This document shows positions 1 to 64,000 of a DNA stretch of 64,000 nt, piece by piece (the first letter of the stretch is position 1; the number at the start of each line of letters is the position of its first letter). The notes under the pieces were generated by a model. That model saw only the letters and a list, made by a program, of their open reading frames with translations, was not told the origin of the DNA and did not search any database. Source of the DNA: Flavobacteriaceae bacterium (lineage in GTDB: Bacteria > Bacteroidota > Bacteroidia > Flavobacteriales > Flavobacteriaceae); NCBI GenBank assembly GCA_018646605.1, contig JABGUL010000036.1, positions 1 through 64,000 of the forward strand, read 5' to 3'. Made by a program: the position numbers and the translations under genes.

Positions 1-252
1 AAAGAGGAAAACTAAATTAAAGACTTGAATCCTTGACTTTTCAGAATATAGCTTTAAATTTTTATTCAAAATATTCTTTTTAATTACATATCAAGGATAT
101 AATATCTTCTTCAATACACTTTACCAAGAATGAAACAAACTACAAATGGCGTAAGTGAGGACTTACCTTTGTTCAGTAAGTTCTGGGATTTGTGATTCTC
201 TTAAATAGGTTGAAGAAACATAAATTATTACCCTTTATATTACCCTAAAAAC
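1..252. other. No gene recognised
   Basis: I see no credible gene here. An AT-rich stretch contains one 6-bp inverted repeat (GTAAGT/ACTTAC, 151-166) and a 21-codon ATG ORF at 130-195 with no promoter or ribosome-site support. Confidence 0.5.
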
Positions 253-285
253 AAAAAAGCACCTACAATATTAGTGTAAGTGCTT
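253..285 (-). terminator. Intrinsic terminator after tRNA-Ala
   Basis: Read on the minus strand, an AAGCAC...GTGCTT stem (257-262 with 280-285, extended by TAC/GTA with one mismatch) is followed by a T-run. It lies about 12 nt downstream of the tRNA 3' end, so it probably ends the tRNA transcript. Confidence 0.7.
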
Positions 286-296
286 GATTTACAAAG

Positions 297-370
297 TGGA
301 GAAGATGGGACTCGAACCCACGACCTCTTGACTGCCAGTCAAGCGCTCTAGCCAGCTGAGCTACATCCCC
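297..370 (-). tRNA. tRNA-Ala (anticodon GGC)
   Basis: A full cloverleaf reads on the minus strand. The D-arm is normal, the anticodon stem-loop is CTTGA-CTGGCAG-TCAAG giving anticodon GGC, and the T-arm has TTCGAGT. The acceptor stem has one G-T pair and one T-T mismatch. The discriminator base is A at 297. No CCA is encoded. It decodes GCC/GCU alanine codons. It stands alone, outside any rRNA operon in this window. Confidence 0.93.
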
Positions 371-605
371 ATTTTAGTTGGATGTAAAACTAAGTAAAAT
401 ATGTTTATCCATTTATAAAAAGAGATTAATTGAATAAGGTTATTGAAGGCATAAATTAAACTATAGCTATAGATTAGATTATTTATAAATTAAATGATTA
501 ACTATAAAACCAATTTAAATGGATACTTCTCATTAAGAACACTTTTTTTGCTGTTCACAAAAATGAGTATCTTCCTTCTTTTAATCAACTTTATTAGGTC
601 ATACA

Positions 606-1643
606 ATGAGACATTCATTGATTTTACGAGGTTTAATTGGTGTAAGTTTTTCTTTTTTATTTAGCTGTACTTCAATCAAGAATACTCCCAAGGTTTCTCA
701 ACCTCCCCCTGAGGGAATGGTTTTAGTTCCTGCAGGAATTTATACTATGGGTGGGCGTTCCTCACAAGCTTATGTAGATGAATTTCCAAAACACGAAGTT
801 TCTATTTCCGCTTTTTATATGGACCAAAACGAGGTAACCAATCAAGAATTTAAATTATTTGTAGAGGCCACAGGCTACAAAACAATTGCCGAACGCGACA
901 TTGATTGGGAAGAAATGAAGAAAACTGTTCCTTTGGGAGTAGCCAAACCGCATGATAGTTTGCTCAAGGCTGGTTCTTTAGTTTTTAAACAAACTAAGGG
1001 TCCTGTCAATTTAGAAGATTATTCCCAATGGTGGCGTTGGACTACAGGAGCCAATTGGCAACATCCAGAGGGTTCAGGAAGTTCATTAGAAAACAGGATG
1101 GAGCATCCGGTGGTTCATATCGCATGGGATGATGCACTGGCGTATGCTACTTGGGCAAATAAGCGATTACCTACAGAGGCAGAATGGGAATGGGCCGCAC
1201 AAGGGGGAAATTCTGGGAATATCTATCCTTGGGGAAACACGAATGTTGAGGCTGCCTTTGATCAGGCCAATTTTTGGCAGGGAGTATTTCCTTACAACAA
1301 TAGAGAATTGGATGGTTACTTTGGGACGGCACCCATCACTTCTTTCCCACCAAATGGGTATGGATTGTTTGACATGGCAGGAAATGTTTGGGAGTGGTGT
1401 CAGGATAAGTATGATTTTAAAGCGTATGAAAAAGCACAAAATAAAGGGGTGGTTCAAAACCCACAAGGACCAAGACAATATAATGATCCGAGGGAACCCT
1501 TATCCCCTAAGCATGTAATGCGAGGAGGCTCTTTTTTGTGCAATGATTCCTATTGTAGTGGCTACAGAGTTTCCAGGAGAATGAGTTCAAGTAGAGATTC
1601 AAGTTTTAACCATACTGGCTTTCGTTGTGTTCAAGATTTGTAA
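606..1643 (+). CDS. Formylglycine-generating enzyme, lipoprotein
   Basis: This is a member of the FGE-sulfatase (SUMF1/EgtB-like) family, which oxidises the active-site cysteine of type I sulfatases to formylglycine. It starts with a lipoprotein signal ending in LFSC at about residue 21, so it is likely anchored in a membrane facing the periplasm. The FGE fold begins at MVLVPAGIYTMGG. Near the C-terminus, RGGSFLCNDSYCSGYR carries both redox cysteines (C312 and C317), which separates true formylglycine enzymes from the many family members that lack them. The family signature FNHTGFRC follows. A likely substrate is the CSASR sulfatase encoded at 11197-12612. The periplasmic location is inferred from the signal only. 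Confidence 0.85.
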   Translation: MRHSLILRGLIGVSFSFLFSCTSIKNTPKVSQPPPEGMVLVPAGIYTMGGRSSQAYVDEFPKHEVSISAFYMDQNEVTNQEFKLFVEATGYKTIAERDIDWEEMKKTVPLGVAKPHDSLLKAGSLVFKQTKGPVNLEDYSQWWRWTTGANWQHPEGSGSSLENRMEHPVVHIAWDDALAYATWANKRLPTEAEWEWAAQGGNSGNIYPWGNTNVEAAFDQANFWQGVFPYNNRELDGYFGTAPITSFPPNGYGLFDMAGNVWEWCQDKYDFKAYEKAQNKGVVQNPQGPRQYNDPREPLSPKHVMRGGSFLCNDSYCSGYRVSRRMSSSRDSSFNHTGFRCVQDL

Positions 1644-1832
1644 AAACTAGAATTCATAAAAAAAGAGCATTTTCTATCTTTTTTTACCCTTTTTTGATCA
1701 TAAAATGAATAATTTAAGCATTTTTTGAACTTTTTTCGCCTTTTTGATTAAGCACGTTTTATAAAAAAAGAGACTGTTTGAAAAGTAAAAAAGGGGTAAA
1801 GTGCTCCCTTTTAAATACTTTTTTAACATTTA

Positions 1833-2864
1833 TTAATTGGAAGGACTAGAAACGTATTCCATTTCAATACTATCAATTAAAGTTACTGTTCCAATTGCTT
1901 CAATCAATGTATCATAATCTACGGGCAATGAGTTTTCTGATGGTAGACTACTCGGAGTCTCAGAAAGCGCATAAATCGTCATAAAATAGGTTGAAGAGTT
2001 ACCGTTTGGATTACAAGGGGATGTATAAGATATTCCTACTCCATCTTTATTGGGTCCCATATACCAATCTCCATCATCAGCACCTCCGTACACAATTTCT
2101 GTTACACTAGGATCTATATCCCAAAGAGTAAGGTAAGAGTTCGTTTCAACCACGGCACTGTTGGTATAGGCATGAATTGATATAGCTAAGGAACCTGTTC
2201 CCTCGGGAACATTAGACCAAGAAATAGGAATTGATTTTTCTGAGCCGTTTACTTTTTCTTCACATTGGTAGTCACTTAATATTTCACCATCAGAGTCGAT
2301 TGCAATACTAGACAAGGTGAATTCTGAATTTTCAGAAACAACACTATATCCCGTATCTCCAGTATCAATTAATGAGTCGTCAGAGGAGTCTACAGTATCA
2401 ACGTCACTATTTGTGCTGCTACTACCTCCTTCTCCTAAACTCACATCAACACAAAAGTTGACATTATTGAAACTTTCTACATTTCCAGTTCCAGTGTCTA
2501 TACTTCCGTTAGTTGGTAAATTTGAAGTTCCTCCATCTTCATCATTATAAACATAGGTGAAGTTACAATTTTCATCCCAGCTATAATTAACATAGTATTT
2601 TGTACCCGACACTTCATATTCAAAAGAAAAGGCATTTTTTCCTGTTTCTGTAATTCCAATGACTACGGCTCCATTAACTCCTTTGAATGTATCTGAAGGA
2701 CGAACCGCATTTTGAATTGCTTGAGGAATTACTTGATCTTCTGGAGCTGTAGAGGTTGGGTCTAACGTTACTTTACCCATCATATAGGGCATATAATACG
2801 GAGCTGTTGTTTTTGCGTGATAACGATAATTACCATTACTATCTTCACGACCAAAAGCTTCCAA
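1833..2864 (-). pseudogene. 5'-truncated YHYH-domain protein with PEBP-like C-terminus
   Basis: The readable frame covers the C-terminal part of a YHYH-domain protein. NYRYHAKTTAPYYMPYMMG matches the end of that domain. A Ser/Asp-rich linker follows, then a region resembling phosphatidylethanolamine-binding (YbhB/YbcL) proteins (FTLSSIAIDSDG...ISWSNVPEGTGSLAISIHAY). No signal peptide or N-terminal half is present: the frame opens with a TTG at 2862-2864, and a TGA stands three codons upstream. Immediately beyond that point the sequence belongs to a glycosidase on the other strand. I read it as a gene fragment without its promoter. It may still be translated from the TTG, but nothing supports that. 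Confidence 0.7.
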
Positions 2865-2867
2865 CCA

Positions 2868-3680
2868 GCTTCAGCGCATGGTGTTGAACACTTATCTACA
2901 GTTGAAAGATTGGAGAAAATTATAGCTGCTGGAGTGGACATGATCGGGGGAGAATCGCTGAGTCTAGAACTTGCCAATAGCATTCATTCTAAAAAAATCA
3001 GTGAGGAAAGAATTGACGAATCTTTAAGAAGAATACTCAAGCAAAAGTTTCTGCTTGGACTCTTTGACAATCCTTATTTAAAAAGCGAATCCCATTTGTC
3101 TCTTGATAATAAAGCCAACATTACCAAAGGAATTGAAGCACAGAAAAAATCCTTAGTCTTATTGAAAAATGAAACCGAATTTTTGCCACTTCCACAAAAA
3201 ACCAAAGTTTACCTTCATGGCTTTGATGAAAGTAAAAATTTAAAAATTGAAGTTTCTACACTGGAAAATGCAGAGGTCATTATCGTTAAATTAAAAACAC
3301 CAAGTGGTGATATTGAGACAGAGTCCATTATGGAGAAACTCTTTGGGGGCGGGCGTTTAAATTATTCAAAAGAAGAATTAGCAGAATTGATACCTCTATT
3401 CAAATCAAAACCTACGGTCGTTGTGGTAAACCTTCAGCGCCCCGCAATTCTTACGGAAATAGAACCTTTTTCAAAAGCAATTATTGCGGATTTTGATGTT
3501 GCAGAGGGAATTATATTGGATTTAATTTTCGGAAAATTTGCTCCTACGGGAACGCTCCCCATTGAATTGCCTTCCTCAATGCAATCCGTTTTAGACCAAA
3601 AAGAAGATCTTCCCTATGACTCAGAAAATCCTTTATTTGAATTTGGACATGGTCTAAAATATACCAAAATTAATGAGTAG
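2868..3680 (+). pseudogene. C-terminal fragment of a family 3 glycoside hydrolase
   Basis: From about 2868 the plus-strand frame matches GH3 beta-glucosidase/xylosidase-type enzymes, starting in the motif GVEHLSTVERLEKIIAAGVD. It then runs through the C-terminal alpha/beta sandwich (PTVVVVNLQRPAIL, APTGTLPIELP, FEFGHGLKY) to a normal stop. The whole N-terminal TIM barrel with its catalytic Asp nucleophile, and any signal peptide, are missing. The frame stays open upstream to an ATG at 2817, but those 17 codons are antisense to the YHYH fragment and low-complexity (MITIITITIF), so they are unlikely to be native. A protein of about 270 residues would lack glycosidase activity. It shares its breakpoint with the YHYH fragment. 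Confidence 0.75.
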
Positions 3681-3712
3681 CTTTAACAAGTTTTGAATCG
3701 TAAAATTAAATT

Positions 3713-4117
3713 ATGAAAAAAAGAAATATACTACTTGTTTTAATGACCTTGTTTTTGGTAACATTAGGTTGCTCTGCTTCTAAAAGTACCACTTCAGAAA
3801 AACCCAAAGCGGTTGAAGAAAAAAGTCAAGCAAATTTAAATGTAAGTTTAATTGATCGCTTGAGAAGATATTCAGGCCTTAGCATCAGGGGAGATGGTGA
3901 AAATGCTCAGATTTTTTTAAGAGGAATTTCCAGTATAAATAATCCTAAAGAGGTATTGTTTATTATCAATGGATCTCAGGTTGGTAATTTTTCAAGAGCA
4001 GCATTTTCTGTAAATCCTCAAGAAATAAAGCGGATTGAAGTGCTGAAGAATCCTTCTGACATTGCCTCTTATGGAATTGTTGGATCTGGCGGTGTTGTTC
4101 TGATCACAACAGAATAA
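3713..4117 (+). CDS. Plug-domain-only lipoprotein (TonB receptor plug fold)
   Basis: This is a 134-residue lipoprotein: the signal ends at LVTLGC (Cys20), followed by a short charged linker. From about residue 45 to the end it matches a TonB-dependent receptor plug domain: LIDRLRRYSGLSIRG, then FLRGISSINNPKEVLFIINGSQVG, then INPQEIKRIEVL-type spacing (NPQEIKRIEVLKNPSDIASYG) and GGVVLITTE. No beta-barrel follows. Such free-standing plugs occur in Bacteroidota, but I know of no established function. It sits 32 nt after the GH3 fragment and 204 nt before the fucose operon. A second plug-only gene is at 24815-25282. Confidence 0.75.
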   Translation: MKKRNILLVLMTLFLVTLGCSASKSTTSEKPKAVEEKSQANLNVSLIDRLRRYSGLSIRGDGENAQIFLRGISSINNPKEVLFIINGSQVGNFSRAAFSVNPQEIKRIEVLKNPSDIASYGIVGSGGVVLITTE

Positions 4118-4151
4118 ATTTATTCCTGGAGCGAAGATAATTAACACGATT

Positions 4152-4171
4152 GTTTAACTTTAGGGTTAAAC
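4152..4171. promoter_or_regulatory. Inverted repeat, possible operator
   Basis: GTTTAAC and GTTAAAC form a perfect 7-bp inverted repeat with a 6-bp spacer, about 130 bp upstream of the proposed fucose-operon -7 box. The size and symmetry suit a dimeric repressor, but no regulator gene is adjacent. Confidence 0.35.
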
Positions 4172-4299
4172 GGAAACGCTGCCCGATTGTTTTATCGCTT
4201 GCTTAGACACAAAATTTATACAGATTGTAACGCATTGCGCTATTTTGAACTTTACAATCAAAATAAGGGTTATGGTAAATCATAAAATAAAGGCATTTT

Positions 4300-4307
4300 T
4301 AAATTTG
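4300..4307 (+). promoter_or_regulatory. -7 box upstream of the fucose operon
   Basis: TAAATTTG matches the Bacteroidota -7 consensus TAnnTTTG and lies 14 nt before the ATG at 4322. No clear -33 TTTG is seen at the expected distance, so the promoter may need an activator or may be weak. Confidence 0.5.
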
Positions 4308-4321
4308 ACCATTAATAAAGG

Positions 4322-5104
4322 ATGACAAAATTTAGTTTACATAATAAAGGCTTGGTTCTTACAGGTGGAGGAAGTGGAATTGGGGAGGCAATTGCACTAA
4401 CTTTTGCAAGGCAAGGAGCAACGGTATATATCTTAGACTTCAACATTGAGGCAGCCGAGGAAACGGTAAAGCAGATAGAGTTGGAAGGTTTTTCTGCAAA
4501 AGCGTATGCTTGTGATATCTCGAAACAAAATGAAGTTAATGAATGTATTGACAAAATAGCAAAATTGAATTCCATAGATATTTTGATAAATAATGCAGGT
4601 ATTGCTCATGTTGGAAACATAGAAGCCGTTGAAGAAGCAGATTTAGATCGCTTGTATGAAGTAAATATTAAAGGGATCTATAATTGTACAAAAGCATGTA
4701 TTCGTTATATGAAATCAAAGGGAGGGGGTAGTATTTTGAATCTTGCCTCGATAGCATCCTCCGTGGGGATTTTTGATCGCTTTGCTTATTCCATGACTAA
4801 GGGAGCTGTTTTAACGATGACGCTTTCGGTCGCCAAAGATTACTTAGCTCATAATATTCGCTGTAACTGTATTTCTCCCGCCCGCGTTCATACACCATTT
4901 GTGGATGGCTTTATTAAAAAAAATTATCCTGGAGAAGAACAAGAAATGTTTGATAAACTTTCCCAAACACAACCCATAGGGCGAATGGGGAAACCCCAAG
5001 AAATTGCTGATTTAGCACTGTTTCTCTCTTCAGATGAAGCTGGATTTATAACGGGATCGGACTATGCAATAGACGGTGGGTTCATAAAATTAAACGGAAA
5101 GTAA
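4322..5104 (+). CDS. SDR dehydrogenase, probably 2-keto-3-deoxy-L-fuconate dehydrogenase
   Basis: This is a classical short-chain dehydrogenase of 260 residues. TGGGSGIG (14-21) binds the cofactor, and Asp39 at the end of beta-2 suggests NAD over NADP. NNAG is at 90-93. The catalytic set is Ser143, Tyr156 and Lys160 (YSMTK). In non-phosphorylative L-fucose pathways an SDR of this kind oxidises 2-keto-3-deoxy-L-fuconate to the 2,4-diketo acid, which the next gene product would cleave. The assignment rests on the neighbours; the sequence alone shows only an NAD-type SDR. It is the first gene of a tightly spaced seven-gene run. Confidence 0.75.
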   Translation: MTKFSLHNKGLVLTGGGSGIGEAIALTFARQGATVYILDFNIEAAEETVKQIELEGFSAKAYACDISKQNEVNECIDKIAKLNSIDILINNAGIAHVGNIEAVEEADLDRLYEVNIKGIYNCTKACIRYMKSKGGGSILNLASIASSVGIFDRFAYSMTKGAVLTMTLSVAKDYLAHNIRCNCISPARVHTPFVDGFIKKNYPGEEQEMFDKLSQTQPIGRMGKPQEIADLALFLSSDEAGFITGSDYAIDGGFIKLNGK

Positions 5105-5126
5105 CTTTATAATTAAATACAGTAAG

Positions 5127-5987
5127 ATGAAATTAATACGTTTTGGTGAGATTGGAAATGAAAAGCCAGGGGTTCAATTGGACAACGGAGATTGGATAGA
5201 TGTTTCTGCTTTTGGACAAGATTATAACGAAGCCTTTTTTGGAGGAGATGGAATAGAACAATTAAAAAAGTGGGTTATTACCAGCGCAAGTCAATGTCCA
5301 GTTGTGGATCCAAAAACACGCCTTGGAGTCCCTTTAGTTCGCCCTTCAAAGATTGTGTGTGTAGGATTAAATTACGCCAAACATGCCGCAGAAAGCGGAA
5401 TGGATATTCCCAAGGAACCCGTATTGTTTTTTAAAGCTACCTCAGCATTAGTAGGCCCAAACGATGCGATTATTATTCCTAAAGGAAGCGTCAAAACAGA
5501 TTGGGAGGTTGAGCTTTCTATCGTGATTGGAAAACAAGCATCCTATGTTACTGAAGCAAATGCTTTGAGTCATGTTGCAGGATATGTTCTTCATAACGAT
5601 GTGAGCGAAAGAGAATTTCAATTAGAGCGATCAGGACAATGGGTAAAAGGGAAAAGCTGTGATACTTTTGCCCCTTTAGGTCCCTTTATAGCAACGCGTG
5701 ATGAAATCAAAGACCCTAATAATTTACACTTATGGTTGAAGTTAAACAACCAAGTAATGCAAGACAGTTCTACTTCTGATTTTATTTTCAACGTTCAAGA
5801 AGTTGTGAGTCATATCAGTCAGTTTATGACACTTCTCCCAGGAGATATTATTTCTACTGGAACTCCCTTTGGGGTGGGACTTGGTTTAACTCCACCAAAA
5901 TATTTAAAGCCAGGAGATATTGTTGAATTAGGTATTGAAGGGTTAGGCACTTCAAGGCAAGAGGTAAAAGCCTATCTAAAAGGATGA
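5127..5987 (+). CDS. FAH-family hydrolase, probably 2,4-diketo-3-deoxy-L-fuconate hydrolase
   Basis: This 286-residue protein belongs to the fumarylacetoacetate hydrolase family. A short N-terminal domain is followed by the catalytic fold: VGLNYAKHAAESG, the metal-binding acidic pair in DWEVELSIVIG, the third ligand in LHNDVSERE, and the C-terminal PGDIISTGTPFGVG. In fucose catabolism this family cleaves 2,4-diketo-3-deoxy-L-fuconate to pyruvate and L-lactate. Ureidoglycolate lyase is a common alternative label for close homologues, but the fucose genes around it favour the first reading. The stop overlaps the start of the next gene by 4 nt (ATGA), indicating co-translation. Confidence 0.78.
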   Translation: MKLIRFGEIGNEKPGVQLDNGDWIDVSAFGQDYNEAFFGGDGIEQLKKWVITSASQCPVVDPKTRLGVPLVRPSKIVCVGLNYAKHAAESGMDIPKEPVLFFKATSALVGPNDAIIIPKGSVKTDWEVELSIVIGKQASYVTEANALSHVAGYVLHNDVSEREFQLERSGQWVKGKSCDTFAPLGPFIATRDEIKDPNNLHLWLKLNNQVMQDSSTSDFIFNVQEVVSHISQFMTLLPGDIISTGTPFGVGLGLTPPKYLKPGDIVELGIEGLGTSRQEVKAYLKG

Positions 5988-6814
5988 AAATTGATGCGCA
6001 CCAACATTTTTGGAATTACATCCCTGAGCGAGATACTTGGATTGATGATTCGATGCGCATTCTTCAAAAAGATTTTTTACCTACAGACTTAAAAGCCTTA
6101 CTTAAATCAAATTCCATTGATGGATGTATCGCGGTTCAAGCAGATCAATCTGAGGAAGAAACAACCTGGTTATTAGACTTAGCTGAGGAAAATGACTTCA
6201 TTAAAGGGGTTGTAGGTTGGGTTGATTTATGTGCTGAGAATGTAGAAGATCGGTTACAGTTTTTTTCTAAAAACCCGCTCTTCAAAGGGGTTCGTCATAT
6301 TGTTCAATCTGAGGAGAAAGATTTTGTTTTAAGAGATGATTTTAAAAATGGGCTCTGTAAACTAGCTCCTCTTGGACTGACTTATGATCTCTTGGTTTAT
6401 CCTTCACAACTTGAAGCAGCAACAGAATTGGTTTTTCAATTTCCCGAGCAACAATTTATTTTAGACCATTTAGCAAAACCAAATATTAAAGGGCAAGAAT
6501 TAGATTCTTGGAAATCCCAAATTGAAATTATTTCTGCTGCCCCAAACATTAGCTGTAAACTTTCGGGGATGGTTACAGAAGCAGATCTGAATCATTGGCA
6601 TGCAAATGATTTTACCCCTTATTTAGAAAGTATTATTGATTATTTTGGTTTAGACAGAGTTCTTTACGGTTCTGACTGGCCCGTATGCCTTTTAGCTGCA
6701 GAATATAAAGAAGTACTTAAACTTGTTCAAGATTTTACAGCAGCTTTTTCAAAAAAAGAGCAAGCCAATATTTTTGGAGGGAATGCATGTCGTATATATA
6801 ATTTAACGGACTAA
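5984..6814 (+). CDS. Amidohydrolase-family lactonase, probably L-fuconolactonase
   Basis: This is a TIM-barrel hydrolase of the amidohydrolase-2 family, 276 residues. It opens with MKIDAHQHFWNY, the typical metal-site start of sugar lactonases. DHLAKPNI in the middle and YGSDWPVCLL near the end carry further active-site His and Asp residues. In context it would hydrolyse L-fucono-1,5-lactone, or the 1,4-lactone, to L-fuconate. It has no signal peptide, so it is cytoplasmic. The start overlaps the preceding stop by 4 nt, and the next gene begins 9 nt after its stop. Confidence 0.8.
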   Translation: MKIDAHQHFWNYIPERDTWIDDSMRILQKDFLPTDLKALLKSNSIDGCIAVQADQSEEETTWLLDLAEENDFIKGVVGWVDLCAENVEDRLQFFSKNPLFKGVRHIVQSEEKDFVLRDDFKNGLCKLAPLGLTYDLLVYPSQLEAATELVFQFPEQQFILDHLAKPNIKGQELDSWKSQIEIISAAPNISCKLSGMVTEADLNHWHANDFTPYLESIIDYFGLDRVLYGSDWPVCLLAAEYKEVLKLVQDFTAAFSKKEQANIFGGNACRIYNLTD

Positions 6815-6823
6815 AAGGGAAAA

Positions 6824-7603
6824 ATGGATTTAGAGTTAAAAGGAAAAATAATAATTGTCACTGGTGGTTCTAAAGGGATTGGATATGGAATCTGTGAACG
6901 CTTAGTTCAAGAAGGGGCAATACCTGTTATTGTTGGAAGAAATAAAAAAACAATACTGGAAGCCGTTGAACAGCTCAGTAAAAAAGGAGCATCTGTTGGA
7001 TTTGCATTAGCAGAGCTTACAGATCCAAAGCAGTGTCAAGAAGCTGTTGATACAGTTAGGAGGCAATACGGCAAAATAGATGGTTTGGTAAATAACGCAG
7101 GGGTAAACGATAGTATCGGTTTAGAATCTGGAAACCACAAAGCATTTATGGATTCTATTCAAAAAAATCTAACTCATTATTATTTGATGGCACACCATGC
7201 TTTGCCTGCATTAAAAATTGCCAAGGGGTCCATTGTTAATATAGGGTCAAAGACTTCCTTTACAGGACAGGGAGGTACCTCAGGCTATGCTGCAGCCAAC
7301 GGAGGTAGAAATGCTTTAACGCGTGAATGGGCGGTTGAATTATTACCGTATTCCATCCGCGTCAATGCTGTAATTGTTGCAGAATGCTACACTCCACTTT
7401 ACAAAAAATGGATTCAAACATTTTCAAATCCTGAGAAAAAACTAAAAGAAATTACTCAAAATATTCCCTTAGGGAATCGCATGACTACAGCCCAAGAAAT
7501 TGGAGATACAGTTGCTTTTTTACTTTCTGAACGCTCAAGTCATACTACAGGACAATTGATTTTTGTGGATGGAGGCTACTCACATTTAGACCGATCTTTA
7601 TAA
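6824..7603 (+). CDS. SDR protein, L-fucose dehydrogenase type, catalytic Lys replaced by Asn
   Basis: This 259-residue SDR has TGGSKGIG (13-20), NNAG (90-93), a serine at 142 in NIGSK and Tyr155. It resembles the dehydrogenases that oxidise L-fucose to L-fuconolactone at the start of the pathway. The usual YxxxK reads Y155-A-A-A-N159: codon 159 (7298-7300) is AAC where Lys AAA/AAG is expected. That Lys normally lowers the pKa of the Tyr and binds the nicotinamide ribose. The rest of the protein looks intact, so either activity is reduced, chemistry differs, or a base is wrong. Cofactor loop GRNKK suggests NADP. Confidence 0.72.
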   Translation: MDLELKGKIIIVTGGSKGIGYGICERLVQEGAIPVIVGRNKKTILEAVEQLSKKGASVGFALAELTDPKQCQEAVDTVRRQYGKIDGLVNNAGVNDSIGLESGNHKAFMDSIQKNLTHYYLMAHHALPALKIAKGSIVNIGSKTSFTGQGGTSGYAAANGGRNALTREWAVELLPYSIRVNAVIVAECYTPLYKKWIQTFSNPEKKLKEITQNIPLGNRMTTAQEIGDTVAFLLSERSSHTTGQLIFVDGGYSHLDRSL

Positions 7604-7612
7604 ATTTTGCTC

Positions 7613-8935
7613 ATGAAAAACGTTTCCAAACCGGCCATTGTTTCAAAAGAAGTATTCCTTCCCTTTCTTTTGATTACAACATTATTTGCGCTTTGGGGCT
7701 TTGCAAATGACATTACCAACCCAATGGTTTCTGCATTCAAAAAGATTTTAGAATTGAATAATACGCAAGCCTCTTGGGTACAAGCAGCTTTTTATGGAGG
7801 ATACTTTACAATGGCTTTACCTGCAGCCTATGTTGTAAAGCGGTATTCATACAAAACAGGAATATTAGTAGGACTTTTTATGTATGCCTTTGGTGCGCTT
7901 TTATTTTATCCAGCTGCTGCTATGGAAAATTATACTTTCTTTTTATTGGCACTCTATATTTTGACCTTTGGCTTGGCTTTTTTAGAAACCACTGCCAATC
8001 CTTTTATCCTCTCTATGGGGGATGAGGCTACTGCAACACAGCGGTTGAATTTGGCTCAAGCATTTAATCCTATGGGAGCGCTGATGGGACTTTTTGTCGC
8101 ACAGAGTTTTATCTTGGGGGCATTACAATCGGATGATTTGGATGCACAGGGTAATGGTATTTATGAATCCCTTTCTGATTCTGCCAAGGCTGTTGTCAAA
8201 ACTGCGGACCTCGAGGTGATACGAAATCCCTATGTCGCTTTGGGGATTTTTGTTTTGCTGATGATGCTTGTGATTTCTTTCGTAAAAATGCCAAACACAA
8301 CGCAACAAGAATCAAGTACAAGCCTTTGGAATTCTATTAAAAGAATTTCGCGAAACGAGCGCTTTGTCGGGGGAGTAATAGCTCAACTTTTTTATGTAGG
8401 TGCACAGATTATGTGTTGGACTTATATTTATCAATATGCTGAGAACTTGGGTATTGAAAATCAAAAAGCAGTGAATTATGCGTATAGCGCACTAGTTATA
8501 TTTCTTTTAGGACGTTTTTTATGCGCCTACTTGCTTAAGTATATGAATTCTGGTAGATTATTGATGAGCTTATCATTTATGGCAATTGTCTGTTGTCTAG
8601 GGACAATTTTTATTGAAGGGATGGGCGGTTTGTATGCGCTTGTTGCGATTTCTTTTTGCATGTCATTGATGTTTCCCACCATTTACGGGATTGCTTTAAC
8701 AGGTCTTGGAGAAGACGCAAAACCAGCATCTGCCTTTTTAGTCATGGCGATTGTTGGCGGAGCTTTTATGCCAGTTTTACAGGGGCAAATTTTAGATTTT
8801 GGTGGAAGTGGCTATAACGATATTGAAATATTAGGAGTCCCTGAAGTCAACTTTTCATTTTCCTTACCCTTACTCTGTTTTATTGTTGTCGCTGCCTACG
8901 GATACCGAACCTTAAAGGTTTATAAAATTGGATAA
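7613..8935 (+). CDS. fucP: L-fucose:H+ symporter, FucP family
   Basis: This is a major facilitator superfamily transporter of 440 residues with about 12 membrane segments. It resembles FucP in its N-terminal FALWGFANDITNPMV, in LEITANPF-like LETTANPFI and in LNLAQAFNPMGALMG. It would import L-fucose with protons across the inner membrane. I start it at the ATG at 7613, 9 nt after the preceding stop; an upstream TTG at 7607 adds two residues but is less likely. Its place between the two dehydrogenase/lactonase genes and the mutarotase gene gives the operon its sugar. Related symporters also carry galactose or glucose, so the substrate rests partly on context. Confidence 0.85.
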   Translation: MKNVSKPAIVSKEVFLPFLLITTLFALWGFANDITNPMVSAFKKILELNNTQASWVQAAFYGGYFTMALPAAYVVKRYSYKTGILVGLFMYAFGALLFYPAAAMENYTFFLLALYILTFGLAFLETTANPFILSMGDEATATQRLNLAQAFNPMGALMGLFVAQSFILGALQSDDLDAQGNGIYESLSDSAKAVVKTADLEVIRNPYVALGIFVLLMMLVISFVKMPNTTQQESSTSLWNSIKRISRNERFVGGVIAQLFYVGAQIMCWTYIYQYAENLGIENQKAVNYAYSALVIFLLGRFLCAYLLKYMNSGRLLMSLSFMAIVCCLGTIFIEGMGGLYALVAISFCMSLMFPTIYGIALTGLGEDAKPASAFLVMAIVGGAFMPVLQGQILDFGGSGYNDIEILGVPEVNFSFSLPLLCFIVVAAYGYRTLKVYKIG

Positions 8936-8945
8936 AAGAAGGGTT

Positions 8946-9281
8946 ATGAAAACTAAAAAATATTGTTTTGCTCTTGATTTAATTGATGATAAAGACGCTA
9001 TTGAAGCCTATAAAACACATCACAAGAATGTATGGCCAGAAATTTTAAAAAGTATTAAAGCTGTTGGAATCCATGAGATGGAAATTTATTTGGTAGCCAA
9101 TCGCCTTTTCATGATTATGGAAACAGATGAAAAATTTTCTTTAGAGGGCAAACAAAAGCAGGAAGAGTCAAACTCGAAAGTACAAGAATGGGAGACCTTA
9201 ATGTGGAGTTATCAAAAAGCCCTCCCAACAGCCGCTCCTGGGGAGAAATGGGTGCGTATGGAAAAGATATTTTCTTTATAG
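8946..9281 (+). CDS. L-rhamnose/L-fucose mutarotase family protein
   Basis: This small protein (111 residues from the ATG at 8946) belongs to the L-rhamnose mutarotase (RhaM/YiiL) family, with HHKNVWPEILKSIKAVGI and a Trp-rich end (WETLMWSYQKALP). It would interconvert the alpha and beta anomers of the imported 6-deoxy sugar so that the dehydrogenase gets its preferred form. The earlier in-frame TTG at 8928 would overlap fucP, so the ATG, 10 nt after the fucP stop, is preferred. Family members act on rhamnose or fucose; the neighbours argue for fucose here. Confidence 0.78.
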   Translation: MKTKKYCFALDLIDDKDAIEAYKTHHKNVWPEILKSIKAVGIHEMEIYLVANRLFMIMETDEKFSLEGKQKQEESNSKVQEWETLMWSYQKALPTAAPGEKWVRMEKIFSL

Positions 9282-9323
9282 ATTTATAATGAAAAACAAG
9301 ATGAACCTGAACGCTAAATGGGG

Positions 9324-10445
9324 ATGTTAAGTTATTGGGAAAAGTCAGAAATGCTAGACTATGATTTAGTCGTCGTAGGGGCAGGTATTACAGGCATGTT
9401 TTGTGCATTATCATATCGTAAAAAATATCCTGATGCACGCATTGCGATTTTAGAACGAGGTTTGTTTTCTTCAGGTGCAAGCACAAAAAATGCTGGCTTT
9501 GCTTGTTTTGGATCCCTTACAGAATTGATGGATGATGCAACTAAAATGGATCAGGATTCCATGCTCAATATTCTTGAACTTAGAGTTCAAGGCTTAGCAC
9601 TTTTAAGAAAAGAATTGGGAGACAACGCAATTGATTATAAACCCTATGGAGGGTATGAACTTTTTTTTGAAAAAACACCAAAAGCACTTGATTCAATTGC
9701 TCATTTTAATTCCTTGCTCAGGCCGATTTTTAATAAAGATGTATATCACCTTAGGCCCTCCAAGATAAAAGATTTTGGATTTGACACAAGCAAGGTTAAT
9801 CATTTGATTGAAAACTCTTTTGAAGGGCAAATCAATACAGGAATGATGATGCAAGCACTTCGTTCCAAACTTAATAAAGCCAATGTTTTCTTTTTTTCAC
9901 ATACCGATGTAACCCATTTTGATCCTGATCAGAAAAAGGTTTTTATTAAAAGTAACACGGAAACTATTTCTTTTAAGTATGAAAAACTAGCCATTTGCAA
10001 TAACGCTTTTGCAAAGCAGTTTTTTGAGAATTTAGAAGTATACCCGGGAAGGGGCTTGGTTTTGGTTACTGCTCCTATAAAAGATTTAAAAATTAAAGGA
10101 ACTTTTCATTATGATGAAGGCTATTTTTATTTTAGAAATAGTGGGGATCGTATTATTTTTGGAGGAGGAAGAAATGTCGATTTTAAGAAGGAAACGACAA
10201 CAGCTTTTGGGGTAAATCAAAAAATTAAGGAAAAGCTACTTCACGACCTAAAGGAGTTTATCCTTCCAAATTCTACTCCCTCAATTGAAGGAGAATGGTC
10301 TGGTATTATGGCTTTTGGAAACAACAAGATTCCTTTAGTTAAGAAAATGGGAGATCATTGTGCTATTGGAGTTAGGCTTGGTGGAATGGGAATCGCTATA
10401 GGGAGTAAAATAGGAAATGATACGGCTAATTTATTAATGGATTGA
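9324..10445 (+). CDS. FAD-dependent oxidoreductase, DAO family
   Basis: A D-amino-acid-oxidase-type flavoprotein. YDLVVVGAGITGMFCA near the N-terminus is the dinucleotide-binding motif, followed by ILERG at the end of beta-2. The C-terminus has GVRLGGMGIAIGS, the second FAD contact. I place the start at ATG 9324 (MLSYWEKSE...), a common N-terminus in flavobacterial homologues; an ATG at 9318 is also in frame. No signal peptide is present. It is the last gene of the fucose run, 42 nt after the mutarotase. Its role there is unknown: it might oxidise an intermediate or product such as lactate, but nothing in the sequence fixes the substrate. Confidence 0.7.
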   Translation: MLSYWEKSEMLDYDLVVVGAGITGMFCALSYRKKYPDARIAILERGLFSSGASTKNAGFACFGSLTELMDDATKMDQDSMLNILELRVQGLALLRKELGDNAIDYKPYGGYELFFEKTPKALDSIAHFNSLLRPIFNKDVYHLRPSKIKDFGFDTSKVNHLIENSFEGQINTGMMMQALRSKLNKANVFFFSHTDVTHFDPDQKKVFIKSNTETISFKYEKLAICNNAFAKQFFENLEVYPGRGLVLVTAPIKDLKIKGTFHYDEGYFYFRNSGDRIIFGGGRNVDFKKETTTAFGVNQKIKEKLLHDLKEFILPNSTPSIEGEWSGIMAFGNNKIPLVKKMGDHCAIGVRLGGMGIAIGSKIGNDTANLLMD

Positions 10446-10499
10446 CCATTATTTATGATCTGTTTTCGTGCCTATGTATAGTTTTATTACATTTATACA

Positions 10500-10790
10500 A
10501 TGAAAAATTTATTTTATTATTTTGGGTTTTCTTATTTAAAGCCAAAGCAATATTGGCCTTTAAGGATAGTTGTTATTCTTTATTTTTTAATCGTTTATTC
10601 GGGACTCATTTATGACCTCACCACAGAAAAAATAAAATACTATTCAACTACTAGTGGATATTTCAATCTCCTCCTTCAAGACAAGGCTTTTTTATATATC
10701 TATATAGTTCCAGTTATTGTAATTTTTATTGGCTCCTATTTATGGGAGTTTTTTCTTACTGTGAATCAAAAACCACCACAGAAAAAATAA
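10500..10790 (+). CDS. Small membrane protein of unknown function
   Basis: A 96-residue protein with two hydrophobic spans (about 21-41 and 65-87) separated by a polar loop, and a basic, proline-containing tail. It begins with MKNLFYYFGFSYLKPKQYW, which resembles no family I know. It follows the FAD oxidoreductase by 54 nt and may be the last gene of that transcript. No T-rich terminator follows on the plus strand; the perfect hairpin just after its stop has its T-run on the minus strand. Confidence 0.5.
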   Translation: MKNLFYYFGFSYLKPKQYWPLRIVVILYFLIVYSGLIYDLTTEKIKYYSTTSGYFNLLLQDKAFLYIYIVPVIVIFIGSYLWEFFLTVNQKPPQKK

Positions 10791-10817
10791 AAAAACCGTC
10801 TTTGGAAAAAGACGGTT
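10787..10817 (-). terminator. Perfect hairpin with minus-strand T-run
   Basis: AACCGTCTTT (10794-10803) pairs perfectly with AAAGACGGTT (10808-10817) around a 4-nt loop. On the minus strand a T-run follows the stem. On the plus strand the stem is followed by AAACAAAC, so it fits a transcript coming from the right. Confidence 0.65.
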
Positions 10818-10936
10818 AAACAAACAAATTGAATTGACTAACTATAAAAATTTAAATTATTTTAGGGTAACAAAGCCTAAAACCTAATCTTTTTTTAGTT
10901 GAAAAAAGCGTAAAAATTATGCTTTTCTTTTAAATT
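10790..10936 (-). ncRNA. Candidate small RNA
   Basis: The 406-nt stretch 10791-11196 has no protein gene. On the minus strand TATCTTTG (10949-10942) matches the -7 consensus, and the perfect terminator hairpin lies about 120 nt downstream. Between them I find no ORF. The pair would produce an RNA of about 140 nt. No known RNA family is recognised and no -33 box is clear, so this is a proposal based on the promoter-terminator pair. Confidence 0.3.
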
Positions 10937-11143
10937 TTATTCAAAGATAAAACCATATCGATAAATATACTGTTACGAAAACATTAATAAATGTCTTTTT
11001 GATGAGAATACAATAATTCACAAGCTCTTTTGTCAATTATTCAATAGAATAGGATTAATTCTTATAAGAATTAATTTTTTTAAGGAACGAGGGAGAGAAA
11101 ATTCTTTTTAATACTATTTTATCATTCAGCAGGCACCGTTTAG

Positions 11144-11174
11144 TTTGATTTACCATTTAGAAGCCCTAAGTTTG
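11144..11174 (+). promoter_or_regulatory. Canonical -33/-7 promoter of the sulfatase gene
   Basis: TTTG at 11144-11147, a 19-nt spacer and TAAGTTTG at 11167-11174 match the Bacteroidota promoter consensus at both boxes. Transcription would start near 11181, which excludes the in-frame TTG at 11176 and supports the ATG at 11197. Confidence 0.7.
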
Positions 11175-11196
11175 ATTGCAGTTTAAATCAAAACCC

Positions 11197-12612
11197 ATGA
11201 AACAATTTTTACATCTTTTAATCTTGGTATTATTTTGTTTTTGCAATACCCAAGATAAAGTTACGCCGCCAAACATTATCTTTATCTTGACAGATGATCA
11301 AGGATTTGGGGATCTTGGTGTGTATGGGGCAACTGATATAAAGACTCCCAATCTAGATCGATTAGCAGGAGAAGGCGCTCGTTTTACTTCTTATTATGCT
11401 ACGCAGCCTGTATGCTCGGCTTCTAGAGCTTCCATTTTGACAGGATGCTATCCAGATCGAATTGGAATCCACAATGCCTACAGCCCTGGCTCAAAAGTTG
11501 GGCTAAATCCAGAAGAAACGACCTTAGCAGAACTTTTAAAAGAAAAAGGATATGCTACGGGTATTTTTGGTAAATGGCATCTGGGTGACGCTCCTGAATT
11601 CCAACCAAGAAAGCATGGTTTTGATGAATATTATGGTATCCTATATTCCAATGACATGTGGCCTAAACATCCACAACAAGGAGCTGTTTTCAATTTTCCA
11701 GACATTAAATTGTATGAGAATGAAACTCCACTAAGAGTTTTAGAGGATCAAACCTTTCTGACAGGTGCCCTTACAGATAGAGCCATAGATTTTATTAAAA
11801 AAAATAAAGAAAACCCTTTTTTCGTTTACTTACCTCATCCACAACCTCATGTTCCATTGTTTGCAATAGACAGTCTTAAAAATACCCAAAAAAGAGGTCT
11901 TTATGGAGATGTAATTCATGAGATTGATGCTTCTGTAGGGCGTATTTTGAGTACCCTTGAACAAGAAGATTTGGTTGAAAACACCATTGTTATATTCACT
12001 TCTGATAATGGCCCTTGGTTATCTTACGGAGGTCATTCGGGATCTCCAGGAATTTTCAGAGAGGGTAAAGGAACAAACTGGGAAGGTGGGCATAGAGTGC
12101 CTGGAATCATTCGCTTTCCAAATAAAATTGCTGCAAATATGGTTATAGAGGCCCCTGCCATGGGAATTGATTGGTTGCCCACGCTTGCAGAATTTGCAAA
12201 TACAAATTTACCAACAAAAAAAATTGATGGAGCTTCTCTAGTTCCTCTTTTGACGGGATTGAATCAATCATCACCACACGAAAACTTTTTCTTTTACTAT
12301 CGAACAAATGAGCTACATGCTGTTCGGCACAAGGAGTGGAAATTGTATGTTCCTCACACCTATCGTACCCTAAACGGAAGAGAAGGAACGAATGATGGTT
12401 TCCCTATTCCTTATGAGATTAATGAAATTAAAATTGCCGCACTATTTAATCTTACCACTGATCCTAGCGAACAAAATGATGTTGCGGAACAACACCCACT
12501 TTTGGTTGAGAAAATTACTAAAATAGCGGATTCAGTCCGTTTGGTTTTGGGGGACAGATTAACTGGAATTAAAGGAAACGAGGTACGCCCAGTTGGTAGA
12601 ATATTGGAATAA
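11197..12612 (+). CDS. Type I sulfatase, lipoprotein
   Basis: This is an arylsulfatase-superfamily enzyme of 471 residues that removes sulfate esters. The metal-binding start NIIFILTDDQGFGDLG contains Asp33 and Asp34. The sulfatase signature CSASRASILTG has Cys73, the residue converted to formylglycine. GKWHLG and SDNGPW follow as usual. The N-terminus is a lipoprotein-type signal with a Cys pair around 14-16, so the enzyme is probably exported and anchored. The formylglycine-generating enzyme at 606-1643 could activate it. With fucose catabolism next door, a sulfated fucose-containing glycan is a plausible source of substrate, but the sequence does not define it. Confidence 0.85.
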   Translation: MKQFLHLLILVLFCFCNTQDKVTPPNIIFILTDDQGFGDLGVYGATDIKTPNLDRLAGEGARFTSYYATQPVCSASRASILTGCYPDRIGIHNAYSPGSKVGLNPEETTLAELLKEKGYATGIFGKWHLGDAPEFQPRKHGFDEYYGILYSNDMWPKHPQQGAVFNFPDIKLYENETPLRVLEDQTFLTGALTDRAIDFIKKNKENPFFVYLPHPQPHVPLFAIDSLKNTQKRGLYGDVIHEIDASVGRILSTLEQEDLVENTIVIFTSDNGPWLSYGGHSGSPGIFREGKGTNWEGGHRVPGIIRFPNKIAANMVIEAPAMGIDWLPTLAEFANTNLPTKKIDGASLVPLLTGLNQSSPHENFFFYYRTNELHAVRHKEWKLYVPHTYRTLNGREGTNDGFPIPYEINEIKIAALFNLTTDPSEQNDVAEQHPLLVEKITKIADSVRLVLGDRLTGIKGNEVRPVGRILE

Positions 12613-12616
12613 AAAA

Positions 12617-14032
12617 TTAGTTTTTGTCGGTATTCCAGGGGCCGTGATGTAACGTATCATCACTTGAATCAGTTCGCTTAAACCCATGGGCACCAAAGTA
12701 ATCTCTTTGCGCTTGAATCAAGTTAGCACTACTTTGCTTTTGAGATATTGCTAAAAAATAGTGCCAGGCGGAACTCATACTGCTGGTTGGAATGTGCTGT
12801 TTTAAACTACTTTCTAAGGTGAGTTCCCACGACTCTAAACCGGCGTTTATTTTTTGAATAAAAGGATCGTATTCTAGTAAGGTTTGATTGGATTTAAAAA
12901 TATCAATTAGTGAATGCATTAAATCCGACTTTATAATACACCCTTCAGACCATAGACTGGCAATTGTTGAAAGATTGATTTTCCAACCATAAACTAGAGC
13001 AGCCTCACGGATCATTTCAAATCCCTGATGATGATTAATTAATCGAGATAAATCATATGCTTTCTTTAATGCTTCTAATGAGATTTTTTCATCTTTTCTT
13101 GCTCTTGGAAAAATTTTAGAGATTTTTTCGCGTTCGTTTTTTGAAGAAGAATTAAAACGTGCATATAACGCTGAAGCCATCATACTATTGTTGGTTCCTA
13201 GATTTGCACCTGCAGCAGTTGCCCACGCTCCAGTTCCTTTGTTGGAGGCTTCGTCTTTAATAAAATTGATAAACGGATTACCTTTTTCAGTATAATTCAG
13301 AAGTGCATGGGTGATTTCTAAAAGGTAACTCTGACTGGAAGTATTTAGCCATTCACCAAACATTTTTTGGAGGTCAATAAAATCATGCCTTGCATCGGAT
13401 CCAGCCAACTCAAAAACCTCAGCAAGTAACTGCATTTCTGCATATTCAATTCCGTTATGAACTATTTTTACAAAATGCCCAGCGCCCCCCGCCCCTAAGA
13501 AAGCACAACAGGGTTCTCCTTTTAAATTTTTAGCAGCAATAGTTTCTAATTCCTTTGATACAAGGGGGTAAGCACTTTCAGAACCACCCACCATTAAAGA
13601 GGGTCCTGTCAGCGCCCCTTCTTCCCCTCCGGAAACACCCATTCCTAAAAAATGAATGCCTACATCAGCTAATTCTTTGGCTCTTTTTTCGGTGTCCTCA
13701 AAATGAGAATTACCTCCTTCAATCACAACATCTCCCTTAGTGAGAAGTGGCGTAAGGTGTTTTAAAATAGAATTTGTTGCTGTTCCTGCCGGAAGCATGA
13801 GGATTATTTTTCTAGGGGCTTGTAGGCTGTCTACAAACCTATTTAAATCCTCGAAAGGAAGCGCTGACTTAAGTTCAGGAAAGGTGAGACAATGTTTTTC
13901 TGCGACATTCTCTTCCACTCCTTCCACACGTCTGTTATAAAGAGCTAAAGGCACTCCTTTTTGAGCTAAGTTTCTACTTAGACTTGTTCCCATTACACCC
14001 AGGCCAATTACGCCCCAATTTGGATTATGCAT
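12617..14032 (-). CDS. gnd: 6-phosphogluconate dehydrogenase, decarboxylating
   Basis: A full-length enzyme (471 residues) of the pentose phosphate pathway that converts 6-phosphogluconate to ribulose 5-phosphate, CO2 and NADPH. GLGVMGTSLSRNLA (12-25) is the coenzyme fold, MLPAGTATN and GGNSHFEDTEKR are substrate-side motifs, and HFVKIVHNGIEYAEMQ carries the catalytic Lys. Its start overlaps the end of the gluconate kinase gene upstream on the same strand by 8 nt, so gluconate phosphorylation and oxidation are co-expressed. It converges with the sulfatase gene, with only 4 nt between the stops and no clear terminator. Confidence 0.93.
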   Translation of the reverse strand: MHNPNWGVIGLGVMGTSLSRNLAQKGVPLALYNRRVEGVEENVAEKHCLTFPELKSALPFEDLNRFVDSLQAPRKIILMLPAGTATNSILKHLTPLLTKGDVVIEGGNSHFEDTEKRAKELADVGIHFLGMGVSGGEEGALTGPSLMVGGSESAYPLVSKELETIAAKNLKGEPCCAFLGAGGAGHFVKIVHNGIEYAEMQLLAEVFELAGSDARHDFIDLQKMFGEWLNTSSQSYLLEITHALLNYTEKGNPFINFIKDEASNKGTGAWATAAGANLGTNNSMMASALYARFNSSSKNEREKISKIFPRARKDEKISLEALKKAYDLSRLINHHQGFEMIREAALVYGWKINLSTIASLWSEGCIIKSDLMHSLIDIFKSNQTLLEYDPFIQKINAGLESWELTLESSLKQHIPTSSMSSAWHYFLAISQKQSSANLIQAQRDYFGAHGFKRTDSSDDTLHHGPWNTDKN

Positions 14033-14516
14033 GATTTAGATGAGATTTTATTTGATTTACAAGGTCATTTAATTCGGTGTTGGCATCCAGATGAATTCCT
14101 TCAACAGGGACTTCAAGTGTTTCTAGTTGACTTTCAAGAAGGGATATTGGCATAAAATGAATTCTGTTTTCCATGCGTTTTTTAAGTGTTTTTAAGTCAC
14201 AAGCTAAATAGACCCAAAGCAATTGATCCGAATGAATATTTCGACTTAAAATATCACGGTAACTCTGTTTTAAAGCAGAACAAGCCAATACTACACCTGT
14301 GTTTTTTTCTTGGATCAACTTTTTATTTAAATCGTGGAGCCAAGGCGCTCTATCTTCATCATCTAGCGGAATGCCATCTTTCATTTTCTTAATGTTCATC
14401 GGTGAATGAAACTGATCACCTTCCACAAATGAAATTCCTAATAAACGGGATAATTTTTCCCCTAATGTGGTTTTTCCAGAACCACTTACACCCATTACTA
14501 TGATTGTTTTTGACAC
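14025..14516 (-). CDS. gntK: Gluconokinase
   Basis: A 163-residue GntK/IdnK-type carbohydrate kinase. The P-loop GVSGSGKTT lies at 8-16, FVEGDQFHSPMNIKKM is the substrate segment and LACSALKQSYRDILS is the family signature. It phosphorylates D-gluconate to 6-phosphogluconate, the substrate of the overlapping downstream gnd. No gluconate transporter or oxidase is adjacent, so the gluconate source is not apparent. Transcription probably starts from a TAAGTTTG box about 40 nt upstream. Confidence 0.9.
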   Translation of the reverse strand: MSKTIIVMGVSGSGKTTLGEKLSRLLGISFVEGDQFHSPMNIKKMKDGIPLDDEDRAPWLHDLNKKLIQEKNTGVVLACSALKQSYRDILSRNIHSDQLLWVYLACDLKTLKKRMENRIHFMPISLLESQLETLEVPVEGIHLDANTELNDLVNQIKSHLNHA

Positions 14517-14555
14517 CTCATAAAGGTATGAAAAAGCCCTTTGAATTTAAATTTA

Positions 14556-14563
14556 CAAACTTA
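14556..14563 (-). promoter_or_regulatory. -7 box of gntK-gnd
   Basis: On the minus strand TAAGTTTG (14563-14556) fits TAnnTTTG, 39 nt upstream of the gntK start. The nearest TTTG lies 25 nt further upstream, longer than the usual spacer. Confidence 0.4.
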
Positions 14564-14632
14564 AAACTCCTTAGAAAGAGAATGAATTCAAAAAAATAAA
14601 GTTAAATAAGACTTGTTTTTAAAGAACCAACC

Positions 14633-15769
14633 CTAATCCAAGTAATTCCATGGAAGCGTTTTTTGCTCCTGAGCGGCAAGATGCGCTAAGCTTAATATTT
14701 TTGAAACAATCAGGTTGTTTTCTATACTGTAAAGTGAATTTTTTGGAATTTTTCTTTTTTCGTGCACCACTTCATAGAGTAAGCGGAAGGGATCTTTTTG
14801 ATAGTCTTCAATGGCTTTTGGCTTATAGGGTTTTTCTCCTTCCGACTCTTTTTCCATGACCATCATTTTTGATCCATTTAAACAATTTATGTACCCACTC
14901 GACCCATATAGCTGCATGTCTTTTCTGTTATGTGACCAATTCCATGAAGCTTGAATAACGACTTGTTGTTTTTCATATTCCAATACGATTGTTGTATCAT
15001 CGTCTACTTTTGGATATTTATTTGGCTTTGTTTGCTTAGCAACACAACTTACAGAAATGGGTGTTTGACCCTCCAAAAGCCAAGTGGCTATATTTGCACC
15101 GTAGCACCCAAAGTCAGTTAGGGCTCCACCGCCGTTCAGAATAGGATCAGTAAGCCATTCAAGAAATTCAGGGCTACAACCAATTTCTTTGGGCCCAGGA
15201 TGCCCAGTGTTAAAAACAAGCTTATTTAGATTTCCTATTCGATTTTGTGCGAGTAAATCTTTTGCTTCATAGGTACTCTCATACCATGAGGTTTCATAGT
15301 TGATTAGAATAGGGACATTATATTTTTTTGAAAGTTTTGACATTTCAAGTGCATCTTCATAAGAAGTTGCCATCGGTTTTTCAACCATGACTGGAATATT
15401 TTTTGGAACAAAAAATGCAACAACTTCTAGATGACTTTTTGTTTCATTAAAGGCAGAAACAGCCTCTGGTTTTGTTTTATTATACAGGGCTTGATAAGAG
15501 TCAAAAAACAAGGAATCGGGAAGCTGGTAGCGCTTTTGATATCTTGCAATGGCCTCTTTATTGGTCTCAACAATACCAACAATTGTGACGTCTTCTTTAT
15601 TTCTATTAAAAACCCAACTCACATGATCATGAACCAATCCAATGACACCTAAACGAAGTGTTTTATCTGAATTATCTTGGGATTGTGAATATACTTTTGA
15701 CTGTAATATGGAACTAAAAAGGATAAGGATAAAAAAGTATTTAGCGCGATAAAGTAAAACTGCTTTCAT
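14633..15769 (-). CDS. Exported Gfo/Idh/MocA-family oxidoreductase
   Basis: A 378-residue protein with a Sec-type signal peptide (about 1-28, hydrophobic YFFILILFSSILQSKVYS). A Gfo/Idh/MocA NAD(P)-binding domain follows (LRLGVIGLVHDHVSWV, then EKPMATSYEDAL, where the Lys of EKP is usually catalytic) and then the C-terminal substrate domain. Members oxidise or rearrange sugars and related compounds using bound NAD(P). Export is unusual for the superfamily as a whole but common for Bacteroidota sugar-related members. The substrate is unknown. It is divergent from the PIG-L gene with 54 nt between the starts, so the two may share control. Confidence 0.78.
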   Translation of the reverse strand: MKAVLLYRAKYFFILILFSSILQSKVYSQSQDNSDKTLRLGVIGLVHDHVSWVFNRNKEDVTIVGIVETNKEAIARYQKRYQLPDSLFFDSYQALYNKTKPEAVSAFNETKSHLEVVAFFVPKNIPVMVEKPMATSYEDALEMSKLSKKYNVPILINYETSWYESTYEAKDLLAQNRIGNLNKLVFNTGHPGPKEIGCSPEFLEWLTDPILNGGGALTDFGCYGANIATWLLEGQTPISVSCVAKQTKPNKYPKVDDDTTIVLEYEKQQVVIQASWNWSHNRKDMQLYGSSGYINCLNGSKMMVMEKESEGEKPYKPKAIEDYQKDPFRLLYEVVHEKRKIPKNSLYSIENNLIVSKILSLAHLAAQEQKTLPWNYLD

Positions 15770-15823
15770 AATTTTAGTAAATTGAATTTTAAATGTAATC
15801 TATTTTATTATTAATAAAACATC

Positions 15824-16603
15824 ATGCAAAAATTTAAATCTCTTTTTGTTTTTCTTTTAATTTCTTCCTTAATAGGTGCACAATCTCCTTCAAAAAAAAT
15901 ACTTGCAATTTTTGCCCATCCCGATGACGAACAGTCTGTTGCTCCTATTTTAGTTAAATATGCTGAAGAAGGTGTTGAGGTTACTTTAGTGATTGCTACA
16001 GATGGAAGATTGGGGGTCAACGAATATAATGACAATAAGGCTGGGGATGGTTTGGCCGCCATACGAAGAAAAGAAATGGCCTGTGCTGCAGAAACATTGG
16101 GAGTTACTTTAATTCATCTTGACTACCATGATCAATTAAAAGCGGCAGAAGGTTTTGATGGACACATTCCTCATGTTCAAAAGCTAATTTTAGACCTCAA
16201 TAAAATTGTTTCTGAATTTCAACCTGATGCAATTATAACTTGGGGACCAGATGGAGCTACAACACATATGGATCATCGTTTAGTTGGGGCGTCAGTGACT
16301 CAAGTATTTGTTTCCCAAACCTGGGATAAGCCCATGGATTTATATTATTTTGGAATACCTTCTGACTTTTTGGAGGATGAAAGAGCAAAAAAATTAAGAG
16401 GACAAAGCCGTAATTTTTTAACAACTCAAATTCCATTTACTACTGCGCACTTCGACCAAGCGTATCGTGCTTTATTATGTCATGAAAGTCAATATCCTGC
16501 TGAGGTAGTGGTCAACATCAAAAAAGAAAGATCAAAAATGGGAACAACACTTTTTTTACGAAAGTTTCAAGCACCAAAGGAAATACAGAATAGTCTTTTT
16601 TAA
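15824..16603 (+). CDS. Exported PIG-L/LmbE-family deacetylase
   Basis: A 259-residue protein with a short signal peptide (FVFLLISSLIGAQS). The PIG-L zinc site AHPDDE lies at about 31-36 and a later His in THMDHRLVG. Family members remove N-acetyl groups from amino sugars such as GlcNAc conjugates. Export suggests a glycan outside the cytoplasm as the target, in line with the amino-sugar genes elsewhere in the window. It overlaps the convergent DUF2231/LRR gene by 4 nt at the stop codons. Confidence 0.8.
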   Translation: MQKFKSLFVFLLISSLIGAQSPSKKILAIFAHPDDEQSVAPILVKYAEEGVEVTLVIATDGRLGVNEYNDNKAGDGLAAIRRKEMACAAETLGVTLIHLDYHDQLKAAEGFDGHIPHVQKLILDLNKIVSEFQPDAIITWGPDGATTHMDHRLVGASVTQVFVSQTWDKPMDLYYFGIPSDFLEDERAKKLRGQSRNFLTTQIPFTTAHFDQAYRALLCHESQYPAEVVVNIKKERSKMGTTLFLRKFQAPKEIQNSLF

Positions 16604-17961
16604 AGATCAAACACAAGTTCTGTAGTAGGGAATTCAGCCCTATTTTTTGAAATGTCACCCAGACGTACTTTTGTATTCCAAAGAAATACTTTCTTTAGTG
16701 AGGGTATGTTTTTAATTAACTCAAAAACCTCTTTATTAACCTGAGTACTGTGAAGATTTAATACTTCCAAATGTTTTAAGGTACTGAGCGAAGTTAAATC
16801 GGATGCTTTAATTCGGTTTTTTTGAAGATTAAGACGGGTTAAATTTTCCATTTTCCCCATAATTTCTATTTGAGCCCCTTCAAGTTTACTATCTCCTAGA
16901 TTTAGCCAAGTGATATACGGGGCACACCTCACCAAAACTTTGAGTGCCTCATTGGTAACTTTATCTCCTTGAAATCGAATATCTAATAATGGATTATCTT
17001 GTGAAAGTGTTCTCCAGCTGAAATTTGCATTTTCTAATGCTGAAAAAACGGAATCCTCTAATGGTGCTAACGTCACTTTTTCAACCCAAGGTTTGTCACG
17101 GGTGTCTAAGCTGTAATTTTTTAATAAAAGAGATTGTATTTCTGGTGTTATGGTATGTTGGCTTAGTGTTTTAGAATAGTTTGCACCCTCCATAATCCAC
17201 CATTGTAATAATTGGATTTCATGATAAGAAAAAGGGACCCCTGTTGGCGGCATAAATTTTTCATTTTCTTGAGAAAAAGTTAGCCTTTTATAAAGTAAGC
17301 TCTTATTCAAGTTCTTTCCTACAATGGCAGCTCCGCTTCCGCCTCCTTTTTTTAAACCTTCTATTGTAGTCATGTTTAAGCCACCATAGGAGGTTTCAGT
17401 ATTGTGACACCCCATACATTTTTCCGTCAATAAGGGTTGTATCAAATCATTAAAAACAAAAACAGAATCTAGTGGCAGCGCATCAAATGTTTTATACTCC
17501 TTTTGCTTATCAAATTTTGATTTAATAAAATCAGGGGCATATTCAATTAAATAATTGGGACCATGGGTAAGGCTCCCACCAAAGTGCCCCACTAAAATAA
17601 GCAAAATGAGAACAATGAAATTATTTATACGGCTGAATAAAGAGGGTAAATTCAAATTTTTTATTCTCAAAATCCAACCTACACAACTAAAAAGTACAAG
17701 TAAAATTCCGGTGTATTGATGCAGTGTTAATTCGGATTCTATATAATGCCCGTTTCTCGCTAATAACCATCCTATAAAAGCAGAAAAAAAGGAGCTTATA
17801 AAGGCCAGTAACCAGGTGATTGAAAGAAAATTAAAACGGGACCCTTTATCTCTAAACCACTTTAACTCAAAGATAAGCGCAAGTATAATAAACCCTATGG
17901 GCAAGTGCACCAAAAGAGGATGTAATCTACCAAAAAATGTAGTTATGTCCAATGCGATCAT
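16600..17961 (-). CDS. Membrane c-type cytochrome with DUF2231-like and leucine-rich repeat regions
   Basis: A 453-residue protein in three parts. The first 130 residues hold four hydrophobic spans starting RLHPLLVHLPIGF, as in DUF2231 membrane proteins. A planctomycete-type cytochrome c domain follows, with heme site CMGCH at about 180 and the later FMPPTG Met. The C-terminus (about 320-450) is a set of leucine-rich repeats (LTRLNLQKNRI, LEVLNLHSTQV). It is the last gene of the four-gene operon and starts with a 1-nt overlap (TAATG) with the propeller gene. It probably passes electrons at the membrane; the LRR part suggests a binding role. No activity is established. Confidence 0.75.
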   Translation of the reverse strand: MIALDITTFFGRLHPLLVHLPIGFIILALIFELKWFRDKGSRFNFLSITWLLAFISSFFSAFIGWLLARNGHYIESELTLHQYTGILLVLFSCVGWILRIKNLNLPSLFSRINNFIVLILLILVGHFGGSLTHGPNYLIEYAPDFIKSKFDKQKEYKTFDALPLDSVFVFNDLIQPLLTEKCMGCHNTETSYGGLNMTTIEGLKKGGGSGAAIVGKNLNKSLLYKRLTFSQENEKFMPPTGVPFSYHEIQLLQWWIMEGANYSKTLSQHTITPEIQSLLLKNYSLDTRDKPWVEKVTLAPLEDSVFSALENANFSWRTLSQDNPLLDIRFQGDKVTNEALKVLVRCAPYITWLNLGDSKLEGAQIEIMGKMENLTRLNLQKNRIKASDLTSLSTLKHLEVLNLHSTQVNKEVFELIKNIPSLKKVFLWNTKVRLGDISKNRAEFPTTELVFDL

Positions 17962-19010
17962 TATACTCTTGTTAGTTTAAGTGGATATGTCTTTCCTGAA
18001 TTCCATTGGGGGACATAAATATTTTCATCATCATCAATACAGACATCATGGGGATTAAAAAATGTTTTTTGGTCATAGCTTGGCGATTTGAATGCACCAT
18101 TAACATAATTTGGAATACTTCCACCAGGTAATGATACCACTTCATTTTTTTCATTTAGAACGGCGAGCATTCCATCATACGATCCCCAGTCCTTTGTGAC
18201 TATTACCGCAAAATAAAGCATTCCATTTTTTAAGACAGGCCTACATACATAACATCCTGGAAGATGAATCGTTTCAATATGATTTCCGTCTAAAGTAAAT
18301 CGTTTAAAACTATTAGCAGAACGTGAGGTAATCAAAAGTGTGGGCTCTTTTCCTCCGCGAGTATCTAGAGTGATTCCATGGCAACAATCGAAATGATAAT
18401 CTTCCGTCCCTTTCCCACCAAAATGGCGGATGTAGTTTCCTTTTGCATCATATTGAATAATGTAATCTAAACCATAGCCGTCTGCAATATAAATATCTCC
18501 GTTAGGAGCAATAGCTGTTTCTGTAGGTTTAAATTGATCTGCTGTGGTATAGGCTTCCACCTCTTTTGGCATTGAAAATTCCAATAGCTTTTCACCCTTA
18601 AGAGTTGTTTTACAAACTTTATGCGAATCGGGATCAGTGATAAATAAAAATTCTTCTGAACCTTCTTCAACAATGGTTAACCCATGTGCACCAGGATATT
18701 CTGTTCCCCAAGCATCTAATATTTTCCCTGATCTATCATAGATTAAAATATTGTTTTTGGGATGAGTAGTCGTCATCAAAATTCTTTTATTCTTGTCCAT
18801 TACCATTTCATGACAATCATTCACAGGGAATTGTGAAGGATCTTGTATTCCCCATTTTTTATCAACTCGATAGGTATAATCACCATGTCCTACTATTGGG
18901 TTTTCTTCAATTGCAGGATTGGTAATTGCAAAAATATTTTCAAAAGGGGTTAGGGTTATTCCAGCAGCAACTCCTGCTTTTTTGATAAAATTTCTTCTGC
19001 TTTTTTTCAT
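17961..19010 (-). CDS. Tat-exported NHL/six-bladed propeller protein
   Basis: A 349-residue protein with a Tat signal (SRRNFIKKAG, then a hydrophobic run to about 28). The body has repeats typical of NHL or six-bladed beta-propellers, for example DNHKVCKTTLKGEKLLEF-like and YIIQYDAKGNYIRHFGGKG, with His-rich segments HGLTIV, CCHGITLD and NPHDVCID at the same place in successive blades. Similar proteins are related to peptidyl-glycine amidating lyases, but catalysis cannot be claimed here. It lies between the DUF1501 gene and the membrane cytochrome and overlaps the latter by 1 nt. Confidence 0.72.
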   Translation of the reverse strand: MKKSRRNFIKKAGVAAGITLTPFENIFAITNPAIEENPIVGHGDYTYRVDKKWGIQDPSQFPVNDCHEMVMDKNKRILMTTTHPKNNILIYDRSGKILDAWGTEYPGAHGLTIVEEGSEEFLFITDPDSHKVCKTTLKGEKLLEFSMPKEVEAYTTADQFKPTETAIAPNGDIYIADGYGLDYIIQYDAKGNYIRHFGGKGTEDYHFDCCHGITLDTRGGKEPTLLITSRSANSFKRFTLDGNHIETIHLPGCYVCRPVLKNGMLYFAVIVTKDWGSYDGMLAVLNEKNEVVSLPGGSIPNYVNGAFKSPSYDQKTFFNPHDVCIDDDENIYVPQWNSGKTYPLKLTRV

Positions 19011-19069
19011 GGGATTATACGTTTAGTTTTTATAGTCTTTTGTTATTTTTTCGGTATCTATATAAATAG

Positions 19070-20527
19070 CTATGCTAAGATGTCTTTTACTACTTTGCCG
19101 TGAACATCGGTAAGACGAAACCTTCGACCTTGAAATTTAAAAGTAAATTTCTCATGATCAATTCCCATAAGGTGCATTAATGTGGCTTGAAAGTCGTGAA
19201 CATGAACAGGGTTTTCAATTATATTATATCCAAATTCATCTGTAACTCCATAAGTAATTCCTTTTTTGATTCCGGCACCCGCCATAAAAATGGTAAAACA
19301 ACCAGGGTGGTGGTCTCTGGCATAATTGGTCTCGGTCAACTGACCTTGAGAGTAGTTGGTCCTTCCAAATTCACCCCCCCAGATAACTAAGGTATCTTCT
19401 AACAAGCCTCTTTGCTTGAGATCTTTAATTAAAGCAGCTGTAGGCTGGTCTGTTTCTTTACATTGGGTTTTGATTAGTTTGGGTAAATCCCCATGGTGAT
19501 CCCATCCTTGATGATATAATTGTACAAACTTTACATCTTTCTCTATTAGGCGTCTTGCTAATAGGCAATTGGCAGCAAAAGTTCCTGGAGTTCTACTGTC
19601 CTCACCATACATTTCATAGATGGATTCGGGTTCTTTGGATAAATCCATCACCTCTGGCACTGAAGTTTGCATTCTAAAGGCCATTTCATATTGGCTTATA
19701 CGAGACAATATTTCAGGATCACCTATATCGGCATGTTTGTCTTTTTGCATTTTAGACAAATAATCGAGTTGTTCTTCTCTCAATTGTTTGGTTACACCCG
19801 GAGGATTGTCAAGATAGAGAACAGGATTTTTTCCTGAACGAAACTGTACCCCTTGATGCTGAGAAGGAAGAAAGCCATTTCCCCACGAACGGGAATACAG
19901 CGGCTGACCATACTTATCCTTCGTAATTAAAACGACAAAACCAGGGAGGTTTTTGTTATCACTACCAAGGCCATAACTCAACCAGGAACCCATCGAAGGT
20001 CTTCCTGGGAGTTGAGAGCCTGTTTGGATTAAACTCACAGCAGGGTCATGATTAATAGCGTCAGTATGCATTGATTTGATGAAGCATAATTCATCTGAAA
20101 TTTTACTAACATGAGGCATTAGATCGCTGACCCAAGCACCACTGTTTCCATGTTGATTAAAGTTAAAAAGGCTTCCTGCTAGTGGAAATGAATTTTGTCC
20201 TGCAGTCATACCCGTTAGGCGTTGCTCCCCAAAAACACTCGGTGGAAGTTCTTGCCCTTGCATTTTGTTTAGCGTGGGTTTATAATCAAATAAATCGAGT
20301 TGTGAAGGGGCTCCACTTTGAAAAAGATATATTACACGCTTCACCTTGGGAACATGGTGAGGCAATCTCAGGTCTAATGCATTGGAATTACGTATCCTAT
20401 CTGAGGCATACAAGTTTTCGGAATTTAGCATGCTAGCCAAACTCAAACCGCCTAATCCCAAAGTAGTTTTGGTTAAAAAATCTCTTCTGGAATAGTCAGA
20501 ATTGTCGTGGTCGTGATTGCAATTCAT
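19070..20527 (-). CDS. Tat-exported DUF1501 protein
   Basis: A 485-residue DUF1501 protein with a Tat signal (YSRRDFLTKTTLGLGG). DUF1501 belongs to the alkaline phosphatase/sulfatase-like superfamily. Diagnostic stretches are VIYLFQSGAPSQLDLFDYKP, SMHTDAINHDP, VIWGGEFGRTNYSQG and DHHPGCFTIFMAG. Its close pairing with a DUF1549/DUF1553 cytochrome (3 nt apart) is a frequent arrangement in Planctomycetes, Verrucomicrobia and Bacteroidota. The biochemical role is not known; many such pairs occur with sulfatases in polysaccharide-degrading organisms. Confidence 0.85.
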   Translation of the reverse strand: MNCNHDHDNSDYSRRDFLTKTTLGLGGLSLASMLNSENLYASDRIRNSNALDLRLPHHVPKVKRVIYLFQSGAPSQLDLFDYKPTLNKMQGQELPPSVFGEQRLTGMTAGQNSFPLAGSLFNFNQHGNSGAWVSDLMPHVSKISDELCFIKSMHTDAINHDPAVSLIQTGSQLPGRPSMGSWLSYGLGSDNKNLPGFVVLITKDKYGQPLYSRSWGNGFLPSQHQGVQFRSGKNPVLYLDNPPGVTKQLREEQLDYLSKMQKDKHADIGDPEILSRISQYEMAFRMQTSVPEVMDLSKEPESIYEMYGEDSRTPGTFAANCLLARRLIEKDVKFVQLYHQGWDHHGDLPKLIKTQCKETDQPTAALIKDLKQRGLLEDTLVIWGGEFGRTNYSQGQLTETNYARDHHPGCFTIFMAGAGIKKGITYGVTDEFGYNIIENPVHVHDFQATLMHLMGIDHEKFTFKFQGRRFRLTDVHGKVVKDILA

Positions 20528-20530
20528 GGA

Positions 20531-23500
20531 TTAATACTTATAATAGGATTCGTTTAAATTTAATAATGTGTTTGCGACTATTGTCATAGCAGCAACTTTA
20601 TCTGCTCGAGCCAACCCGTTATATTTTGACTTTCCAACGTTCAAAACTTTATAGGCTTCAGCTCTATTTTTTCTATAGAATCCTAATTGATTTTGATACA
20701 GTTCGTTCAATAAGATTACTTCACTTTCTTTTGGAAATCTTGAAGTTGCCAACCTAAATCCGTGTTTAATTTGGTCTTTGATATCTCCTTTAGACTCCGA
20801 AAAAATACGTTCTGCAAAAACACGAGAGGCTTCAAAAAACTGAACATCATTTAGTAATATTAATGATTGTAAGGGAGAAGAAGTATTCTCTCTTTTTATA
20901 GTACATATTTCCCTTGCTGTAGCATCAAAAGTAACCAGTGAAGGCGGAGGTGACCCTCTTTTGATGAAAGTATAAATCCCTCTTCGGTAGAGGTCTTCAC
21001 CTTCGGATTCTTCGTATTCTAATAGGCGAATTGAAAAGGTATTTTTTTCTTTCCACAACCCTTTAGGCTGGTACGGTTTTACACTAGGACCACCTATTTT
21101 TTCTGACAATAACCCGCTCACAGCTAGGGCATTATTTCGGATCATTTCTGCGGGTAAGCGACGGGTATTTCCTCTGGCTAGTAAAATGTTGTTGGGATCA
21201 ATATTATTTTTTTTATCATCAAAAAGGGCTTTTTGCTTGTAGGTTTCAGAAAGGACTAACTGTTTGACAAGTCTTCTTATATCCCAATTATTTTCCATGA
21301 AATCAACGGCAAGCCAGTCCAGTAATTCGGGATGGGAAGGGAGCGCACCTTGAACCCCAAAATCCGTAGGCGTTGAAACGAGTCCGTTTCCAAAAAGCAT
21401 TTGCCAGTACCTATTTACAGCAACCCGTGCTGTCAATGGATTGTTTTTTTGAAAGAGCCATTGCGCTAATCCAAGTCTATTTTTAGGAAGGTCTGGGTCC
21501 ATAGCGGGAAGAACTTCAGGAGTCAGAGATGCTACTTTTAAGCTAGGCTCGTTGTAGTTTCCTCGGCTATACAGATAGGTAGTTCTTGCTTGGTCCAATT
21601 CTTCCATCACCATGACTTCTAAAACGGGCTCTATTTCTTCTCTCCAGGCGTTTAGATTTTCTTTAAGATTTTTTTGAACAGCGCTATATTTGGGATGATT
21701 TTGGATCCAATGGTTTTTTGCTAAGGTTTCATCTACAGGAGTTGTTTTCCCTGAATATTGATCAAATAGCATTTTTACTTCTAGATTTGAAATAGACTTA
21801 TTAAAGATTTTCAAATCGTCCATTTTCCCCATAAATAAGCCATTATCACCTGTGGAACCTTCGTATGTTTTACCAATTAAAACGGGACGTTCTTCAATAT
21901 TTATCCCACTTGCAGAGACAGGTTTTATGGATTTTGATAAATTATTTAGGCGTGTTTCAAACTCAAATTTTTCGCCATTTTTAAAAAGATTAATCCCTCC
22001 TGCTTTACCGGTTCCGTCATAGGAAAAGGCGATATGGGACCACTCATTTACTTGGATGCTGTCTTTGGAACGCACATGAATCATGTTTCCTGGGGACATA
22101 TTTATTAACCTGAGGTTGAGGTGGTTTTGGTCGTCTAAATAGAAATCCCAACCACGCCACCAATTGTTTTTCCCCCCTGTGGTTCCTAAAATAAATTGTC
22201 TTGATTTCTCTTTTCTTTGGTTTGTCTGCGTCCAAATTGCAGCCGAAAAGGAATCGGTCCATTCAAAGTTTGGAATTTCTTTATTGATTGAGAGCCGGTC
22301 ATAATCACTTTTGAATTCAAGCGCTTCTCCTTTTACACCTTTTACAACCTTAGGAGCTTTACTTGATTTTACGTTTCTATTATTATCTGCTATAAAATAG
22401 TCTGAGCGAACTTGGGATAGTTTGTCAAAAGGATAATATCCTATTTGATGTTTGTTTAAATCAGATTCTTTTGGGAGTTTGTCTATATATTGGTATACCT
22501 CTGCAAGCTCTTTTTGTGTAAGCTGCATTTTGGTTTCAGTTTCTTTAATAAGGACTTGGAGTTTCTCTAATTGTTCTTCTTGATTTTCCGAGGGGAGATA
22601 AAGCAAGGGGCCAAAATCACCATCGTCTCCGGTCATTCCCAACTCTCTTACGTTATTAAAAAATCCACTAAGTTGATAATAATCTTTTTGTGAGATGGGA
22701 TCAAATTTATGGTCATGACATTTCGCGCAAGCAACAGTAAGCCCTAAAAAGGCAGTACTGAAAGTTTCGGTTCGATCAAAAACATAATTCAGGCGCCATT
22801 CCTCATCGATGACACCTCCCTCTGCTGTCATTGGAGAGTTTCGGTTGAACGCTGTTGCCAATTTTTGCTCTCGTGTGGCATTTGGAAGTAAGTCACCAGC
22901 AAGTTGCCAGGTTACAAATTGGTCGTAGGGCATTTTTTTGGTAAATGCATCGATCACCCAATCTCTCCAAGGCCACATGGTTCTGAGTCCATCTGCATGC
23001 AGGCCATGCGAATCGGCATAGCGTGACACATCTAGCCAGTCTAGCGTAAGTCGTTCTGCAAAGGAATTACTCTCTATTAGTTGGTCTACAAGGCGTTCAT
23101 AACTCCCAGACAAGGTGTCTTTCAAAAAGGAATCTATTTGATTTAATGATGGCGGCAAACCGGTAAGATCAAAACTAAGTCTTCTTATCAAGGTTTCTTT
23201 ATCTGCTTGAGGCTCAAATTCTAATTCGTTTTCAAGGAGTTTATCGTAAATAAACTGATCTATTTCTAGGGGATATTTCTCTTTAGCAACAGGACTTGCT
23301 TCGGCTTTTTTTGGAGGATTAAAAGACCAATGTTCTTTCCACTCAGCGCCTTGTTCAATCCATTTTAAAAGGAAAGCCTTCTCTCGAGCGGATAATTTGA
23401 GGTTTGATTCAGGCGGTGGCATTTGGGTTTCAGGGTCTGTGCTTATTATTCGATGAGCACTTTCACTTCCATAAAGATTTGATTTTGAAAAGGCCTTTTT

Positions 23501-23785
23501 TCCGCTTTCTAATTTTGCAAAAGCAATGGTTTCTATATCCAATCGAAGACCTGCTTTTCGGGTATTCTCATCTGGGCCATGGCATTTAAAACAGCGATCT
23601 GAAAGAATAGGTTTTATATGATAATTAAAATCTACAACCTCAGGGAGGCTTTCCATTTCTTGAGTTATTTCATCTGGGATTACGAAAGTACATTTTGTGA
23701 AGAGGAATCCAAGAAGTATTATAATACCAATAAGTAGTTTGGATTTATTTAAAAACCAAGTTTCTTTAGATAGTAGCAACATCAA
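20531..23785 (-). CDS. Planctomycete-type cytochrome c protein (PSCyt1/DUF1549/LamG/DUF1553)
   Basis: A 1084-residue lipoprotein (signal ending LFTKC). Order of parts: cytochrome c PSCyt1 domain with heme site CFKCH near 68 and a QMPP Met segment; DUF1549 (about 165-380) with DWLDVSRYADSHG and a second heme site CAKCH; a concanavalin-like LamG region (about 470-670) with WSHIAFSYDGTG; and DUF1553 to the end with FGNGLVSTPTDFG and VNRYWQMLFG. It is the first gene of a four-gene operon continuing through DUF1501, the propeller and the membrane cytochrome. The LamG insert suggests binding to a carbohydrate. The complex probably couples an exported oxidation to electron transfer; the substrate is unknown. 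Confidence 0.85.
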   Translation of the reverse strand: MMLLLSKETWFLNKSKLLIGIIILLGFLFTKCTFVIPDEITQEMESLPEVVDFNYHIKPILSDRCFKCHGPDENTRKAGLRLDIETIAFAKLESGKKAFSKSNLYGSESAHRIISTDPETQMPPPESNLKLSAREKAFLLKWIEQGAEWKEHWSFNPPKKAEASPVAKEKYPLEIDQFIYDKLLENELEFEPQADKETLIRRLSFDLTGLPPSLNQIDSFLKDTLSGSYERLVDQLIESNSFAERLTLDWLDVSRYADSHGLHADGLRTMWPWRDWVIDAFTKKMPYDQFVTWQLAGDLLPNATREQKLATAFNRNSPMTAEGGVIDEEWRLNYVFDRTETFSTAFLGLTVACAKCHDHKFDPISQKDYYQLSGFFNNVRELGMTGDDGDFGPLLYLPSENQEEQLEKLQVLIKETETKMQLTQKELAEVYQYIDKLPKESDLNKHQIGYYPFDKLSQVRSDYFIADNNRNVKSSKAPKVVKGVKGEALEFKSDYDRLSINKEIPNFEWTDSFSAAIWTQTNQRKEKSRQFILGTTGGKNNWWRGWDFYLDDQNHLNLRLINMSPGNMIHVRSKDSIQVNEWSHIAFSYDGTGKAGGINLFKNGEKFEFETRLNNLSKSIKPVSASGINIEERPVLIGKTYEGSTGDNGLFMGKMDDLKIFNKSISNLEVKMLFDQYSGKTTPVDETLAKNHWIQNHPKYSAVQKNLKENLNAWREEIEPVLEVMVMEELDQARTTYLYSRGNYNEPSLKVASLTPEVLPAMDPDLPKNRLGLAQWLFQKNNPLTARVAVNRYWQMLFGNGLVSTPTDFGVQGALPSHPELLDWLAVDFMENNWDIRRLVKQLVLSETYKQKALFDDKKNNIDPNNILLARGNTRRLPAEMIRNNALAVSGLLSEKIGGPSVKPYQPKGLWKEKNTFSIRLLEYEESEGEDLYRRGIYTFIKRGSPPPSLVTFDATAREICTIKRENTSSPLQSLILLNDVQFFEASRVFAERIFSESKGDIKDQIKHGFRLATSRFPKESEVILLNELYQNQLGFYRKNRAEAYKVLNVGKSKYNGLARADKVAAMTIVANTLLNLNESYYKY

Positions 23786-23877
23786 GATTAGATTAAATTA
23801 TATCTCTAATATAAAGAATATTTAAGAGATAATGATTTTGAGCTATTTGTGTTTTTTTAAAATCCGAAAAAGGAGGC

Positions 23878-24828
23878 TTACAGTTTGAATTTTTGACCCT
23901 TTCTAGCAATGTTGAACCCTTCCTCAATTACCCATTTGGTTTCTTCGCTTTCAGGATTTAGCATGGGGTTGGTATGGTTCATGTGAATGAAGTATACTTT
24001 ATTTTTTAATTCTTTTGAAGCGGAAGATAAATAAGCAATTGTTTCTTTCACTAGGGGGTGAGGAATTTCTGATATCGGGCGATAGTTTATTTCTTTAGCG
24101 TCAAAAAAAGTAGCATCGATAAAGGCATAATCTACTTTTTCAAGCAACTCGATTAAACTAAACTCCCACTTTGACCACTTGTCGATATCTGGGATAAAAA
24201 GCACTTTTTTGTTTGGCCCTTGAATTCGATACCCAACAGTTTCAGAAAACTCATCTCTGTGGGGTACTAAAAGTGGTGTAACAGTAATTTCAGGGCTAGG
24301 TGTTGCTACTTTATTTTTATCTAAGGGGATGAGTTCAATGTTTTTTAGGGAAACGAGCTGACTCCAAGGGCCATTTTTACTCAAAAAAGCACTCATTTTT
24401 GGCATTACATAGACGGGTATATTTTTGGCCCCCAGCGCTTCTCGCCCAAGTTGCATAAGTCCAGAATAGTGTCCCATATGGGCATGTGTTAAAAAAATAG
24501 ACACAGACGTTTTGTTAAGTTCCTTCCATTGAGAGATAATGTCAGGTGTGGCTTCAAAGAGAAGGCTTGAATTCGTTTTAGGGATAAGTATAGCAAGTGC
24601 AGTAACATTCCTTTTTTCCTTTTGCTCATGGGAAAGGGTGTTACAGCAAGATTTCTCACAAGCAAGATGGGGAGATCCGCCGTCTTGAACAGTTCCTAAT
24701 ACGGTAAGGAAGGGCTCTGTTTGATTTAGTTGAGAACATAACATGGAGGGAATAAGAAAAACGCCTATTCCAAAACGAAACAGGTTCTTGGTTAAATACC
24801 GAATAAATTTCTTTTTACTCCAATGCAT
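23878..24828 (-). CDS. Exported metallo-beta-lactamase-fold protein, PqqB-like
   Basis: A 316-residue protein with a signal peptide (FRFGIGVFLIPSMLCS). It has an MBL fold like PqqB: VLGTVQDGGSPHLACEK, LLFEATPD, FLTHAHMGHYSGL, KVLFIPDIDKWSKW, DATFF, YFIHMNHTNP. The metal motif reads HAHMGH, with Gly at the Asp of the usual HxHxDH, so the second metal site may be lost or altered. No other pqq genes are nearby, so PQQ synthesis is not implied. Its start overlaps the end of the upstream plug-domain gene by 14 nt, showing they are co-transcribed. Confidence 0.75.
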   Translation of the reverse strand: MHWSKKKFIRYLTKNLFRFGIGVFLIPSMLCSQLNQTEPFLTVLGTVQDGGSPHLACEKSCCNTLSHEQKEKRNVTALAILIPKTNSSLLFEATPDIISQWKELNKTSVSIFLTHAHMGHYSGLMQLGREALGAKNIPVYVMPKMSAFLSKNGPWSQLVSLKNIELIPLDKNKVATPSPEITVTPLLVPHRDEFSETVGYRIQGPNKKVLFIPDIDKWSKWEFSLIELLEKVDYAFIDATFFDAKEINYRPISEIPHPLVKETIAYLSSASKELKNKVYFIHMNHTNPMLNPESEETKWVIEEGFNIARKGQKFKL

Positions 24829-25282
24829 TCAGAGTGATAATTTCTATAACGCCAGCTCTTCCTAGCTGACCCCATTTGTTTGTCTCAGCAAGGGATTCGT
24901 AAATATTTACTTCACGTATATTTTGCAATGAAATCACTTCTGGGGGAGAATAATACTGTTGACCATCAACGATCCAAAGAGGATAGGCTTGCGAATTTGA
25001 AAAGGATTCAGATTGTCTGATAATTACAAGCCCTCTTTGGGTGTCAATTCTTGCAGACCCCAAGTGTTCTCTAATGGCCAATACCAAGTTGGGGGCATTT
25101 TCATTTATTCCCCAAGCATTTAAGCCTCTTTTGGCATAACGGTCTTTTTGTTTTTCAAAGGCCTTCTGTTTTTTGAGTTCTCTCAGCTCTTTTTTGGTAA
25201 GGTCTTTAGCTTCAATTTCAGTTTGTCCGTAGCTGGTTATGCTTAACATTCCTAATAGCAATAATAGAATTAATTTTTTCAT
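24815..25282 (-). CDS. Exported plug-domain-like small protein
   Basis: A 155-residue protein with a signal peptide (LILLLLLGMLSITSYG), then a highly charged Lys/Glu helix (about 22-50). A region resembling the TonB receptor plug follows: NLVLAIREHLGSARIDTQRGLVIIRQ, PLWIVDGQQYYSPPEVISLQNIREVNIYES and a GRAGVIEIIT ending. There is no barrel. Like the gene at 3713-4117 it is a free-standing plug, but secreted and without a lipid Cys. It overlaps the MBL-fold gene and is transcribed from a -7 box that coincides with a palindrome. Confidence 0.68.
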   Translation of the reverse strand: MKKLILLLLLGMLSITSYGQTEIEAKDLTKKELRELKKQKAFEKQKDRYAKRGLNAWGINENAPNLVLAIREHLGSARIDTQRGLVIIRQSESFSNSQAYPLWIVDGQQYYSPPEVISLQNIREVNIYESLAETNKWGQLGRAGVIEIITLNALE

Positions 25283-25344
25283 GATTTTTTTAGGTTATTG
25301 TATTTGTAGTTAGCAATGGTAGTGGGATACGCAAAACAACTATG

Positions 25345-25361
25345 CTACTTTACAAAAGTAG
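25345..25361 (-). promoter_or_regulatory. Palindrome overlapping a -7 box
   Basis: CTACTTT-ACA-AAAGTAG is a perfect 7-3-7 palindrome. On the minus strand it contains TACTTTTG (25360-25353), which fits the -7 consensus for the plug/MBL gene pair. A protein bound here would block that promoter, so it is a candidate operator. Confidence 0.45.
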
Positions 25362-25494
25362 TCGTTATTTGTATAACTCGCTTTGTTAGAGGCAAGAAAA
25401 CAGCTGTTTTTTTAAATGGATTAATAAACATTAACGTAAACACTTTGTTTAGTCAAAGTTTCTTGCTTACTTTTACTTAATTCAAAACATTAAC

Positions 25495-25971
25495 ATGAAA
25501 TTTTTAAACGCCCCTAAAATCACATTTTTTCTGTTCACCCTAGCAACTATTATTAGTTGTGGCAAAGAGGAGGTGCTTCCACCCGACAATTTAATTGGAC
25601 AATGGAATGTTTATTCTATTACTGACACTTCTGGTTCTGTAATTGTTTGGGATGAATTGGTAGCCGACCTTGTAAACTTAATTCCTACCTACAGCTGTAT
25701 GGAATTTACAGCATCTGTTACAGAACAACTTGTAACGACACGTTATGTTTTAGCAGATGAAAATTCTACAGCATGTAAAAGCCCTATTGTTAGTGCTTAT
25801 ACATGGTTAGTGGATACAGATTCAGGAAATTATTACTTTACTCAGGGGAATATAACGAATGAATATTTGATTTCTTTTTCTAACAGCAATAATCGAATGA
25901 CATGGGTTGATCAAACCAATGGGACCATTACCGTTTGGGATCGTGAACAACAAACAACAACAACGGAATAG
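25495..25971 (+). CDS. Lipocalin-like lipoprotein
   Basis: A 158-residue lipoprotein: signal ending ATIISC at Cys22. The mature part starts LIGQWNVYSITDTSGSV and ends with short beta strands (NRMTWVDQTNGTITVWDR), the pattern of the lipocalin-like families common in Bacteroidota. It may bind a small hydrophobic ligand, but no ligand residues can be named. An ACTTTG/CAAAGT inverted repeat (25442-25459) lies 35 nt upstream. The next gene, also a small lipoprotein, follows after 41 nt. Confidence 0.62.
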   Translation: MKFLNAPKITFFLFTLATIISCGKEEVLPPDNLIGQWNVYSITDTSGSVIVWDELVADLVNLIPTYSCMEFTASVTEQLVTTRYVLADENSTACKSPIVSAYTWLVDTDSGNYYFTQGNITNEYLISFSNSNNRMTWVDQTNGTITVWDREQQTTTTE

Positions 25972-26012
25972 TTGTAATAAAGAATTAAAACAGGTTATAT
26001 AATTTAATATTT

Positions 26013-26387
26013 ATGAAAAAAACAGTTACACTCGCATTACTTTTCTTGGTTGCCTCTTGTGGCGTTTTAAAGAAAACGGTGAAAGACCCCTATGTAGGCT
26101 CTTTTAATTTCACCGTTTTTGAGGTTGATAATTATGGTGATATTCCAGTTAAATTAACCATAAATAAAGAAGGTGAAAATTACATCTCTCAGATGGAGTT
26201 GGCCAGCGGTGGAGACACCGGAAATGACATGCAGATAAATAGTACATCGTTCAATGACGGAGTCTTAACAATTGAAGCGACTGCTTCAGGGTTTGATATT
26301 TATTTCGAACTAACAGTAGATGGAGATGATATTTCAGGTGCTATGATGGGGATGTTTGACATTGAAGGAACGCGAATAAAAGAGTAG
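26013..26387 (+). CDS. Small lipoprotein of unknown function
   Basis: A 124-residue lipoprotein with signal MKKTVTLALLFLVASC. The rest is predicted beta-rich and acidic: YVGSFNFTVFEVDNYGDIPVKLTINKE, then a repeat of short strands ending GAMMGMFDIEGTRI. The pattern resembles small beta-barrel proteins that follow lipocalin-like genes, but I recognise no family. It ends 20 nt before a strong terminator and is probably co-transcribed with the gene before it. Confidence 0.6.
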   Translation: MKKTVTLALLFLVASCGVLKKTVKDPYVGSFNFTVFEVDNYGDIPVKLTINKEGENYISQMELASGGDTGNDMQINSTSFNDGVLTIEATASGFDIYFELTVDGDDISGAMMGMFDIEGTRIKE

Positions 26388-26404
26388 TCTTAAAAATTAT
26401 TTTT

Positions 26405-26440
26405 AAAAAAACGCCTTATGATAAATAAGGCGTTTTTTTT
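26405..26440. terminator. Bidirectional intrinsic terminator
   Basis: AAACGCCTTAT (26409-26419) pairs with ATAAGGCGTTT (26425-26435) around a 5-nt loop. T-runs follow on both strands, so it serves both the lipoprotein gene on the left and the Lrp gene on the right. Confidence 0.88.
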
Positions 26441-26466
26441 TGAAAACGTTAGGAATTAGTTCAGTT

Positions 26467-26919
26467 TTAGAGGATAATTTTAGTAGAATATTTTATTTCT
26501 TCTAGCACAATTTGACTTTCAATATCACTAATGTTGTAAATGGATGCAACATCGTTGACCAAGAAATCACGAAAGGTTTTAATGTCTGAGAAGCGAACCT
26601 TGGCAAGAAAATCAAAACTCCCCGAAGTATGATAAAATTCAATGACAGAATCCAAGCGTTTGATTTCTTTTACAAACTCATTTCGTTTGTCAGAATGATG
26701 ATCTTTGATGGTTATATTCATAAAGACAAGGATGCTTTTTCCAACCAAATTTGCATCCAATAAAGCCACATATTGCTTTATTATACCAGACTTCTGGAGT
26801 TTTTTAATCCGTTCATAGATAGGGGTGGTCGTTAGGGACAGTTTTTGTGCCATTTCCTTTGCTGTAATCATGGCGTTTACTTGGAGGATTTCAAGGATTT
26901 TCTTATCAGTAGCATCCAT
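26467..26919 (-). CDS. Lrp/AsnC-family transcriptional regulator
   Basis: A 150-residue Lrp/AsnC regulator: winged helix-turn-helix at 1-60 (KKILEILQVNAMITAKEMAQKLSLTTTPIYERIKKL), then the RAM effector domain (about 65-145). Such proteins sense amino acids. It is divergent from the arginine decarboxylase operon across 105 bp, so control of that operon and of itself is a reasonable inference. Its ligand cannot be read from the sequence. Confidence 0.88.
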   Translation of the reverse strand: MDATDKKILEILQVNAMITAKEMAQKLSLTTTPIYERIKKLQKSGIIKQYVALLDANLVGKSILVFMNITIKDHHSDKRNEFVKEIKRLDSVIEFYHTSGSFDFLAKVRFSDIKTFRDFLVNDVASIYNISDIESQIVLEEIKYSTKIIL

Positions 26920-27024
26920 ATTCAGTGTTTATTTTTATTATTTAATAAATTTTTAGCTAAAATTACTTAATTATACCATTAAACAAATATTTATAACTAC
27001 AATATTTGATATTTGCAGCTTAAA

Positions 27025-27288
27025 ATGTTGATTGTGAATCGTGTCATTAGGAGTTTTTCAAAATTTGATTCTTCGACAAAAGAATCAATTTACAGTGCTT
27101 TTTCTGAGGGAGAATTGGAGCGAACTACTTTTCCATATCAAGGCAGTATAGTAGAGGGTGTCATTTATAAAACCGAGGAAGCCCTTCTGCTTATTCCTAT
27201 AAAAACAATACGAGGGATCGAGCTCCGTTTTCTAAAAAGTTCAGAGGACAATGAGGAAGAAATTCCAGAAATAGCCCCTGACGAATAA
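27025..27288 (+). CDS. Small hypothetical protein ahead of the arginine decarboxylase
   Basis: An 87-residue cytoplasmic protein from the ATG at 27025; an in-frame TTG at 27013 would add four residues. It has no membrane segment, a mixed alpha/beta pattern (FSEGELERTTFPYQGSIVEGVIYKTEEALLLIPIKTIRGI) and a very acidic tail. It precedes the decarboxylase by 7 nt, so it belongs to the same transcript. I know no function for it. Confidence 0.6.
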   Translation: MLIVNRVIRSFSKFDSSTKESIYSAFSEGELERTTFPYQGSIVEGVIYKTEEALLLIPIKTIRGIELRFLKSSEDNEEEIPEIAPDE

Positions 27289-27295
27289 ACCGCTA

Positions 27296-28693
27296 ATGAA
27301 AAATAAATATTTAGATTTTATAGAACAATCTTTTGATTTTCCACAACCAGAATTTAAATTAAATCAAAACCATTCCATTGTCTGGGAAGGAGTGGATATA
27401 GAATCGTTACTCACAGAACACGGAACGCCGCTAAAGGTAACTTACCTTCCAAAGATCTCCGAAAAAATAAAACACGCCAAGGCATTGTTTCAAAAAACAA
27501 TCTCTGCGTTAAATTATGAAGGGGCTTACAATTATTGTTATTGTACTAAAAGTGCACATTTCAGTCACATTTTAGATGAAGCTTTAAAAAACGATATTCA
27601 TATAGAAACGTCTTCCGCTTTTGATATTGAGATTGTCAAAAAGCTAAAAGCCCAAGGTAAAATCACTCAAAATACCTTTGTCATTTGCAATGGATTTAAA
27701 CGCGATCAATACATTGAAAACATTGCTGAATTAATCAACTCAGGCGATTACAACTGCATTCCCATTATTGACAATTACGATGAAATTCAATTGTTGGATG
27801 GGCAGATCAATCGGCCGTTTCAAATTGGAATCCGTATTGCATCGGAGGAAGAGCCGAAGTTTGAATTTTATACCAGTCGTCTAGGGATAGGCTACAAAAA
27901 TATAGTCCCTTTTTATAAAAGAGAAATAAAGACAAACCCAAAGTTGGAGCTTAAAATGCTTCATTTTTTCATCAACACTGGCATCAAAGACAACTCATAC
28001 TATTGGAATGAACTCCAAAAGTGCTTGAATGTCTATGTGGAGCTAAAGAAGAACTGTCACTCCCTTACGGACTTAAATATTGGCGGTGGTTTTCCCACGA
28101 AAGATTCTTTGGGCTTTGACTTTGATTACGAATACATGATTTTTGAAATCATTAATTTGATTCAGACGGTTTGTAATGAAGGGGGGGTTCCAGTACCCAA
28201 TATCTTTACCGAATTCGGGTCCTATACAGTAGGGGAATCGGGGGCAATATTTTACGAAGTATTGTACCAAAAACAGCAGAACGATAGAGAAAAATGGAAC
28301 ATGATAAATTCCTCATTCATCACAACACTTCCAGATTCGTGGGCTATTAACAAGCGATTTATGATGTTGCCTATTAATCACTGGAACCAACCCTATGAGC
28401 GTGTACTTTTGGGTGGGCTCACCTGTGATAGTGATGACTACTACAACAATGAGCAGCATGTAAATGCCATTTATCTCCCGGTTTTCCCTCAAAAGAAACC
28501 CTTGTACATTGGTTTTTTTAATACAGGCGCCTATCAAGAATCGTTGGGTGGTTTTGGAGGTTTACAACACTGCTTAATACCACAGCCAAAACACATTTTG
28601 ATTCATAAAACGGAAACAGGTGAATTGGAAACGAACATTTTTGCTGAACAACAAAGTGCAGATAATTTCATGAAACTATTGGGTTATGAGTGA
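27296..28693 (+). CDS. speA: Biosynthetic-type arginine decarboxylase
   Basis: A 465-residue PLP-dependent decarboxylase of the alanine-racemase/ODC fold. CYCTKSAHFSHIL contains Lys85, the expected PLP Schiff-base residue. HFFINTGIKDNSYYWN, GGGFPTKDSLGF and FTEFGSYTVGESGA mark the barrel, and GGLTCDSDDYYN the C-terminal domain. It is shorter than the enterobacterial SpeA and matches the Bacteroidota form. It would convert arginine to agmatine, which the overlapping next gene product hydrolyses. The overlap is 8 nt. Confidence 0.82.
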   Translation: MKNKYLDFIEQSFDFPQPEFKLNQNHSIVWEGVDIESLLTEHGTPLKVTYLPKISEKIKHAKALFQKTISALNYEGAYNYCYCTKSAHFSHILDEALKNDIHIETSSAFDIEIVKKLKAQGKITQNTFVICNGFKRDQYIENIAELINSGDYNCIPIIDNYDEIQLLDGQINRPFQIGIRIASEEEPKFEFYTSRLGIGYKNIVPFYKREIKTNPKLELKMLHFFINTGIKDNSYYWNELQKCLNVYVELKKNCHSLTDLNIGGGFPTKDSLGFDFDYEYMIFEIINLIQTVCNEGGVPVPNIFTEFGSYTVGESGAIFYEVLYQKQQNDREKWNMINSSFITTLPDSWAINKRFMMLPINHWNQPYERVLLGGLTCDSDDYYNNEQHVNAIYLPVFPQKKPLYIGFFNTGAYQESLGGFGGLQHCLIPQPKHILIHKTETGELETNIFAEQQSADNFMKLLGYE

Positions 28694-29540
28694 CCACAAA
28701 ACTTTTGGGGGAATTCCCACAGAAAACACACAGTATGAAAGCAGTAAAGTAGTGCTTCTCCCTATCCCCTATGATGGGACCAGCACCTATGGAAAAGGCG
28801 CAGACTTGGGACCTAACGCCATTCTTTCTGCAGCTGAAAACATGGAGCTGTATGACATAGAAACAGATTCTGAAGTGTATTTAAACGGAATTTATCTCGC
28901 CCCAGAAATTAAAGAAAAATCAAGCCCAGAAGCGGTTGCCAAACAAGTAGAAGCAGCTGTTGAGAAACACTTAAACCAAGAAAAATTTGTAACCATTTTA
29001 GGCGGTGAGCATTCGGTGAGCATCGGGGCGATACGTGCTTTTAAAAGTAAATACGATGCACTTACCGTCTTGCAGTTGGATGCACACTCTGACTTAAGAC
29101 CCACCTACCAGGGTTCGACACACAATCATGCGTGTGCACTTCATGAAGCTTCCTTTACTACAAACCTGGTACAAGTAGGAATCAGAAGTATGGATCGAGT
29201 GGAACTTCCCTTTTTGAATAAAGACACCCTTTTTACTTCCTATGATATTCGTTCGAATGACTACTGGCAGGACGATGTCATTAATTGCCTGGGAAAAAAA
29301 GTATACATCACCATAGATCTTGATGTGTTTGACCCATCCATCATGCCCTCCACAGGTACACCAGAACCAGGGGGATTGCTTTGGAATGAAACCTTAGACT
29401 TACTTAAAAAAGTATTTTCTGACTGCGATGTAGTTGGTTTCGATATAGTGGAGTTAGCACCCAAACCCTCGTTGAGTGCTCCTGATTTTATGGCAGCAAA
29501 ACTTTATTATAAACTACTATCCTATAAATACCACCTCTAA
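28686..29540 (+). CDS. speB: Agmatinase
   Basis: A 284-residue ureohydrolase. The binuclear manganese ligands are visible in GGEHSVSIG, DAHSDLRPTYQGSTHNHAC and DLDVFDPSIMPSTGTPEPGG, all in the standard spacing. It would convert agmatine to putrescine and urea. Position between the decarboxylase (8-nt overlap) and the deoxyhypusine-synthase-like gene (1-nt overlap, taATGg) favours agmatinase over arginase. Confidence 0.88.
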   Translation: MSDHKTFGGIPTENTQYESSKVVLLPIPYDGTSTYGKGADLGPNAILSAAENMELYDIETDSEVYLNGIYLAPEIKEKSSPEAVAKQVEAAVEKHLNQEKFVTILGGEHSVSIGAIRAFKSKYDALTVLQLDAHSDLRPTYQGSTHNHACALHEASFTTNLVQVGIRSMDRVELPFLNKDTLFTSYDIRSNDYWQDDVINCLGKKVYITIDLDVFDPSIMPSTGTPEPGGLLWNETLDLLKKVFSDCDVVGFDIVELAPKPSLSAPDFMAAKLYYKLLSYKYHL

Positions 29541-30511
29541 TGGCTAAAGAAATTAAAAATTTCATCGAAACACATTTTTTACATTTTAATGCCGCTGCAT
29601 TAGTAGATGCTGCAAAAGGGTATGAGGCCCATCTGGCTTCGGGAAAAAAAATGTTGATTTCTCTTGCGGGAGCCATGAGTACTGCTGAGCTTGGAATTTC
29701 TCTAGCTGAAATGATACGCCAAGACAAGGTACACATGATATCATGTACTGGAGCCAATCTAGAAGAAGACCTCATGAATTTGGTGGCTCATAAAAGTTAT
29801 AAGCGTGTTCCCAACTACAGGGATTTAACACCTCAAGAAGAATGGGAGCTGTTGGAGCAAGGTTTAAATCGGGTAACGGACACCTGTATCCCTGAAGAAG
29901 AAGCCTTTCGGCGCCTACAAAAACACGTGTTTGACTGTTGGAACAAGGCAGAGCAAGAAGGCAAACGTTATTTTCCTCATGAATATATGTATCAACTTTT
30001 ACTTTCCGGGGTATTAGAAGAATACTATGAAATTGATCCAAAAAACTCTTGGATGCTTGCCGCAGCGGAAAAAAACCTACCTATTATAGTACCTGGTTGG
30101 GAGGACTCTACTCTGGGAAATATATTTGCTTCGTATTGCATCAAAGGGCAGTTACAGCCAAGCACAGTAAAATCAGGAATTGAATACATGATGTGGTTAG
30201 CAGACTACTACAGCCAAACTGCAGGAAAAGAAGGAATTGGATTTTTTCAAATAGGCGGAGGAATTGCAGGAGATTTCCCCATTTGTGTTGTGCCCATGTT
30301 GTATCAAGATTTGGAGCAAACAGAAACCCCTTTCTGGAGTTACTTCTGTCAAATTTCAGATTCTACAACTAGTTTTGGATCCTATTCTGGTGCCGTTCCT
30401 AATGAAAAAATCACTTGGGGGAAATTGGACATCGACACCCCTAAATTTATTATCGAATCCGATGCGACAATTGTAGCCCCCCTAATTTTTGCTTATTTGT
30501 TGGGGCAATAA
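29540..30511 (+). CDS. Deoxyhypusine synthase-like protein
   Basis: A 323-residue member of the deoxyhypusine synthase family. SLAGAMSTAELGISL and SCTGANLEEDLMNLVAHKSY match the NAD-binding parts, and GAVPNEKITWGKLDID aligns with the SWGK segment, placing the catalytic Lys at 295. Bacteria have no eIF5A, the usual acceptor. Some bacterial relatives make homospermidine from two putrescines or act on other amines. Because the two genes before it supply putrescine, a polyamine product is the simplest inference. The true substrate is open. Confidence 0.8.
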   Translation: MAKEIKNFIETHFLHFNAAALVDAAKGYEAHLASGKKMLISLAGAMSTAELGISLAEMIRQDKVHMISCTGANLEEDLMNLVAHKSYKRVPNYRDLTPQEEWELLEQGLNRVTDTCIPEEEAFRRLQKHVFDCWNKAEQEGKRYFPHEYMYQLLLSGVLEEYYEIDPKNSWMLAAAEKNLPIIVPGWEDSTLGNIFASYCIKGQLQPSTVKSGIEYMMWLADYYSQTAGKEGIGFFQIGGGIAGDFPICVVPMLYQDLEQTETPFWSYFCQISDSTTSFGSYSGAVPNEKITWGKLDIDTPKFIIESDATIVAPLIFAYLLGQ

Positions 30512-30764
30512 GGAATCTTCTGCCTGTAGGCCCTAGTATTGCTCTATAATAGCTTACCTTCAAAAAATAATTATATTCTCTTACGCTTTTTTTAAAGCAC
30601 AAACTTTCAAATGGGGGCACTGGATTTATTGCCTTAATGCACCTTTATTAGAGAAACAGTAACCTATAATTTAGTGCCGTTTTCATTTTTGAAAATCAAA
30701 GCGTAGGGCTATTCCTACTTTTTAAAAAACGGATTTTGTAATGCGTATCAACTAAAAAAAACAG

Positions 30765-31906
30765 ATGAATTTATCCCAAATTGGCGTTATTGGAACTTCA
30801 AAAAAAGAAGATGAAAGGCGTGTTCCTATCCATCCAGACCATTTAATCAGACTTCCGCAGCACGTGCGCACAAAACTTATTTTTGAAACGGGTTACGTTG
30901 TCCCCTTTGACATTTCAGATGAAGATATTGCTGCTCGTAGTGGTGGGATTGCCAGCAGAAAATCAATTCTCTCTGACATTGGCTCTGTTATTATTGCAAA
31001 ACCCGTTCTTTCAGACTTAAAAGAAATGAAGGCAGGCGGAATGATATGGGGTTATCCCCATTGCGAGCAGCAGCAAGAGATTACACAAACGGCCATCGAT
31101 CGGAAATTGACGCTTATTGCTTTTGAAGACATGTTTGTCTGGACCCCCACGGGGGCTATGGGGAGGCATACATTTTATAAAAATAATGAAATGGCAGGGT
31201 ATGCGCTGTAATTCATGCCCTCCAACTAAAAGGAATTGACGGTCACTACGGAAACCAACGGAAGGTGATTATTTTCAGTTTTGGAGCTGTGAGTAGAGGC
31301 GCTATCTATGCTCTAAAAGCCCATGGATTTAGAGACATAACCATTTGTATCCAACGGCCGGATCATGAAGTTAGGGAGGAGGTCTTGGACGTAACCTACA
31401 CCCGAATTGAAAAAGGGCAAAGCGGCGAACCCAGGCTGAAGGTGGTTGACCACGACGGGTCGGAGCGCCCCCTTTTGGATTTAATCAACGAAACAGACAT
31501 AATCATAAACGGTACCTACCAAGACACTAACGATCCCATTGACTTTGTGCTAGAGGATGAAAAAGAAAACCTCAAGAGGGGCTCACTCATCATAGACGTG
31601 AGTTGTGATGAAGGGATGGGCTTTTATTTTGCCAAGCCTACAACATTTAAGAACCCAATGTTTACGGTAGCCAATGTTGATTATTATGCCGTAGATCATA
31701 CCCCAAGTTATTTTTGGGAAAGTGCCTCACGATCTATTTCTGCAGCATTGATTGTACATCTAGAAGCAGTACTGGAGGGATCAAGCAGTTGGCATCAGAA
31801 TGCAACCTTAAGAAATGCAATCAACATTAATAAAGGCGTCATTGTAAAAGAAGGGATTCTTAATTTTCAAAACCGAGAGGAAGCATATCCCCATCTTTTG
31901 AAATAA
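30765..31906 (+). pseudogene. N5-(carboxyethyl)ornithine synthase-like gene with a frameshift
   Basis: Two frames together make one protein of about 380 residues of the alanine dehydrogenase/saccharopine dehydrogenase superfamily, closest in my memory to N5-(carboxyethyl)ornithine synthase. Frame one (30765-31211) runs to NNEMAGYAL and stops. Frame two continues from about 31208 with VIHALQLKGIDGHYG, IIFSFGAVSRGAIYALKAHGF (nucleotide fold) to LLK at the end. Loss of one base near 31203-31207 restores GYAAVIHAL. No slippery heptamer is present, so programmed shifting is unlikely. If intact the enzyme would join pyruvate and ornithine reductively, which fits the arginine/polyamine genes upstream. 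The gene is either broken or carries a sequencing error. Confidence 0.75.
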
Positions 31907-31911
31907 GCCGT

Positions 31912-32406
31912 TTATTCTAGCTCATCATCTCCTATTCTGTCAATTAGGAGGTCTATTTCTTGAATGGTCATTTTCCTTTTTTCTTTTGATTTCGCCACCA
32001 CCTCTGGGCTATTGTTGGGGTTGGCGATTTGAATGTTGTAGTAATCAATGAGTATTTTGAGCGCATTCAATTTTGAAGCCAGTTTCATTTGCTCTACCTG
32101 CTGTATTAAAGCCTTTTCAGAATGTTGCTGGGCTTTGGCGGTTTTCTTTAGCTCCGCACGGTTTAGGGCAATTTCATTACGCTGTAATTCTAAATCCTGC
32201 TTTTGTAATACAATGGTATAAATCAATCCAGCAAAAGCCAACCCAGAAAATAAAGCATTCACAGCCCCAAACAAATCCCCAAACGTACCCCGGTCGGACC
32301 AGTTGTCAAGACCCAATAAAATCAAAAGGGTAGAGCTGCTCCAGATGATGACCACCAGAACAATCAATTTGGTAAGAAGACTCAGGTTGTTTTTTTTCTC
32401 TTCCAT
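31912..32406 (-). CDS. Membrane protein with coiled coil, unknown function
   Basis: A 164-residue protein with two hydrophobic helices (about 11-32 and 44-67), then a long charged helix (about 68-115, QKQDLELQRNEIALNRAELKKTAKAQQ) likely to form a coiled coil in the cytoplasm. A short acidic C-terminus ends it. Proteins of this architecture are common in Bacteroidota and often lie in accessory regions, but no function is known to me. It is the first of a run of small minus-strand genes. Confidence 0.65.
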   Translation of the reverse strand: MEEKKNNLSLLTKLIVLVVIIWSSSTLLILLGLDNWSDRGTFGDLFGAVNALFSGLAFAGLIYTIVLQKQDLELQRNEIALNRAELKKTAKAQQHSEKALIQQVEQMKLASKLNALKILIDYYNIQIANPNNSPEVVAKSKEKRKMTIQEIDLLIDRIGDDELE

Positions 32407-32476
32407 AGCGGCGTGTTATTTAAAGGGTAAAAAGAAATAGCAGTATTGAAAGTAGTAAATTAAATTTCTATTTTAT

Positions 32477-32845
32477 TTATTGTCTCAAAATCTTTTCCAT
32501 CTTTCTGCCTTTTGCCAATTCATCAATGAGCTTTTCCATGCGCCTACACTGTTTGTACACTTCAAATTTATCCTCTATTTCTTCGATCCGATACCCACAA
32601 ACCACCCCGCGAATCAAGTGTGCATTTGGATGTATTTTAGCTTTTTCAAAAAAAGTTCGAAAAGTTACTTTTTCCTCAATCAAGGCTTGTAGTTTTCCCT
32701 CATCAAAGCCTGTAAACCAACTTATTACCTGGTTTAATTCCTCCTTGGTTCTTCCGTTTTTTACCACTCTTGTCAAGTAATGTGGATGAATAGAAGCAAA
32801 TATCATTTTTGCAACTTTTTCATTTTTCTCAGCGGTAACGGTCAT
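32477..32845 (-). CDS. DUF2200-family protein
   Basis: A 122-residue soluble protein matching DUF2200, with the family's FASIHPHYLTRVVKNGRTKEELNQVISWFTG start and CGYRIEEIEDKFEVYKQCRRMEKLIDELAKG end. The fold is mostly alpha. No catalytic motif is obvious and the family has no established role. Start taken at the first ATG at 32845. Confidence 0.78.
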   Translation of the reverse strand: MTVTAEKNEKVAKMIFASIHPHYLTRVVKNGRTKEELNQVISWFTGFDEGKLQALIEEKVTFRTFFEKAKIHPNAHLIRGVVCGYRIEEIEDKFEVYKQCRRMEKLIDELAKGRKMEKILRQ

Positions 32846-32970
32846 CTTTATTTAGGGGTTTGGTTTACTTGGAGTGAAGTAGTATTGTATGTCGTTTTTA
32901 TTTTATTCATTTCGTTTTTTTGTGTTGAGGAAGAGATACTCTTTTGCAATTATGGGCATAGCGATGGCTT

Positions 32971-33195
32971 TTATATTTGAATGTTTAATGATTCTATAAC
33001 CGATTGTTTAAATACATTTTCAGAAGCCTTATTATAAAGCGGCAGACCTACTAAACGATAATTTTTATTTTCTTCTTTTAATATGGTATTAGCAAACTCT
33101 TTTACGAGATTTCCTTTTAATTCTCCTTGCTCGTCTTTAAGTCTATCGTCATGAAGTAAAAGGCTTATAAGATGGTTTTTAAAATTTAGATTCAT
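32971..33195 (-). CDS. Short ORF resembling a type III methyltransferase N-terminus
   Basis: A 74-residue ORF. The first half, HLISLLLHDDRLKDEQGELKGNLVKE in essence, resembles the N-terminal start of type III restriction Mod subunits (LLxxDxRxxxxxGxLxxNxVxE). No methyltransferase motifs follow, so if related it is a remnant. The rest (YRLVGLPLYNKASENVFKQ) is unplaced. It could equally be an unrelated small protein. Confidence 0.35.
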   Translation of the reverse strand: MNLNFKNHLISLLLHDDRLKDEQGELKGNLVKEFANTILKEENKNYRLVGLPLYNKASENVFKQSVIESLNIQI

Positions 33196-33291
33196 ATTTA
33201 TTGCTTTATTATATTTTCCTTTTATTCAGCCACTTTCAATGCCTTTAAAAAAACTACATTTTTAATATTTTTTCGAATGACGCACAACAGG

Positions 33292-33519
33292 TTATATCCA
33301 AACAAAAGCTTGGTTTATCCCATAGAAATTTTGGGATAAAACAACTTTCGGGTTGCCATTATTTATTCCACTAAATGTTTGTAGAACCACAAGCCAAAAT
33401 TTGCGGTTTTCACCTAGTTCAAAAGGATAATAATAAAGGGAGATAGCTGTGTCAATCTCCGTTTTAAAACGGAGGAAGCTTTGTGTCTTTACAGGACTTT
33501 TAAGGTGTGAGAAAATCAC
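33292..33519 (-). CDS. Doubtful small ORF
   Basis: A 75-codon GTG-start ORF (MIFSHLKSPVKTQ) preceded by the same 35-nt leader that stands before the membrane protein gene at 33595-33897. That shared leader is the only argument for it. It contains a 9-bp inverted repeat (TTTATCCCA/TGGGATAAA, 33314-33340) and its composition is not convincingly protein-like. Confidence 0.25.
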   Translation of the reverse strand: MIFSHLKSPVKTQSFLRFKTEIDTAISLYYYPFELGENRKFWLVVLQTFSGINNGNPKVVLSQNFYGINQAFVWI

Positions 33520-33522
33520 AGA

Positions 33523-33557
33523 GTAGGTTTTTTGAAGTATAGACTTGGGGTCGCTAC
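33523..33557. repeat. Leader repeat, copy 1
   Basis: Read on the plus strand it starts GTAGGTTTTTTGAAG, continues to AGACTTGGGG and ends TCGCTAC. Copy 2 is at 33900-33937 with one substitution and three extra G. On the minus strand each copy ends a few bases before an ORF start. Confidence 0.8.
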
Positions 33558-33594
33558 TTGAGGTTAAGATTTAGGGTTACGTTTATTGCATGGG

Positions 33595-33897
33595 TTAAAA
33601 ATAAAAAATCATAATAATCAATAGTATACTTGTTAAAGAAGCAAATGAGGCTCCTATGATAAAGTCCCTTCTTTTTTTAAAAAGCGAAAGGATCAAAAGT
33701 AGGAAAGGAATAATCAATACTACCCCGAAAACAAGTGTAATAATATCATGCCTCATGAAAAAAGTCATCCCATAAAGTAATTCAGCAAATTCGTTTTTCC
33801 CCTGTATCTCTGTTTCCATACTCACTTTTATGAGTATATAAAAAAGGATAATAGACAGGATATGAATTAAAGGGATTTTAAGTGTTATTTTTTTCAT
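33595..33897 (-). CDS. Small membrane protein, three predicted helices
   Basis: A 100-residue hydrophobic protein with helices at about 10-26, 52-74 and 78-99 and a basic loop (FKKRRDF) between the last two. It starts directly after copy 2 of the repeated leader. No family is recognised. Confidence 0.5.
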   Translation of the reverse strand: MKKITLKIPLIHILSIILFYILIKVSMETEIQGKNEFAELLYGMTFFMRHDIITLVFGVVLIIPFLLLILSLFKKRRDFIIGASFASLTSILLIIMIFYF

Positions 33898-33899
33898 TT

Positions 33900-33937
33900 G
33901 TAGGTTTTTTGAAGTAAAGACTTGGGGGGGTCGCTAC
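33900..33937. repeat. Leader repeat, copy 2
   Basis: A 38-nt near-copy of 33523-33557, 377 nt away. Both copies are also followed within 50 nt on the plus strand by TTAAAAATAAAAAATC (33595-33610 and about 33944-33959), so the duplicated unit is longer than the leader and has diverged in its middle. Confidence 0.8.
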
Positions 33938-34032
33938 ATGTGTTTAAAAATAAAAAATCCAAAGGACCAGGGCTACCTTCTTTAGTATCCCCAAGGCCAA
34001 TAGGGAGTATAATGTTTTTTTAGTTGGGGTTT

Positions 34033-34137
34033 TCATTTCTGGTCTTTATTTTTCATTCCTTTAATTCCTGCATAAAGCATCCAAATAACTAACGCAATGG
34101 CCCCATACACAAAAATATTACGAATAAAATATCCCAT
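34033..34137 (-). CDS. Tiny single-span membrane protein (34 residues)
   Basis: ATG to TGA on the minus strand gives 34 residues: MGYFIRNIFV, then a hydrophobic stretch through about residue 25 (YGAIALVIWMLYAG), then a basic tail (KGMKNKDQK). This is a typical one-helix protein. It starts 9 nt after the stop of another tiny membrane ORF and is probably translated from the same message. Confidence 0.5.
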   Translation of the reverse strand: MGYFIRNIFVYGAIALVIWMLYAGIKGMKNKDQK

Positions 34138-34146
34138 AGCTACGTG

Positions 34147-34230
34147 TTAAATACGTTCTTGAATTTCAATAAGTAATCCAAAAAGAATACAAACGACTGC
34201 ACTTGCTAAAACAATTCCACCTACACCCAT
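34147..34230 (-). CDS. Tiny single-span membrane protein (27 residues)
   Basis: ATG to TAA gives 27 residues: MGVGGIVLASAVVCILFGLL, then IEIQERI. Nearly all of it is one hydrophobic helix with a charged end. It is the first ORF after a canonical -33/-7 promoter, with an A-rich leader of about 10 nt. Tiny proteins of this type often accompany transporters, but no transporter lies downstream. Confidence 0.5.
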   Translation of the reverse strand: MGVGGIVLASAVVCILFGLLIEIQERI

Positions 34231-34241
34231 AATTTTTATTT

Positions 34242-34272
34242 TAAAGGTATTACTTTTTTATTACTATCCAAA
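34242..34272 (-). promoter_or_regulatory. -33/-7 promoter of the tiny membrane ORFs
   Basis: On the minus strand TTTG (34272-34269), exactly 19 nt, then TACCTTTA (34249-34242) match the Bacteroidota promoter at all but the last base. It lies 11 nt before the ATG at 34230. Confidence 0.55.
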
Positions 34273-34354
34273 TGAAGTTTTTTTCGCTCTAATTCCTTTA
34301 TATTTTTTACTTTTAGGTGACTAACATAACTTCAAAATTTTAAAAAACGGAATC

Positions 34355-35749
34355 ATGACAAAAATAGGCAGAAGAAATTTTTTAAAGAAGACCTCTCTTT
34401 CGGCGGCTTCTTTATACATGGCAAGCACAGTTGCTTGTACTACAGAAAAAGAAAACGCTCCTTCTGGAGGTGCCTATATGGGAGATTTCGCAGCACCCAA
34501 GCTGGACACTGTTCGGATTGCTATGATTGGTGTAGGTGCCAGGGGTAGTGGCCATGCAAGACAACTTGCCAGTATTGAAGGAACGGAGATTGTGGCTATC
34601 GCAGATCTTTATGAAGATTTGGTAGACCGTTCGGTGACCAATTGTGTAGCGGCCGGTAACGGAAGACATCAAAACATAGCCCGCTATTTTGGTGGGGATG
34701 GAGATTGGAAGAAAATGCTTGCAGAGGTAAAACCAGATGCCGTTTTTATCGCGACCAACTGGAGCAACCATGCTCCCATGGCCATTGAAACCATGAAGCA
34801 AGGGGCACATGCTTTTGTTGAGGTTCCCATCGCAGTAACCCTTCAAGAGATGTGGGATATTGTAGACACGTCAGAGCAAACGCAAAAGCATTGCATGATG
34901 ATGGAAAATGTCAACTATGGAAGGGAAGAGTTACTCTATTTGAATTTATGCCGCCAAGGGAAGATTGGGGAAATTTTGCATGCTGAGGCTGCTTATATTC
35001 ATGAATTACGATTCCAAATGGAAGAGCAAGAAAGAGGTACGGGCTCTTGGAGAACACCACATTATGCCAATAGAAATGGGAATTTATATCCTACGCATGG
35101 TTTGGGTCCAGTGGCACAGTACATGAATTTGGGTAGAGGAGAGGATCAGTTTAATTCTTTGGTTTCCTTTTCAACGCCAGCGCGCGGGCGAAAGGCCTAT
35201 GCCGAAAAAAATTACGCCGCCGATCACAAGTGGAATGCGCTAGACTATAAGGGGGGAGATTTAAACACTTCTATAGTAAAAACACATTTGGGAAGAACAA
35301 TAATGATTCAGTGGGACGAAACAAGTCCACGTCCTTATTCCCGTCATAATTTGGTTCAGGGTACCCTAGGGGCCATTGCAGGATTCCCAACCCGAATTGC
35401 TCTAGAAGGAGGTGTGGAAGGCGCAACAGAAAGCCACCACAGATGGGCCCAAGGCGAACAGCTGGATGCCATTTATGAACAATACGAACACCCAATGTAC
35501 AAACGTTTGGGGGCTTTAGCCACCAAAATGGGAGGCCATGGGGGAATGGATTTCATGATGCTATACCGTGCCGTGGAGTGCTTACGCACAGGAACACCCC
35601 TAGATCAGAACGTCTATGAAGGCTGTCTGTGGAGTTCGGTCGCTCCGCTTAGCGAAGCGTCGGTAGCACAAGGAGGAATGCCTCAAAAATTCCCTGACTT
35701 CACCAGAGACAATTGGGCGCAAACAAAACCGTTATCTATTTTATCTTAA
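34355..35749 (+). CDS. GH109-type glycoside hydrolase, NAD-dependent
   Basis: A 464-residue Gfo/Idh/MocA-fold protein with a Tat signal and lipobox-like end (GRRNFLKK, then STVAC). Diagnostic GH109 stretches are RIAMIGVGARGSGHARQL, NYGREELLYLNLCRQGKIGE, LYPTHGLGPVAQYMNLGRGE and SPRPYSRHNLVQGTLG. GH109 enzymes hydrolyse alpha-N-acetylgalactosaminides with a tightly bound NAD. The enzyme would act outside the cytoplasm. The next two genes encode a sugar kinase and a nucleotidyltransferase that could use the released sugar. Confidence 0.86.
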   Translation: MTKIGRRNFLKKTSLSAASLYMASTVACTTEKENAPSGGAYMGDFAAPKLDTVRIAMIGVGARGSGHARQLASIEGTEIVAIADLYEDLVDRSVTNCVAAGNGRHQNIARYFGGDGDWKKMLAEVKPDAVFIATNWSNHAPMAIETMKQGAHAFVEVPIAVTLQEMWDIVDTSEQTQKHCMMMENVNYGREELLYLNLCRQGKIGEILHAEAAYIHELRFQMEEQERGTGSWRTPHYANRNGNLYPTHGLGPVAQYMNLGRGEDQFNSLVSFSTPARGRKAYAEKNYAADHKWNALDYKGGDLNTSIVKTHLGRTIMIQWDETSPRPYSRHNLVQGTLGAIAGFPTRIALEGGVEGATESHHRWAQGEQLDAIYEQYEHPMYKRLGALATKMGGHGGMDFMMLYRAVECLRTGTPLDQNVYEGCLWSSVAPLSEASVAQGGMPQKFPDFTRDNWAQTKPLSILS

Positions 35750-35768
35750 GTAAAAACGATTTAATCTT

Positions 35769-36830
35769 TTGGAATTGATAGTATCAGAAGCTCCAGCGCG
35801 AATTTGTTTTTTTGGGGACCATCAGGATTATCTTAATCTACCTGTTATTGCAGGCTCGATTGACCGTAAAATCACCGTAAAAGGGAGACCAAATACAACC
35901 CATAATTACAATATTCAATTAATTGATTTAGATAGGGTTATAACAATTGATCTAAATGAAAAGTTCACTACCATTGAAGCGGCAGATTACTACCGCTCTT
36001 CGATGGTTATTTTACAAAGAGAAGGGGCTGTTTTTGAACAAGGCTATTCGATTGAAATCACAGGAAATATCCCCGTAAATGCAGGGGTTTCGAGTTCCTC
36101 TGCCTTGGTAGTCGCTTGGCTTCGCTTTCTTATTCAAGCACAAAAGAATCCAAAACCAGTCAGTAATGTTCAAATAGGAAAATGGGCTTATACCGCCGAG
36201 GTACTTTTCTTTAAGCAACCAGGGGGCTTGATGGATCAATATACTATTGCTCAAGGGGGCTTGATTTATATCGATACACAATCTGGAAATTCTACACGCT
36301 TGACACCGCAGCTGGGACAGCTGGTCATCGCTGAGTCCGGGATTGCCAAGCAAACCTTAGACGTGTTGCAAAATGCCCGCGAGTACAGTCAAAATGCGAT
36401 TGCATCTGTACAGAAAATAAATCCAGATTTTGACATACAGCAGTCCAAAGTAGCGGATTATGCACGTTATTTAGAGGCTGTACCGGAACTGTACAAAAAC
36501 CATTGGTATGCTGCTATTCATAACTATGACTTGACCTTAAAAGCAAAAAAAGCATTGTTGGCTTCGTCTGTAGATCTTGTTCAAGTGGGTGAATGGATGA
36601 ATGAACACCAAATTATTTTACAAGAACGCATCCAAAATACACCAGCAAAAATGGTTTTACAAATGGAGGCTGCCAGAGCTGCAGGGGCTTTGGGGGCAAA
36701 AATTATAGGCTCTGGTGGTGGGGGCTGTATGGTTGCGATGGTAACAGAAAACACAAAACAGAAGGTGATAAACGCCTTCCTTTCCGAGGGTGCCGTTGCT
36801 GCCTACGGAGTTCAACTAATTCATTTTTAA
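35769..36830 (+). CDS. GHMP-family sugar kinase, galactokinase-like
   Basis: A 353-residue GHMP kinase. APARICFFGDHQDYLNLP is the substrate motif of the galactokinase branch, PVNAGVSSSSALVVAW the ATP-binding loop, GGLMDQY the catalytic Asp region and IIGSGGGGCMVAM motif 3. No ATG is available; a TTG at 35769 (or 35775) must be the start. It follows the GH109 gene by 19 nt and overlaps the nucleotidyltransferase gene by 1 nt. The product is a sugar 1-phosphate; GalNAc, galactose or a related sugar are the candidates. Confidence 0.75.
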   Translation: MELIVSEAPARICFFGDHQDYLNLPVIAGSIDRKITVKGRPNTTHNYNIQLIDLDRVITIDLNEKFTTIEAADYYRSSMVILQREGAVFEQGYSIEITGNIPVNAGVSSSSALVVAWLRFLIQAQKNPKPVSNVQIGKWAYTAEVLFFKQPGGLMDQYTIAQGGLIYIDTQSGNSTRLTPQLGQLVIAESGIAKQTLDVLQNAREYSQNAIASVQKINPDFDIQQSKVADYARYLEAVPELYKNHWYAAIHNYDLTLKAKKALLASSVDLVQVGEWMNEHQIILQERIQNTPAKMVLQMEAARAAGALGAKIIGSGGGGCMVAMVTENTKQKVINAFLSEGAVAAYGVQLIHF

Positions 36831-37681
36831 TGAAACCGATTACAAATTTACTGATCATGGCTGGGGGTGCTTCTTCAAGAATGAAGCGCTCTTTGGAAAA
36901 TTCCCAACTGTCTGATGCAACAAAAAGCATTGCATTTTCTTCTCATAAAAGCCTAATCCCCCTGGGAAAAAGCCAAAAGCCACTGCTGTATTACCTGATT
37001 CAAAATGCCGTTGAAGCGGGGTTTACAGACATCTATTTAATTACAAGTCCTGAAAACGAAGCTTTTCAAGAATGGGTTGGAAACAAACCCAACCACAACT
37101 CGTTTGCAGGAGCACGCGTTCACTTTGTGATTCAACATACCCCTGAAGGAAGAGCAAAACCCTTAGGCACAGCCGATGCCGTTTTACAGGCGATGGATCA
37201 ATACCCGATATTAAAAACAGCCTATTTGAGTATTTGTAATGGCGACAATTTCTATTCGGTCAACGCCCTAAACTTAGTACACCAAGCGAGAGATACACCC
37301 CATGCCTTGATTAGTTATGCTCGGTCAGGACTCCTTTTTGACGACGAACGTATTTCAAAGTTTGCTGTCATGGATATTGATTCGGAAGATTATCTAAAAA
37401 ACATCATTGAAAAGCCTGATCCTGAAATAGTAGAAAAATACCGTGATGGCAGTGGTGAAATTAGGGTGAGTATGAATATTTTTAGTTTTGAAGGGAGCTT
37501 GCTCTATCCGTATTTAAAAAATTGCCCGATACATCCAGAACGAGATGAAAAAGAGCTTCCCGAAGCAGTTCGGAAAATGTCACTAGACGAAGCACACCCC
37601 ATTCGTTGTTTTCCTGTAAAAGAGCACTTGCCAGATTTAACGTCTGCAGATGATATTCTGACTTTTTCGACCTTAGAATAA
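36830..37681 (+). CDS. Sugar-1-phosphate nucleotidyltransferase
   Basis: A 283-residue nucleotidyltransferase: LLIMAGGASSRM is the nucleotide-binding signature (shorter than the usual GxGxR form), SLIPLGKSQKPLLYYLI binds phosphate, YLSICNGDNFYS holds the metal Asp, and IIEKPDPE the later conserved Lys. It would activate a sugar 1-phosphate with an NTP. Paired by a 1-nt overlap with the kinase, it gives a two-step salvage route from free sugar to nucleotide sugar. It converges on the dioxygenase gene. Confidence 0.8.
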   Translation: MKPITNLLIMAGGASSRMKRSLENSQLSDATKSIAFSSHKSLIPLGKSQKPLLYYLIQNAVEAGFTDIYLITSPENEAFQEWVGNKPNHNSFAGARVHFVIQHTPEGRAKPLGTADAVLQAMDQYPILKTAYLSICNGDNFYSVNALNLVHQARDTPHALISYARSGLLFDDERISKFAVMDIDSEDYLKNIIEKPDPEIVEKYRDGSGEIRVSMNIFSFEGSLLYPYLKNCPIHPERDEKELPEAVRKMSLDEAHPIRCFPVKEHLPDLTSADDILTFSTLE

Positions 37682-37686
37682 AAGAA

Positions 37687-38634
37687 TCACTTCAATAGCC
37701 CTAGCGCAACGAGGCGTTGGTGTAAGAAAGTTCCAGCATCGATATCTTCATATTTTTTTGGATGTGCTGCATCAATCATTTGTGGTAAACAATTTAATGG
37801 CATTTGAGGAATTGGATGCATGAAAAAGGGCAGAGAGTAGCGTGCATTTCCCCATTCTTCAGGGGGTGGATTTACCACGCGGTGAATGGTAGAGGGCAAA
37901 TGATTGTTCGTGAGCCTTGAAAGCATATCACCAATGTTAATCATCAGTTCATCGGGTCCAGCAATGGCATCAATCCATTCTTGGTTTCTGTTGAGAACTT
38001 GTAAGCCTCCTCCTTGAGATCCCATCAATAGGGTAATTAAATTGATATCTCCATGGGCAGCAGCACGCTCCGCTTCATTGGGTGCTTTGGTGATAGGTGG
38101 ATAGTGAATTGCTCGGAGGATAGAATTCCCCTCACGGATATAAGAGTCAAAATAAAACGCATCCAGCTCGAGATATAAAGCAATAGCCTGCAGTAAAACC
38201 TCAGCTGTTTTCTCTAATTTTTTGTAGACTTCATTCCCTACTTTATTAAAATTCTGAAGCTCTTTTACGTGGATGTTATTGGGGTAAATTCCTTTCAGCT
38301 TCGGCTGGGCGTCAAGGTCTTGCCCAAAATGCCAAAACTCCTTGAGATCGCCAGTAGTTCTCCCTTCAGCATGTTCTTTTCCAAAGCCAGTGTAGCCACG
38401 TTGACCCCCACCCCCTTGAATTTCATAAGCTTCTTTGGTTTTTGTAGGCAAAGCAAAAAAGGTTTTGATCTCACGGTATAAATCTTCTTGAAGTTTTTCC
38501 TCTAAAAAATGCCCTTTTAATGCTAGGAAGCCAATTTCTTTGAAAGAAGCACCTACGTGCTGGACAAAGGCTGCCTTACGGTCGGGATCTTCAGAAAGAA
38601 AGTCGTTAAGGTTTGCTTGTGGAATGTGTTGCAT
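37687..38634 (-). CDS. 2-oxoglutarate/Fe(II) dioxygenase, isopenicillin-N-synthase family
   Basis: A 315-residue non-heme iron dioxygenase. The double-stranded beta-helix carries the metal ligands His and Asp in AAHGDINLITLL, the distal His in STIHRVVNPP, and the co-substrate Arg in NARYSLPFF (RxS). A conserved IPN-synthase-like N-terminal domain precedes it. The substrate is unknown; relatives act on antibiotics, amino acids, gibberellin-like compounds and nucleobases. Its start lies 13 nt after a strong terminator preceded by a 21-codon leader ORF, so expression probably depends on read-through. Confidence 0.83.
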   Translation of the reverse strand: MQHIPQANLNDFLSEDPDRKAAFVQHVGASFKEIGFLALKGHFLEEKLQEDLYREIKTFFALPTKTKEAYEIQGGGGQRGYTGFGKEHAEGRTTGDLKEFWHFGQDLDAQPKLKGIYPNNIHVKELQNFNKVGNEVYKKLEKTAEVLLQAIALYLELDAFYFDSYIREGNSILRAIHYPPITKAPNEAERAAAHGDINLITLLMGSQGGGLQVLNRNQEWIDAIAGPDELMINIGDMLSRLTNNHLPSTIHRVVNPPPEEWGNARYSLPFFMHPIPQMPLNCLPQMIDAAHPKKYEDIDAGTFLHQRLVALGLLK

Positions 38635-38646
38635 GGAAAATAAATT

Positions 38647-38674
38647 AAAAAAAGCGGACCCATCGGTCCGCTTT
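38647..38674 (-). terminator. Strong intrinsic terminator in the dioxygenase leader
   Basis: On the minus strand AAAGCGGACC pairs perfectly with GGTCCGCTTT around GATG (stem 38674-38651), followed by seven T in all. It stands between the leader ORF stop and the dioxygenase ATG, leaving no room for a second promoter. Confidence 0.85.
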
Positions 38675-38690
38675 GTATAGATAAGGAAAG

Positions 38691-38756
38691 TTACAGTGGC
38701 CCTACTAGCGTAGGTGCCTGCTGTTCACGATTCCTCAAATGATTTTCATAAAACAT
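38691..38756 (-). CDS. 21-residue leader peptide ORF
   Basis: ATG to TAA on the minus strand encodes 21 residues beginning MFYENHLRNREQQ and ending TLVGPL. A perfect Shine-Dalgarno with 6-nt spacing precedes it, which is exceptional in this AT-rich flavobacterium. The 3' third of the ORF overlaps an RNA hairpin (CCTAC-GCTA-GTAGG). It ends 16 nt before the terminator stem. I know of no described peptide with this sequence. Its role is probably regulatory, through ribosome position, though a short functional peptide is possible. Confidence 0.6.
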   Translation of the reverse strand: MFYENHLRNREQQAPTLVGPL

Positions 38757-38762
38757 AAGACA

Positions 38763-38772
38763 CCTCCTTTCT
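38763..38772 (-). promoter_or_regulatory. Perfect Shine-Dalgarno sequence
   Basis: AGAAAGGAGGTG on the minus strand (38772-38761) is the complement of the 16S rRNA 3' end. The AGGAGG core is 6 nt from the leader ATG. Most other genes in the window have only A-rich leaders, so this one stands out. Confidence 0.8.
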
Positions 38773-38789
38773 ACATTAAATTAAACTTA

Positions 38790-38803
38790 GCTGTTGTCAC
38801 AGC
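38790..38803 (-). promoter_or_regulatory. Leader hairpin
   Basis: GCTGT/ACAGC makes a 5-bp stem with a 4-nt loop between the predicted transcription start and the Shine-Dalgarno of the leader ORF. Confidence 0.4.
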
Positions 38804-38818
38804 CCTAACTTCTCATCT

Positions 38819-38826
38819 CAAATATA
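38819..38826 (-). promoter_or_regulatory. -7 box of the leader-dioxygenase transcript
   Basis: TATATTTG on the minus strand (38826-38819) matches TAnnTTTG exactly. Transcription would begin near 38812, just beyond the antiporter stop codon. No good -33 box is visible. Confidence 0.5.
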
Positions 38827-38851
38827 ATAATTGGATGCTTTGGTAGGACAC

Positions 38852-40120
38852 TTATTTTACAATTTTTTTCAACGTTAATCCCTGAACTAAAATGGTAAAT
38901 AAAACAACGGCATACGTTAGGATTAAGATTAGTTCTTTCCCACTTCCAATGGAATCGGGTAGGTTTAATGCTAAAGCAATACTGAGTCCACCCCGCAAAC
39001 CTCCCCAGGTGATAATAAGGGCGGTATTTTTTTCGAATTTCTTTTTAAAGGAAAGAATTGAAATGGGTACAAACACACCAATACCTCTTGACAGTACAAC
39101 CAGCAAAATAACCAATACTATGATGAGTAAATAGGCGGCATCAAAATTTTGAAGGATGGGAATAATCTCCAAGCCTATTAAAATAAATAGAATCGCATTT
39201 AGGGTTTCATCCAATAGATGCCAAAACTTGTAGACATAATCTCCCATTGCTTTTTGAACCCCATCTTCTTTTTTGTCTGTATCAATATTTTGATTCAGAA
39301 AGAGTCCCATAACGACAACTCCTAATACGGCAGAAAAATGAAATAAGTGGGAGATCACAGGAACCAAAAGAACAAGAGAAAGAGTAATTAAAACCTCTAA
39401 TTCTACATGTGTATTTTCTATGTATTTAACTAATTTCAATCCTAAATAACCCATTACAGCTCCCATAACAATTCCTCCTACTACCTCTTGAGCAAATAGG
39501 GCACCCACACTTTGTGCAGTTATGTTGTCAATTCCTTCTGCCTTGATGCTCAGAAGGGTTAAAAAAACAACGACCCCTATTCCGTCATTAAATAACGATT
39601 CCCCAGCAATTCTGGTTTCCGTTATTTTAGAAAGATTCATCTTTTTTACCATTGCTAGAACAGCAATAGGGTCTGTGGGGGCGATTAAAGCACCAAACAA
39701 CAAACAGTCTACATATCCAAGGCCTAATGAGGTCAAGCCGAACATGGGCTCTTGAACGAGCCAGTAAACACCGGTTCCTACAGCAAAGGTGGAAAAAAGA
39801 ACCCCAAAGGTGGCGAGTATTAAGATGGTCATTCTGTCTTTCAAGAGTTCATGGACATCCACACTGATGGCCCCAGCAAACAATAGGAAAGGAAGCATGA
39901 CATCGATTAATAATACACTGAAATCAAATTCTTTTGTGAGCTGCGTTACATATCCTAAAAAATCTGGAAAAATGAGCCCTGCTAGCATAATGATGAGCGA
40001 TAAAACAATCGCTAAGACCATTAAGCCAATAGTTTGAGGAAGCTTTAGAATCCTAAGGTTAATGATAGAAAAAATGGAAGCTAGAGAGAGTAAAAGTGTT
40101 GAGAGTTCAAGTAAATTCAT
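38852..40120 (-). CDS. Na+/H+ antiporter, NhaP/CPA1 family
   Basis: A 422-residue inner-membrane protein with about 12 helices. The family motifs ALIAPTDPIAVLAMVKKM and AGESLFNDGIGVVVFLTLL carry the Asp residues of the ion path, and ITWGGLRGGLSIALAL is the conserved helix near the end. It exchanges Na+ (or K+) for H+ and suits a marine cell. It stands alone, with ribE upstream on the same strand 26 nt away, possibly in one transcript. Confidence 0.87.
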   Translation of the reverse strand: MNLLELSTLLLSLASIFSIINLRILKLPQTIGLMVLAIVLSLIIMLAGLIFPDFLGYVTQLTKEFDFSVLLIDVMLPFLLFAGAISVDVHELLKDRMTILILATFGVLFSTFAVGTGVYWLVQEPMFGLTSLGLGYVDCLLFGALIAPTDPIAVLAMVKKMNLSKITETRIAGESLFNDGIGVVVFLTLLSIKAEGIDNITAQSVGALFAQEVVGGIVMGAVMGYLGLKLVKYIENTHVELEVLITLSLVLLVPVISHLFHFSAVLGVVVMGLFLNQNIDTDKKEDGVQKAMGDYVYKFWHLLDETLNAILFILIGLEIIPILQNFDAAYLLIIVLVILLVVLSRGIGVFVPISILSFKKKFEKNTALIITWGGLRGGLSIALALNLPDSIGSGKELILILTYAVVLFTILVQGLTLKKIVK

Positions 40121-40146
40121 TATGGTTTTTTTTTAAAACTATGAAA

Positions 40147-40734
40147 TTATTTTTTTAAATAAAGCTTAGTAAGATATTTACCTATTAAATCAAACTCTAA
40201 ATTGACAATTTTTCCAGGCGCTAACGTATGAAAATTAGTGTGTTCATAGGTGTAGGGAATGATAGCAACGGAAAAGCGATCTTCCTTTGAGTCAACAACA
40301 GTGAGGCTTACTCCATTCACTGTTATCGATCCTTTTTCGATGGTTATATTTCCTTTGTTTGGGTCATAGGCAAAAGTATAGGTCCAACTCCCTTCAGCAT
40401 TTGACGATTCCACGCATTCTGCAATTTGGTCCACATGACCCTGTACCATATGTCCATCCAGACGGTCACCTAATTTCATTGCCCGCTCAAGATTGATTAG
40501 GTCTCCTTTTTGGAGCGTTCCTAAATTGGATTTAGTAAGGGTCTCATCAATTGCGGTAACGGTATAGGTTTTTGTATCACAAGCCACTACGGTCAAACAA
40601 ACGCCATTGTGCGCGACACTTTGATCAATTTTTAATGATGAAGCAAGCGCACTTTCTAAGGTGATATGCAAGTTGGTGTCTTCTTTTTTAAGCTCAGTTA
40701 CCCTGCCAAAAGCTTCTATGATTCCTGTAAACAT
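40147..40734 (-). CDS. ribE: Riboflavin synthase, alpha chain
   Basis: A 195-residue enzyme from the ATG at 40734 (MFTGIIEAFGRV, the family N-terminus); the frame remains open further upstream but would run into the pdxA start. It has the two lumazine-binding repeats, the first at about 1-95 with SVAHNGVCLTVV and the second at 96-190 with MVQGHVDQ and GSITVNGVSLTVV. It makes riboflavin from two 6,7-dimethyl-8-ribityllumazines. It is divergent from pdxA, and the two -7 boxes lie 3 nt apart. Confidence 0.93.
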   Translation of the reverse strand: MFTGIIEAFGRVTELKKEDTNLHITLESALASSLKIDQSVAHNGVCLTVVACDTKTYTVTAIDETLTKSNLGTLQKGDLINLERAMKLGDRLDGHMVQGHVDQIAECVESSNAEGSWTYTFAYDPNKGNITIEKGSITVNGVSLTVVDSKEDRFSVAIIPYTYEHTNFHTLAPGKIVNLEFDLIGKYLTKLYLKK

Positions 40735-40749
40735 GCGTTTTAATTTAGT

Positions 40750-40757
40750 TACATTTG
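40750..40757 (+). promoter_or_regulatory. -7 box of pdxA
   Basis: TACATTTG matches TAnnTTTG, 27 nt before the pdxA ATG. It is nearly back-to-back with the ribE box. Confidence 0.5.
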
Positions 40758-40760
40758 CTT

Positions 40761-40768
40761 CAAAAATA
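40761..40768 (-). promoter_or_regulatory. -7 box of ribE
   Basis: TATTTTTG on the minus strand (40768-40761) matches TAnnTTTG, 26 nt upstream of the chosen ribE start, which supports that start over any longer reading. Confidence 0.5.
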
Positions 40769-40784
40769 AGTATAAAAACCAGTA

Positions 40785-41795
40785 ATGAGTGAAATCTCAA
40801 AAATTAGAGTAGGAATATCGGTTGGGGACCCCAATGGTATTGGGTTTGAAATTATTCTAAAAACGTTTGAAGACAAACGCATTTTTGATTTTTTTACTCC
40901 TATCGTCTTCGCCCATTCCAAGAATTTTATTGAAGAACGAAAAAAATTAGGATGTACTACCAGCGTTTTTACACTTAAAAATATTAAAAACCCAAACAAA
41001 GGACAGTTAAATGTGGTTGATGTTTGGAGTGCTCCTTTTCCTATTGCCTATGGTAAAGAGGATTTAGAAGCTGGAGCGCATGCGATCTCTTCTTTAGAAG
41101 CAGCGACCGCCGCCCTAAAAAAAGGGGAAGTAGATGTTTTAGTGACAGCCCCAATTCATAAAAAAAGTATTCAATCCGATACCTTCAAGTTTCCAGGACA
41201 CACGGATTATCTAAACGAACAATTAGAGGGGGATAGTCTGATGTTTATGGTGACAGATAGCCTGAAGGTGGCCTTAATGAGTGATCACATTCCGCTTAAA
41301 GAAGTTGTTGGGTATTTAAATGAAGAAAAAATAAATGCCAAAATAGCATCCCTAGAAAAGAGTTTATCGCAAGATTTTGGAATCCAACGCCCAAAAATTG
41401 CAGTTCTTGGAATCAATCCACATACAGGAGACAATGGAGTAATTGGAGATGAAGACGATACCCTTTTGACCCCAGTGATAAAAAAATGGAACGAAAAAGG
41501 GAGTTTGGTTTTTGGCCCCTACGCTGCAGATGGTTTTTTTGGAAACCAACGCTACACGAAATTTGATGGAGTATTGGCGACATATCACGATCAGGGATTA
41601 ATCCCCTTTAAAACCTTATCCTTTGGACAAGGGGTAAATTTCACTGCGGGTTTGAGTCATGTGAGAACCTCTCCCGATCACGGGACAGCATTTGACATTG
41701 CAGGGAAAGGAGTTGCAGACGCAAGCTCTTTTTCAGAGGCGGTCTACACAGCAAGAGCTATTTTTCTTCAACGTAAAGAGGTCAATTTTAGCTAA
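40785..41795 (+). CDS. pdxA: 4-hydroxythreonine-4-phosphate dehydrogenase
   Basis: A 336-residue PdxA: VGISVGDPNGIGFEIILK at the N-terminus, TAPIHKKSIQ, metal ligand His in FPGHTDYL, and YHDQGLIPFKTLSF and HVRTSPDHGTAFDIAGKG near the end. It oxidises 4-phosphohydroxy-L-threonine for pyridoxal phosphate synthesis. Divergent from ribE, as often seen among vitamin genes in flavobacteria. It converges on the BASS transporter gene with 6 nt between stops. Confidence 0.93.
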   Translation: MSEISKIRVGISVGDPNGIGFEIILKTFEDKRIFDFFTPIVFAHSKNFIEERKKLGCTTSVFTLKNIKNPNKGQLNVVDVWSAPFPIAYGKEDLEAGAHAISSLEAATAALKKGEVDVLVTAPIHKKSIQSDTFKFPGHTDYLNEQLEGDSLMFMVTDSLKVALMSDHIPLKEVVGYLNEEKINAKIASLEKSLSQDFGIQRPKIAVLGINPHTGDNGVIGDEDDTLLTPVIKKWNEKGSLVFGPYAADGFFGNQRYTKFDGVLATYHDQGLIPFKTLSFGQGVNFTAGLSHVRTSPDHGTAFDIAGKGVADASSFSEAVYTARAIFLQRKEVNFS

Positions 41796-41801
41796 AATGA
41801 G

Positions 41802-42722
41802 CTAGCTTTTATCTTTAAAAAGGCTAACAAATAGACTGCCCAATAGAGAGTGTATTAAGCTGGAAACGGCTGCAGGAATAGCCACCATAGGATTTGTGAA
41901 ATTTTCACGCGCAAGAACAACACCTAATCCTGAGTTTTGCATCCCTACTTCTATAGATATGGTTTTGGCAACACCCCAATTTTTAAACAGCCACAAACTA
42001 ATAAAAAAGCCCAGCGCAAAACCTATTACATGAAGACTCATCAATGCTAAAATTAAGCTGATTCCGGAATTTAAAATGATTTCTTTTCCTTGACCAATGA
42101 TGCTTGCAACAATTAGTGTGATAAGTAAAACTGCAACTGGGGGAGCAAAAGGTAAAACTTTAGCGGTGCGCTTTGGGAAATACCGATTTAAAATCACACC
42201 CAATAAAATAGGAAATAAGACCACTTTTAAAGTAGAATAAAAAAGCCCCATGGCGTTTACATTTACATAATTTCCTGAAAGTTGACTAGTCAAAAAAGGG
42301 GTCATAATAATAGCCGCTAATGTGGATAAAGTAGTCATACAAACCGAAAGAGCAACATTGGCTTTTGCTAAATAAGCAATTACATTAGAGGCAGTACCCC
42401 CCGGGCAACAAGCAACTAAGATCAGGCCAACCGCAAAAAAAGGAGGAAGGTTAAATGCTTTTCCTAAGCCCCAACCCAAACTGGGCATTACTATAAATTG
42501 TAATCCAATCCCAACGAGTACCCATTTAGGGTGCTTTACAATTTGCTTAAAATCGGAGGCTTGAAGTGTTAATCCCATGCCCAACATAATACCCCCTAAG
42601 CCAAGGGTGATCAAGCTTCCGCTAAACCATATAAAGAAAGGGGGGTGAATAAGCGCCCCGAATGAAAAAAGTGTCACAATCCAAGGAAATGCAGCCGTAA
42701 ATTTTTGTAAGTAAGAATTCAA
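41802..42722 (-). CDS. BASS-family sodium symporter
   Basis: A 306-residue membrane protein of the bile acid:sodium symporter family with about 10 helices. GIMLGMGLTLQASDF, CCPGGTASNVIAYLAKANVALSV and SIEVGMQNSGLGVVLA are its signatures; the last two hold the Na+ site. Bacterial members carry pantoate, 2-keto acids or sulfate-like anions, so the name does not define the substrate. No partner gene is adjacent. Confidence 0.82.
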   Translation of the reverse strand: MNSYLQKFTAAFPWIVTLFSFGALIHPPFFIWFSGSLITLGLGGIMLGMGLTLQASDFKQIVKHPKWVLVGIGLQFIVMPSLGWGLGKAFNLPPFFAVGLILVACCPGGTASNVIAYLAKANVALSVCMTTLSTLAAIIMTPFLTSQLSGNYVNVNAMGLFYSTLKVVLFPILLGVILNRYFPKRTAKVLPFAPPVAVLLITLIVASIIGQGKEIILNSGISLILALMSLHVIGFALGFFISLWLFKNWGVAKTISIEVGMQNSGLGVVLARENFTNPMVAIPAAVSSLIHSLLGSLFVSLFKDKS

Positions 42723-42868
42723 TTTAATAATTTCAAATCAAGATATCTCTTTTTTTAAACTTAACCATAATAAAATTAAGGTGTTCCGAAACGTTTTACT
42801 TTTATTTTCTCCAAAAAGGCATAAATTATAATCCATGTAATTTTAGCGTGTTACGTTAATTTTTTTTA

Positions 42869-42876
42869 TAAATTTG
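42869..42876 (+). promoter_or_regulatory. -7 box of the yceD-rpmF transcript
   Basis: TAAATTTG matches TAnnTTTG. Transcription would start near 42883, so the gene must begin at the ATG at 42895 and not at the in-frame codon at 42874. A GGAGG stands 3 nt before that ATG. Confidence 0.55.
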
Positions 42877-42894
42877 CCGCTCAATTGGAGGACA

Positions 42895-43416
42895 ATGGAA
42901 GTGTTAAAAGATTTTACTATCCCGTTTGTGGGGTTGAAAGACGGAAAACACAGCTTTTCTTTTCCAATAGACAATACGTTCTTTGCGCATTTTGAGTACA
43001 CCGATTTCAATCAAGCACAACTTGAAGCTAAGCTGGTTTTGGATAAAAAGCCTACCTTTTTAGAATTGAGTTTTGATGTTCAAGGAAAAGTAATCCTTCC
43101 TTGTGACGTTTCAATGGAGTTATTTGATCTTCCAATCGATTCCCAATTTGATTTATTAGTCAAATTTGGATCGAATACAGAAAGCAATTCAGATGAGATA
43201 ATCATCTTGCCAGAGGGGGATTATCAAATTAACGTCGCCCAATATATTTATGAATTAATTATTTTGGCGATTCCCTTAAAACGGATTCATCCTGGAATTG
43301 AAGACGGTACTTTACAAAGCGATATTGTAAAGAAACTCAGAGAGCTAGAACCTAAAGAAGAAAATTTAAACGGAGGTGAAGACCCCCGTTGGAATAAACT
43401 AAAAGATCTCTTGTAA
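42895..43416 (+). CDS. YceD/DUF177 protein
   Basis: A 173-residue DUF177 protein from the ATG at 42895 (MEVLKDFTIPFVGLKDGKH). It has the conserved central LPCDVSMELFDLPI part and YIYELIILAIPLKRIHPG, and ends in the acidic WNKLKDLL typical of the family. Relatives in other bacteria and plants are linked with 23S rRNA or L32 accumulation, and the gene nearly always precedes rpmF, as here (24 nt). Confidence 0.85.
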   Translation: MEVLKDFTIPFVGLKDGKHSFSFPIDNTFFAHFEYTDFNQAQLEAKLVLDKKPTFLELSFDVQGKVILPCDVSMELFDLPIDSQFDLLVKFGSNTESNSDEIIILPEGDYQINVAQYIYELIILAIPLKRIHPGIEDGTLQSDIVKKLRELEPKEENLNGGEDPRWNKLKDLL

Positions 43417-43440
43417 AAGTGATCATGTAAAACAATTATT

Positions 43441-43638
43441 ATGGCACATCCTAAACGGAAAATTTCCAAAACAAGAAGAGACAAAAGACGTACGCATTAT
43501 AAAGCGGCTGACCAACAAATCGCAACTTGTACAACTACTGGTGAAGCACATCTTTACCACCGTGCTCATTGGCATGAAGGGAAATTGTACTACCGTGGTA
43601 AAGTTCTTGTTGATGCTGCAGCTACCGCTGAGGCATAA
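43441..43638 (+). CDS. rpmF: Ribosomal protein bL32
   Basis: A 65-residue bL32: [22 protein letters not shown] is the conserved basic N-terminus, followed by a [14 protein letters not shown] turn and an Ala-rich tail. Only one Cys is present in the turn, so it is not the four-Cys zinc form. A terminator follows 19 nt after its stop. Confidence 0.95.
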
Positions 43639-43657
43639 GAAATAAAGTATAATGAAT

Positions 43658-43684
43658 AGCTCTCCGCTTAGGAGGGCTTTTTTT
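43658..43684 (+). terminator. Intrinsic terminator after rpmF
   Basis: AGCTCTCC pairs with GGAGGGCT (one G-T) around GCTTA, followed by a run of seven T. It separates rpmF from fabH. Confidence 0.85.
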
Positions 43685-43695
43685 ATTACAATTGT

Positions 43696-43725
43696 TTTGA
43701 TTGCATCAAAAAACTGTTATCTTCA
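43696..43725 (+). promoter_or_regulatory. Probable promoter of fabH-accBC
   Basis: TTTG (43696-43699), an 18-nt spacer and TATCTTCA (43718-43725) match the -33 box fully and the -7 box at 4 of 6 defined bases. It lies directly after the rpmF terminator. Confidence 0.4.
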
Positions 43726-43761
43726 CTTCGTATTAATGTTTTTTTCTACTGAAAATTTATA

Positions 43762-44766
43762 ATGAATCAACGGAGTAATAAAGTGCTAAAAGCAGCAATT
43801 ACTGCAGTAGGAGGATACGTTCCCGATACAGTTTTATCTAACCAAGATTTAGAAAAAATGGTCGATACGAATGATGAATGGATAACTTCACGTACAGGAA
43901 TAAGAGAACGTCGTATTCTAAAAGACCCTGAAAAAGCGACTTCCTATCTTGCCATTCAAGCAGCCAACGATTTAATTTCAAAAAATAAACTTGACCCAAG
44001 CACCATTGACCTGGTTTTGGTTGCTACAATCACTCCAGACATCCATGTTGCAGCTACTGCAGCTTATGTAGCTTAAACCATTGGCGCAACAAATGCTTTT
44101 GCGTATGATTTAAATGCAGCATGCTCTGGATTTTTATATGGTATGAGTACCGCTGCCTCTTATATAAGTTCTGGGCGTTACAAAAAAATATTATTGATAG
44201 GAGCAGATAAAATGTCCTCTATCGTAGATTATACTGACCGAACTACATGCATCATTTTTGGAGATGGAGGGGGTGCAGTTTTATTTGAGCCTAGCACCAA
44301 TGAATTTGGATGGGAAGACGAGTACTTCAGAAGCAATGGAAGTGAGCGTATGGCTTTACGCATATTGTCTGGGGGGTCTTTGCATCCCACCACACAAGAA
44401 ACTTTTGATCAAGGTTGGCATAACATACATCAAGAAGGCAAAGTTGTGTTCAAGTATGCAGTCTCTGAAATGGCTAATGTTGCAGAAAAGATCATGAAGC
44501 GAAATGATTTAGAGGATGGAAAAATAGACTACCTCATTCCTCACCAAGCAAATAAAAGAATAATAGATGCTACCGCAAATTGTTTGGATTTATCCGAGGA
44601 TAAGGTACTCATGAATATTGACCGTTATGGCAATACTACTGCGGCTACATTGCCGCTTTTATTATACGATTACGAATCAAAATTTAAAAAAGGAGACAAG
44701 CTCGTTTTTGCTGCCTTTGGCGGTGGATTTACTTGGGGTGCCGCGCACCTCACTTGGGCGTATTAA
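43762..44766 (+). pseudogene. fabH: 3-oxoacyl-ACP synthase III with an in-frame stop
   Basis: The frame encodes a complete FabH of 334 codons: AAITAVGGYVPD, WITSRTGIRERRI, then active-site Cys121 in DLNAACSGF, the His in IPHQANKRI and the Asn in NIDRYGNTTAA. The single defect is codon 105, TAA at 44074-44076, between AAYVA and TIGATNAFAYD. A single change from a sense codon such as CAA would create it. There is no frameshift. As written, the protein ends before the catalytic Cys; a restart at ATG 44143 would lack that residue. FabH starts fatty acid synthesis from acetyl-CoA and malonyl-ACP and is normally needed, so a sequencing error, a paralogue elsewhere or read-through should be considered. 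Confidence 0.85.
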
Positions 44767-44787
44767 AAAACCAATTGAAAACTAAAT

Positions 44788-45270
44788 ATGGATATTAAAG
44801 ACATTCAACACCTAATCAAATTTGTTGCTAAATCAGGAGCACAAGAAGTAAAACTGGAGATGGAAGACATTAAAATCACCATCAAAACAGGGCCGGATCA
44901 ATCCTATGTTGAAAATTCGGGGATGGTTCAACAGCTACATACGGCTCCATCACCTGTCCAAATTCAAGCTGCTCCAGTAGCTGCAGCTCCAGAGGCTGAA
45001 GCACCTGCTGTGTCAAAAGAAGAAGATCATTTCATTACAATCAAATCTCCCATTATTGGAACGTTTTATCGAAAAGCCGCTCCAGACAAGCCTAACTTTG
45101 TTGAGGTCGGTAAAACTATTTCTGAAGGAGACGTTCTTTGCGTTATTGAAGCCATGAAACTCTTTAATGAGATTGAATCAGAACTAAGCGGTACTATTGT
45201 TAAAATTTTAGTTGATGATGCTTCTCCTGTAGAATTTGACCAACCTCTATTTGTGATAAATCCTTCTTAA
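44788..45270 (+). CDS. accB: Biotin carboxyl carrier protein of acetyl-CoA carboxylase
   Basis: A 160-residue BCCP: N-terminal helix region (MDIKDIQHLIKFVAKSGAQEVKLE), an Ala/Pro-rich linker (about 55-80) and the C-terminal biotinyl domain with EAMKLFNEIESE, where Lys124 carries biotin. It accepts CO2 from AccC and passes it to acetyl-CoA. It starts 21 nt after fabH and is followed by accC after 9 nt. Confidence 0.95.
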   Translation: MDIKDIQHLIKFVAKSGAQEVKLEMEDIKITIKTGPDQSYVENSGMVQQLHTAPSPVQIQAAPVAAAPEAEAPAVSKEEDHFITIKSPIIGTFYRKAAPDKPNFVEVGKTISEGDVLCVIEAMKLFNEIESELSGTIVKILVDDASPVEFDQPLFVINPS

Positions 45271-45279
45271 ACTTCCCTT

Positions 45280-46614
45280 ATGTTTAATAAAATCTTAATT
45301 GCCAATCGTGGAGAGATTGCCATGCGTATTATTCGTACCTGCAAAGAAATGGGAGTCAAAACAGTTGCAGTCTATTCAAAAGCAGATGCGGATAGTTTAC
45401 ATGTTCGTTTTGCTGATGAGGCAGTTTGTATAGGGCCTGCCCCAAGTAGCGAATCGTACCTAAAGATTCCTAACATTATAGCAGCTGCAGAAATCACCAA
45501 TGCTGATGCCATTCATCCGGGCTATGGTTTTCTTTCAGAAAACGCCAAATTTTCTAAAATCTGTGAAGAGCATAAAATTAAATTTATTGGAGCTTCTGCG
45601 ACGATGATCGATCAAATGGGGGATAAAGCCTCAGCCAAAGCGACTATGAAAGCTGCTGGGGTTCCAACCATCCCTGGTTCTGATGGACTTTTGGAATCCT
45701 TGGAAGAAGCTGGAGCTATCGCAAAAGAATTTGGTTACCCTGTGATGCTAAAAGCTACCGCTGGTGGTGGTGGAAAAGGAATGCGTGCAGTCTGGAAGGA
45801 AGATGAACTTGAAAAAGCATGGGAAAGTGCCCGTCAAGAAGCTAAAGCTGCTTTTGGAAATGACGGCATGTATATGGAAAAATTGATTGAGGAACCTAGA
45901 CATATTGAGATTCAAATTGTAGGAGATTCAACGGGCAAAGCGTGTCATTTGTCAGAGCGTGATTGTTCAATTCAAAGACGCCACCAAAAGCTTACCGAGG
46001 AAACTCCCTCTCCATTTATGACAGATGCCTTGAGAAAAAAAATGGGGGATGCTGCGGTAAAAGCTGCTGAATTTATTAAATACGAAGGCGCAGGGACCAT
46101 CGAATTTTTGGTGGATAAACACCGAAATTTCTATTTTATGGAAATGAATACTCGTATTCAGGTTGAGCACCCAATTACCGAACAGGTGATTGATTTTGAC
46201 CTTATTTGCGAGCAAATTAAAGTTGCTGCAGGAGAAAAAATCTCTGGTAAAAATTATTTACCTAAGCTGCATTCAATTGAATGTCGTATTAATGCTGAAG
46301 ATCCTGAAAATGACTTTAGACCAAGCCCGGGCTTGATTACAAATCTTCACCTTCCCGGCGGACATGGAGTGCGCGTTGATACCCATGTGTACAGCGGTTA
46401 CGTTATTCCTCCGCATTACGACTCTATGATCGCCAAGCTTATCACTACTGCACAGACGAGAGAAGGAGCAATCAGCAAGATGAAACGTGCCTTAGAGGAG
46501 TTTATTGTAGAAGGGATTAAAACAACCATTCCTTTCCACCTAAAACTGATGAGTGATCCTGCCTATATAAAGGGAGAATACACCACCAAGTTTATGGAAG
46601 ATTTTTCTATGTAA
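45280..46614 (+). CDS. accC: Biotin carboxylase subunit of acetyl-CoA carboxylase
   Basis: A 444-residue ATP-grasp biotin carboxylase. [17 protein letters not shown] opens the N-domain, [14 protein letters not shown] is the ATP lid loop, [20 protein letters not shown] and [16 protein letters not shown] hold catalytic residues, and RINAEDP the C-domain. It carboxylates the biotin on AccB. It is last in the fabH-accB-accC run and converges on the prolyl oligopeptidase gene. Confidence 0.95.
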
Positions 46615-46617
46615 CAC

Positions 46618-46643
46618 GTGTAATTTTTTGAAATTACCTACAC
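46618..46643. terminator. Possible bidirectional terminator
   Basis: GTAATTT pairs with AAATTAC around TTTG, extended imperfectly by GTGT/ACAC, with T-rich flanks, between the convergent accC and peptidase genes. Confidence 0.4.
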
Positions 46644-46668
46644 TTGTTTTATTTCTGGCAATCCCTTT

Positions 46669-48807
46669 TTATCCTTTGGGTTTACTTGATATCGCTTCAG
46701 GCAATACCTTAAAGCCCATATTGTATAAGGTAAAGCCAAAAATATCAGCATACTGTTCAATCGTTTTAGCAACTGGTGTTCCCGCACCATGACCCGCATT
46801 GGTTTCTATGCGAATGAGTACCGGATTCTCTCCTTTTTGCTTGTCTTGTAGTTCGGCAGCAAACTTAAACGAATGTGCAGGAACTACCCGATCATCATGA
46901 TCCCCAGTCGTAATTAAAGTGGCTGGATAATGTGTACCTCCCTTGACATTATGCACAGGAGAATACCCTTTTAAATACGCAAACATTTCTGCGGAATCTT
47001 CAGACGTTCCAAAATCATATGACCATCCTGCACCCGCAGTAAATTTATGATAACGCAACATGTCTAAAACCCCAACGGCAGGCAAGGCTACTTTTATTAA
47101 ATCTGGGCGTTGTGTCATGGTTGCCCCAACCAAAAGGCCTCCGTTTGATCCTCCTCGAATGGCCAAAAATTCTGGACTCGTGATATTTTCTGCAATTAGA
47201 TATTCAGCAGCAGCGATAAAATCATCAAAAACATTTTGCTTTTTCTGCTGTATCCCAGCTTGATGCCATTCTTTACCATATTCACCGCCTCCTCTAAGAT
47301 TGGGAACAGCATAGACACCTCCCTGTTCCATCCAGACGGCATTTGAGATGCTGAAAGAAGGGCGAAGGCTAATATTAAATCCACCATAGCCATAAAGTAT
47401 AGTTGGATTTTTACCATTGTATTCCACTCCTTTTTTATGGGTGATGATCATGGGGACTTTTGTCCCGTCGGTAGAAGTATAAAAAACTTGAGTTGAGATA
47501 TAATCCTCTGGATTAAAGTCAATGTCTGGAGTCCAATATTTTTTAGCAGTTTTCGTTTTTGGCTCATAGGAATAAATGATTCCTGGAGAGTGATAATTTG
47601 AAAAACTGAAGTACAACAGATCGACTTCTTTTTTACCGCTGAATCCTCCTGCAGTTCCAACCCCAGGGAGTTCCACTTCGCCCATGTTATTTCCTTTACT
47701 GTCGTATTGAAATACCTTGGTGATGGCATCCACCATATATTTTGCAAAAAAGTAACCACTCCCGCTACTTGGAGATAAGACATGTTCCGTTTCTGGGATA
47801 AAGTCCTTCCAATATTTTTCTTGTGGTCGATTAGCCGATACCGAAACGACCTTTTGATTGGGTGCATTTTTATTTGTTACAATAAAAAACTGATCTCCTT
47901 CTGCATCCAGCAGATAACTGTCTGTATTATAATCTTCATCCATTGGGATTAAAGGACTATTGGGGTCAGCTAAATCCTTGAGGAAGGCAATATTTCCTGA
48001 AGTGGTTTTTGATCCTGATATAATCAAATACCGTCCATCTTCGGTTACAGAAGCACCTACATAACGATGTTTTTGTTCAGGTGTTCCTCCATAAATGAGT
48101 TGATCTTCAGATTGAGAAGTTCCTAGTTTGTGATAATACAATTTGTGTTGATCGGTCATTTCAGAAAGTTCACTTCCATCGGGTTTATCATAACTGGAAT
48201 AGAAAAAGCCTTCGTCTAGCTTCCACTGAATACCACTGAACTTAACCTCTAGTAGGGTGTCTTCTAAAATGGTTTTGTGGACCGCGTCTAAAACAATAAT
48301 TTTACGCCAGTCACTTCCTCCTTCACTGATGGAATATGCAGCTAATTTTCCTGATTTTGAAAAAGTTAATCCGGCCAAAGAGGTAGTGCCGTCCTCTGCA
48401 AAAGTATTGGGATCCAGAAAGACCTCCTTTTCTTCTCCTTCTTTTTGGCGGTAAACCACATATTGGTTTTGAAGGCCGTCGTTTTTATAGAAATACGTGT
48501 AGTCTCCTTCTTTAAATGGAGCGGAAAGTTTCTCATAATTCCAGATTTGCTCCAAACGATTTTTAAGTTCACTTCGAAAGGGAATTTGATCTAGAAATGA
48601 AAAGGTCGTTTCATTTTGTTTTCCCACCCAAGCTTCCGTTTCCTTACTCATATCGTCTTCTAGCCAACGATAATTATCGGTCACTTCGGTATCAAAATAA
48701 GTCTCTGAAACAGGGATTTTTTGGGTAACGGGATACGTCATTTCTTCAGTATTTTGTTGACAAGAGAATCCTGTCAAAATAAGCATAAGTAGGATTGATT
48801 TTTTCAT
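46669..48807 (-). CDS. Prolyl oligopeptidase family serine peptidase, lipoprotein
   Basis: A 712-residue S9A peptidase with a lipoprotein signal (LILTGFSC). The beta-propeller lies at about 70-420 and the alpha/beta-hydrolase domain beyond. The catalytic Ser is in RGGSNGGLLVGA, the Asp in TTGDHDDRVV and the His in NAGHGAG; ILYGYGGFNISL and the LRGGGEYGKEWH segment are family signatures. It cleaves proline-containing short peptides, here outside the cytoplasm. It is last in a three-gene run after the esterase and hexosaminidase genes, 18 nt behind the latter. Confidence 0.9.
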   Translation of the reverse strand: MKKSILLMLILTGFSCQQNTEEMTYPVTQKIPVSETYFDTEVTDNYRWLEDDMSKETEAWVGKQNETTFSFLDQIPFRSELKNRLEQIWNYEKLSAPFKEGDYTYFYKNDGLQNQYVVYRQKEGEEKEVFLDPNTFAEDGTTSLAGLTFSKSGKLAAYSISEGGSDWRKIIVLDAVHKTILEDTLLEVKFSGIQWKLDEGFFYSSYDKPDGSELSEMTDQHKLYYHKLGTSQSEDQLIYGGTPEQKHRYVGASVTEDGRYLIISGSKTTSGNIAFLKDLADPNSPLIPMDEDYNTDSYLLDAEGDQFFIVTNKNAPNQKVVSVSANRPQEKYWKDFIPETEHVLSPSSGSGYFFAKYMVDAITKVFQYDSKGNNMGEVELPGVGTAGGFSGKKEVDLLYFSFSNYHSPGIIYSYEPKTKTAKKYWTPDIDFNPEDYISTQVFYTSTDGTKVPMIITHKKGVEYNGKNPTILYGYGGFNISLRPSFSISNAVWMEQGGVYAVPNLRGGGEYGKEWHQAGIQQKKQNVFDDFIAAAEYLIAENITSPEFLAIRGGSNGGLLVGATMTQRPDLIKVALPAVGVLDMLRYHKFTAGAGWSYDFGTSEDSAEMFAYLKGYSPVHNVKGGTHYPATLITTGDHDDRVVPAHSFKFAAELQDKQKGENPVLIRIETNAGHGAGTPVAKTIEQYADIFGFTLYNMGFKVLPEAISSKPKG

Positions 48808-48825
48808 AAGAGTTGGTTTTAGTAT

Positions 48826-50925
48826 TTAGTTTAGCACAGGACTCGTTCCTTCTTGCCAAACCGTTTTGGTTTTAAAATGAGCATTAACTTTTTCTAAAAA
48901 AAGTATTTCAGACATAAATTGCCAATCAAAATTAATGGATTGATTTGCGGGATGGTTATGATGATCTTGGTCGAGAATATAATTTTCAGGTTTATTAAGA
49001 ATTCGTGTTTGTCCATAAACTTGTTGAAAATCTTGTCGCACTGTTTTAAATTTTTTGGTGAGCTCCTGAAGTTCCAATAAAATTTTTGTTTCCTCATCAA
49101 CAGTAGTTGCAAGGTCAAAAGCTTCTATTTTTTTAAGGGCTTCAAAATTATAATTTACTAAGGCACCGACTTCTCTATAAATCGCTAGTGTATATTTATT
49201 TTCAGCATTTTGAGTTTTAATACGGGTTAAGGTTTGCTGTACTTTTTTTAAATTTTCACTTTGCTTAGAAATATTTTCTAGTCGTTCGGCATACTTTTCA
49301 GCCCAAGCCCCTTTATCATTAAAATCAGGCAAATCGATAACATGTTCTTCTATCGCATTTTCTCTGTGTACTAATGAATTCCGATGAATTCCATCTTCTA
49401 ATAAGACATTGGTCCAGAGGCCAACGGGCGCATCTAGCGCATCGATAAAGGCATACTCCTCAGATTGGAAGGCAGCTCCAAAAGTACGGTGTCTAAAGCT
49501 GGCTTTAAACTCTTCTTTAGCACGTTTCATTCCTGCCCAACTGTATTCTGCAAAAGCAGCAATTCCACGTTTATAGAGTTCAAAATGTGGGGAATCATCA
49601 TCCCAAAGGGTTAATAGTAAACCGTTGTAACCTCTCTCAATAGATTGCTGTGCAAATATTTTTATTTGATCAATATTACTTTCTCTCTGTGGCATTAAGG
49701 TCCAGCGTGTTTGTCCTGAAGTTGCTCCCATCACACTAAAGCCATTGCTCGAAAACCAGTCCATAGCTTTGCCATTTCCATAGGATTCTGCTATATGATA
49801 ATTCCAACGCATGTATACACAGTTCTTTGGAAACTGCTGAATAAATTGGCTGAGTTTGGGTTCGTTTTTAGTCCAAATAGAATCAACGGCTTGTTCACTC
49901 ATTTTACTGTCATAAATGGGAGACATGAGCCCTGCCTCCTTGAGGGGCATATCATCCCAAAATATAGGAATTCGGTTGTGTTCAGCTGCGAAAGCACTTA
50001 CTTTATTAAGCCAAATTATATTTAATTCCAAGGCTGATATTCCGCTATTGCGCCCCGTGGTTTTTACTTCGTCACCTCCCACATGTAGGTATTTTCCATA
50101 GGGAGTAGCCTCCATTGCATCGAGGTAAAGGTCAAATTGCAACTCATAGGTTTTTGGATCTAAGGGATTAAACGCCCAATCGCTTTTTGGGTCATCACGT
50201 AACGCAAAATTCTTTTCGTGTTTTAAAATAAAAGAAGCATGTCCTAAGCCTTGTACCAAAGGACTAATATTGATATTCCTTTGTTGCGCATATTCACTTA
50301 TAGCTTTCCATTGATCAATGGTCATAGCGTCATCACTCCCCACTTCAGGACGACTTTTGTATTGAAGTTTGTCTTCAATTTCAAGAATCACCCCATTGAT
50401 TTTTAATTGTGCCAAATGGTCCATTAACTCATAATAATAGGATTCTTTTTCTCTGTGGTGTTTGATGTCTATTTGAATGGGGCGAAAGGCAATTTTTGGA
50501 GCATCATTGATTTCTAAAAGGGGGAATAGTTTCCCTTGAGCATCTTCTATAATCTGAGAGAGTGTTACAAAGGCATAAAACAAACCCGCTTCATCTTGTG
50601 CCTCGATATTGATCTTTTCTCCTTCAATTTTTAACGAATAGCTTTCAGCTTGCTGCCCCACTTTAGCATTGATATTAAAATGGATTTGGGCTTTTTCTGC
50701 AGTCTCACTTTTCACCATGTTTTTTAAAACACCATACCTTATTGGAAGGGCATTATCTTGAGGACTAAAAGCCCCTTGTAAAGCACCTGCATTAAGAGTA
50801 GACATTTCTGAATTAACGGATATGTCTTGGGGTGAAGGGAGGAGTTCAAAAGTGATTTGTTCTGATTTTTCATTAGCACAAGAAACCAGTAAAAAAATAG
50901 TAAATAGGCAGAGTATATTTTTCAT
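48826..50925 (-). CDS. GH20 beta-N-acetylhexosaminidase-like lipoprotein
   Basis: A 699-residue lipoprotein (signal ending LLVSC). A GH20b domain (about 25-145) precedes the GH20 barrel (about 147-480). The catalytic pair Asp285-Glu286 is visible in HVGGDEVK, with LVQGLGHA and LTLWDDDSPHFELY also in the barrel. A helical C-terminal region of about 180 residues follows. It would release GlcNAc or GalNAc residues from glycans. It is 12 nt downstream of the sialate O-acetylesterase-like gene, so both probably act on the same material. Confidence 0.82.
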   Translation of the reverse strand: MKNILCLFTIFLLVSCANEKSEQITFELLPSPQDISVNSEMSTLNAGALQGAFSPQDNALPIRYGVLKNMVKSETAEKAQIHFNINAKVGQQAESYSLKIEGEKINIEAQDEAGLFYAFVTLSQIIEDAQGKLFPLLEINDAPKIAFRPIQIDIKHHREKESYYYELMDHLAQLKINGVILEIEDKLQYKSRPEVGSDDAMTIDQWKAISEYAQQRNINISPLVQGLGHASFILKHEKNFALRDDPKSDWAFNPLDPKTYELQFDLYLDAMEATPYGKYLHVGGDEVKTTGRNSGISALELNIIWLNKVSAFAAEHNRIPIFWDDMPLKEAGLMSPIYDSKMSEQAVDSIWTKNEPKLSQFIQQFPKNCVYMRWNYHIAESYGNGKAMDWFSSNGFSVMGATSGQTRWTLMPQRESNIDQIKIFAQQSIERGYNGLLLTLWDDDSPHFELYKRGIAAFAEYSWAGMKRAKEEFKASFRHRTFGAAFQSEEYAFIDALDAPVGLWTNVLLEDGIHRNSLVHRENAIEEHVIDLPDFNDKGAWAEKYAERLENISKQSENLKKVQQTLTRIKTQNAENKYTLAIYREVGALVNYNFEALKKIEAFDLATTVDEETKILLELQELTKKFKTVRQDFQQVYGQTRILNKPENYILDQDHHNHPANQSINFDWQFMSEILFLEKVNAHFKTKTVWQEGTSPVLN

Positions 50926-50937
50926 AATTAAATGATT

Positions 50938-53013
50938 TTAGTTGGTTTGAAAAGATGAAGCTGGAAGGCCTTCTTGATTGAAAAGAGTAGCTTCAAAATA
51001 ATTTTTCCATCCATAACGAATACGTTTTGGGTTTTTAACTTTTTGAGCGGAAACACGAATTTGATTGTTTATAATTTTTGCTTTTGCAGGAATAAAAACA
51101 CCCTCGGCTCCTGCAATCTCAAAACCGTTTAATTTGTTTTTCCCCATTAATCCTGAGCCTATATAATCAAATTCAATGTCAATATAGTTGGAAAAAAGAC
51201 GATGATTTTTATATAAAGGCCCGGAGGGAACGATGTCTTTTTGACCATAGTCATGATGCAAAGCCAACTTTGCAAAACGCAATCCAACATCTTGTTTGTT
51301 GGCGGGATGTATATCTTTTTCTTCTCCTATGTCCAGGGTGATGACCATTCCGGTGTTGGGGGTAGTCAAACTTTTTCGTTGTGCCTCGCGAAGCTCATGA
51401 GAACGATCAGCTTCAGTATAAGTGTAAGGCGCAATTTGAGCAAAGTAAAATGGAAACTCATAGCCCCAGCGCTCACGCCAATCTCCAATCATACCGGTAA
51501 ACAATTCTTGGTATTCTTGAAAATTTCCAACATTAGACTCACCTTGATACCACAAGGCTCCCTTAATTCCAAAGGGTAAAATAGGAGTGATCATTTTTTG
51601 AAATAAAATACTGTAGGCATTTGGATCATTTAAAAAGCGTCCTTGTTTTAAGTTTGTTTTTAGTTCGCTCTCTCTAGCGATCAATTCAGAAGTGCTTAAA
51701 TTATGAAGTTGAAAATCAGGAATTAAATAAAAAGCATGGTGTTTTTGTTTCCATGTTCCTTGATCAAGGCGTTGATTTTCGGTTTTACTTTCCAGTAAAA
51801 TACTTCCTCTAAAACCACCTTCTCCCTGTAAATCAATGACTCTAACGGCTAAAACGTTCCCTTCGTTCTTGAGTATTCCTGGCGGTATTTCATATTTTTT
51901 ATCCGTACAACACGCTAGAATACTTCCAACAAGAACCCCATTGATATAGGTATAATCAATATCATCAATTCCTTTATTAAATCTTAGTGTATAGTTTTCT
52001 TGAGTATCGTCCACATCAAATGATTTTCGATACCAGATCACTCCGTTTTCTGCAGTAGTTCCACTCTCGAAAAATTGCTCAAAAGTAATTGGGAAACTTA
52101 CGTCCTGGCTTGTCTGTAATTCAACTTCAAAAGTATCCCAACTGGAATCGTCAAAGTCAGATTGTAAAAAAGTGGTATCATCTAAATCAAGTTCTGACCA
52201 AACCTTTTCTAAATCATCACCTTGGGGATATGGATAATTTTTGGCTTTTAAATAGGCGGCATTAGCGATAGAAATTTCACTATTTTTTTTATTATTATTT
52301 TCTTTTAGACTCTCAAATCCACCTGCATCCATAATTTCTTTTATGGCAGTTTGCGTAGGTTTTAAAGAACTGAGTTTTTTAGCACTTGTCCAAGCTTCAA
52401 CTCGTGTTCCACCCCAAGAGGAGTTTACAATACCGATGGGAATATCTAGATTTTCGTTTAGTTCTCGTGCGAAAAAATAACCTACGGCACTAAATTGCTT
52501 TACGTTTTCAGGTGTTGTTATTTTCCATGAGGTATTATTAATAGCGGTACCATTTAAATTTCGGGGTACAGAAAACATTCTAATAGCAGGATAATTGGCT
52601 GTGGCAATTTCCTCTGCTTGATTATTTATTGGGTTTTGAATTTGCCATTCCATATTTGATTGCCCAGAGGTTAGCCAAACGTCTCCAATCATAATATCTT
52701 CGAGAAAAAGCGCTTGCTTTTCTGAAACAATTTTTATTGTATGTGGACCTCCATATGAGGGTGTTTGTAACAGGGTGTTCCATTCTCCTTTGGTATCTAT
52801 TTCAACGGAGGCAGAATTACCCCAACTCGCCTCAATGGTAATGGTAGCTCCTGGAGACCCACTCCCCCAGACAGGAACTTCCATTTGTTGTTGCAATACC
52901 ATGTGATCGGAAAAAATAGCGGCTACGGCAATGGGTGTAGTTATTGATTGACAACCAAAGTATAGTAATATTAGTAAAAGAAAACGTAGTCTTTTAAGCA
53001 CGAATAATAACAT
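50938..53013 (-). CDS. Sialate O-acetylesterase-like SGNH esterase
   Basis: A 691-residue exported esterase (signal at about 8-30, ending near YFGCQ, perhaps a lipoprotein). MVLQQQMEVPVWGSG and DVWLTSGQSNMEWQIQ start the SGNH catalytic domain with its Ser, and GALWYQGESNVG is the family block. A beta-sandwich insert (about 285-420, ESGTTAENGVIWYRKSF) splits it. Such enzymes remove O-acetyl groups from sialic acids or from other sugars in plant and algal polysaccharides. First gene of the esterase-GH20-peptidase run. Confidence 0.82.
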   Translation of the reverse strand: MLLFVLKRLRFLLLILLYFGCQSITTPIAVAAIFSDHMVLQQQMEVPVWGSGSPGATITIEASWGNSASVEIDTKGEWNTLLQTPSYGGPHTIKIVSEKQALFLEDIMIGDVWLTSGQSNMEWQIQNPINNQAEEIATANYPAIRMFSVPRNLNGTAINNTSWKITTPENVKQFSAVGYFFARELNENLDIPIGIVNSSWGGTRVEAWTSAKKLSSLKPTQTAIKEIMDAGGFESLKENNNKKNSEISIANAAYLKAKNYPYPQGDDLEKVWSELDLDDTTFLQSDFDDSSWDTFEVELQTSQDVSFPITFEQFFESGTTAENGVIWYRKSFDVDDTQENYTLRFNKGIDDIDYTYINGVLVGSILACCTDKKYEIPPGILKNEGNVLAVRVIDLQGEGGFRGSILLESKTENQRLDQGTWKQKHHAFYLIPDFQLHNLSTSELIARESELKTNLKQGRFLNDPNAYSILFQKMITPILPFGIKGALWYQGESNVGNFQEYQELFTGMIGDWRERWGYEFPFYFAQIAPYTYTEADRSHELREAQRKSLTTPNTGMVITLDIGEEKDIHPANKQDVGLRFAKLALHHDYGQKDIVPSGPLYKNHRLFSNYIDIEFDYIGSGLMGKNKLNGFEIAGAEGVFIPAKAKIINNQIRVSAQKVKNPKRIRYGWKNYFEATLFNQEGLPASSFQTN

Positions 53014-53076
53014 GAGAAAAATAAATTTATGTCTTAAATTACAACAATAATTTAAATCTCTATTTTGACCTAAAAA

Positions 53077-54063
53077 TCAGATCCCGTTTGCAATTAAATA
53101 TTCGGCAATTTGAATTGTATTTGTGGCAGCACCTTTTCGAAGATTATCCGCAACGATCCACATATTGATAGCATTTTGATGTGAGGTATCTCGTCTGATT
53201 CTACCCACAAAAACTTCGTCTTTTCCTTCTGCATAAATAGGCATGGGATAGGTATTTGTTTTAGGTTCGTCTTGAACAATTACTCCAGGAGTTTCATTTA
53301 AAAGGCTTCTGATATCCTCAATTTCAAACGGTTTTTCAAACTCAATATTTACACATTCGCTATGTCCTCCAACGACGGGAATGCGAATAGCGGTTGCAGT
53401 AATTCCAATGGTGTCATCCCCTAGAATTTTATGTGTTTCATGAACCAATTTCATTTCCTCTTTGGTATAATCATTTTCTAAAAACACATCACAATGAGGA
53501 AGGGCATTTTTGTGAATGGGATGCGGATAAGCCATATCTCCATCCTTTCCTTCGGCTTCATTTTTTAATTGCGCTACTGCTTTTACTCCTGTTCCTGTTA
53601 TTGATTGGTAGGTTGAAATAATTAAACGTTTGATTTTAAATGCTTTATGAAGTGGTGCTAAAGCAAGAACCATTTGAATAGTGGAACAGTTGGGATTGGC
53701 AATGATTTTATCATCGGCAGTTAATTGATTTCCATTAATTTCAGGGACAATTAATTTTTTAGAGGGATTCATTCTCCAGGCAGAAGAATTATCGATGACG
53801 GTTGTTCCTGCTGCAGCAAATTTTGGCGCCCATTCAAGTGAGGTTTCCCCTCCTGCAGAAAATAAAGCAATATCAGGTTTTGCTGCAACAGCTGTTTCTA
53901 ATCCAATGATAGTATGTATTTTTCCTTCAAATTTGATTTCTTTTCCAACAGACCGTTCCGAAGCAACTAACAGTAATTCCGTGATGGGGAGTTTACGTTC
54001 AGCTAATACTTTTAACATGACATGACCCACCATTCCAGTGGCTCCTACAACCGCTACTTTCAT
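53077..54063 (-). CDS. asd: Aspartate-semialdehyde dehydrogenase
   Basis: A 328-residue enzyme: VAVVGATGMVGHVMLKVL is the NADP fold, FSAGGETSLEW the substrate part, NPNCSTIQMVLAL contains the catalytic Cys, and VGGHSECVNIE the catalytic His. It makes aspartate semialdehyde for lysine, threonine, methionine and diaminopimelate. A -7 box lies 15 nt upstream of its start. Confidence 0.95.
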   Translation of the reverse strand: MKVAVVGATGMVGHVMLKVLAERKLPITELLLVASERSVGKEIKFEGKIHTIIGLETAVAAKPDIALFSAGGETSLEWAPKFAAAGTTVIDNSSAWRMNPSKKLIVPEINGNQLTADDKIIANPNCSTIQMVLALAPLHKAFKIKRLIISTYQSITGTGVKAVAQLKNEAEGKDGDMAYPHPIHKNALPHCDVFLENDYTKEEMKLVHETHKILGDDTIGITATAIRIPVVGGHSECVNIEFEKPFEIEDIRSLLNETPGVIVQDEPKTNTYPMPIYAEGKDEVFVGRIRRDTSHQNAINMWIVADNLRKGAATNTIQIAEYLIANGI

Positions 54064-54077
54064 TATTTAATTTTTGC

Positions 54078-54085
54078 CAAAAATA
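54078..54085 (-). promoter_or_regulatory. -7 box of asd
   Basis: TATTTTTG on the minus strand (54085-54078) fits TAnnTTTG. An AT-rich 7-1-7 palindrome (ACAACAA-T-TTGTTGT, 54133-54147) lies further upstream and may be an alr terminator or an operator. Confidence 0.45.
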
Positions 54086-54167
54086 GAATTAAAAACCTTA
54101 GTTACCATGCTTCGGAATAGATTTAAGAAAAAACAACAATTTGTTGTATTTATAACAAATGGTTTTT

Positions 54168-55256
54168 TTATTCCTTTACTATGCGCTTAATTCTTGAACC
54201 TAAACCCGTGATTAGTTCATAGCTAATCGAATTTCCCTGAAGGGCAAAAGTAGAAGCCGTGTTTAATTCCCCAAAAAATTTGACTTTATCTCCTTCTTCA
54301 CAATCAATGGATGTGACGTCTACCATAAGCAGGTCCATACAAACATTTCCCACTATAGGAGCCTTTTTTCCGTTGATCATCACACTTCCTTTGTGGTGTC
54401 CAAAGTGTCTCCCAATTCCATCTGCATGGCCTAAAGGGAGTGTTGCAATTTGAGTATTTTGAGGCGCTTGCCAACCATGGTCATAGCCTACAAAGTTTCC
54501 TTTTTTTACCTGGTGTATTTGGGTTATGCTACTTTCCAATACACATATGGGTTTGAGGTGTGCGTCCCAATCGGGATGATTGGCAAAACCATGTAAAGCT
54601 ATACCGCAACGAACCATATCATATTGGTGTTCAGGATAATTAAAGACTCCGGAACTATTGAGTAAATGAAATTTAGGAGGTTGGTTAGAAACACTTGAAT
54701 GTTTTATTTTTAAGATTTCAAATAGTTCAATTTGACTCTTACAAAGGGCAGAAGGACGTTTTGCTTCAGAAGCTGCTAAATGAGAATACACACTTTCCAA
54801 TTGAAAGCAGTTGTTTTTCATTTGTTCAAGAACCCAATCACTTTGGTCAGGAGTAAATCCCAACCTATTTAATCCCGTATTATATTTTATATGAACTGGA
54901 TAATGAGAAATTTTTTTTTCGAGGAGTATTTTTTTAAAACCTTCTAAAATTGTTTCATTATATAAACAAGGTTCAAGACAAGCATCCAAAAGCGTATCTA
55001 AAGCATCTAACTGTGGGTAGAATACCATGATAGGAATCTTGACCCCTTGACTTCTTAATTGCTGTCCCTCTTCAGTATAGGCTACAGCTAGATAGTCCAC
55101 ACCAAGTTCAACTAAACGAGAAGCAAAATGTATTGATGAACTCCCATATGCATTTGCTTTAACTACCCCAATAATCTGGGTAGTGGCATTTATTTGTTCA
55201 CGAATACAGTTGTAATTGTGATCTATATTTGAAAGGCTAAGCGTGAGTGTGTTCAA
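54168..55256 (-). CDS. alr: Alanine racemase
   Basis: A 362-residue fold-type III PLP enzyme. GVVKANAYGSSS carries PLP Lys33, the Tyr is in FVGYDHGW and GNVCMDLLMVDV marks the C-terminal part. It makes D-alanine for peptidoglycan. Many Bacteroidota have alr fused to murF; here it stands alone. It follows tdk by 14 nt on the same strand. Confidence 0.93.
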   Translation of the reverse strand: MNTLTLSLSNIDHNYNCIREQINATTQIIGVVKANAYGSSSIHFASRLVELGVDYLAVAYTEEGQQLRSQGVKIPIMVFYPQLDALDTLLDACLEPCLYNETILEGFKKILLEKKISHYPVHIKYNTGLNRLGFTPDQSDWVLEQMKNNCFQLESVYSHLAASEAKRPSALCKSQIELFEILKIKHSSVSNQPPKFHLLNSSGVFNYPEHQYDMVRCGIALHGFANHPDWDAHLKPICVLESSITQIHQVKKGNFVGYDHGWQAPQNTQIATLPLGHADGIGRHFGHHKGSVMINGKKAPIVGNVCMDLLMVDVTSIDCEEGDKVKFFGELNTASTFALQGNSISYELITGLGSRIKRIVKE

Positions 55257-55270
55257 AGGTTAAGAATTAT

Positions 55271-55861
55271 TTAGTGTCCTTTTTTTTGCTTGTTTGCGTT
55301 AAAAAAGGCAGCTCGTGATAGGGGTTCGTAACTTTCTTTTTCTCCCAGTAATACAATAGAATTATTTTCACTGGTTCGAAAACTATGGTTTGCTAACCCT
55401 CCGGTGCGGGTACATATCGCATGAACTTTAGTTACATACTCTGCTGTAGCCATTAATGCTGGCATAGGACCAAAAGGGTTTCCTTGAAAATCCATATCTA
55501 ATCCTGCTACAATAACGCGTACCCCATTATTGGCGAGGTCATTGCAGACTTTTACAATTTCATCATCAAAAAACTGAGCTTCATCTATTCCCACAACATC
55601 ACAGCCATCGGCTAAGATTGGAATGTTTGCAGCAGCAGGTACAGGGGTTGAGGGAATTTGGTTTTGATCATGTGAAGTGACCAATTCATCATCATAGCGC
55701 AAGTCAATGGCTGGTTTAAAAATTTCAATTTTTTGTTTGGCAAATTGAGCCCTTTTGAGCCGCCGAATGAGTTCCTCTGTTTTTCCAGAAAACATAGAAC
55801 CACAGATGACCTCAATCCATCCAAATTGTTCGTTTGACTTTACGGTATTTTCTAAAAACAT
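55271..55861 (-). CDS. tdk: Thymidine kinase
   Basis: A 196-residue type II thymidine kinase: [21 protein letters not shown] is the P-loop, [16 protein letters not shown] the Walker B part with the catalytic Glu, and [28 protein letters not shown] the lasso/substrate segment. It phosphorylates thymidine to dTMP in salvage. It is co-transcribed with alr. Confidence 0.94.
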
Positions 55862-55909
55862 TTTGTAATTTTCAACTTGAAAACAGATTTTTTATGAGCC
55901 CTATGAAAA

Positions 55910-55917
55910 CAAAGGTA
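55910..55917 (-). promoter_or_regulatory. -7 box of tdk-alr
   Basis: TACCTTTG on the minus strand (55917-55910) fits TAnnTTTG, 49 nt upstream of tdk. No clear -33 box is seen. Confidence 0.4.
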
Positions 55918-55949
55918 TTAAAATCTCTCGGGTTGACGGACGAAAAATC

Positions 55950-56624
55950 ATGACAGAACAAATTAAAAGTGCTTTAGCGAAATGGGCAGAAAATGTCCTC
56001 CAAAACCAAAGTGATTGGGGGGATGAAGAAACGCATGCTGCAATACAAAGGCTTTACGAAATCTCTACGTTCCACAAGCTATTAAAAGAAGATACCCAAC
56101 AAACTAAAAAATGGAGCCATCATCAAAATGAACTTAAGGAAGTACTTGAAACATTTAATACGTTTAAAGAAAAAGATGAAAGCCCGGCACAAGATGAGCA
56201 CTTAGAAGTCCCCCCTTTAATGGATGCCATAAAAAATATGGTGACTGAAATGCCAGAAACAGAGTCTTACAAAAGTCTATTTGAAAACGTTTCGGAAACC
56301 CCTAGTTTTATTGCTAAAAAAGAAGAGAATACTTCTGAAACAGTACTTGAACATATAGAAGAGGAGAAAAAAAACATCAATGACCTATTTGCTAAAACTC
56401 TAAGTATTGATTTAAATGACCGACTCGCTTTCGTAAAACATTTATTTGAAGAGGACGTAAATGCATACGAAAGAGTACTTTCTCAGATTGTAACTTATGA
56501 AAGCTGGGAAGAAGTAGAAGTGTTTATAAATGAAATGGTAAAACCTGAATATCAAAATTGGAAAGATAAAGAACCTATTGAAGCACGGTTTTTAACTATT
56601 TTACAGAAAAACTTTAGTGTTTAA
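55950..56624 (+). CDS. Conserved hypothetical cytoplasmic protein
   Basis: A 224-residue charged, mostly helical protein without signal or membrane segments. The C-terminal third (INDLFAKTLSIDLNDRLAFVKHLFEEDVNAYERVLSQI) looks like an alpha-helical domain found in several flavobacterial proteins of unknown role. A disordered acidic middle (about 70-140) joins it to the N-terminal helices. It precedes rsmI by 38 nt on the same strand, so it may be part of the rsmI-recJ transcript. Confidence 0.65.
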   Translation: MTEQIKSALAKWAENVLQNQSDWGDEETHAAIQRLYEISTFHKLLKEDTQQTKKWSHHQNELKEVLETFNTFKEKDESPAQDEHLEVPPLMDAIKNMVTEMPETESYKSLFENVSETPSFIAKKEENTSETVLEHIEEEKKNINDLFAKTLSIDLNDRLAFVKHLFEEDVNAYERVLSQIVTYESWEEVEVFINEMVKPEYQNWKDKEPIEARFLTILQKNFSV

Positions 56625-56662
56625 AGTATTTTTTTGACGACTAACCCTTAAAATAAAGACAA

Positions 56663-57334
56663 GTGATCTATTTGATCCCCACACCCATTGGTAATTTAGA
56701 GGATATAACGCTAAGAGCGATACGTCTGCTTAAGGAGGTGGATTTAATTTTGGCTGAAGATACACGCGTTAGCTCTAAGTTGTTAAAGCATTTTGAAATT
56801 GACACACCCTATCAGAGTTTTCATATGCACAATGAGCATAAAAAAGTTCAAAGTGTTTTGAACCAACTAAAAGGGGGAAAAAAAGTTGCCCTTATTTCAG
56901 ATGCTGGGACGCCTGGAATTTCGGATCCCGGATTTCTGATGGTTCGTGAAGCCATAAAAGAAGGAATTGAAGTTCAGTGCTTACCGGGTCCCACTGCATT
57001 AATACCTGCATTAGTTCAAAGTGGAATTCCATGTGATCGTTTTGTTTTTGAAGGATTTCTACCCCCAAAAAAAGGAAGACAAACGCGACTGGAGCAAATG
57101 GCTGAACAAGAAAGGACTCAAGTGTTTTATGAGTCCCCACATAAACTCATCAAAACCTTAGAGCAGATAGTCACCTATTTTGGATCAGATCGTACGATTG
57201 CAGTTATTCGTGAAATTTCAAAACTATATGAAAGCACTTTCCGTGGAACAGCATCAGAGGGCCTTCATTTTTTTCAGACCCAACCGCCAAAAGGAGAATT
57301 TGTCATTGTGATTGAAGGGAAGAAAACCTCATAA
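56663..57334 (+). CDS. rsmI: 16S rRNA (cytidine-1402 2'-O)-methyltransferase
   Basis: A 223-residue RsmI with a GTG start at 56663 giving MIYLIPTPIGNLEDITLRA, the normal family N-terminus. AEDTRVSSKLLKHF, SDAGTPGISDPGF and PGPTALIPALVQSG are the SAM-binding tetrapyrrole-methylase motifs. It methylates C1402 in the decoding centre. recJ follows after 2 nt. Confidence 0.93.
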   Translation: MIYLIPTPIGNLEDITLRAIRLLKEVDLILAEDTRVSSKLLKHFEIDTPYQSFHMHNEHKKVQSVLNQLKGGKKVALISDAGTPGISDPGFLMVREAIKEGIEVQCLPGPTALIPALVQSGIPCDRFVFEGFLPPKKGRQTRLEQMAEQERTQVFYESPHKLIKTLEQIVTYFGSDRTIAVIREISKLYESTFRGTASEGLHFFQTQPPKGEFVIVIEGKKTS

Positions 57335-57336
57335 TT

Positions 57337-59034
57337 ATGGAATGGTATACCCCCCCTTCAGCCCCAGAGAATACAGTTGAACACTTGTCAGGAGCACTAG
57401 GCGTTTCTCCAGTGATTGCTCAACTATTAGCACAACGAGGAATTACATCATATGAGGAGGCCAAGAATTTTTTTAGACCCGACTGGTCTCAGCTTCATGA
57501 CCCCTATTTAATGCAAGATATGACTGTTGCAGTCAATCGAATTATACAGGCTATTGAACGGCATGAAAGAGTGATGGTCTATGGTGATTACGATGTTGAT
57601 GGAACCACATCCGTAGCCTTGGTGTATTCTTTTTTAAAAGATAAAATTGAAAACCTTACACCTTATGTCCCCGATCGATACAAAGAAGGTTATGGTATTT
57701 CTATTGCAGGAATCGACCACGCCAAAGAAGAAGGGATTAGTTTAATTATAGCTTTAGACTGTGGAATAAAAGCCAATGCACAAATTGATTATGCTAACGA
57801 TTTAGGGGTTGATTTTGTGATTTGTGATCACCATTTACCGAGTGAAAATTTACCTAAAGCAATTGCTGTTTTAGACCCTAAGCGTGGGGACTGTGCATAT
57901 CCGTTTAAAGAGTTATGTGGTTGTGGCATTGGGTTTAAATTAATTCAAGCAGTACAACAACGAATGGAACTCCCCCAAAAGGAGTTATTTTGTTATTTGG
58001 ATTTGGTTGCAACTGCTATTGCAGCTGATATTGTTCCTATAATTGGTGAAAACAGAATTCTCACTTTTTTGGGAATTGAGCAACTAAATCAGAGTCCAAG
58101 AGTTGGGCTTCAGTTTTTTTTAAAATCGTTAAAAAATCCAGTCAGTGTTACTGATTTAGTTTTTGTTATTGCTCCAAGAATCAATGCTGCAGGGAGGATG
58201 GATCATGGCCTAAATGCCGTAGAATTATTGGCCGCTTCAGATGTTGAGGTTGCACTACCAATCGCGCGTTCTATTGAGTTTTACAATTCTGAAAGAAGAG
58301 CAACCGATGAACGTATTACTAAAGAAGCACTGCAACAAATTATTTTAAATGAACAACAAGAAAGTTTTTCAACGTTTGTTTTTCATTCTTCTTGGCACAA
58401 AGGTGTTATTGGTATAGTAGCTTCCCGATTGATTGAAACCTATTATCGTCCTACGGTTGTATTAACAGAATCAGAAGGAGTATTGTCCGGTTCTGTTCGT
58501 TCTGTGAGGGGCTTTGATGTTTACAAGGCACTAGAGTCTTGTGCAGAATTCATGATTCAGTTTGGGGGACATAAATATGCTGCCGGATTAACCCTAAAAC
58601 CAGAGCAGTTAGAGGGTTTTAAAAAAGGTTTTGAAGCCTATGTGCGTTCAACTATTTTAAAGGAACAACAAACTCCCAGTCTGATTTATGATGCGGTATT
58701 GAAATTAAATGAGTTAAGTCCTAAGCTTCTCAGGATTTTGAATCAAATGGGACCTTTTGGACCAAAAAATATGCGTCCTGTATTTGTCACACATCATTGC
58801 AAGGATACAGGAGGATCACGTTTGGTAGGGAAAGATCAAACGCATCTCAAACTTGAAATTAGGGATTCTTCTGGAATACAAATTCAAGGGATTGGTTTTG
58901 GAATGGGAGCGAATTTGATAACTATAAAAAATCAACTTCCCTTTTCGGTTTTATACACCCTTGAAGAAAACGAGTATAACGGTATTGTTAGCCTTCAACT
59001 TAAAGTGAAGGATTTAAAATTTGAAGAAGTATAA
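57337..59034 (+). CDS. recJ: Single-strand-specific 5'-3' exonuclease RecJ
   Basis: A 565-residue RecJ. VYGDYDVDGTTSVAL and VICDHHLPSENL give the DHH-family metal site, APRINAAGRMDHG is the third motif, and FGGHKYAAGLTLK the DHHA1 domain; an OB-fold closes the protein. It acts in RecF-pathway recombination, base excision and mismatch repair. It converges on pgi with 11 nt between stops. Confidence 0.94.
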   Translation: MEWYTPPSAPENTVEHLSGALGVSPVIAQLLAQRGITSYEEAKNFFRPDWSQLHDPYLMQDMTVAVNRIIQAIERHERVMVYGDYDVDGTTSVALVYSFLKDKIENLTPYVPDRYKEGYGISIAGIDHAKEEGISLIIALDCGIKANAQIDYANDLGVDFVICDHHLPSENLPKAIAVLDPKRGDCAYPFKELCGCGIGFKLIQAVQQRMELPQKELFCYLDLVATAIAADIVPIIGENRILTFLGIEQLNQSPRVGLQFFLKSLKNPVSVTDLVFVIAPRINAAGRMDHGLNAVELLAASDVEVALPIARSIEFYNSERRATDERITKEALQQIILNEQQESFSTFVFHSSWHKGVIGIVASRLIETYYRPTVVLTESEGVLSGSVRSVRGFDVYKALESCAEFMIQFGGHKYAAGLTLKPEQLEGFKKGFEAYVRSTILKEQQTPSLIYDAVLKLNELSPKLLRILNQMGPFGPKNMRPVFVTHHCKDTGGSRLVGKDQTHLKLEIRDSSGIQIQGIGFGMGANLITIKNQLPFSVLYTLEENEYNGIVSLQLKVKDLKFEEV

Positions 59035-59045
59035 ATTGATTTTAC

Positions 59046-60689
59046 TTAATTAGCGATATGTTTTAAAAGCGCTTTAGTAGATTCATCATGTGGATGTTGC
59101 GCATTATCTTTAATATCCTCTAAAACTACATTTGCTAATTGTTTTCCAAGCTCAACGCCCCATTGATCGTAACTATATATATTCCATAATATACCTTGAA
59201 CATAAATTTTATGTTCATATAGTGCAATCAGCGAACCTAAGGAAGCGGGTGTTAATGAATCAATTAATAAAGTATTGGTTGGTTTATTTCCTTCAAATAC
59301 TTTAAATGGCGCAATTTTATTTTGTTCTTCGGTAGACAGTCCACTTGCACTTAACTCAATTTTTACTTGATCGAGAGTCTTTCCGTTCATTAAGGCCTCG
59401 GTTTGAGCTATAAAGTTGGCCAATAATTTTTCTTGGTGGTCTTTATTACCATGAAGTGCTTTTTTAAAGCCAATAAAATCAGCGGGGATCAACTTTGTTC
59501 CTTGATGAATAAGTTGAAAAAAGGCATGTTGTGCATTGGTTCCAGAAGCACCCCAAATGAGGGTCCCTGTTTGATAATTTACTTTTTTACCATCCCGACC
59601 GACACTTTTTCCATTGCTCTCCATGATTCCTTGTTGGAGGTATGCAGGAAGGTTTCTTAGGTATTGAGTGTAGGGAATAATTGCTTCACTTTCAGCAGTC
59701 CAAAAGTTGTTGTACCAAATGCTGATGAGCGCAAGAACTACAGGAATATTTTTATCAAAAGGGGTGTTTTGGAAATGGTAATCCATTTGGCCTGCCCCCT
59801 CTAAAAGTTTTGTAAAGTTTTTTGGACCTACAGCCAGACAGATGCTTAAACCAACAGTGCTCCACAAGGAAAATCTACCTCCCACCCAATCACTCATTGG
59901 AAAGGTGTTTTCTGATGAAATTCCAAAAGCGGCTGTTTTTTCTGTATTTGTAGAGACAGCCACAAAATGTTTAGCAATAGCATCTTTTGGAGCTTGATTT
60001 AAAAACCAAGTTCGAATACTATTTGCGTTACTTAAAGTTTCTTGAGTAGTAAATGTTTTTGAAACAATCACAAACAGGGTTGTTTCTGGATTGAGATCTT
60101 TGATAATTTCTTGATGGTGGTCTCCTTCCACATTAGAAACAAAACGAACGTCCAATTGATTTTTGTAATATTCTAATGCCTCAACAACCATTGCAGGGCC
60201 TAAATCTGATCCTCCAATACCTATATTTACTATATGGGTAATTTCTTTTCCAGTATATCCTTTCCAAGCACCTGAAATGACTTTATCACAAAAAGCGTAC
60301 ATCTTTTTTTGTGTATTTGCCAGGGAAGGAAGGACATTTTCTCCTTCAAACAGAACGGGGTCTTTTGTAATGGATCTCAAAGCTGTATGCAAAACGGCTC
60401 TGTCTTCGGTCACATTAATTTTACTTCCAGAAAATTGAGCATCAATAGCCTTTTTTAAGCCGGATTCTTCCGCTAATTGAAGCAATAAATCAAACCCTTT
60501 TTTGTCAAGTCTATTCTTGGAAAAATCTACATAAAAGTCTCTCCATTTCAATATGGAATAGTCCAATCGATTGGGCTCATTTTCAAAGTATTCTTTAAGT
60601 GTAGTTTGTTTGGTGTTTTGAAAATGTTTTTTGAGTGATTCCCAAGCGTTTAGCTCTGTTGGATTGGTATTAGGAAGGATCTTTTGCAT
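59046..60689 (-). CDS. pgi: Glucose-6-phosphate isomerase
   Basis: A 547-residue PGI: IGIGGSDLGPAMV, SKTFTTQETLSNA, VGGRFSLWSTVGL and the HQGTKLIPADFIGF segment are the substrate-binding and catalytic motifs, with QWGVELGKQLA near the end. It interconverts glucose 6-phosphate and fructose 6-phosphate. The start overlaps the end of the M23 peptidase gene by 20 nt. Confidence 0.95.
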   Translation of the reverse strand: MQKILPNTNPTELNAWESLKKHFQNTKQTTLKEYFENEPNRLDYSILKWRDFYVDFSKNRLDKKGFDLLLQLAEESGLKKAIDAQFSGSKINVTEDRAVLHTALRSITKDPVLFEGENVLPSLANTQKKMYAFCDKVISGAWKGYTGKEITHIVNIGIGGSDLGPAMVVEALEYYKNQLDVRFVSNVEGDHHQEIIKDLNPETTLFVIVSKTFTTQETLSNANSIRTWFLNQAPKDAIAKHFVAVSTNTEKTAAFGISSENTFPMSDWVGGRFSLWSTVGLSICLAVGPKNFTKLLEGAGQMDYHFQNTPFDKNIPVVLALISIWYNNFWTAESEAIIPYTQYLRNLPAYLQQGIMESNGKSVGRDGKKVNYQTGTLIWGASGTNAQHAFFQLIHQGTKLIPADFIGFKKALHGNKDHQEKLLANFIAQTEALMNGKTLDQVKIELSASGLSTEEQNKIAPFKVFEGNKPTNTLLIDSLTPASLGSLIALYEHKIYVQGILWNIYSYDQWGVELGKQLANVVLEDIKDNAQHPHDESTKALLKHIAN

Positions 60690-61959
60690 TATTAGGTTTA
60701 TCGTTATTTACCGCAATTTCATCTAAAGTTGGTGTTTCAAAAGGAATGCAGTCAAGTTTTGTTTTGTAAGGAATGATATGTTCGGCAAATTTAGATTTTA
60801 AGTCTGAAGAAATGGGTTTCGCATCTGGAAGTTTTTGTTTGAAGGGGTCAACTTGTTTTCCGTTTTTCCAAAAGCGATAACACACATGAGGTCCAGAGGT
60901 ATTTCCTGTCATTCCAACCCATCCAATAACATCCCCTTGTTCTACAAATTGACCTACTTTCACTTTTCTTTTTTTCATGTGCAGGTATTGAGTGGAGTAG
61001 GTGCCGTTGTGTTTAAGCGTTACGTAATTGCCGTTCCCTTTTGTGTAACTTGCTTTTACCACAGTTCCATTCGCTGTTGCCAGTATGGGAGTTCCTTCGG
61101 AGGCAGCAAAGTCAGTTCCTTTATGTGGACGAATTCGATTTCCATAATAGGCAATTCTTCTCCTCAGATTATACCGAGAAGAAACGCGGTTAAATTTTAG
61201 AGGCCCCTGTAAAAAGGCACGGCGTAAACTATTGGCTTCATTGTCAAAATAATCAACAATACCTTTTTCAGGATCGCTAATAAATTCAAAAGCATAAAGA
61301 GGTTTTCCATTATGCTCAAAATAGGCTGCTTTGATTCTTTCTATCCCAACAGAAATAGAATCATCAACAAATTTTTCAGTATAAATAACTTTAAAACGAT
61401 CCCCTTTTTGTAAACGAAAAAAATCTACAGTCCAAGCGTAAACATCAGATAAATAATAGGTTAAGTTTTCATTAATACCACTTTTCTGCATGGTTTCATA
61501 AAGTGAACTTTCGATGACTCCAGAGGCTTCTAATTCAACTAGGCGAGAGGGTTTTACGATCTCTTCACCATATAAACTGTCTCGCAGATGAATTACAGAA
61601 TAGCCAGAAACTCCAGGGTGATAAACAAAGTATTCTGGGGTAGTGATGCTGTCTTTACTATAAAACAAACTGTATGCTTTTCCTATTGTGAGTTTACGAA
61701 CATTAACCTTTCCTTTTATGGCTTGAAGTATGTTGTAAACTTGGGGATAATCAATTCCGTTTTTTTCAAGAATTTTTCCAAAGGTATCACCTCTATTAAT
61801 TTTATTTTCCCGTAACTCATAGGCATTTAGATCTATGCCATAACGAAGGTTAGCTTGAACTTCTGTCTCGGTTTTTGTTGTTTTGCTAGTTGCTTTTTCT
61901 CCTGAAGAATTACAAGAGAATAAAGTTATAATAAAGAGAAAAATTATTACCCGATACAT
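60670..61959 (-). CDS. M23-family peptidase lipoprotein
   Basis: A 429-residue lipoprotein (signal ending LFSC). A long region of about 250 residues, with a LysM-like part at its start, precedes the M23/LytM domain (about 280-380), whose zinc ligands are in RPHKGTDFAAS and YLHMKKRK. It probably cuts peptidoglycan cross-links or activates an amidase at the cell wall. It lies between the DUF3108 gene and pgi on the same strand. Confidence 0.87.
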   Translation of the reverse strand: MYRVIIFLFIITLFSCNSSGEKATSKTTKTETEVQANLRYGIDLNAYELRENKINRGDTFGKILEKNGIDYPQVYNILQAIKGKVNVRKLTIGKAYSLFYSKDSITTPEYFVYHPGVSGYSVIHLRDSLYGEEIVKPSRLVELEASGVIESSLYETMQKSGINENLTYYLSDVYAWTVDFFRLQKGDRFKVIYTEKFVDDSISVGIERIKAAYFEHNGKPLYAFEFISDPEKGIVDYFDNEANSLRRAFLQGPLKFNRVSSRYNLRRRIAYYGNRIRPHKGTDFAASEGTPILATANGTVVKASYTKGNGNYVTLKHNGTYSTQYLHMKKRKVKVGQFVEQGDVIGWVGMTGNTSGPHVCYRFWKNGKQVDPFKQKLPDAKPISSDLKSKFAEHIIPYKTKLDCIPFETPTLDEIAVNNDKPNNAKDPS

Positions 61960-62041
61960 ATAGTTATTTTTTGCAAATTTCGAAACTTAAATTTAATTAT
62001 AATAAAAGCAAAGGAAAAGTTATCCTCTTTTTCTATACAGG

Positions 62042-62839
62042 TTATTCAACTTTAATTTTGAAGGGATGTTTTAAATTTTTGAAATTTTCAATATCTGCTT
62101 TTATTGAACCCACTAAAATATCTGCTTGAAGGCGAATTGGGAGTTTATTTTTATCATCAGAAACCCATAAGGTTACACTTTCTTGTTCTTTAAAAACCCT
62201 TCCCGATTGAACTACAGGTCTGAATTTTAGACAATTTACATCTCCAAATTTACTGTTGATGACTTCTTTACCTAAATACTTCAGTTTGAAAACGTAGTTT
62301 TCTTGATCAAAAAACATATTGATGTCAAAGCTTTCATTTACTTCAATCTTATCTTCAGGATAAAAGTTTCGTAAATAATAAAAGCACGAAATCAAATCCT
62401 GAACATTCGGTTGTATTTCAAATTCCTCAATTACTTTTTTCTTTTTATTATTGACTTTAGCTTTTTTTAGCATGTGGTCAAACTCAATCTCTACATTTTT
62501 AGTATATCCTCCTTCATTTATATCTCGGATGAATTTGTAAGGTAAAATTGTTGTTTGGTCAAAATAGCTCTCATAGTAATCCTCTACCTTAAAAAACCAA
62601 CGTGCAATTCCAGAAGTCTCTCCAAAAGCTTTAGCATGAAACACAGGCTTTCCGTTTAGTGTGTCACGCTCAAGAGATAAGGTGGCATAACTAGCATTAA
62701 ATAAGCCATAGTGGATTCGTAATTGAAACCACTCTCCCTCTTGAAAGGGGGAAGAAGGCGCAAGCAAATCTGTCGGAATAGGCTGTGCGTAGCTTGCTAA
62801 AATTCCAAAAAATAAAATGAAAATTAACTTTTTAATCAT
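62042..62839 (-). CDS. Exported DUF3108 protein
   Basis: A 265-residue protein with a signal peptide (LIFILFFGILASYAQP) and a DUF3108 domain: GEWFQLRIHYGLFNASYATLSL and the closing VTLWVSDDKNKLPIRLQADILVGSIKADI are typical. It is predicted beta-rich and periplasmic. The role is not established. A TACCTTTG -7 box lies only 4 nt upstream of its ATG (62851-62844), so the transcript may be nearly leaderless. Confidence 0.85.
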   Translation of the reverse strand: MIKKLIFILFFGILASYAQPIPTDLLAPSSPFQEGEWFQLRIHYGLFNASYATLSLERDTLNGKPVFHAKAFGETSGIARWFFKVEDYYESYFDQTTILPYKFIRDINEGGYTKNVEIEFDHMLKKAKVNNKKKKVIEEFEIQPNVQDLISCFYYLRNFYPEDKIEVNESFDINMFFDQENYVFKLKYLGKEVINSKFGDVNCLKFRPVVQSGRVFKEQESVTLWVSDDKNKLPIRLQADILVGSIKADIENFKNLKHPFKIKVE

Positions 62840-62904
62840 AGTTCAAAGGTAACAATTCCTTTAGTCTACATAGAAGGGATAACGTTTTAAAAATGTTAAA
62901 TATC

Positions 62905-64000
62905 TTATTTAGAATGTAAGCCTATATAGATTTTTGCACCATTCTGCTTTCCCAGTATTTTTTCTAATTCTTCTTTGGACGCTTTTTTAATTCTTTTTAA
63001 TGATTTAAAATGAACTAATAATTTATCTCGTGTTGCGGGACCAATACCATCAATTTGATCCAGCTCAGAGTTTAAGCTTCCTTTACTTCGTTTTTGTCTG
63101 TGAAAAGTAATTCCAAAACGATGCGCTTCGTCTCTTGCGCGCTGTAATATTTTCAGACTCTCAGATCTTTTATCTATGTAAAGGGGTATAGAATCTTCAG
63201 GGAAATAAATTTCTTCTAATCGTTTCGCAATCCCGATGATGGAAATTTTTCCACGAAGCTCTAATAGATCTAAACTTTTTACTGCTGAGGATAGTTGTCC
63301 TTTCCCTCCATCAATCACAATAAGTTGGGGAAGAGGAGCCTCTTCCTCTAACAAACGTTTGTAGCGCCTATATACGACTTCCTCCATGGAAGCAAAATCA
63401 TCTGGTCCTTGAACGGTTTTTATATTGTAATGACGGTACTCTTTTTTGCTTGGTTTTCCATTTTTAAATACGACACAAGCGGCAACAGGATTTGACCCTT
63501 GAATATTAGAGTTGTCAAAACATTCTATATGATAAGGTTCTTTAGGCAATCTTAAATCCGTTTTCATTTGACTCATAATTCGAGAAGTATGCCTTTCTGG
63601 ATCAACAATTTTCATCTGCTTGAAACGTTCCATTCTGAAGAATTTGGCATTGCGAATGGAAAGGTCTACCAGCTTTCTTTTGTCTCCTTGAAGAGGGACA
63701 CTTACTTTTAAATCTTCCCCCAGGGCAACGGGTTCTGATAAATAAATTTCATTTGCTGAACTAAAAAATAATTGCCTGATTTCTATGATGCCTAATTGTA
63801 ATAAAGTGGCATCAGACTCATCTAACTTCTTTTTTATTTCTAAGGTATGTGAGCGAACGATACCGCCATGTGAAACCTGAATGTAATTAACATACCCATA
63901 GCTTTCATCAGATACAATACTGAATACATCTACATTATTAATTTTAGGGCTTACTATGGTAGATTTAGCTTGATAATTAGTTAGGGATTCAATTTTTTCT
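62905..64000 (-). CDS. uvrC: Excinuclease ABC subunit C, 3' part
   Basis: The frame is open from the stop at 62905 to the window edge, about 365 residues of an expected 600. It covers the C-terminal endonuclease domain (IECFDNSNIQGSNPVAACVVF, VIDGGKGQLSSAV, RDEAHRFGITFHRQKR) and the helix-hairpin-helix pair at the end (LDQIDGIGPATRDKLLVHF). The N-terminal GIY-YIG nuclease lies outside the window. UvrC makes both incisions in nucleotide excision repair. Confidence 0.93.
   Translation of the reverse strand, partial: EKIESLTNYQAKSTIVSPKINNVDVFSIVSDESYGYVNYIQVSHGGIVRSHTLEIKKKLDESDATLLQLGIIEIRQLFFSSANEIYLSEPVALGEDLKVSVPLQGDKRKLVDLSIRNAKFFRMERFKQMKIVDPERHTSRIMSQMKTDLRLPKEPYHIECFDNSNIQGSNPVAACVVFKNGKPSKKEYRHYNIKTVQGPDDFASMEEVVYRRYKRLLEEEAPLPQLIVIDGGKGQLSSAVKSLDLLELRGKISIIGIAKRLEEIYFPEDSIPLYIDKRSESLKILQRARDEAHRFGITFHRQKRSKGSLNSELDQIDGIGPATRDKLLVHFKSLKRIKKASKEELEKILGKQNGAKIYIGLHSK

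Follow-up and report, generated by a model that had tools for sequence, protein, structure and literature searches.

Leader-peptide attenuators are typified by those of trp and his. As inferred in Flavobacterium psychrophilum (PMC9723704), such devices combine a short ORF, hairpins within that ORF and a terminator just before a gene. Another arrangement is seen in marine cyanobacteria, where the Downstream-peptide or yfr6 RNA combines structure with a short conserved ORF and its conserved fold is thought to be the 5' UTR (PMC2864571). In the order Flavobacteriales the closest described case is rpsU, the gene for ribosomal protein bS21. In mRNAs of this order Shine-Dalgarno (SD) sequences occur less often than expected by chance (PMC9976891, section 32), the 3' tail of 16S rRNA is hidden in a bS21-bS18-bS6 pocket in the Bacteroidia, and F. 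johnsoniae ribosomes lacking bS21 read the extended SD of rpsU (PMC9976891). In the Flavobacteriales, that report concludes, SD control is confined to rpsU, and the portions of a review considered here (PMC12186496) name Flavobacterium only for the rpsU/bS21 work.

Here we describe an element that shares features with each of these systems. Like rpsU of F. johnsoniae, it has an exceptionally long SD:16S pairing, below -13 kcal/mol, in an order reported to avoid SDs (PMC9976891), yet it encodes no ribosomal protein and instead has an ORF of about 20 codons, set in a folded RNA that contains a tail-like segment and ends in a terminator of its own. It resembles the leader-peptide attenuators in its short ORF, in-ORF hairpins and terminator, and differs from them in having a variable or convergent downstream gene, no visible run of a single codon and no conserved antiterminator. 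With the yfr6 RNA it shares RNA structure, a short conserved ORF and occurrence in marine bacteria, but the lineage is another, the description of yfr6, in the parts relevant here, has no SD theme (PMC2864571), and the fold of the element spans the ORF and the 3' UTR.

Layout and distribution of the element

The element occupies 38826-38647 on the minus strand of the window (the whole stretch of 64,000 nucleotides analysed, from a Flavobacteriaceae bacterium) and is present as a single copy in an assembly of 1,982,515 bases in 44 contigs. All of its parts lie on that strand. A candidate -7 promoter box, TATATTTG, of the TAnnTTTG type (38819..38826) is followed by the hairpin P1, GCUGU-GACA-ACAGC (38790..38803), and by an extended SD (AGAAAGGAGGTG / AGAAAGGAGGUG in DNA; 38761..38772), the complement of the 16S 3' tail CACCUCCUUUCU. 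Six nucleotides separate its GGAGG from the ATG of a small ORF of 21 codons plus stop (MFYENHLRNREQQAPTLVGPL*; 38691..38756), which is recognized from sequence and conservation. Codons 7-9 hold the 5' arm of helix P2 (UGAGGAA; 38731..38737), which pairs with an arm beyond the stop codon, and the 3' end of the ORF up to the stop codon folds into the predicted hairpin P3 (38693..38724), supported by z-scores and arm covariation. Covariation and folding identify the segment UUCCUUAUC (38680..38688) as the 3' arm of P2 and, alternatively, as a partner of the SD. The element ends with the intrinsic terminator P4 and its T-run (38647..38674), the stem AAAGCGGACC-GATG-GGTCCGCTTT covering 38674-38651 and the T-run ending at 38647. 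The terminator loop C-GAUG-G was considered as a special signal and given little weight, the same loop being present in an unrelated-looking terminator (L186). On the same strand, a Na+/H+ antiporter gene (38852..40120; PF00999) lies upstream, and a 2OG-Fe(II) dioxygenase gene (37687..38634; PF14226 and PF03171), context rather than obligate partner, starts downstream with an ATG at 38634, 12 nt from the T-run.

A preliminary description of this locus had listed the -7 box, the small hairpin, the perfect SD with its 6-nt spacing, the 21-codon ORF and the terminator, and all of these are borne out by the sequence. Its in-ORF hairpin CCTAC-GCTA-GTAGG is also present, but it is the tip of the longer P3 (38724-38693), whose outer stem ACAG/CUGU is more widely shared than the tip; the latter, with a 3-nt insertion, occurs in 4 of 33 aligned copies.

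A blastn search of 100 genomes, the window's own included, located the element in 33 of 37 same-genus relatives and in one genome of another genus (G057). The four same-genus genomes in which blastn gave no match (G002, G011, G021 and G022) are assemblies of 56-82% completeness, and matches in G056 and G095 were rejected as short chance matches. Of 397 genomes of the family, representing 237 genera, the covariance model R1 found the element in 17, from 9 genera, with one copy each. One of these 17 (L056, in G347) is a decayed copy with concurrent changes in the SD, P1, P3, the UCCUU arm and the terminator loop. The recurrence within the genus and the covariance-model matches in the family argue that the parts of the element are not a product of chance. 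A pattern scan of the GTDB collection, which fixes CTGTGACAACAG and GAAAGGAGG and so builds in the constancy of both in its copies, returned 83 stretches, and the 80 with titles are all Flavobacteriales or Bacteroidetes assemblies, uncultured by title. Removal of identical copies reduced the 139 loci collected to 87 distinct elements. The preliminary description had proposed conservation in relatives as a check, and the ORF, the SD and the terminator are all conserved.

Beyond the family, neither R1 on 395 genomes of the order nor the model R2 on 395 order and 395 class genomes (overlapping samples) gave a convincing copy outside the window's own genome; six weak R2 matches in the order and class look like plain terminators by eye. 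Viral contigs contained 0 exact matches to the element pattern. These genome scans are strict filters that may miss diverged copies, and within their reach the element appears confined to a clade of small-genome flavobacteria (assemblies of 1.3-2.2 Mb among the R1 genomes), which we infer from isolate names to be mostly marine. Of the families in Rfam release 15 only a tRNA reaches its gathering score in the window, the best sub-threshold matches being MicX (19.2 bits, cut-off 75) and L20_leader (17.1 bits, cut-off 58.7). A literature search over titles and abstract openings, with subscription papers mostly and preprints wholly outside its scope, found no such RNA described.

The Shine-Dalgarno sequence and its relation to rpsU

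In four relatives, of which two belong to this genus, the 3' tail of the 16S rRNA reads ACACCUCCUUUCU(AGAG); these are the matches among 29 genomes searched, the window genome's own 16S not being one of them, and the mature 16S was assumed to end at UUUCU. For the SD of the element, the median pairing energy with this tail is -21.2 kcal/mol (range -21.3 to -14.0, 82 copies), most of the 82 having been found with a pattern requiring GAAAGGAGG or picked with AAAGGAGG. This set includes L052, L053 and the decayed L056, added by hand, and omits L057 and L074 (both with Ns), L061, L073, L082, L120 and L128; L067 lacks its 5' part, and L054 and L055, found by the model and with ORFs of 19 codons by eye, were left out of all structure and energy counts. 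The rpsU SD of the window genome pairs at -19.9 kcal/mol. Pairing stronger than -13 kcal/mol characterizes the extended SD of rpsU type, and since the element has it, the ORF would be expected to be read by tail-exposed ribosomes. The gene itself is not of that type, being an ORF of about 20 codons and not one for bS21, with rpsU located elsewhere, at C10. The spacing between GGAGG and AUG also differs, at 5-7 nt in the element (82 copies) versus 7-10 nt in rpsU (by eye, in starts with GGAGG).

In a scan of the window genome covering ATG starts, GAAAGGAGG-N3-12-ATG occurs twice, at the element ORF and directly before rpsU. The looser form RAAAGGAGG...ATG gives 17 matches against 9 for a reversed-pattern control; the 15 other than these two pair with the 16S tail at -12.2 to -13.6 kcal/mol and were set aside as lying inside stop-free stretches of 145-459 codons on either strand. 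In seven fully listed genomes of the genus, the window's own included (G000, G003, G017, G030, G033, G034 and G036), GAAAGGAGGTG...ATG marks only the element ORF and rpsU. A further GAAAGGAGGTG...ATG in G375, outside the genus, was set aside because it falls inside, and near the end of, a 356-codon open stretch. The earlier suggestion that an SD is notable in a flavobacterium and points to anti-SD or ribosome availability is thus supported, as the genome yielded just one other perfect extended SD, that of rpsU.

To compare the two genes across lineages we read 33 rpsU starts, 31 of them from 30 element-bearing genomes. The rpsU SD is weaker than -14 kcal/mol in seven of these 31 (G016, G018, G026, G128, G141, G157 and G365), and the elements of all seven genomes, which were found through similarity of the whole element and not through an SD pattern, keep strong SDs (that of G141 by eye). 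In G141, G157 and G365 the element persists and rpsU is without an SD; the converse is seen in G347, where the element is decayed and rpsU keeps an SD at -17.4 kcal/mol. As the element is kept where rpsU has no SD, a circuit with rpsU is not general, and the element is not merely an accessory of rpsU autoregulation. The rpsU upstream regions with a lost or weakened extended SD (L148, L150, L154, L168, L170, L172 and L174) constitute a natural experiment on bS21 autoregulation in their own right. Two bS21-family matches within a single assembly were also observed, in G013 (L169, L179) and in G365, and possibly reflect contamination.

Helices and alternative pairing of the post-stop segment

Covariation of the stems in homologous regions had been put forward as a second check, and all four helices, P1-P4, covary. 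In the P4 stem, pairs carry two-sided changes in as many as 22 of 53 copies. In P1 the outermost pair is changed on both sides in 11 of 53 copies and the inner pairs in 0 or 1, a constancy that is partly built in because many copies were found with a pattern fixing P1. For P3, comparison of 75 distinct ORF 3' halves with dinucleotide shuffles gave a mean z of -2.16, with 61 of the 75 below -1 and two above 0 (L090 and the decayed L056), and the native fit of the two arms was bettered by none of 2000 swapped sets (4 of 5000 with 17 representatives).

P2 joins codons 7-9 (UUAAGGAA) to the post-stop UUCCUUA. Its energy over 67 distinct pairs is -8.47 kcal/mol for native and -6.94 kcal/mol for swapped arms, a difference reached in 0 of 2000 permutations and, with 20 representatives, in 0 of 5000. 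On alignment A3, in which six MSI-type rows (this type comprising L075, L090, L102, L105, L113, L123, L124 and L139) were shifted one column by hand, 384 of 477 cells pair, compared with 361.8 (sd 4.9) in swapped rows (0/2000). These permutation tests keep relatedness among the copies, which the sets of 20 and 17 representatives offset in part. Pairs 1-6 are unpaired in 7, 1, 1, 0, 4 and 1 of 53 copies and changed on both sides in 1, 0, 0, 1, 4 and 0, and pairs 7-9 are unpaired in 18, 23 and 38, so that P2 has a firm core and varies outside it. Its forms include AAGGAGU:ACUCCUU, AAAGAGU:ACUCUUU, AAGAAGU:ACUUCUU and AAGAAU:AUUCUU.

The same post-stop UCCUU can also pair with the SD, at -11.11 kcal/mol for native and -10.37 kcal/mol for swapped partners (0 of 2000; 18 of 5000 on 20 representatives). 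This covariation is weaker than that between the ORF arm and the post-stop segment, and it cannot show true compensation, since the SD is under constraint from the 16S tail and, in copies found by pattern, from the search. Of mononucleotide-shuffled post-stop sequences, 5.4% pair with the SD at least as well as the native median. RNAalifold placed SD:UCCUU together with GG:CC as its first helix, a solution to which we give less weight because it consists mainly of invariant columns and the covariation of the ORF-arm helix is clearer. In ensemble folding of the 82 copies the segment is paired with the ORF arm at a probability above 0.5 in 63, with the SD arm in 52 and with neither in 2; the window RNA is predicted to be SD-masked (0.99 versus 0.17). 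A sole fold with the SD left open was rejected in view of this masking and of the predicted median unpaired probability of GGAGG, 0.26. As both arms are commonly paired, the element RNA is by prediction bistable, its post-stop UCCUU bound to the SD in one state and to ORF codons 7-9 in the other. A close resemblance to the 16S 3' tail is seen in the post-stop segment (ACUCCUUUCUAA, CACUCCUUUUU and variants) of L107, L132 and the MSI-type copies.

Neighbouring genes and competing explanations

A TAnnTTT[GA] box is found within 60 nt upstream in 73 of 81 copies (65 with strict TAnnTTTG), compared with 23% of mononucleotide shuffles, and lies exactly 23 nt before the element start in 47. The eight copies that lack it are all MSI-type and have the variant TATATTCAT. 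The nearest upstream ORF is nhaP, the antiporter gene, in 64 of 87 copies, three more having no upstream ORF in the sequence available; in the other 20 of the 84 that have one, MSI-type copies included, the element adjoins other genes. Downstream, a simple ORF caller applied to 84 copies gave the dioxygenase in 44, another same-strand gene in 21, a convergent gene in 18 and the contig end in 1. With a promoter and an intrinsic terminator of its own, independent of its neighbours, the element is, as judged by comparison of the copies, a stand-alone small gene of about 165 nt, the transcription of which we infer.

The preliminary description had read the locus as a leader-peptide transcription attenuator of the dioxygenase, in which the state of the ribosome on the ORF chooses between termination and read-through. 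The conserved ORF, SD and terminator fit this, with a short ORF and its start signal (translation being predicted) upstream of the terminator, and in dioxygenase-linked copies the T-run lies 0-41 nt (median 12) before the start codon with a TAnnTTTG box between them in 2 of 42 copies. The short distance and the scarcity of boxes make read-through plausible where the dioxygenase follows, so that the claim that this gene must be read through the terminator stands as plausible, but the regulatory part attached to it is unsupported. No consistent co-directional gene follows: of 84 copies, 44 have the dioxygenase and 21 another gene, and a convergent gene, as in 18, is one that the terminator of the element cannot attenuate. 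Nor is an antiterminator conserved: a 5-nt complement to the terminator 5' arm occurs in 7 of 32 genus copies, on which ground antitermination by the ORF end (GGUCCGCU) was rejected, and the proposed pairing of a leader GGGCC with GGUCC of the terminator falls away, GGGCC being there in the window copy only (33 aligned, by eye). As the covarying P2 and P3 do not overlap P4, translation need not alter the terminator. Dioxygenase attenuation, on this comparison of copies, is not the conserved role of the element, and we regard the attenuator as very improbable. Taken with the SD pairing, the data suggest that a special class of ribosomes reads this small RNA or is captured by it, and that the RNA does not serve as a switch for the adjoining dioxygenase.

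What the ORF contributes is informative for the remaining alternatives. It has 20 or 21 codons in 81 of 87 distinct copies, the rest comprising one lost start (L073), one lost stop (L061, 25 codons), one copy with Ns and three cut by contig ends. Its length is held as the stop codon varies (TAA 58, TAG 18 and TGA 6 in 82 copies), and the genus alignment has a 3-nt indel in it. These features, and pN/pS values below 1 in all five groups (0.51, 0.36, 0.58, 0.67 and 0.81), would suit a micro-protein gene whose product is a peptide of 19-21 residues made only with bS21-less ribosomes, P1-P3 merely regulating its translation, and the ratios hint at some peptide constraint. RNA pairing alone constrains codons, however, the peptide of the window has no Pfam match, and peptides of different subclades (MFYENHLRN..., MSIEKNSKELIG..., MSYENSERSVS...) share little beyond their first residues, so that we hold this explanation to be rather unlikely. 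Our reading is that a translated frame of constant length is under selection and the peptide only weakly so, pN/pS being confounded by the RNA pairing. More doubtful still is a trans-acting base-pairing sRNA in which the ORF is incidental and the SD-like/UCCUU segment targets mRNAs, that of rpsU included. It would account for the stand-alone unit, the conserved linker and the 16S-like UCCUU, and sRNAs are known in flavobacteria (PMC9723704). Conservation of the ORF with its start, length and stop speaks against it, and such targets should be scarce given that SDs are rarer than chance in mRNAs of the order (PMC9976891, section 32). In one copy, L073, the start codon has become AGG in an intact RNA, which may be real or an assembly error and would fit an RNA function without translation.

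We therefore favour, at a probability of roughly 0.55, a stand-alone, bistable small mRNA engaged by SD-competent ribosomes. The RNA would carry an ORF of 19-21 codons behind an SD whose pairing with the 16S 3' tail can extend over up to 13 nt. By the precedent of rpsU, ordinary 30S subunits, with the tail tucked away by bS21-bS18-bS6, would ignore this SD and tail-exposed, bS21-less subunits would bind it. The post-stop UCCUU, resembling the tail, is predicted to mask the SD or, when paired with codons 7-9, to leave it freer; a tail-exposed ribosome would outcompete this internal mask, bind and translate through P2 and P3. The benefit most likely arises in trans, the RNA speculatively capturing or counting SD-competent ribosomes in competition with rpsU, and the output may be the peptide or RNA freed by translation. 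More tentatively, it could be a ribosome-capture RNA in the full sense. A copy of the 16S tail would mask its SD in cis, restricting binding to 30S subunits whose tail is free for lack of bS21; the RNA would park, count or compete for these, the ORF serving to turn the complex over. 6S RNA acts likewise on RNA polymerase. Where the dioxygenase adjoins the element, this gene is probably expressed by leaky read-through of the terminator.

The use of compositionally specialised ribosomes by bacteria, and their use for more than one gene, is debated. The two-arm switch would provide a compact reporter for testing the use of tail-exposed ribosomes. If the reading given here is true, the element would be a second SD-bearing gene, conserved in its clade and retaining its SD where rpsU has lost its own, and tail-exposed ribosomes would have another client in these flavobacteria.
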